Shown piece by piece: positions 1-24,128 of a stretch of 24,128 nucleotides of DNA. The notes under the pieces were generated by a model, which saw only the letters and a list, made by a program, of their open reading frames with translations, searched no databases and had not been told where the DNA came from. The DNA comes from a virus. The DNA lies in IMG/VR virus record IMGVR_UViG_3300009068_000187, positions 1 to 24,128 of that record. One strand, written 5' to 3'. The position numbers and the translations under genes are program-made. The stretch's first letter is position 1; the number at the start of each line of letters is the position of its first letter.

Positions 1-629
1 CCAAATTTCTCACGTGCTTCACCAATGATCATCTTGCAGTTGGCCACCATGTAGTCTTTTATCCATTGCTGTATTTGGTAATCACTAAGCAGATTGAATT
101 CAGGTTTTAAATTGTAACTCCACAACAACACAGTTTCGCCTGACCCTTTGGGGTCACGGATCAATTGCAGTTTCTTTGTCACAGGATTGTATGTGTAGTT
201 CATGTAGGCACCAAACATGCGTCCAGCCAGCTCAATGTACTGACTGTAGAAGTCGTATGTGGCCAGGCCACCAGCCACGTTGAAATTCATAAGGTACACG
301 TTGAGCGAGGCCTGTGCAAACGGATCAAAGTTTGATGCAAACGGTCCTGAACTATCACCAAATGTTCTGCGAAAGATTTGACGTACTGAGATTACTTCTT
401 GAGGAAGTTCGTAGATGTTGACATCTGCTACCAACTGCATGAAGCTGTAACTTTCTTCATAAGCATTGTTGGCTCGCTGGCGGTAAGTGCCAATGGTCTT
501 TTGATACGCCGCTTCGTAGTGTGCAGGGTCTAGTTCTAGGTCAATGATGTCACCACCCAGTTGAAGCTTGACATACTCTATTAAGTTTTGCTTCAGTGTG
601 GGCAGTGATTGTTGTTGCTGTTCTGGCAT
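1..629 (-). CDS. gp13: gp13-like neck (head-completion) protein, C-terminus outside window
   Basis: This frame is open from an ATG at 629 to the left edge, giving 209 residues with no stop, so the C-terminal end is missing. The start follows GGAG with a 6-nt spacer. Visible features are a Gln-rich N-terminus (MPEQQQQS), a helical stretch around LIEYVKLQLGG, then YEESYSF, an IYELPQEVISVRQIFRR strand (~residues 74-90), a FDPFAQASLN segment, TYDFYSQYIELAGRMFGAY, and a terminal AREKFG. The order (N-terminal helices, a LPxxVxxVxQIF strand, a Y/Q-rich helix, a C-terminal GxxxxKF helix) is that of T4-like gp13, which with gp14 closes the filled head and forms the tail-docking neck. The assignment rests on remembered family pattern plus the nearby gp14-like gene. 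Marine phage relatives are often labelled only 'virion structural protein'. It lies on the opposite strand from gp14/gp15, and its leader carries a hairpin and a late-promoter-like box. Confidence 0.62.
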   Translation of the reverse strand, partial: MPEQQQQSLPTLKQNLIEYVKLQLGGDIIDLELDPAHYEAAYQKTIGTYRQRANNAYEESYSFMQLVADVNIYELPQEVISVRQIFRRTFGDSSGPFASNFDPFAQASLNVYLMNFNVAGGLATYDFYSQYIELAGRMFGAYMNYTYNPVTKKLQLIRDPKGSGETVLLWSYNLKPEFNLLSDYQIQQWIKDYMVANCKMIIGEAREKF

Positions 630-631
630 GT

Positions 632-659
632 GGGACTCCAAGTCCCTGTATTTACCAGG
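632..659 (-). promoter_or_regulatory. Late-promoter-like box with SD-sequestering hairpin ahead of the gp13-like gene
   Basis: On the minus strand GGTAAATA (656-649) is followed at once by a perfect 6-bp hairpin, GGGACT-TGG-AGTCCC (646-632). The hairpin's loop and 3' arm contain the only Shine-Dalgarno sequence (GGAG, 639-636) of the gene starting at 629. A second short inverted repeat, CCTG/CAGG (659-656 and 648-645), frames the box. T4 late promoters (consensus TATAAATA) start RNA about six nt past the octamer, which would be near 643, inside the 5' arm. RNA reading through from the 377-aa gene would carry the whole hairpin. The hairpin is directly visible. The promoter role is inferred, and the box matches the consensus at only six of eight positions. 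Confidence 0.5.
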
Positions 660-1785
660 CTTTGAGTATGATCAAGTTCTCAGTTCCACGTCCGTTGAAC
701 GGGGTTTCTGTAGTAGTCAAGTCCTTGTAGATCTTACGTGCTGCCGGCTTGCCTGCGGCTTGCACAGCCTTCACAACATCTGCTGGCTTGCGCACAGTTT
801 TCTGCATGGTCTCAATGGTGCTGAAACCAATTATGCTGTTGCTTTTGACAGTGAACGCTTGTGTGTGACTGTCAGCCACAAGGTGGATCAACTTGCGCTT
901 CTTGGTGTCATACAACCAAGCTTCGGCCTTGTCCACAAGACTTGCGGCTGGCAAGCCTTTGAGTTTGAGTTCAACAAAGTCCATTAACACTTTGAACTTG
1001 GCGGCACGTTTTTCAGGTGGCACTGACTTGACTTTGCGTGGTTTGCGTTCCACTTTCTTGATCTGCACATACGCACCGCAATCATTTATGACCGCTTCGC
1101 AAAACTTCACAAGATTGCGCATTTGAATCTTGCTAAAGTTACTGTAGCCTTCCACCAACTGTGCATCTTTGCCTTCAATTGCTGTTTCAAACTCTGCAAG
1201 TTTGTGTTTCCACAGGTTAGCAATGTCCGAAATCATTTGAGGTGCTACATTTAGGCCACGGATAACTGTGATAGGCTTGTAGTCGGCACTCATTTTGGCA
1301 CCGGCCGTCACAAACTCATCAAACATGCCATCCAATTCGCCAGCACATTCACTTACCTTTTCACGCAACCGGTCTTGTATGTTGGGCTTGGCTACTGCTA
1401 CAACTTCCTCTTGCACCACTTCGGGCTCACGTGCAGTTAATATTTCTTGAATGTAACCTTCTAATCGTACTTGTTCTGTGTCTGTGAGTTCTAACCCTAC
1501 CATGCTCATGCGGCACAGCCATGCAGTGGTCAATCGAACTGCTGAATCGGGCACACCTTTCAATGCACGAACATCTGCTTTGCGGCCATTGTGTTCCAAA
1601 TAAGCCACCAGCATTTCGCGGGCATCTTTTTTGCCATAAAAGTAATTGTACCAGGAAAAGGCAGCACTGAGTTGACTGGTGCGATCGTCTGTGGGTTGCA
1701 CACGCCATGCGGGTTCCAGCCCTGTGTATTTGGTATCTGGGCTGCGAGGATTCAGTGGCTTGACAGCGATTCGTGTGGCGTTCAT
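652..1785 (-). CDS. Hypothetical 377-aa phage protein
   Basis: I do not recognise a functional family. The start at 1785 is well supported: AAGGAG lies 5 nt upstream and a sigma70-type promoter at 1809-1837. The protein is soluble-looking, with no signal peptide or membrane segment. The N-terminal third (residues ~40-115) is helical and aromatic, with a WYNYFYGKKDAR segment. A charged, Glu/Val-rich linker follows at ~120-135 (EVVQEEVVAVAK), then a helical middle and a basic patch around KKVERKPRKVK (~242-252) that could bind nucleic acid. The C-terminal part carries WLYDTKKRKLIHLVADS and ends LIILKAW. Its TAA stop overlaps the late-like box of the gp13-like gene, 22 nt upstream of that gene's start. 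Its own host-type promoter suggests early or middle expression. Confidence 0.82.
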   Translation of the reverse strand: MNATRIAVKPLNPRSPDTKYTGLEPAWRVQPTDDRTSQLSAAFSWYNYFYGKKDAREMLVAYLEHNGRKADVRALKGVPDSAVRLTTAWLCRMSMVGLELTDTEQVRLEGYIQEILTAREPEVVQEEVVAVAKPNIQDRLREKVSECAGELDGMFDEFVTAGAKMSADYKPITVIRGLNVAPQMISDIANLWKHKLAEFETAIEGKDAQLVEGYSNFSKIQMRNLVKFCEAVINDCGAYVQIKKVERKPRKVKSVPPEKRAAKFKVLMDFVELKLKGLPAASLVDKAEAWLYDTKKRKLIHLVADSHTQAFTVKSNSIIGFSTIETMQKTVRKPADVVKAVQAAGKPAARKIYKDLTTTETPFNGRGTENLIILKAW

Positions 1786-1808
1786 GTGGGCTCCTTAAAT
1801 TATATGTA

Positions 1809-1837
1809 ATTATAGCAGAGAAAGAATTTTTGGTCAA
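1809..1837 (-). promoter_or_regulatory. Sigma70-type promoter for the 377-aa gene
   Basis: On the minus strand TTGACC (1837-1832) and TATAAT (1814-1809) are separated by exactly 17 nt, with a TGC extended -10 element. It lies just downstream of a hairpin terminator and upstream of the AAGGAG ribosome site of the gene starting at 1785. Both hexamers are consensus apart from the last -35 base, so host RNA polymerase should use it early in infection. The GGTTGACCAA and TGCTATAAT segments match those of the promoter at 2161-2189. Confidence 0.8.
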
Positions 1838-1841
1838 CCCC

Positions 1842-1858
1842 AAAAGCCCTTTCGGGCT
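1842..1858 (-). terminator. Small hairpin terminator after the 89-aa gene
   Basis: Minus-strand AGCCC-GAAA-GGGCT is followed by TTT and then G residues, six nt past the TGA stop of the 89-aa gene. The GAAA tetraloop and short GC-rich stem are typical of phage intrinsic terminators. The T-tract is only three long, so termination is probably leaky. The next promoter begins 5 nt further on. Confidence 0.55.
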
Positions 1859-1863
1859 CAGGG

Positions 1864-2133
1864 TCAAAACACATGTCCTTTAAATTGCTCGTAATCATAA
1901 AATGCAACCAAAGTATTACCACGGAAAAACACTGTGAGCCCACCCAAGTCCTCGCGCACATCTGCCCCAGTTGTCTCTGCAATAAAGTCCGTAGCACGAG
2001 TCTCGAGCATCTCCATCAAGTCATCACCAGAGGCTTCAAAACTGGCAAGAGCCTCTGCTTCATAATTGATGCTGTAGTTTGGTGCTACACTGTTGATCAT
2101 CTCGCTGTGCAAATCGGTAACTAAATCACTCAT
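1864..2133 (-). CDS. Hypothetical acidic 89-aa protein
   Basis: A small monocistronic gene with a strong expression setup: AAAGGAG 6 nt before the ATG, a near-consensus promoter at 2161-2189 and a hairpin terminator just after the stop. The product is acidic and mainly helical through residue ~60 (ALASFEASGDDLMEMLETRATDF). A short beta-like C-terminus follows (GGLTVFFRGNTLVAFYDYEQF). There is no signal peptide, membrane segment or cysteine. The family is not recognised. Small acidic proteins made early from host-type promoters are often host-takeover factors, but that is only a guess from context here. Confidence 0.75.
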   Translation of the reverse strand: MSDLVTDLHSEMINSVAPNYSINYEAEALASFEASGDDLMEMLETRATDFIAETTGADVREDLGGLTVFFRGNTLVAFYDYEQFKGHVF

Positions 2134-2160
2134 TGTTGGCTCCTTTGTTGTTAAGTCCGT

Positions 2161-2189
2161 ATTATAGCATTTTGGTAATTATTGGTCAA
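2161..2189 (-). promoter_or_regulatory. Sigma70-type promoter for the 89-aa gene
   Basis: Minus-strand TTGACC (2189-2184), a 17-nt spacer and TATAAT (2166-2161), with a TGC extended -10. Transcription would start near 2154 and give a ~20-nt leader carrying AAAGGAG. It points away from the gp14-like gene, whose late-like box (2216-2223) lies 26 nt away on the opposite strand. The hexamers and spacing are read directly from the sequence. Confidence 0.82.
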
Positions 2190-2215
2190 CCCGCTCAATG
2201 GTAAACCCAAAGTGC

Positions 2216-2223
2216 TATAAATA
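2216..2223 (+). promoter_or_regulatory. T4-type late promoter box (TATAAATA) ahead of gp14/gp15
   Basis: This is an exact match to the T4 late promoter octamer TATAAATA, which gp55/gp33-programmed RNA polymerase recognises at about -13 to -6. It ends only 4 nt before the ATG at 2228, so the predicted RNA start falls on or within the start codon. There is no Shine-Dalgarno sequence before either candidate ATG (2198 or 2228). The exact octamer is seen in the sequence; its use as a promoter is inferred from the structural genes that follow. Confidence 0.6.
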
Positions 2224-2227
2224 TAAC

Positions 2228-3643
2228 ATGCCACGCTTATCCCTATTCCGCCCCAATCGCACCAGAGACTATCAATTTTTGGACCGCACTATCAGTGAAA
2301 TGTACACTGTGGGCGGCTTGGACATTTATGTTCACAAGTACCTGGGACCGCAGGCAGGCGGGCGGACTGCGGCACAAGTGATCACAACACAAGATGACAA
2401 AAATTTACAAACACAACTTGGTCTTAATTTGTCCACTCAAGTTGACACTGCTGCCAGCAACTTTGATGCCACACAGCCTATATACGACACAGTGGATGTG
2501 CTAAACATTCAAGACTTGCTGTTGCTGGAAAATCGCGACAGAGTTTATGATCCAGATGTGTACATCATGCGCGGCGTGTACAACACACAAGATGTGGACT
2601 TTGATTTAACGCAATTTGGTTTGTTCTTGAACAACGACACCATATTCATGACGTTTCACTACAATGACATGATTGATGCATTTGGTCGCAAACTCATGAA
2701 CGGTGATGTGATAGAAATTCCCAACTTGAAAGACTATCATCCGTTGAGTCAGACCATACCCCGGGCCTTGCCTAGATACTATGTGATACAAGATTCAGAC
2801 TTTGCGTCAGAAGGATTTTCAGTAACTTGGTTACCTCACTTGTGGCGTGTGAAATGCACACCAATGAAAGATCAGCAAGAATTCAACACCATTACCAACA
2901 AGCCGTTTGTTCAAGAAAATATCTGGGATCCAGGCAATTTTTATCCTACTGGTACCATTGTAAACTATGGTAACACTTATTACCAAGCACAAAGCAATGT
3001 GCCTGCTGACACCGATATTACAAATACTACATTTTGGCAAGAGTACACACCAAGCACCATCAGTGACGTACAAGGCACTCGTCAGAAAGACTATGAAATC
3101 AATGACGCTATCTTGGCACAAGCAGATGTAGAAGTGCCGCTGTCGGGCTACGACAATACCACATTCTACATTGAATCCACCACAACCACAGGTGGACCTG
3201 CTAATCCTACCAGTTTGACTGCTGACGAAAGTCTCTCTGTGGATGGCACACAAGGCGGCATGAGCGTGACGCCCACAGGCGAAGGCTATGCCGCAGGATA
3301 TCTCACTGGTGGTGGCACAGCACCCAATGGCTTGCCAGTTACTCCTGCGGTGAACTTTCCTCCAAATCCTGTGGCAGGTGCTTATGTGTTACGCCTGGAT
3401 TACAAACCCAATCGTTTGTTTCGTTATGATGGCGCACGTTGGGTCAAAGTTGATGACAAAGTTCGAACCAATCTCAACAATGGGCCAACAAATAAAACAC
3501 TGCGCAGCGGCTTCGTAAATAACACTGCTACTGTCAGCACCAAAGACTTGGGCAACATTCCAAGTCGTCAGAGCCTGAGCGAAATTCTTCGTCCCCAAGC
3601 AGACAATGGTGATCAAGGTGGCTTCTTACCGCCAGGAACATAA
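2228..3643 (+). CDS. gp14: gp14-like neck protein with carbohydrate-binding-module-like insert
   Basis: A 471-residue protein when started at 2228, where MPRLSLFRPN leads straight into the conserved RTRDYQFLDRTISEMYTVGGLDIYVHKYLG. An in-frame ATG at 2198 would add ten residues of poor quality. T4 gp14 (about 256 aa) joins gp13 in the neck. The core here has the gp14-like order: N-terminal segment with an EMYTVGGLDIYV strand, a NNDTIFMTFHYND strand (~135-148), GDVIEIPN (~159), and VTWLPHLWRVKC (~199-210). Residues ~231-275 (IWDPGNFYPTGTIVNYGNTY ... TNTTFWQEY) look like a CBM5/12-type chitin- or glycan-binding fold inserted after the core. A Gly/Pro-rich linker follows, then a C-terminal module with LFRYDGARWVKVDD and SRQSLSEILRP. 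It overlaps the next gene by one base (TAATG). Confidence 0.68.
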   Translation: MPRLSLFRPNRTRDYQFLDRTISEMYTVGGLDIYVHKYLGPQAGGRTAAQVITTQDDKNLQTQLGLNLSTQVDTAASNFDATQPIYDTVDVLNIQDLLLLENRDRVYDPDVYIMRGVYNTQDVDFDLTQFGLFLNNDTIFMTFHYNDMIDAFGRKLMNGDVIEIPNLKDYHPLSQTIPRALPRYYVIQDSDFASEGFSVTWLPHLWRVKCTPMKDQQEFNTITNKPFVQENIWDPGNFYPTGTIVNYGNTYYQAQSNVPADTDITNTTFWQEYTPSTISDVQGTRQKDYEINDAILAQADVEVPLSGYDNTTFYIESTTTTGGPANPTSLTADESLSVDGTQGGMSVTPTGEGYAAGYLTGGGTAPNGLPVTPAVNFPPNPVAGAYVLRLDYKPNRLFRYDGARWVKVDDKVRTNLNNGPTNKTLRSGFVNNTATVSTKDLGNIPSRQSLSEILRPQADNGDQGGFLPPGT

Positions 3644-5046
3644 TGCAACAATTTTTTTATGACGAGCAAATACGCAGATTCTTGTTGCAGTTCACAAGAA
3701 TCTTTTCAGGTTTCCAAGTGGAGTATGCCAACGAAAACGAAGGCGTCAATGCTGCCGCCTTGATACGTGTGCCTGTGCGCTATGGTGATGCCACTCGTAA
3801 TGCACAAACCATCTTGCAGGAAAACAGCCGCAACAGTTTGCCTTCTACTCCGCTGATGACCTTTTACATCACTGGTCTGGACTACGAACAAAGTCGCATG
3901 CAGGATCCTTACTTTGTGAGCAGAATCAATGTGCGTCAACAGGCCTATGACCCTGCCACTGAAACTTACGAACCCACACAAGGCAATGCGTTCACCATTG
4001 AGCGATTGATGCCGGTGCCGTTCAAACTCACCATCAACTTGGACATATGGACAAGTAATACCAATCAAAAGTTGCAGTTGTTGGAACAGGTGCTCACACT
4101 GTTCAATCCCAGTTTGGAAATTCAAAGCACAGACAACTACATTGACTGGACCAGTTTGAGTGTGATGTACCTGGATCGCACCACTTGGTCCAGCCGCACA
4201 GTGCCTATCAGCACAGAAAATCCCATTGACATTGCCACACTGCAATTCAGCATGCCAATCTGGATATCACCGCCTGCTAAGGTGTTGAAACTGGGTGTGA
4301 TTGAGCGTGTGATTGCTAGTATGTACGATGCACAAGGTGATTTGAACAATGCCATTGACAACGAAGACCTGTTGATGGGCACCAGACAAGTTATCACACC
4401 ATTCAACTGGGCTGTTGTGCTGATCGGCAACAAACTACAGTGTTTGCAACAAAAATATCTCACCCAAGAACCCAGCAACGACTCATTGACTCCTACTGAA
4501 ATTGTGCCCGATTCTAACCTGCTGTGGCCAGCAGTGATTGACTTGTACGGATCACTGCGCCCAGGTATCAGTCAAATACGCCTGATACAGCCTGACGACA
4601 CTGAAATTGTGGGCACAGTTGCCTTGGATCCCAACGACGACAGATTCTTGTTGTTTGATGTGGACATTGATACTACCCCACAAAACACACTAGATCCCAT
4701 CGACGCTGTGATCAACCCGCTGACATCTGGACCTGGTGATGGTCTGGATTCTGCCCTGGAAGGGCAACGATACTTGCTGACCGAAGACACAGGATCCATG
4801 GACAATCCCGATCCAGCAAGTGCTTGGGTTGGTGCCAATGGTCGTGGACTTGTGGCACAGGCCAATGATATTGTTCAGTACAGCAACAACTACTGGCGTG
4901 TGGTATTCCGTGCCGCCACAGAGACCAACACCACACAGTATGTTACAAATCTTACCACAAGCATTCAATATCGTTGGATGGGAGATGCCTGGGTCAAGAG
5001 TTATCAAGGTGCATATCCAGGAGGTACCTGGAGGATTGTGTTGTGA
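3643..5046 (+). CDS. gp15: gp15-like tail-sheath terminator/stabiliser
   Basis: T4 gp15 forms the hexameric ring that caps the contractile sheath and binds the neck. The first ~210 residues follow that family: FFYDEQIRRFLLQFTRIFSGFQV at the N-terminus, then LIRVPVRYGDA (~41-51), PLMTFYITGLDYEQSRMQDP (~75-94), the long strand and helix VPFKLTINLDIWTSN with LQLLEQVLTLFNP (~126-155), and DIATLQFSMPIWISPPAKV (~196-214). At 467 residues it is much longer than T4 gp15 (about 272). The extra C-terminal ~250 residues hold Asp-rich beta segments (SQIRLIQPDDTEIVGT; FLLFDVDID) and an aromatic tail (YWRVVFRA ... IQYRWMGDAWVK). Translation is coupled to gp14 (TAATG) at the 5' end and to the Nudix gene (GTGA) at the 3' end. 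Confidence 0.82.
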   Translation: MQQFFYDEQIRRFLLQFTRIFSGFQVEYANENEGVNAAALIRVPVRYGDATRNAQTILQENSRNSLPSTPLMTFYITGLDYEQSRMQDPYFVSRINVRQQAYDPATETYEPTQGNAFTIERLMPVPFKLTINLDIWTSNTNQKLQLLEQVLTLFNPSLEIQSTDNYIDWTSLSVMYLDRTTWSSRTVPISTENPIDIATLQFSMPIWISPPAKVLKLGVIERVIASMYDAQGDLNNAIDNEDLLMGTRQVITPFNWAVVLIGNKLQCLQQKYLTQEPSNDSLTPTEIVPDSNLLWPAVIDLYGSLRPGISQIRLIQPDDTEIVGTVALDPNDDRFLLFDVDIDTTPQNTLDPIDAVINPLTSGPGDGLDSALEGQRYLLTEDTGSMDNPDPASAWVGANGRGLVAQANDIVQYSNNYWRVVFRAATETNTTQYVTNLTTSIQYRWMGDAWVKSYQGAYPGGTWRIVL

Positions 5047-5468
5047 AGGCAGTGGGAGTTTGGTTTCGCAGCAGTGCTACAGGACGCTACTTGTACTTGC
5101 TACGCAATGACTCTCGTCATCCTGGATCATGGGGACTGCCTGGTGGCAAGGTAGAAACAGGTGAAACACTACTGGGTGCCATGGAACGCGAGTGCATAGA
5201 AGAACTAGGCAGCATGCCTGAGTATCAACGCTTGGTCCCGCTAGAAAAATTCACATCATCTGACGGTCAGTTTGAATACAACACTTGGGTGTGTGTTGTG
5301 GCCGATGAGTTTGTGCCGGTGTTAAATGACGAACACATGGGCTATGCCTGGATTGATCGCGGTCAATGGCCCAGACCCATGCATCCTGGACTGTGGTCAA
5401 CTGTGAATATTGAAGCAGTACAAAGCAAGATAGACACTGTAGAGCGATATCTTGCTTTGAGTAGTTAA
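5043..5468 (+). CDS. Nudix hydrolase
   Basis: The 23-residue Nudix box is clear at residues 35-57 (counted from the GTG start): G35-X5-E41-X7-R49-E50-C-I-E53-E54-L-G56. The divalent-metal glutamates are intact, though position 51 is Cys rather than the usual Ile/Leu/Val. Nudix enzymes cleave nucleoside diphosphates linked to another moiety (ADP-ribose, Ap4A, dNTPs or 5'-capped RNA). T4 encodes one, NudE. The substrate cannot be read here. I chose GTG at 5043 because GGAGG lies 8 nt upstream, it gives the classical GTGA overlap with gp15, and the fold starts at once (KAVGVWFRS). An upstream in-frame ATG at 4974 would only translate gp15 DNA out of frame. Finding it translationally coupled to a late structural gene is unusual. 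Its TAA overlaps the stop of the convergent 1318-aa gene. Confidence 0.9.
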   Translation: MKAVGVWFRSSATGRYLYLLRNDSRHPGSWGLPGGKVETGETLLGAMERECIEELGSMPEYQRLVPLEKFTSSDGQFEYNTWVCVVADEFVPVLNDEHMGYAWIDRGQWPRPMHPGLWSTVNIEAVQSKIDTVERYLALSS

Positions 5469-8400
5469 GCCTGGCTTTCCTGGAAACTCAACTGAATCTC
5501 ACCAACTGGTGTGGCAACTGTACTCAGCGCAGTGATCACCACGGCCAGCACTTCTGGGCCATTGGGATAGGTACCTGTGCCTGGAATTGAGCTTTGTCCA
5601 ATCTGTTTGATCTGTGTTAGATCCAAATTGTTCACACCTGTGGCTTGAATTGGAATAGCAAACAATCGTTCACCACCAGTGATGTCTGCTGATACCGCAG
5701 CCACTGTCAAGAACAAATCGTTTGTGGTATTGGCTCCGCCCAATAAACCACCAAGAATCTTCAGTGTATCACCCACAGCATATCCTGTGCCAGGATTTTG
5801 AATGGTGATAGCAGTTGTGGTGTCACTGTAAACAGTTTTCAATGCTTGCAATGTCACTGTGACGTTGGCGCCTGATCCTGAACTTGACACAACAGTAAAT
5901 GCCAGGCCAGAGTAAGTTCTGATAGCACCCGAACTTACCATGGTGCCTGAGCGCGAAAAACCACCAGTGGTGTTTAACGGGGCAGCCTGCACACCACCTG
6001 TGGTTTCATTGTTATATCGAGGAGCAACTGCAAACTGTGTGAAGCTAGGTTGAAAGCCGCCGCCTGCATTGTTCAACCCAGCCCACGTGGTATTGGCTGA
6101 GTCAATATTATTGGGATTCAAAATACCTGTCACAAGATATCGCCCAGCGCTCACGTTCACTGTGAGTGTTTGCAATGTCAACTGCGCACGATTGATCAGG
6201 TCTCGTTGTCCCAAATCTCCAATCACACCATTGCTGACACTGGGTGCCAGTCTCATCAAAAATGCTGTTTGGCTGGCACCTGTTGTGGCCGGTAAACCAT
6301 AGTTGCTTCTGTTGTATGTAAACGCAAATCCTTCGTCACCGTTGAAGTTGCCGTCCATAATAACCGCACTACCCCAGTGACTGACCAAGGGCACACAGGT
6401 GTTGCTGATCAATATCACACCAGCATTGTCAGCATGTGTTGCGGCCGCACTGCTGGTGTAACTGCGGCTTTGTCCTTCAGCCCACTGAGTGAATGTTGCG
6501 GCACGTGTGCAACCAGTCAAGTCATTGCCATTTTTGCCTGAATACTTTATGACTTCACTGTCAATCATCACATAAGCAGGATATGTCACACTTGCTGGTG
6601 GGTAGTCTGTGCCATCAACCAAGGTAATTGTGGTTTGACTGTTGGTAATCGCCCCATTGAGTGAACTTGTGGGAGTTTCATTGGCTGCCTCATATCGTGC
6701 AGGCAAGTTACCTGAACGCATGTACGCTTCGTTGTTCAAGTTGTTGTTGGGACGTCTGTGAGCGTGAACAAATCTACCATCTTGACCACGTATCATCCAA
6801 ATAACTGTACCAGCACCGTACCAGGAATATTCCAACGCATACATCTGCATCTTGCTGGAATCAAATGTAAAACCTGATGCGCCTGTGCCATTGAGTGGGT
6901 CAATGTTGAATTGACTTTGCCGCACACGAAGTTCGTTGCGCAAGGTCATTTTCACCCGAGTTTGATTGGCCACACCACGGAATGTGGGCACCACTGTCAT
7001 TCGGTTGTTGTTGGTGATTGACGCCACACTGTGGCTCATGCCACGTATGACCACAAGATCTCCTACGTTGAGTTGATCCTGGAAACGGCAGTTGCCGTCG
7101 CCGGTCACAAGGTTGGAGCCAACGCTGACACTGACCAGGCCTGCTGTTTGGAATGTGCTTGAACGTTGCACAGCATTCACTGTGATGCCGTCATTTTCCC
7201 AGAACAATCCATTTTGATCATCAAACAAACCTGCACGAATACTTGACCCATGCCAGTTGGTCACATTAATACGTGGCTGTTGTCCCAATACAGGAGTTGC
7301 GCTGCCTAATGTGCCTTGTGCTTGCACCACAAAAGCAGTGTCGCTGGTTATACTTGTAACAATGTATCCTGTGGCATTGTAACCTGATGTGGTAATACCA
7401 CTCAGCGCAACAGTAGCACCAGCATTGAGACCGTGTTCAACATCTGTGGTGATTGTGATATTGCTGTTGACTGTTGTGCCATCTGAAGTGACATTGCTCA
7501 CATCCAGTGTAGGTGCTAACACAGTACCAGTGCTAAAAAAGATACCTTTACCAGACTGATAGCGAAAATATTTCTTAGTCACACGAGTTGCGGCCGCTCC
7601 ACGTGTGGGTGTACCTGGTCCCATGAGCACACCGCCATCAAACGGTCTTGACTGGAACACAGCATTGCTTCGCACGTTGATTGTGGCTGCTAAACTGCCA
7701 CTTACCACAGCACCTGTCTTGGCAGTGAACTGGAATGTGGTTGTGCTGGGGATGGCATTCACAATGAATGATCCTTCAGCATACGCAGTGTTTGTGCCTG
7801 CAGTCATGTCTACCACAATTGGACAACCAGGGAACAGGCCATGTGCATACAGCGTGGTCACTGTGATGATACTGGGATTGCCCCCGTCGCTGACCACTGA
7901 AACAATGTCAAAATCGGCGCCTGTGTAAGGAAATGCTTGTCGCACGGATGTATCAGTTTGATTCACTGGGTAGCCAGGTGCCACGTTGAGTGCTCGGCGC
8001 GGGTAGTAAGCAAAGTTGTTGGTTTCACCCAAGTACACAATGTTGATACCTTCAGCATTGGTTGCTGATGTATTTTGCAAACTAATATATTCGTTGGCAT
8101 CCAATGGTGTGTCTGTGACGTTGACGGTAACAGTGGGAATGGTATTTGATCCACCATAAAAAATACCAGTCATGCGGATCAGGGGTGATCCAATGCCTGC
8201 TGTGGTCAATCCCGTGGTGTTGAATTGTGTACGGCTGATGGTTTGTGTGCCATTGACTGCGGTACTAGCCGTGGTCATTTTGACCAATTCTACGTTGCTA
8301 CTTAACTTTTGAAATACTGAACCTGTTACAAAAGAGTTGGCTGCAGAAATGTTGTACCAGCCGCGATTCAGTTGCAATGTGGTTGCATCAGTGACTTCTT

Positions 8401-9421
8401 GCACTTGTGCAACTTCAATGGTGCTGGCAACAAATACGTTTTTACCTGTGGCAATATTTGCGGCTGAAGAATTAGTACCATTGCTTTGACGCACAACTGT
8501 GAGTGCATTTGTACTCACTGAAGTCACTGCCATGAGTTCGTATATGTTTGTTGTGTCAGTTTGTACAATGATGTACGTGCCGGCCACAATGCCTGCGGTG
8601 CTGGCATTTGTCACGTTGACTGTTGTGGTGGCAACACTGGTAATAGCACTGACTGCTGTGGTGGTTCCACCTGAAGTAGGCAACCCAACCAGCATGATGT
8701 TGTCTAGTGCAGACAGTCCAGTTGTGCTGGCCACAGTGAATGTGCGTTCTGCTGAACTGTTGACGTTGGCAGTGAGATAACTGGTGACAAAAGGGGTGAC
8801 GTTGCCTTGTGTTTGACTGATTAGCAGTGCATAATCATTCGTGATGAATGGTGGGGTTCCAGCATCTGCTGTGTTGATTGATGTGTCAGCGTTGCTGGTC
8901 AACAAGTTGGTACTGCTCAACAATGTGGCATAACCATTGGTGTTGTACACCAAGTCTGATCCCACATCTTCGTAGAAACTAGGAATGTTGTTGATGGTAC
9001 TCACGTTCTGCCATTTGGTATTTTGCAAGCCATATTCAAAGTCAGCGTCAATCAGCGATTCTGGATTACTAACACGTTCTCGTCCAATGGCATCCATGCC
9101 AAAGTCCCAGGGTTGAACACTGAGATTGCGATCTTCTACATAGATGGCCAGTTTGTCATTGGCACTCAAACTGCTGGTATCCAAGTCCAAGTTCAGTGTG
9201 GTAACACCTGCATAGGCTGTGGGCAGGCCAGCAATGGTGCCTGAACTCCAACTTACTGTGCCACCTTGTGTGGGTGCTCCAAAGTTGTAGATTGACGTGT
9301 TGGTTGTGGTATCGTATATGGCCAAGAAGTCCTCCAGGTTGATACGATCCTGGACTTGTACAGTGCCTAGACCTGCTGTGCCTGGTGTGAATACGTACTC
9401 GTATATTCTTTTTCTTGCCAT
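5465..9421 (-). CDS. Large virion structural/adhesin protein (1318 aa)
   Basis: The N-terminus MARKRIYEYVFTPGTAGLGT...INLEDFLAIYDTTTN is a type found at the start of large structural proteins of aquatic T4-like phages and probably anchors the protein to the virion. The body is Thr/Ser/Asn-rich beta structure. Residues ~225-355 hold repeated 'TFTVASTTGLS...AGTYIIV' modules. At ~505-570 and ~640-700 there are two copies of an HGL-type module (ITVTT..HGL.. followed by a T-x-F strand). At ~835-930 lies a more globular aromatic segment (MYALEYSWYGAGTVIWMIRG; FVHAHRRPNN), and at ~950-985 a MIDSEVIKYSGKNGNDLTGCTRA module common in phage adhesins. GGAG precedes the ATG by 9 nt, and the start lies 3 nt after the stop of the 130-aa gene. 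Its TAA shares bases with the Nudix stop on the other strand. A neck- or tail-attached fibre is likely; the precise role is unknown. Confidence 0.78.
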   Translation of the reverse strand: MARKRIYEYVFTPGTAGLGTVQVQDRINLEDFLAIYDTTTNTSIYNFGAPTQGGTVSWSSGTIAGLPTAYAGVTTLNLDLDTSSLSANDKLAIYVEDRNLSVQPWDFGMDAIGRERVSNPESLIDADFEYGLQNTKWQNVSTINNIPSFYEDVGSDLVYNTNGYATLLSSTNLLTSNADTSINTADAGTPPFITNDYALLISQTQGNVTPFVTSYLTANVNSSAERTFTVASTTGLSALDNIMLVGLPTSGGTTTAVSAITSVATTTVNVTNASTAGIVAGTYIIVQTDTTNIYELMAVTSVSTNALTVVRQSNGTNSSAANIATGKNVFVASTIEVAQVQEVTDATTLQLNRGWYNISAANSFVTGSVFQKLSSNVELVKMTTASTAVNGTQTISRTQFNTTGLTTAGIGSPLIRMTGIFYGGSNTIPTVTVNVTDTPLDANEYISLQNTSATNAEGINIVYLGETNNFAYYPRRALNVAPGYPVNQTDTSVRQAFPYTGADFDIVSVVSDGGNPSIITVTTLYAHGLFPGCPIVVDMTAGTNTAYAEGSFIVNAIPSTTTFQFTAKTGAVVSGSLAATINVRSNAVFQSRPFDGGVLMGPGTPTRGAAATRVTKKYFRYQSGKGIFFSTGTVLAPTLDVSNVTSDGTTVNSNITITTDVEHGLNAGATVALSGITTSGYNATGYIVTSITSDTAFVVQAQGTLGSATPVLGQQPRINVTNWHGSSIRAGLFDDQNGLFWENDGITVNAVQRSSTFQTAGLVSVSVGSNLVTGDGNCRFQDQLNVGDLVVIRGMSHSVASITNNNRMTVVPTFRGVANQTRVKMTLRNELRVRQSQFNIDPLNGTGASGFTFDSSKMQMYALEYSWYGAGTVIWMIRGQDGRFVHAHRRPNNNLNNEAYMRSGNLPARYEAANETPTSSLNGAITNSQTTITLVDGTDYPPASVTYPAYVMIDSEVIKYSGKNGNDLTGCTRAATFTQWAEGQSRSYTSSAAATHADNAGVILISNTCVPLVSHWGSAVIMDGNFNGDEGFAFTYNRSNYGLPATTGASQTAFLMRLAPSVSNGVIGDLGQRDLINRAQLTLQTLTVNVSAGRYLVTGILNPNNIDSANTTWAGLNNAGGGFQPSFTQFAVAPRYNNETTGGVQAAPLNTTGGFSRSGTMVSSGAIRTYSGLAFTVVSSSGSGANVTVTLQALKTVYSDTTTAITIQNPGTGYAVGDTLKILGGLLGGANTTNDLFLTVAAVSADITGGERLFAIPIQATGVNNLDLTQIKQIGQSSIPGTGTYPNGPEVLAVVITALSTVATPVGEIQLSFQESQA

Positions 9422-9424
9422 TTC

Positions 9425-9817
9425 TTAAACTCCAAATATGATTTGATTAGCGGTCAACGTTGCTTGTGTGTTGACACTGAACCGGTCGTAATTAATTGTG
9501 CCCTGTGCAATTTTACTATTTGTCACAGTGGCATCACTGGGTGTACCTGTATATAGCGTATCTCCAAACAGCAAGCCAAAGAACGATGTCAATGCTGCAG
9601 GAGGCGTTGCAAAACTAATTTGTGATCCTGATATTGAGAAACTAACACCAGGATTCAATATCACACCGTTCAAACTCACCATCATGGCATAAGCAGTGGG
9701 CGGGTTGAACGGAACTCCACTGATGTTGATGTCAAATGTTTGTTGTACTCCATTGAAGGTCAGGTTGTCCATTTTACGGTATTGACCAATCTGCGGTGAA
9801 TTGCCTAAATAACTCAT
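9425..9817 (-). CDS. Short MSYLG-type fibre protein (130 aa)
   Basis: Its N-terminal module (MSYLGNSPQIG, then a TFDINISG beta strand, an MVSLNGVIL strand and a final ISFATPPA strand) parallels the first ~85 residues of the 1075-aa fibre encoded just upstream (MSYLG.QP, FTLARSV, VMIGSTLQ, VLQFTSAP). The remaining ~50 residues (DATVTNSKIAQGTINYDRF...) look like a short stalk start. The most economical reading is a minimal paralogue of the fibre's attachment domain, perhaps an adaptor or a stub fibre. The start overlaps the preceding stop by one base (TAATG), with GGAAG upstream. No catalytic motif is visible. Confidence 0.75.
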   Translation of the reverse strand: MSYLGNSPQIGQYRKMDNLTFNGVQQTFDINISGVPFNPPTAYAMMVSLNGVILNPGVSFSISGSQISFATPPAALTSFFGLLFGDTLYTGTPSDATVTNSKIAQGTINYDRFSVNTQATLTANQIIFGV

Positions 9818-12800
9818 TATAATCTTCCCACAACAATTTCAATTGTACCCGGACCACCTGGGTGATCTTGCACTGCTTTGCCAATCACACTGCCCATGAC
9901 CGGTGTGGCGCAGGCTTTGGCTCTACCGCCTCCGGCACTGACCATCATGTCGCCTTTGGCCACTGCACCAACTACTAGTGTAGGAACACGCCCAGTCAAG
10001 GCCACGGCTGCTGTGTGCTCAACATCAAGGCCGGCATTCATGATGTGTGCAGGATTTGTACTCACCACACCTGCCACACGCACATCATTGATGCCTATTG
10101 CTAAGGTAACTTCCTTGTCACCACCAAAAATCAACACAGTGCCCGGCTCATAGTCAGCATCTGCTTCATACCATTCTGCCAAGTCAGCGTATTGTGCTGA
10201 TGTTGCTTTGGCAAACACAGTGTTGAAATAACCAGTTGCTGATCCAATATTACCACTCAAATTAGCACCAGCATTGACAATGTTGCCAAGTGTGATGTTG
10301 CCAGTAGACACTGTTAAACTTGTACCGGTTATAGCAGCACCTGTGATTGCACCAGTTGCACTGATCAATCCGCCAGTTAAAATGTTGCCACCAGTGATGT
10401 TGGCAGTGACTGAAACTGTGGTACCTGTATGGGTTGTGGCGTTGACATTGGCACCGCCTAACACATTGCCGCCGGTGATGTTACCAGTTGCTGTGATGTT
10501 ACCACTTGCTGATACTGAAACAGCACTCATTGCGGCAGTGGCAATGATATTAGAGCCAGTGATGTTAGCGGTTGTGCTGATACCAGAAATCACGTTGCCA
10601 CTCAAACTGATACCAGTGCCCAAGAAGTATGCACCACTCACGTTGGCTGTGGCAGACACATTGGCTGTGGCACTAATAATGCTGCCTTGTACCAAAGTTG
10701 TTGCAATCATGTTGCCGCCGCGCACATTGGCAGTGGCCACAATATTACCAGTTGCAGTAATCAATCCTGCTGTGTCAATGTTGCCATGTGTGGCATTGCC
10801 AGTACTTGACATCAGGCCGCCAGTTAATACATTACCACCAGTGACGTTGCCTGTTGCACTGTAACTGGCGGCAGTACTTGCACCTGTGATAGACACGGCA
10901 CCACCTGTGATGATGTTTCCACCTGTGATGTTACCTGTTGCAGTGATCAACCCTGCTGTACTGACATTTCCAGCAACAATATTTCCTGTAGCAGTGGCAC
11001 TGCCGCCAGTGAGTATGTTTGCACCTGTTACATTGCCTGCCACACTGAGTGCTGTGGCACTGGTATTAGCAATGGCCACCCTGGTGGCGGTGTTGAATGT
11101 TACTAGTCCTGCTGCCGTAGTGGCAGTGACAGGACCAACGTTGATGTTTGTGGTTGAACCAGCAGCACCGTTTTCGCCAAGGCTCACTGTTTTGGTGTTG
11201 CCTGTGCCTGTGACACCATTACCAATGGCAATGGTCTGTGGGTTTGTGCTTTGCCCAATTTGAATAAATCCAGTCTGTACTGCGCCACCTATTGTGACAT
11301 TGCCTGTGGTTTGACTGGTGCCAATAGTGATGTTTTGCACAGTTCCAGTAAATGCCACATTACCAGCCACGCCCAAGTTTCCAGTTGCACCAATCCAACC
11401 AGTGACGTTTGCGCCCAGTGTGCTAAACACTGCTATGTTTGCTGTTCCGCCTATGCCAATTGAAACGTTGCCACCGGCACTTACAACTCGCACATTGCTG
11501 TTGCCGCTTTGTATGCCTGCAGCATCAATACCAGTTAATTGTGATCCGTTGCCCAGGAAGTAACCGCCAGTTATGTTACCTGAGGTACTGATAAAACCTG
11601 TCAGTGTGAGATTGGCCCCCGACAAATCACCAGTGGCAGCAATGTTGCCCCCAGCATTGACATCGGTGGTTGCACTAAAATTATTGCCGTAAATGTCGCC
11701 AGCAGCCGAAACAATACCTGCGGTACGCAGAGTACCGCCAACCACACTGCCTGTTGTTGATATATTGGTGGTGCCAATTATGTTGCCGCCTGTGATGTTG
11801 CCTACAGAACTTATTGCACCACCAACCAATATGTTGCCGGCTGATACATTGGCTGCTGATGTGATGTTGCCTGTTGCTGTGATCAAGCCTGCGGTTGAAA
11901 CATTGCCAGCAATAATGTTGCCAGTAGCACTGACTGTGGTTGAGGCTGCTACTGCTCCAACAACACTGATACCACCTGACCATACATTGGCAATTTGAGC
12001 ACTGTTGACCACCATATTAACGTTGGCGTTGACTGCGGCAATGGCCACCGATGTGTTGGCATTAAAAATATTACTGGTACTACCAGAAATACCAGTGAGT
12101 GCTGCACCGTTGCCGACAAAATATGTGGCATTGACATTGCCTGTGGCGCTAACGTTGGCTAGAATCAAATCGGTGTATTTGAAACTGGGATCTGTAGTAT
12201 CAACTGTTGTGGTAGGTTGTGTCAACAAGTTTGTAAACAACTTGTATTTGGCATCTGTTATGTCACGGAAGTAACCAGTGTAGCGAAGATTAGCACCATC
12301 AAAGTATTGTGATATCACACCCGAATCGTATGTGTCGCCAGGATTGTTTTCAGCCAAGAAAATAAATGGATCAGTAACAGCCAGGCTGTCTGTACCTGTT
12401 GTGGTAAATGTTCCATTGACAGTGAAATCGCCCACACAGGTAATATCACCTCCTACATTTAAATTACCCACAATGCCTGCACCACCAGAAGTTTTGAAAC
12501 TACCTGTTGATACACTAGTACTTTCGGTAGTGTCGCCGATCACAACGTTGCCACCAATAATGGCATTACCACCAACTCCAAGGCCGCCATTGACTCTTAA
12601 AGCTCCGGTGTCTGTACTGATTGCAGTGGCATTGGCACTAAATGTAGCACGGTTGGTGCCACTTACTGTGACACTCATTGAACTTGCATTAGCCCAGTAG
12701 ATACCTGTGTTGTTTGCAGCCAAACTTACAACACTAGGTGCTGCCACTGTTCCTGCATTAAACGTTGATGCAGTCAAGTCAAGACTGTTCAGTGCACCGC

Positions 12801-13044
12801 CACGATATGTCACAGTGATGTTGTTTGTGCCAGTTGTAGGAGCACTAGTAAACTGTAAAACTATGTTGCCAGCAATGTAATCTGTAAATGGTCTTTGCAG
12901 TGTGCTGCCAATCATGACGTCTAGGTCAGATGCCGATGCCACTGATCTAGCCAGCGTAAACTGTGTGGCCACTGAATTACCGCTGAATGTTTGAGTACTG
13001 GTATTCAGCAGCGGTGTGTTGGGTTGAAGACCAAGATAACTCAT
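9817..13044 (-). CDS. Repeat-shaft tail fibre with C-terminal cap domain (1075 aa)
   Basis: Domain order: residues 1-~85, an MSYLG attachment module; ~85-235, Gly/Asn-rich beta segment (GGLGVGGNAIIGGNVVIG); ~210-300, a globular module with DPFIFLAENN and YTGYFRDITDAKYKLF; ~300-930, a shaft of degenerate 17-residue units around ATGNITGGN, interrupted by FVGNGAALTGI and FLGNGSQLTGI turns; ~935-1075, a compact C-terminal domain beginning ATSAQYADLAEWYEADADYEPG and continuing with VAGVVSTNPAHIMN and GTIEIVVGRL. That last domain resembles the cap found at the end of many phage and bacterial fibre proteins (Peptidase_G2-like or intramolecular-chaperone-like). Whether it self-cleaves cannot be told here. 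The gene overlaps both neighbours by one base. It is probably a trimeric receptor-binding fibre; T4 gp34-37 analogues are functional comparisons only. Confidence 0.82.
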   Translation of the reverse strand: MSYLGLQPNTPLLNTSTQTFSGNSVATQFTLARSVASASDLDVMIGSTLQRPFTDYIAGNIVLQFTSAPTTGTNNITVTYRGGALNSLDLTASTFNAGTVAAPSVVSLAANNTGIYWANASSMSVTVSGTNRATFSANATAISTDTGALRVNGGLGVGGNAIIGGNVVIGDTTESTSVSTGSFKTSGGAGIVGNLNVGGDITCVGDFTVNGTFTTTGTDSLAVTDPFIFLAENNPGDTYDSGVISQYFDGANLRYTGYFRDITDAKYKLFTNLLTQPTTTVDTTDPSFKYTDLILANVSATGNVNATYFVGNGAALTGISGSTSNIFNANTSVAIAAVNANVNMVVNSAQIANVWSGGISVVGAVAASTTVSATGNIIAGNVSTAGLITATGNITSAANVSAGNILVGGAISSVGNITGGNIIGTTNISTTGSVVGGTLRTAGIVSAAGDIYGNNFSATTDVNAGGNIAATGDLSGANLTLTGFISTSGNITGGYFLGNGSQLTGIDAAGIQSGNSNVRVVSAGGNVSIGIGGTANIAVFSTLGANVTGWIGATGNLGVAGNVAFTGTVQNITIGTSQTTGNVTIGGAVQTGFIQIGQSTNPQTIAIGNGVTGTGNTKTVSLGENGAAGSTTNINVGPVTATTAAGLVTFNTATRVAIANTSATALSVAGNVTGANILTGGSATATGNIVAGNVSTAGLITATGNITGGNIITGGAVSITGASTAASYSATGNVTGGNVLTGGLMSSTGNATHGNIDTAGLITATGNIVATANVRGGNMIATTLVQGSIISATANVSATANVSGAYFLGTGISLSGNVISGISTTANITGSNIIATAAMSAVSVSASGNITATGNITGGNVLGGANVNATTHTGTTVSVTANITGGNILTGGLISATGAITGAAITGTSLTVSTGNITLGNIVNAGANLSGNIGSATGYFNTVFAKATSAQYADLAEWYEADADYEPGTVLIFGGDKEVTLAIGINDVRVAGVVSTNPAHIMNAGLDVEHTAAVALTGRVPTLVVGAVAKGDMMVSAGGGRAKACATPVMGSVIGKAVQDHPGGPGTIEIVVGRL
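10270..12170 (-). repeat. Degenerate 51-bp coding repeats, 1075-aa fibre shaft
   Basis: The region encodes successive 17-residue units with the core (S/T)ATGN(I/V)TGGN followed by (I/L/V)xTxGx. On the plus strand the same blocks (gatgttgcc, ccagttgc, aatcc(t/c)gc) recur throughout. Unit sequences differ mainly at third codon positions, so this is an old, selected protein repeat and not a recent microsatellite expansion. The boundaries are approximate. Confidence 0.75.
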
Positions 13045-13376
13045 TAGGTGATTTCCATTATGCTCAAAATTGCATCAATACTGGTGGCGGCACTGCTTTG
13101 AACGTACATTTTGTCCCCGGTGATCATTACAATTTTTTGATCTCCACCAATGGGAATCAACGAAGCTCCTGAGCTGATTGGTGCATTAGCCACAATATAA
13201 GTGTTGGCTGTGGCATTAGCCAAAAACACATTGGCTGTGATTGCACTGCCTGTGGTATTGGTACAAGTCAGTCCAATTACAATAGTGGTTGTACTTGCAG
13301 CCACTGTGTATGCACCTATTTGAGTGGCAGTTGCCCCTATGTTCTGCGAAGTTTTTCGTGTGAAAGTATTTGCCAT
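13044..13376 (-). CDS. Small beta-rich virion protein (110 aa)
   Basis: A Thr/Ala/Ile-rich protein beginning MANTFTRKTSQNIG, with alternating beta strands (TTIVIGLTCTNTTGS; TANVFLANATANTYIVANAPI; SLIPIGGDQKIVMITGDKMYVQSS). It ends AILSIMEIT. Similar short proteins sit among fibre genes in aquatic T4-like phages and are listed as virion structural. It has no known catalytic motif. The start lies 3 nt after the stop of the 1720-aa fibre with AGGA just upstream, and its stop overlaps the 1075-aa fibre start (TAATG). A small fibre-associated or baseplate-decorating protein is plausible; this is context only. Confidence 0.75.
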   Translation of the reverse strand: MANTFTRKTSQNIGATATQIGAYTVAASTTTIVIGLTCTNTTGSAITANVFLANATANTYIVANAPISSGASLIPIGGDQKIVMITGDKMYVQSSAATSIDAILSIMEIT

Positions 13377-13379
13377 TTG

Positions 13380-16300
13380 TTATCCTAATGCTATTGCCAG
13401 TGCAGCCGCGTCATCTATGGTTGCCACTCTAGCGTTGTTGATATTTATCGTGCTAGTAGCGTTGATATTGTTGGCGTTGACATTGGCGGTTGTTGTGATG
13501 TTTTGTACAAGATTAATTGCGCTGATGACATTACCACTCAAACTCAATCCCACAGTGTTCAAATTGCCACCTGTGATGTTGCCTGTACTGCTTATCAGCC
13601 CACCAGTGAGTATGTTTCCACCAGTGATGTTAGCGGTCACCGCCAAACTGCTTAAAGTACCCACTGAGGTAATATTGTTTTGTGAGGCTGTAGTAAGAGT
13701 ACCAACAATACTGGTACCACTCAAATTGCCACCAATAATATTTCCAGTTGCAGAGACCAAACCTACTGTGTTGATGTTGCCGCCACTTACATTACCTGTA
13801 GAAATAACTTGTGCGCCAGTGGTTAAGTTTCCACCTGTGATGTTGCCTGTGGCGGTAATCAATCCTGCCGTTGAAACGTTTCCACCAACTACGTTGGCTG
13901 TGGCACTGACTGTTTGCCCTTGAATCAATGCGGCTGTTATAATATTGCCACCAGTTATATTACCTGTGGCTGTGATCAAACCTACTGTGGTAATATTGCC
14001 ACCTATGACATTGCCAGTGATGCTGGCTACCCCACCAGCATTGACATTACCACCAGTGACGTTGCCAGTGGCACTGATCAATCCTGCTGTGTTGACATTT
14101 GCGCCAATTATATTACCTGCTGAACTCAACAATGTCGAAGCCAGTATGTTGCCACCACCAATATTACCAATTGAAGTTGTAATGTTGCCAGTTACCAGCG
14201 CGGCACCCGCCACGGTTATTGACCCGCCATTTGTAGTTGTTATTGCACCACCCACTGTCAGTGCATTGGCAGCAAAGTCATATATCAAACCAGAATCGCC
14301 GCCAACTACTCCACTTTTATCAAACAGCACCTGACTGTTAGAAGTACTCAATGAAAAACTGCCAACTAAATTACCAAAAATGTATTGTCCAAACACGTTG
14401 CCTGCGGCAGATACATTACCTGCCGCAGAAATCAGTGCGCCTGACACAATGTTACCTGTTGCAGTTACTAGCCCTGCTGTGGTAATATTACCACCAATGA
14501 CATTACCTGTCACCGTGGCCTGACCGGCAGTAACTAAATTGCCTCCTGTTACATTGGCTGTAGCACTTACTTGTCCTGCTGTGGTGACATTGCCACCAAT
14601 GACATTACCTGTCACTGTGGCCAAACCTGCTGTGGTGACATTGCCACCAGTTATGTTGCCAGTGGCGCTTACTTGTCCTGCTGTGGTGATGTTGCCTCCA
14701 GCGACGTTTGCTGTAGCAACAACAGATACTGTACTGACTGCCGCAATAGAAATAATATTGCCGCCAGTGATATTTCCAGTTGAAGTAATTAGTCCTGGAG
14801 TTATGACATTGCCGCCGGTGATATTACCAGTGACATTAAGTGGTGATACAACATTGCCACTCAAACTTAATCCAGCAGAATTTAAATTTCCACCGGTGAT
14901 ATTACCAGTTACTGAAACTGTGGTACCTGTGTGTGTGGTAGCATTGACATTAGCACCACCTAAAATATTACCACCAGTGATATTACCAGTTGTACTGATT
15001 AATCCTGCTGTAATCAAATTACCACCAGTAATATTACCTGTGGCTGTGATCAATCCTGCTGTTGAAACATTGCCACCAACTACGTTAGCCACTGCACTTA
15101 CTTGTGCTAACGAGTTTAAATTACCAGTTATGATGTTGCCAGTTACGCTCAAACTTGGCAACACACCAATTGCTGTGGCCACTACGCCAGTTAGTGCTGA
15201 ACCATTGCCAATGAAATAACTGCCTGTTATGTTGCCCGAAGTGCTTACTGTGGCACCTTCTAACTGTCCAACTACAAAACTTCCATAACTGTTGACTGTG
15301 ACTTTTTCGTTGGCAATACTGACATCGGTCGCAGCAAACATCTTTTTAGATGTATCATTGAAACCAACAAACGCTTGTTTTTCTGTTACATTAAAGTAAA
15401 ATAAATCAGTACCACGGTCTTTGCCATCATCTAATGTCAATGGTGTATTGTTGGCATTACGGCCTAATCCAATAATTGGATCCTCAACATTAAAACTTGT
15501 TACGTTGTTGTAAGTAATGTCACCATTGACAATTAAGTTGCCACCAACTAGAACATTGCCAGTTGTGGTCATTGAGGCTGCTGACATTACTGCCACGCTG
15601 ATAATATTACCACCAGTGATGTTGCCTGTAGCATTGAGTGGTGATACAACATTACCACTCAAACTCAATCCTGACGCATTCAAGTTGCCACCAGTTACGT
15701 TGCCGCTGGCGCTGACGCTGCTGCCAGTTATTGTTCCGCCACTTACACTTGTTGCTGTAACCCCGCCACTTACTGAAATACTTGGGCCAAGTATGTTGCC
15801 ACCTGCTGATATTACTCCAACAGCATTCAGGTTGCCACCAGTGACATTGCCTGTGGCATTAAGGGGCGATACAACATTACCGCTTAGGCTCAACCCTGCA
15901 CCATTCAACGTATTGGCACTGGTAATGTTGCCTAATGCGCTTATAGTGCCACCAGTAATGCCTGGACCAACTCTGATATCCTGGGCAATGACATTGCCTG
16001 AAGTAGAAACATTTCCACTTGTGTTGATGTTGCCACCAATCACATTGCCTGTGGCCGAAACTGTGTTGGTGGACAACAGCACACCTGAAACTGCTATGTT
16101 ACCACCGGTGATGTTGCCAGTGCCTGACACTGTGCCAGTGGCAAACGCCACATTACCATTGAATGTTGCGCCATTTACATTGCCACCAGTGCTGATCACA
16201 CCCGATCCTGCCAATATGTTACCGCCAGTGATGTTTCCAGTGGCACTTACAATACCAACTGTGCGAATATTGCCGCCTGAGACGTTGGCGGTTGCGCTGA

Positions 16301-18542
16301 TATTAGCGCCAGTCAGTATGTTGCCAGTTGCACTTATGATATTACCAACAACAAGATTGCCCACACCCGGGCCATTACTGACAGTTAAATTACCAACTTG
16401 TGCATCACCATTGCCAAGTAATTTGAATATGCCAAACAGAATGTTGCCGCCAGTGATATTTCCAGTTGCACTAACAAGTCCCACTGTGCGTAAATTACCA
16501 CCTGTGACATTGCCTATCAAACTGACATCACCACCAGCACTGACTGATCCTGCAGTGATGATATTACTGCCAGTGATATTACCAGTTGTGTTGACTGTGG
16601 TGCCAACTGACAGTGCTCCAGCAGTGACTAAATTGCCGCCGGTGATGTTGCCAGTGGCAGTGATCAAGCCTGTGGTGGCCAAATTGCCGCCATTGACATT
16701 GGCCAAACTGTTTACATTGCCAGTTGCAATTACCGCACCAGTAGTTATAACATTACCAGTCAACACATTGCCAGCAGCTGATACATCGCCTGACGCCAGC
16801 AATCCAATGGTCTGTATATTGCCGTTGACTGTGAGCAGGTTAGGACCTGCTGTGTCAAATCTCAATCCGGCACTGGCTCCGGCATTGCCAGCGTTGTTGT
16901 AAATGATCTGTGTGTTTGATCCTGGTACTGTCAAATTGCCTACAATGTTGCCAGCAAATGCGCCCACAAAATACCCGTCAGTTGTGATGTTGCCTGCGGA
17001 ACTCACAATACCCAATGTTCTTATATTGCCACCGGTGATGTTGCCTGCTGAACTCAGCGAACTGGCACCAAATGCTCCAGACAATGCCAAATTACCACCA
17101 GCAATATTGCCTGTGGTAATGATATTTGATGTGTTGGTAGCACTGGCCAAATATGTTGCCACGTTGGCATTGCTGTAAGTAGCAGGTAGTCCTGTGAGTT
17201 GACTACCATTGCCTAATATATAACCGCCAATCACATTGCCTGTGGACGATATGTTTCCAACTTGTGCATTACCAGTCAATGTGAATACATTGCTTGTGCT
17301 GTCAAATCTAAAGGCAGCACTGGCTCCAGCATTGCCAAAGTTGTTGTAAAGAATCTGTGTGTTGACCCCAGGCACAACAAAATTACCAGTTACATTTCCA
17401 ACAAAATTACCAACAAAGAAACTACTGGTAACAATATTGCCTGCAGCACTGATTTGACTGTTGGCTTTGATGTTGCCAATGCTTTGCATGTCAGTGGCAC
17501 TGATTACCAATGCATTGGCAGTGGCGCCTACGCTGACTTGAACATTGCCATTAGCCACAGGAATGGCCATCTTACTAAGCCCATTCACAATGGCAGAGCC
17601 GCTGAGTTGACTGGTTCCTTGTATGGTGAAAGCTCCACCAACTGGGTTAGTCAAAACAATAGAATCAGCGTTGGCTGTGAATGTTGAATCACCAAGAGTG
17701 ATTGTGTTGCCACTCAAGTAAATATTTTTAAATCTTTGTGTAGCAGTGCCTAAAGTGTATATGTTGTTGGCACCAGGAACAATATTGCCTGTGAATGCAG
17801 CGGCAGTAGGACCAAACACCACAGTGTTTGATACACCGTTTACACTGACAGTGATATTGGCACCGGCGTTTTGAATGTTTACATTGCTATTGCCATTGTT
17901 GATGTTAGACACAGAAGTAATAATACCCGACAACAATGCACCGTTGCCTAGAATATAATTGCCAGTGATATTGCCTGTGGCAGTGACTGACCCAACAGTT
18001 CTAATATTGCCACCAGTGATATTACTGGCTGCAGAAACTTGTCCCACAGTTGAAAGATTGCCAACTGCTAAATTACTTTGAATATTTGAAGAAGTTGCGC
18101 CAAATACAGCAACATTGCTGGTTCCGGCGACACTGACTGTTACATTACCGTTCGCACTGACAATTTTTACATTAGATGTGCCTGAATTTATACTGGTACC
18201 AGCAGTGGTGATACCTGTGATGCCGGATCCGTTGCCCACAAAATATGCGGCATAAACTGTGTCAATACGCTGAGTAGATGCACCAATATCATACACAGCA
18301 TCAATGCTGGGCACAATTGAACTATTGGCTTGAATATTACCAATGCCATTGGCTTTGAGCACCAAGTTGTTGTTGGTACCAGTAACGGTGATGGTATTAC
18401 CGGAGATAACGACATTGCTGCCAACAGGGCCAGCAGTATAAATCTCAGTAAAATTTTCGTTTACCGCGGTGAATGCATCGCGTAACGGTTCACCAGTGCC
18501 GTCATTTGCGGCAGCACCCGTGTCAATAATCTGTTGTGCCAT
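13380..18542 (-). CDS. Giant repeat-shaft tail fibre (1720 aa)
   Basis: The N-terminus (MAQQIIDTGAAANDGTGEPL then LRDAFTAVNENFTEIY) is the widespread 'NDGTGxPLRxAFxxxNENFxElY' fibre-attachment motif. Residues ~75-115 carry DIGASTQRIDTVYAAYFVGNGSGITGI. NTQ modules (PGxNTQIxYNNxGNAGASAxxRFD) lie near ~390 and ~540, with a degenerate third near ~1395. A globular module at ~1005-1090 contains EDPIIGLGRNANNTPLTLDD, QAFVGFNDTSKKMF and ATDVSIANEKVTVNSYG. Between and after these, roughly residues 600-1680 are 17-residue ATGNITGGN-type units. The C-terminus (ARVATIDDAAALAIALG) has no obvious cap domain, unlike the 1075- and 502-aa fibres. A 7-bp hairpin in the leader overlaps the Shine-Dalgarno (GAGGA, a rather long 12 nt from the ATG). 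Cysteines appear absent or very rare. Confidence 0.85.
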   Translation of the reverse strand: MAQQIIDTGAAANDGTGEPLRDAFTAVNENFTEIYTAGPVGSNVVISGNTITVTGTNNNLVLKANGIGNIQANSSIVPSIDAVYDIGASTQRIDTVYAAYFVGNGSGITGITTAGTSINSGTSNVKIVSANGNVTVSVAGTSNVAVFGATSSNIQSNLAVGNLSTVGQVSAASNITGGNIRTVGSVTATGNITGNYILGNGALLSGIITSVSNINNGNSNVNIQNAGANITVSVNGVSNTVVFGPTAAAFTGNIVPGANNIYTLGTATQRFKNIYLSGNTITLGDSTFTANADSIVLTNPVGGAFTIQGTSQLSGSAIVNGLSKMAIPVANGNVQVSVGATANALVISATDMQSIGNIKANSQISAAGNIVTSSFFVGNFVGNVTGNFVVPGVNTQILYNNFGNAGASAAFRFDSTSNVFTLTGNAQVGNISSTGNVIGGYILGNGSQLTGLPATYSNANVATYLASATNTSNIITTGNIAGGNLALSGAFGASSLSSAGNITGGNIRTLGIVSSAGNITTDGYFVGAFAGNIVGNLTVPGSNTQIIYNNAGNAGASAGLRFDTAGPNLLTVNGNIQTIGLLASGDVSAAGNVLTGNVITTGAVIATGNVNSLANVNGGNLATTGLITATGNITGGNLVTAGALSVGTTVNTTGNITGSNIITAGSVSAGGDVSLIGNVTGGNLRTVGLVSATGNITGGNILFGIFKLLGNGDAQVGNLTVSNGPGVGNLVVGNIISATGNILTGANISATANVSGGNIRTVGIVSATGNITGGNILAGSGVISTGGNVNGATFNGNVAFATGTVSGTGNITGGNIAVSGVLLSTNTVSATGNVIGGNINTSGNVSTSGNVIAQDIRVGPGITGGTISALGNITSANTLNGAGLSLSGNVVSPLNATGNVTGGNLNAVGVISAGGNILGPSISVSGGVTATSVSGGTITGSSVSASGNVTGGNLNASGLSLSGNVVSPLNATGNITGGNIISVAVMSAASMTTTGNVLVGGNLIVNGDITYNNVTSFNVEDPIIGLGRNANNTPLTLDDGKDRGTDLFYFNVTEKQAFVGFNDTSKKMFAATDVSIANEKVTVNSYGSFVVGQLEGATVSTSGNITGSYFIGNGSALTGVVATAIGVLPSLSVTGNIITGNLNSLAQVSAVANVVGGNVSTAGLITATGNITGGNLITAGLISTTGNITGGNILGGANVNATTHTGTTVSVTGNITGGNLNSAGLSLSGNVVSPLNVTGNITGGNVITPGLITSTGNITGGNIISIAAVSTVSVVATANVAGGNITTAGQVSATGNITGGNVTTAGLATVTGNVIGGNVTTAGQVSATANVTGGNLVTAGQATVTGNVIGGNITTAGLVTATGNIVSGALISAAGNVSAAGNVFGQYIFGNLVGSFSLSTSNSQVLFDKSGVVGGDSGLIYDFAANALTVGGAITTTNGGSITVAGAALVTGNITTSIGNIGGGNILASTLLSSAGNIIGANVNTAGLISATGNVTGGNVNAGGVASITGNVIGGNITTVGLITATGNITGGNIITAALIQGQTVSATANVVGGNVSTAGLITATGNITGGNLTTGAQVISTGNVSGGNINTVGLVSATGNIIGGNLSGTSIVGTLTTASQNNITSVGTLSSLAVTANITGGNILTGGLISSTGNITGGNLNTVGLSLSGNVISAINLVQNITTTANVNANNINATSTININNARVATIDDAAALAIALG
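13540..16890 (-). repeat. Main 51-bp (17-residue) repeat field, 1720-aa fibre
   Basis: Dozens of 17-residue units of type TAGLVSATGNITGGNIT. The period is exact in places: the block beginning CCTGCTGT (or CCGGCAGT) recurs at 14473, 14524, 14575, 14626 and 14677, always 51 nt apart. Modules SGLSLSGNVVSPLNATGN recur as longer repeats at several places (around 13540, 14860, 15660 and 15890). Boundaries are approximate; scattered units continue toward 18050. Confidence 0.8.
14473..14727 (-). repeat. Five exact-length 51-bp tandem units with 102-bp super-repeat
   Basis: Five contiguous 51-bp units with no indels. At the protein level they alternate between two versions, AGQVSATxNxTGGN and AG(L/Q)ATVTGNVIGGN, giving a 102-bp two-unit period. 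Units starting at 14473 and 14575 are more alike than adjacent ones. This is the most regular stretch in the window and the likeliest site of unequal recombination. Confidence 0.8.
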
Positions 18543-18553
18543 AGATCTACAAT

Positions 18554-18580
18554 GTCCTCTGATGTATTTACCAAAAGGAC
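18554..18580 (-). promoter_or_regulatory. Hairpin enclosing a late-promoter-like box, 1720-aa fibre leader
   Basis: On the minus strand GTCCTTT (18580-18574) pairs with AGAGGAC (18560-18554), including one G-T pair, around a 13-nt loop that holds TGGTAAATACA. The 3' arm contains the Shine-Dalgarno GAGGA. The box (18572-18565) would start RNA near 18559, after the 5' arm, leaving the ribosome site free. Read-through RNA from the 502-aa gene would contain the whole hairpin. The same 11-mer TGGTAAATACA stands before the gp13-like gene. Confidence 0.48.
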
Positions 18581-18592
18581 TTGTTTGCTATT

Positions 18593-20101
18593 TTAGGATA
18601 ATCTAGTGTAGGTCAAGAATGCGCCAGATTGTATGTTGATATTTGAAGCACTGGTTTGTGCTTGAATAGCAATGTTGGCATTGCCAGCACTGTAGATAGT
18701 GCCTGTGATTCTTGCTGTTCTGGGCGTGGTACCAGTCATTGCTTGAGTAGCAGCGGCTGTGCCTGACACATTGGATGTTGAAGCAGCAAACGCTGCGGTT
18801 TGTGTAGTCTGCGCTTCAACTGTGTAATAACAAGTTCCTGCATCAAAATAAGTGCTGAATCCAGTTGTGGTGGCACCAGCAGGCAGTATGGGCATGTACG
18901 CTTCAAACTTGTAGGTATAACCGCCCAGCATAAAAAATCCCAAACTTCCAACATTGGCCATTGACGCACTAGCAAAAGCCACTGTGGTGGGTTGCCAAAC
19001 TATGTTTTCTACACCAATGCCTGTGCCATAACTGTTGCCAGTTACGTTGAGGTTGGCTCCAACAATATTGCCAGAAGCAGTAACAGTACCACTACGCACG
19101 TTGCCGGTTGTGCTGAAATTTTGAGTTGCATTGAAGTTGGCAGCATTCACATTGCCGGTCACCGAAACTTGATCGTCACTGTTGATATTACCACCACGTA
19201 TGTTGCCAGTTGCAGTTATACCAGCAGATCCTGCACTAACTGCACCTAGACTGATTACATTGCCGCCATTGATATTGCCAGTGGCTGTGATCAATCCTAC
19301 TGTACGTAAATTTCCACCTTGTATATTACCAGTTACAGTGGCAAGACCGGCTGTGATTAAGTTAGCACCCGAAATATTAGCAGCTGACGTTGCATTGCCA
19401 CTTACATAAACAGTACCAGTCACTGCCAGGGTATCCAATGGTGCCGCATTAGCAATGCCCACATTGCCTGAACTTCCAATCACTGTGATTCTAGTTGTAG
19501 GGGTCGAAGTACTGCCTGTTTGAATTTGAATGTTTGCGTTGCCGTTGGTATCCTCATACACTGCACGAATTCTTGCTGTAATTCTAGCCAATGCACCGGT
19601 ATTGTCTGAAGTGTACCATTCAATAGCACCAATGTTTGAGCCCACAGATGTTACTGCAGTGTTGGCATCTTGGAATCTAATGTTTTGGTTGCTGGTCGCA
19701 TTGGAACTGTAAGCAATCAACATGTTGCCATTGACAATGGATATGTTGCCAGCGCCAGCGGCGTTGGTAGCATACACGCCTCCAGTGGTATTGATATTTC
19801 CTGCATCAACGTTGCCAGCAAATGCCACTGCGCCACTGAAAGACGTGCCTGTGGGCGATACCACCATGATGTTGGCCACACCACCAGGGTTAAATGTTAT
19901 ATTGCCATTAATTGTTGGAATTTCAACACTGCTGGTACCATTAAAAATCTTGTCAGCATTGATATTACCAGTCAACACTGCATTGCCAGTCACAGTGAGA
20001 TTGCCCACAATGTTTACATTGGTACTTTGTAGGGTGACTAAATCACCTGCATTTATGGTTTCTAGTGTGTAATCACCGCTGACACGTTTGACTGTTGACA
20101 T
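18593..20101 (-). CDS. Repeat-shaft fibre with beta-rich C-terminal domain (502 aa)
   Basis: Residues 1-47 (MSTVKRVSGDYTLETINAGD...NLTVTGNAVLTGNI) form the attachment start. At ~125-235 lies a module frequent in phage fibres (AIEWYTSDNTGALARITARI, then RITVIGSSGNVGIANAAPLDTLAV). At ~235-350 come 17-residue shaft units (LITAGLATVTGNIQGGN). At ~358-502 there is a globular beta-sandwich-like C-terminal domain (VAFASASMANVGSLGFFMLGG, YKFEAYMPILPAG, CYYTVEAQTTQTAAF, ending SGAFLTYTRLS), a good candidate for trimerisation and receptor contact. The ATG abuts the preceding TAA, with AAGGA 8 nt upstream inside the upstream gene's coding end. A CATAAATA box ends 17 nt upstream of the ATG. Confidence 0.82.
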   Translation of the reverse strand: MSTVKRVSGDYTLETINAGDLVTLQSTNVNIVGNLTVTGNAVLTGNINADKIFNGTSSVEIPTINGNITFNPGGVANIMVVSPTGTSFSGAVAFAGNVDAGNINTTGGVYATNAAGAGNISIVNGNMLIAYSSNATSNQNIRFQDANTAVTSVGSNIGAIEWYTSDNTGALARITARIRAVYEDTNGNANIQIQTGSTSTPTTRITVIGSSGNVGIANAAPLDTLAVTGTVYVSGNATSAANISGANLITAGLATVTGNIQGGNLRTVGLITATGNINGGNVISLGAVSAGSAGITATGNIRGGNINSDDQVSVTGNVNAANFNATQNFSTTGNVRSGTVTASGNIVGANLNVTGNSYGTGIGVENIVWQPTTVAFASASMANVGSLGFFMLGGYTYKFEAYMPILPAGATTTGFSTYFDAGTCYYTVEAQTTQTAAFAASTSNVSGTAAATQAMTGTTPRTARITGTIYSAGNANIAIQAQTSASNINIQSGAFLTYTRLS

Positions 20102-20689
20102 TTAAAGGTCCTTTGTGTTATTTATGCGGTCAAGCAAGTCTGACATGGGCATGTTTTTTAAATTGGCAATGTTGTTTAATTCTGGTACACTGGCAGTGGT
20201 ATCTCCCATTACACGATGGAAACTGGTATCTGGAAAATCTTTGCAAATGCTTACAATTTGTCTAATCCAATTGCCTGTGAATGTGGGCAAACTTGAACTT
20301 TTTTTGTAGAATTCTGTGTCAGCATACACGTTGTTAAACTTGTTGCTGGCAGTTGGACCCATATCAAACCCAATAAGGTATACTGCCAAGTGTTTGTCTA
20401 ATGCCGCAATGGCCACAGCAATGGGTCCTGAACTAAATCCAAAATAACTTTGTGGAACAGTTCGTGCGCCCAGGCCCGGCAAGGGTTTTCGGGTGTACAT
20501 AGTGTGTTCTTGTGCATATCCAGCATTCTGAATAGTTTGCGCAATTCCCCGGTCTGTGCTGATCAACACGTCTGGCGCAAATTCCCTGTACAAGGCATTG
20601 CATCCGTAGGTTTTCCCACGTTGTTTTAACTGATTTAAATCCACTGACAATCGGCTGACACCGTTGCCCAACACAAATGCTGCGCTCAT
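20102..20689 (-). CDS. Rossmann-type, DUF115/GT42-like putative glycosyltransferase (195 aa)
   Basis: The N-terminus AAFVLGNGVSRLSVDL (nucleotide-binding-like GNGxS turn at residues 8-12) is followed by KTYGCNALYREFAPDVLISTDRG (~27-48) and later by AVYLIGFDMGP (~103-113). This GNGxS / CNxxY / pD...D / GxD arrangement is seen in DUF115 (MptE-like) proteins and in GT42 sialyltransferase-type enzymes, and occurs in aquatic T4-like phages as an unnamed protein. The length is short for a full GT42 enzyme, so a nucleotide-sugar-binding or minimal transferase domain is only a hypothesis. The ribosome site (GGGGGGA, 7 nt before the ATG) is the 3' end of the upstream terminator hairpin. The gene runs directly into the 502-aa fibre (TAA-ATG), which points to a role tied to fibres. 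Confidence 0.72.
   Translation of the reverse strand: MSAAFVLGNGVSRLSVDLNQLKQRGKTYGCNALYREFAPDVLISTDRGIAQTIQNAGYAQEHTMYTRKPLPGLGARTVPQSYFGFSSGPIAVAIAALDKHLAVYLIGFDMGPTASNKFNNVYADTEFYKKSSSLPTFTGNWIRQIVSICKDFPDTSFHRVMGDTTASVPELNNIANLKNMPMSDLLDRINNTKDL
20119..20126 (-). promoter_or_regulatory. Late-promoter-like box CATAAATA before the 502-aa fibre
   Basis: Minus-strand CATAAATA, seven of eight matches to the T4 late octamer, ends 17 nt before the ATG at 20101. AAGGA lies between the box and the start. It falls inside the coding end of the 195-aa gene. Predicted RNA start is about 20113. The same octamer stands upstream of the MGRPL gene (21590-21597). Confidence 0.48.
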
Positions 20690-20719
20690 AAAAAAATCCC
20701 CCCAGTATGTATCTGGAGG
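20690..20719 (-). terminator. Intrinsic terminator after the MGRPL gene
   Basis: Minus-strand CCTCCAG (20719-20713), loop ATACATA, CTGGGGG (20705-20699), then GA and seven T residues. This is a 7-bp stem with one G-T pair and a good U-tract. It lies 23 nt past the stop of the 252-aa gene, and the T-run ends directly against the ATG (20689) of the next gene, whose Shine-Dalgarno is within the hairpin's 3' side. Confidence 0.72.
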
Positions 20720-20742
20720 AATTGATCAATCAACTATTTTGA

Positions 20743-21501
20743 TTATGCGTCGTAACGGTTGATTTGTGACAGAGTAATATTGGTCTGCGCAGTGCCTGAT
20801 TTGATAGCAGTTTCACCTTGATCAAAAAAGTTGGCCAAGTAGCGAATACGTTGCACCACTGAGGCAGCATCATAGGTATTGCCGCCGGTCCAGTCCAATG
20901 CATACTTGTTGGTGAGTTTGCTCACACGAGTTGTTGCACTGTCGCCAATGTCCATGGTAATGGTCATGGTGCCAGCAGTCAATGACGCATCAGCCAAGTT
21001 GGCCAGTTGGCAAATTCCTACCAATTGTGCTGTACCAGTGCCAGATCCTGTGCCAGTAGCATAGAATACATCACCAATTGCAACGCCACTAGTTGGGCCG
21101 CCAATTGCTGCCCAGTTGGTAGTGCCAACTGTGAGAATACGATATGCCAGTCCTGCTGTGATAGAAGTCGATGCCACAGAAGTCAATGCTGCCACTTTGT
21201 ATTCATAAGCACCTTTTTGTGTGATGATAAAGCCATCATCTTCTGATCCACCAGTGATGTACACACGAATTTTCACGGTGGGGTAGTCAGCACCTGTCAG
21301 GCTCATTGCTTGTCCGGGCACAGTGTTTGAACCACCAACCACGCCAAAGTATTGAGCGTTGGTATATGTGGCAGGCTTAACTGGTGCAGTCAATTGACCA
21401 AAGATTGGATATGCTGAGTCTAGCACAACTGGTTGACCAACTCCGGTGGCATTGTCACCAGAGCCAAGAGAGTATTGTTGAATTTTTAGAGGACGTCCCA
21501 T
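20743..21501 (-). CDS. MGRPL-type virion structural protein (252 aa)
   Basis: The start MGRPLKIQQYSLG and the later pairs (VKIRVYITGGSEDDGFIITQKGAYEYKVA, ~75-103; CQLANLADASLTAGTMTITM, ~164-183; KLTNKYALDWTGGNTYD, ~194-210) match a family of structural proteins in T4-like cyanophages that begin MGRPLN. Between the two halves, residues ~108-160 hold an inserted 'ITAGLAYRILTVGTTNWAAIG...FYATGTGSGTGTAQL' module seen in many phage surface proteins. AAGGAG lies 8 nt before the ATG; a CATAAATA box is 88 nt upstream and a good terminator follows. It is encoded between the capsid and fibre blocks. The exact virion position is unknown. Confidence 0.78.
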   Translation of the reverse strand: MGRPLKIQQYSLGSGDNATGVGQPVVLDSAYPIFGQLTAPVKPATYTNAQYFGVVGGSNTVPGQAMSLTGADYPTVKIRVYITGGSEDDGFIITQKGAYEYKVAALTSVASTSITAGLAYRILTVGTTNWAAIGGPTSGVAIGDVFYATGTGSGTGTAQLVGICQLANLADASLTAGTMTITMDIGDSATTRVSKLTNKYALDWTGGNTYDAASVVQRIRYLANFFDQGETAIKSGTAQTNITLSQINRYDA

Positions 21502-21581
21502 TTTTGTTTCTCCTTAAAGAAGTCCGATGCGAGTTCTAGTCGCTACGCGGAGGGTTAAACCGCATAAAACGCCGTATTGCG

Positions 21582-21610
21582 TTGACTTTTATTTATGGAC
21601 CTGTTAAAAT
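21582..21610 (+). promoter_or_regulatory. Sigma70-type promoter for the TPR-glycosyltransferase gene
   Basis: TTGACT (21582-21587), 17-nt spacer, TAAAAT (21605-21610), with a TGT extended -10. It would start RNA near 21617 and give a ~28-nt leader for the ATG at 21645. A minus-strand CATAAATA box (21590-21597) lies inside its spacer. Confidence 0.65.
21590..21597 (-). promoter_or_regulatory. Late-promoter-like box CATAAATA before the MGRPL gene
   Basis: Minus-strand CATAAATA, seven of eight matches to the T4 late octamer and identical to the box at 20119-20126. The leader to the ATG at 21501 would be ~80 nt and contains a possible 6-bp hairpin (ATGCGG ... CCGCGT). The box lies within the spacer of the divergent plus-strand promoter. 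Confidence 0.45.
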
Positions 21611-21631
21611 AATATACCACACTGTATATAC

Positions 21632-21639
21632 TGTAAATA
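21632..21639 (+). promoter_or_regulatory. TGTAAATA box abutting the TPR-glycosyltransferase start
   Basis: TGTAAATA (seven of eight matches to TATAAATA) ends 5 nt before the ATG at 21645. No Shine-Dalgarno sequence is visible in the leader. The geometry repeats that of the exact TATAAATA 4 nt before the gp14-like start. If used as a late promoter, the mRNA would be leaderless or nearly so. Confidence 0.35.
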
Positions 21640-21644
21640 TTGCC

Positions 21645-22817
21645 ATGGAACCAAACGAAATAATAACAGACGTTGCACATCTCATTGAAGAAGGCAATCG
21701 ACTTCGCGGCGAAAATCGCCCAGACCAGGCACTCAAATGCTACATGTTGGCCATGGTACAAGATCCCAATTCTGCCGCGGCATTCAACAACTATGGCAAT
21801 GTCATGCGTGAATGTGGCTTTCCCAAGCGAGGAATTCCATTTTTGCAATATGCTACCGAAATAGATCCCAACAATGTCACTGCAAAATTTAACTTGGCAG
21901 TGAGTTATTTGATCCAAGGTGACTATGCTCGTGGCTGGCCAGCATACGAAGCACGTTGGCAGTATGAACACCTGGCAGGATCATTGCCACAACATGCTCA
22001 ACCTCGTTGGACTGGTCAAGATCTTCAAGGCAAAACTATTTTGGTAATTGGCGAGCAAGGGCATGGAGACAATATACAGTTTTGTAGATTCTTGTTTAAT
22101 TTGCATGCCGCCGGAGCAAAGATTTTGTTCCAGGTAACAGATGGCATGATTCCATTGTTGGCTAATAATACCGGTATCATCGACTGGGTCGGTAGGTACA
22201 CAGATCAGCCTCCTGAGTTTGATTACTGGGTGCCTATCATGAGCATACCCGGAGTGTTGGGAGTTACCATAGATAATCTTCCACGCCCTATCAATTACAT
22301 TACTGCACAAGAATCACAAGTGAAAGAATGGTTGCAACGCATGGGTCCTAAAACACGTATGCGTGTGGGTTTCAGTTGGTCAGGCCGCAGAGACGCCTGG
22401 CTCAATCGACACAAAGGTGTGCCATTTGAAACCATGCTGGAGTTGGTCAAAAACAATCCTGAGTATGAATGGATCAACTTGCAGGTAGATGCCACAGACG
22501 AAGAGTCACAGGCCATGGCTGCGGCCGGTGTTACTATGTATCCAGGAAGTATCTCTAGTTTTGCTGAGACTGCGGCATTGATCATGTGCCTTGACGTGGT
22601 AATCTCAATAGACACTGCTGTCACACACTTAGCAGGTGCGTTGGGTCGCCCAACCTGGCTTATGTTGCAATGGTTTGCTACTGACTGGCGCTGGATGTTG
22701 GATCGTGATTCAAGCCCTTGGTATCCTACTGTGAGAATATTCCGGCAACCCTCAATGGGAGACTGGACTAGTGTTACTAAGAAGATAGCGCAATATCTAA
22801 CTTGGTTTAAAGTATAG
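21645..22817 (+). CDS. TPR protein with GT9-like glycosyltransferase domain (390 aa)
   Basis: Residues ~8-105 form TPR-like helix pairs (ALKCYMLAMVQDPNSAAAFNN; GIPFLQYATEIDPNNVTAKF), ending with the typical YLIQGDYARGWPAYEARW. A Rossmann-type glycosyltransferase domain follows: KTILVIGEQGHGDNIQFCRF (~130-149), VGFSWSGRRDAW (~254-265), and SIDTAVTHLAGALGRPTWLM near ~325-345, the DTxxxHLAgALgxP signature of GT9 (heptosyltransferase-type) and related TPR-transferases, then a WFATDWRWMLDRDSSPWYP tail. Bacterial homologues of this architecture are common. In a phage it could modify virion proteins or host surface sugars. The start is set at 21645 because MEPNEIITD begins the first helix; the frame extends upstream to a TTG at 21582, but that lies in the promoter. 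It has its own promoter and terminator, as expected of an acquired accessory gene. Confidence 0.85.
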   Translation: MEPNEIITDVAHLIEEGNRLRGENRPDQALKCYMLAMVQDPNSAAAFNNYGNVMRECGFPKRGIPFLQYATEIDPNNVTAKFNLAVSYLIQGDYARGWPAYEARWQYEHLAGSLPQHAQPRWTGQDLQGKTILVIGEQGHGDNIQFCRFLFNLHAAGAKILFQVTDGMIPLLANNTGIIDWVGRYTDQPPEFDYWVPIMSIPGVLGVTIDNLPRPINYITAQESQVKEWLQRMGPKTRMRVGFSWSGRRDAWLNRHKGVPFETMLELVKNNPEYEWINLQVDATDEESQAMAAAGVTMYPGSISSFAETAALIMCLDVVISIDTAVTHLAGALGRPTWLMLQWFATDWRWMLDRDSSPWYPTVRIFRQPSMGDWTSVTKKIAQYLTWFKV

Positions 22818-22822
22818 CCAAC

Positions 22823-22848
22823 AAAAAAGGGCCTTTCGGCCCTTTTTG
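22823..22848. terminator. Bidirectional terminator between TPR-glycosyltransferase and capsid genes
   Basis: AAAAA-GGGCC-TTTC-GGCCC-TTTTT (22824-22847) is a perfect GC stem flanked by A and T runs, so it has a U-tract in either direction. It lies 6 nt past the TAG of the plus-strand gene and ~30 nt past the stop of the convergent capsid gene. TTTC/GAAA loops are also used in the hairpin at 1845-1858. Confidence 0.9.
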
Positions 22849-22879
22849 TTCCTTCCCATCCCTGGGTTGGATTCTCTGA

Positions 22880-24076
22880 TTAGGAGAATGAAAGGTTAGA
22901 CACAGCGATCTCACCAACATAGTCACCAGCATTGCCGAAGCTAGATGCAGTGTTTGTCAGTTCGATATAACCATAACGTGTCATGAATGACACAACTGGT
23001 TCAAATGTGCTTGGATCCAACACAACGCCTGAAGACATCAATGGGATGTATGGGCAGTAGAATGCTGGTGCGTCAGCTTCTGAAGAACCTTTATAACCGA
23101 CCAATACTGATTGTGTGTCAGCAGCATAGCTGTCAACAAACACACGCATAGAGCCGTTCAATGTACCAACAAACTTGGTGTTGGTAGGTGCTTCAAATGT
23201 ACCTTCTGTAGTGCGAGCAAAAGCAGAAGTTGTTGCAGATTGCAACACTGTCAGGGCAGCAGAGCTGACCACAGCGTAGTTACCAGCGCCGCGACGTGTG
23301 CGTTGAGCAATCAAGTTAGCAACGCGGTTAACCAACACAGCCAATGCGGCGTGTTCGTCACCAACGAATGTTGCTGTACCAGAAACGGTAGCTTGGTTGT
23401 ATGTGAACTCAGTAGCTGCCAGTGAGCGCAAACTCAAGAGAATCTCTTGGTCGATCTCAGCGGTAATCTCTTGAGCCAATGCTGCCATGATTTCTGCTTC
23501 AACATCAATACCATGCATGGCTTGTGCGTCTTGTGCAGATTCAAATGTCCAACGGGCTTGCAACTTGCGTGTGCGAGCTTCAACAGCTTGTTTCAGGATC
23601 TGAACGCTAATTTGCTTACCGCCAGTACCTTCCATGGTGGCTGTGTTGCCGCCTGTGTAGTTAGTAGCAGTAGTTGTTCCGCTAGGAACAGTAGAGTATG
23701 CCTGAGCAATTTTGAATGGGCTCAATGCTTCTTCACCAGCTGCAACAGAAGTAGCGGCTGCTGAATTGTCTGTCAATGAGTTGGCATAACGCACACGCAG
23801 GGTGTGGATTTGGCCAACTGGACCTGTCATGGGCTGAACGCCAACCAACTCGTTAGCAATAACGGTAGGCATAACACGACGGATAACTGGCAGAATAACA
23901 CGGTTAAGTGTTGCAATGTTACCAGCAGCAGTAGTACCTGCGCTTGCATTCTCTTTCAAATAGCGACGAGTGTTTTCTAGGATAACATTCATGCTATTGC
24001 GTTTGGTTCCATTAAGACCTTCTAACAGTGCCTCTTTGGTTTCGCCCCAACGACTTTCTAATAGTTCTTGTGACAT
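22880..24076 (-). CDS. gp23: Major capsid protein, gp23 family
   Basis: HK97-fold major head protein of T4-like phages. Family hallmarks include VILPVIRRVMPTVIANELVGVQPMTGPVGQIHTLRVRYA (~61-99), EARTRKLQARWTFESAQDAQAMHGIDVEAEI (~166-196), EITAEIDQEILLSLR, and the C-terminal YCPYIPLMSSGVVLDPSTFEPVVSFMTRYGY. At 398 residues it is shorter than T4 gp23 (521) and typical cyanophage versions. Much of the loss is in the N-terminal prohead peptide, only ~42 residues here. LKE at 40-42 fits the gp21 protease rule (I/L-x-E) and would give a mature chain starting NASAG; LLE and ILE sites at 5-7, 17-19 and 32-34 could give further cuts. AAGGAG lies 8 nt before the ATG. The gene upstream on the same strand ends 19 nt before the start, as expected for a head-gene cluster. 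Confidence 0.95.
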   Translation of the reverse strand: MSQELLESRWGETKEALLEGLNGTKRNSMNVILENTRRYLKENASAGTTAAGNIATLNRVILPVIRRVMPTVIANELVGVQPMTGPVGQIHTLRVRYANSLTDNSAAATSVAAGEEALSPFKIAQAYSTVPSGTTTATNYTGGNTATMEGTGGKQISVQILKQAVEARTRKLQARWTFESAQDAQAMHGIDVEAEIMAALAQEITAEIDQEILLSLRSLAATEFTYNQATVSGTATFVGDEHAALAVLVNRVANLIAQRTRRGAGNYAVVSSAALTVLQSATTSAFARTTEGTFEAPTNTKFVGTLNGSMRVFVDSYAADTQSVLVGYKGSSEADAPAFYCPYIPLMSSGVVLDPSTFEPVVSFMTRYGYIELTNTASSFGNAGDYVGEIAVSNLSFS

Positions 24077-24095
24077 TTAAGTCTCCTTGTTAAGA

Positions 24096-24128
24096 TTAAA
24101 GACCTGCCAGGCGCTTGAGGTCAATCAC
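24096..24128 (-). CDS. C-terminal end of the gene upstream of gp23 (possibly scaffold gp22)
   Basis: Ten codons and a TAA (24098-24096) enter from the right edge: ...VIDLKRLAGL. The frame stops just before the AAGGAG of gp23, a natural gene end. In T4-like phages the prohead scaffold gene 22 normally precedes 23, so gp22 is the expected identity, but ten residues cannot prove it. Confidence 0.5.
   Translation of the reverse strand: MIDLKRLAGL

Follow-up and report, generated by a model that had tools for sequence, protein, structure and literature searches.

The leader of the gp13-like neck gene in a 24-kb phage fragment from IMG/VR is likely to be an RNA lock of the T4 gene e type, which straddles its late promoter and would be closed in read-through RNA and open in late RNA. 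Locks of this type very probably act on late genes of giant phages. The fragment, all 24,128 nucleotides of which are referred to here as the window, encodes T4-type virion proteins, and the nearest isolate match of its gp13-like gene is in the Agrobacterium giant phage Atu_ph07 (45% identity).

Organization of the gp13 leader

The gene, its leader and the upstream gene are arranged as follows.

3–629, minus strand: gp13-like neck gene, head-tail adaptor Ad2 (phrog_211), which runs off the window
623–658, minus strand: predicted outer helix of CUGGUA (658–653) with UGCCAG (628–623), found in the MFE and centroid folds; buries part of the AUG too
627–629, minus strand: gp13 start codon ATG
632–637, minus strand: hairpin 3' arm AGTCCC (sequence, covariation)
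636–639, minus strand: Shine-Dalgarno (SD) GGAG in the loop and 3' arm, the only SD of the gene (sequence)
638–640, minus strand: hairpin loop TGG
641–646, minus strand: hairpin 5' arm GGGACT, at −4 to +3 relative to the putative late start (sequence, covariation)
643, minus strand: putative late transcription start (T4 box-to-start spacing, 5'-end scan), with the release threshold of the lock at 645/644
649–656, minus strand: late promoter box GGTAAATA, which includes the TAA stop (654–652) of the 377-aa gene
652–1785, minus strand: 377-aa gene (phrog_11903, function unknown), source of the putative read-through RNA
1809–1837, minus strand: predicted sigma70-like extended −10 promoter of the 377-aa gene, TTGACC-17-TGCTATAAT

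A preliminary description had placed the only SD in the loop and 3' arm of a GGGACT-TGG-AGTCCC hairpin and a box 2 nt before the 5' arm. The hairpin occupies 646–632 of the minus strand, the box occupies 656–649 and is followed by CA, and all sequence statements of that description are right. The SD is invariant in alignments A1 and A4 of gp13 leaders. The outer helix is possible only where the 377-aa gene, which ends in CTGG, abuts gp13. GGTAAATA occurs twice in the window (0.46 copies expected); the other copy (18572–18565) precedes a second late-type gene.

Host-type transcription of the 377-aa gene had also been proposed to run into gp13 without meeting a terminator. The predicted promoter at 1837–1809 (TTGACC-17-TATAAT with TG) agrees with this, the relatives checked carry similar promoters with 10–11 of 12 consensus matches, and a scan of the minus strand from the promoter to gp13 finds no terminator. 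Two near-identical extended −10 promoters of this kind (TTGACC-17-TATAAT, 11/12 matches; 1809–1837 and 2161–2189, minus strand) precede the 377-aa and 89-aa genes.

Rfam covariance models give no match at the gp13 leader. Their one match in the window is the freshwater-2 cis-regulatory RNA (21499–21584, minus strand), which directly precedes a 252-aa gene at 21501 and agrees with a phage of freshwater origin. On the plus strand, the segment 2216–2228 has the T4-type box TATAAATA 4 nt upstream of an in-frame ATG (2228) of the 481-aa gene. A T4-type start would hit this codon, and the gene could possibly have a leaderless late mRNA or use another start codon.

Predicted closing and release of the lock

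RNA that starts at the sigma70-like promoter of the 377-aa gene and continues into gp13 would fold the GGGACU-UGG-AGUCCC hairpin, which would hide the SD, and the outer helix would bury part of the AUG as well, so that gp13 would be translated poorly from it. Late RNA polymerase would start at GGTAAATA and make RNA with a 5' end at or near 643, which would lack most of the 5' arm and leave the SD free. The box of T4 late promoters precedes the start by roughly one helical turn (PMC2988020); by T4 spacing the window box falls at −13 to −6, which places the late start at 643.

The lock was measured as the predicted cost of opening the region from the SD to the AUG. This metric replaced opening of the SD alone, which gave too low a value for the lock on gp13 (1.8 for the relative G003). 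The cost is 9.1 kcal/mol in the read-through RNA and 3.0 kcal/mol in RNA from the T4-type +1 at 643. When the 5' end is moved along the leader, the predicted cost is 9–11 kcal/mol at or upstream of 646 (9.7 at 646), 6.0 at 645, 3.4 at 644 and 3.0 at 643. The sigma70-like promoter, the scan that found no terminator and the opening costs together suggest that read-through RNA would be locked and late RNA free. We infer the exact 5' end, the early synthesis of the read-through RNA and the size of the translational effect. Since the 5' arm in the window clade overlaps −4 to +3, release hinges on the exact +1, for which the T4 spacing is assumed.

Five of six long relatives (G001, G002, G004, GAP32, RaK2) have a gp55-like late sigma factor; a T4-type sliding clamp was looked for and not detected. 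Each of eight jumbo genomes has 3–16 instances of the TAAATA-SD-ATG pattern, and the reversed control has none.

Conservation and covariation among relatives

Taken singly, the window hairpin is within chance. Four of the 65 GGAG tetramers on both strands of the window overlap a perfect stem of at least 6 pairs, the fold of the 81-nt leader is not significantly stable compared with shuffles (z −0.98), and when the upstream sequence is shuffled, 16 of 60 leaders reach the score of the window leader. A chance palindrome would fit these unremarkable single-sequence statistics. It is the relatives that carry the claim: about 90 leaders of the clade and 16 of RaK2-like phages show covariation and convergent hairpins, which contradict a chance origin and make it scarcely credible.

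About 90 distinct gp13 leaders of IMG/VR relatives were collected by sequence searches, and 85 of them were scored. TAAATA is kept in every clade leader read, behind at least five kinds of upstream gene, and nearly all leaders have the SD in the loop or 3' arm. The SD-hiding fold is kept in 79 of the 85, whether through compensatory changes or through a hairpin of another kind: opening these distinct leaders is predicted to cost at least 2 kcal/mol more in read-through RNA than in late RNA. The median difference is 6.6. For other TAAATA genes in five jumbo phages, the median difference is 1.0–2.8 (Mann-Whitney p 4e-19, with kinship ignored). Relatives that keep the box and lose the stem, which the preliminary description regarded as evidence against a lock, are a small minority: six of the 85 fall below 2 kcal/mol, and five more have no recognisable SD. 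The box is kept without a strong lock in L167, L215, L274, L111, L196 and L156, and a clear SD is absent from L159/L165 and L294/L304.

Most relatives have stems at the same position made of other letters, such as GGAAC-CGGA-GTTCC, GAGACT-TGG-AGTCTC, GGGGAC-GGA-GTCCCC and AGGAC-CAGGA-GTCCT next to GGGACT-TGG-AGTCCC of the window. Loops were padded with N before counting because MAFFT misplaced these short stems. Across 32 distinct strings, 90.6% of cells in the arms are paired. The compensatory changes that the preliminary description proposed looking for are there: both sides have changed in 14 cells, compared to 4.0 in shuffled data (0/500), and the covariation score is 0.333 versus 0.206. 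Control structures slid by 1–3 columns score 0.22 or less, with at most 58% paired, and when whole 3' arms are dealt among the sequences 105.2 ± 2.7 cells pair, compared with the 125 observed. On the tree of gp13 coding sequences, the stem switches between GC and AT types at least seven times, to which leader recombination may contribute.

The inverted repeat adjoins a promoter, and an operator bound by I-TevI is known to lie over the late promoter of that gene (PMC2988022), so the repeat could be imagined as a DNA operator or promoter feature instead of an RNA structure. Among relatives, however, the sequence and length of the arms, the loop and the position relative to the box vary freely while pairing with the SD is kept, which makes the DNA reading very improbable.

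In some relatives (e.g. L171, L182, L176, L161) inserted genes occupy a cargo slot between the 377-aa gene and gp13. One insert encodes a radical-SAM protein (PF04055) and the others are unknown. In several of these relatives the 377-aa gene ends in TGGTAAGTA, with the box lost, and the TAA of the insert makes a TAAATA box.

Replacement hairpins

Eight relatives (L113, L107, L125, L124, L263, L295, L095, L110) have a new hairpin with equal effect in place of the window stem. That of L113 is GGGATTCCTTGCT-AAATATC-AGCAAGGAATCCC, L107 has one of the same type with compensated letters, and that of L125 is TCTCCTGCCA-ATAAATAC-TGGCAGGAGA. In all eight, the promoter box is either preceded by the 5' arm or part of it, and RNA from that promoter therefore cannot hold the 5' arm, whatever its exact start.

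The position of the 5' arm also bears on translational coupling, in which ribosomes finishing the 377-aa gene at 654–652 would melt the 5' arm and gp13 would be translated from polycistronic RNA with no early silencing. A ribosome that terminates at 652 would get as far as the 5' arm and might melt it. In most leaders the box and the stop codon of the upstream gene overlap (stop end at −21/−22), and in the upstream-arm variants the stop is at −38 to −49 with the 5' arm beginning about 5 nt past it. Such tight packing behind the stop also fits a lock or a terminator. Coupling does not predict a 5' arm in or upstream of the late promoter, and the stop-to-start distance of 22 nt, reaching 49 nt, is long for it; we consider coupling unlikely. 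The proposal of the preliminary description, a lock like those of T4 e, soc and 49 that is freed by late initiation near 643, is supported by the universal box, by a stem that covaries or is replaced, and by the sharp predicted release.

Leaders of RaK2-like phages

All 16 RaK2-like leaders read (GAP32, CBB, BF, Munch, 121Q, K64-1, Hallingskeid, XaC1, RaK2 and metagenomic kin) place the 5' arm inside the box or upstream of it. Their stems are strong, e.g. ACCCC|TAAATA|...AGGGGT and GCACCTC|TAAATA|...GAGGTGC, and the opening cost is predicted to be 12–18 kcal/mol lower in late RNA (ddG). Phosso and PA5oct have intermediate energies (4.1 and 7.6) without a clear SD stem, and the lock is slight or absent in the more distant phages Vibrio 2.275 and Atu_ph07.

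A T run follows the stem in many RaK2-like phages (GGGGTATTTTTT-ATG, GAGGATTTTTTTT-ATG). The gp13 hairpins that end in a T run (L309–L320, L326, L085) are terminator-like, with the late promoter inside and the SD in the 3' arm, and many RaK2-like stems may also terminate transcription. This T run is what would favour a hairpin that is mainly a terminator, halting upstream RNA before gp13 and disarmed by starts inside the hairpin. As a general explanation this is rather improbable: no T run follows 632 on the minus strand of the window, where the scan finds no terminator, nor is there one in the clade (AGTCCCACATG); the stems of Munch, RaK2, K64-1 and Hallingskeid lack five Ts; and almost every leader has its SD within the loop or 3' arm.

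Other late genes of these phages have long hairpins across TAAATA and the SD (GAP32 235913 and 117516; RaK2 139479, 211210 and 25237). The hairpins of GAP32 235913 and RaK2 139479 look alike, and the GAP32 tail sheath gene is among the late genes with TAAATA-spanning hairpins.

A probable second lock in the window

The other GGTAAATA copy belongs to a second SD-hiding hairpin.

13380–18542, minus strand: 1720-aa virion/fibre-like gene that follows the putative second lock; it matches neither PHROG nor Pfam families
18549–18584, minus strand: second lock hairpin, with the 5' arm at 18584–18574 (plus 18572–18570) and the 3' arm at 18563–18549
18565–18572, minus strand: second GGTAAATA box, in the loop or top of the hairpin

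The SD AGAGGA (18560–18555) is within the 3' arm, and the main 5' arm lies upstream of the box. This hairpin is longer than that of the gp13 leader and its covariation is stronger. The arms change together in 44 distinct leaders of relatives (e.g. TTCCTGAGTTATGG/TCATAAACTCAGGAA in L488 and TAATCCGCATCTTTTGG/CCAGAGGATCCGGATTA in L494), both sides have changed in 25–27 cells versus 10–11 in shuffled data (0/500), and the median predicted difference in SD opening is 7.4 kcal/mol. RNAalifold recovers the inner 7 pairs only, because the bulges move; counting on the named structure shows the covariation.

The 502-aa gene upstream carries its own TAAATA box (20124), and the second lock would therefore act on late read-through too. 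Strictly early silencing, as originally proposed, is perhaps too narrow for the gene starting at 18542, for which translation from its own promoter only fits better than an early lock.

Occurrence across genomes

When the 197 TAAATA genes of five long jumbo genomes are compared with shuffled upstream sequence, 15 have p values of 0.02 or less, where 3.9 are expected. As a positive control, the scoring method puts gene e first in T4, where I-TevI, I-TevII and gene 49 also score high and soc is not recovered. These figures point to a handful of gated genes per genome, as in T4, among which gp13 is the constant member. A genome-wide rule that most TAAATA genes are locked was rejected; a minority are. 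Complementarity between the SD and its own upstream sequence, compared with swapped ones, reaches significance in RaK2 (p 0.002) and in T4 (p 0.01); it is borderline in GAP32 (0.06) and not significant in three freshwater contigs. Across the five jumbo genomes the lock does not correlate with the presence of a same-strand upstream neighbour.

A wider role is possible, and we put it forward tentatively: in giant T4-related phages, promoter-straddling hairpins would be a general insulator of a set of structural genes, translated from their own late promoters only, and the RaK2-like hairpin would double as a terminator bypassed by late initiation.

Relation to known systems and implications

In T4 gene e, a helix in the long early RNA hides the SD and AUG and lowers lysozyme 100-fold (PMC3014915). 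The leaders described here resemble those of T4 e, soc, 49 and I-TevI in that the late promoter is in or next to the 5' arm and late RNA is free (PMC3014915, PMC2988022), with GGTAAATA as the late box where T4 has TATAAATA. RBS-sequestering hairpins with a late promoter that skips their 5' part also precede I-TevII, I-TevIII, segB and Aeh1 mobE (PMC2988022). Those homing-endonuclease leaders protect introns and mobile genes, whereas the present ones would gate structural genes. Unlike in T4 gene e, the genes that would be gated encode a neck protein and a fibre-like virion protein of giant phages, and the lock seems to be conserved through hairpin turnover.

According to the available portions of one source (PMC5259590), CBB and GAP32 have ATAAATA late promoters before structural genes, the same motif and setting as here, and CBB has a gp55-like sigma factor; those portions do not tie the motif to SD-covering hairpins. 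No earlier report of an SD-hiding lock as a conserved feature of giant or jumbo phages was found in the open-access literature. The mechanism is thus known, and what appears to be new, judging from sequence comparison, is the membership of gp13 and of the 1720-aa gene and the terminator-like variant in RaK2-like phages.

Early-lock leaders of T4 have so far been treated as a few special cases. The probable lock on a virion neck gene spans a clade of abundant freshwater giant phages as well as the RaK2-like phages, in whose cultured members it is directly testable. It also provides a sequence-only signature by which gated genes and late starts could be located in phages that have not been cultured. 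That the lock is kept by repeated invention of new hairpins points to selection against translation of the neck protein from read-through RNA.
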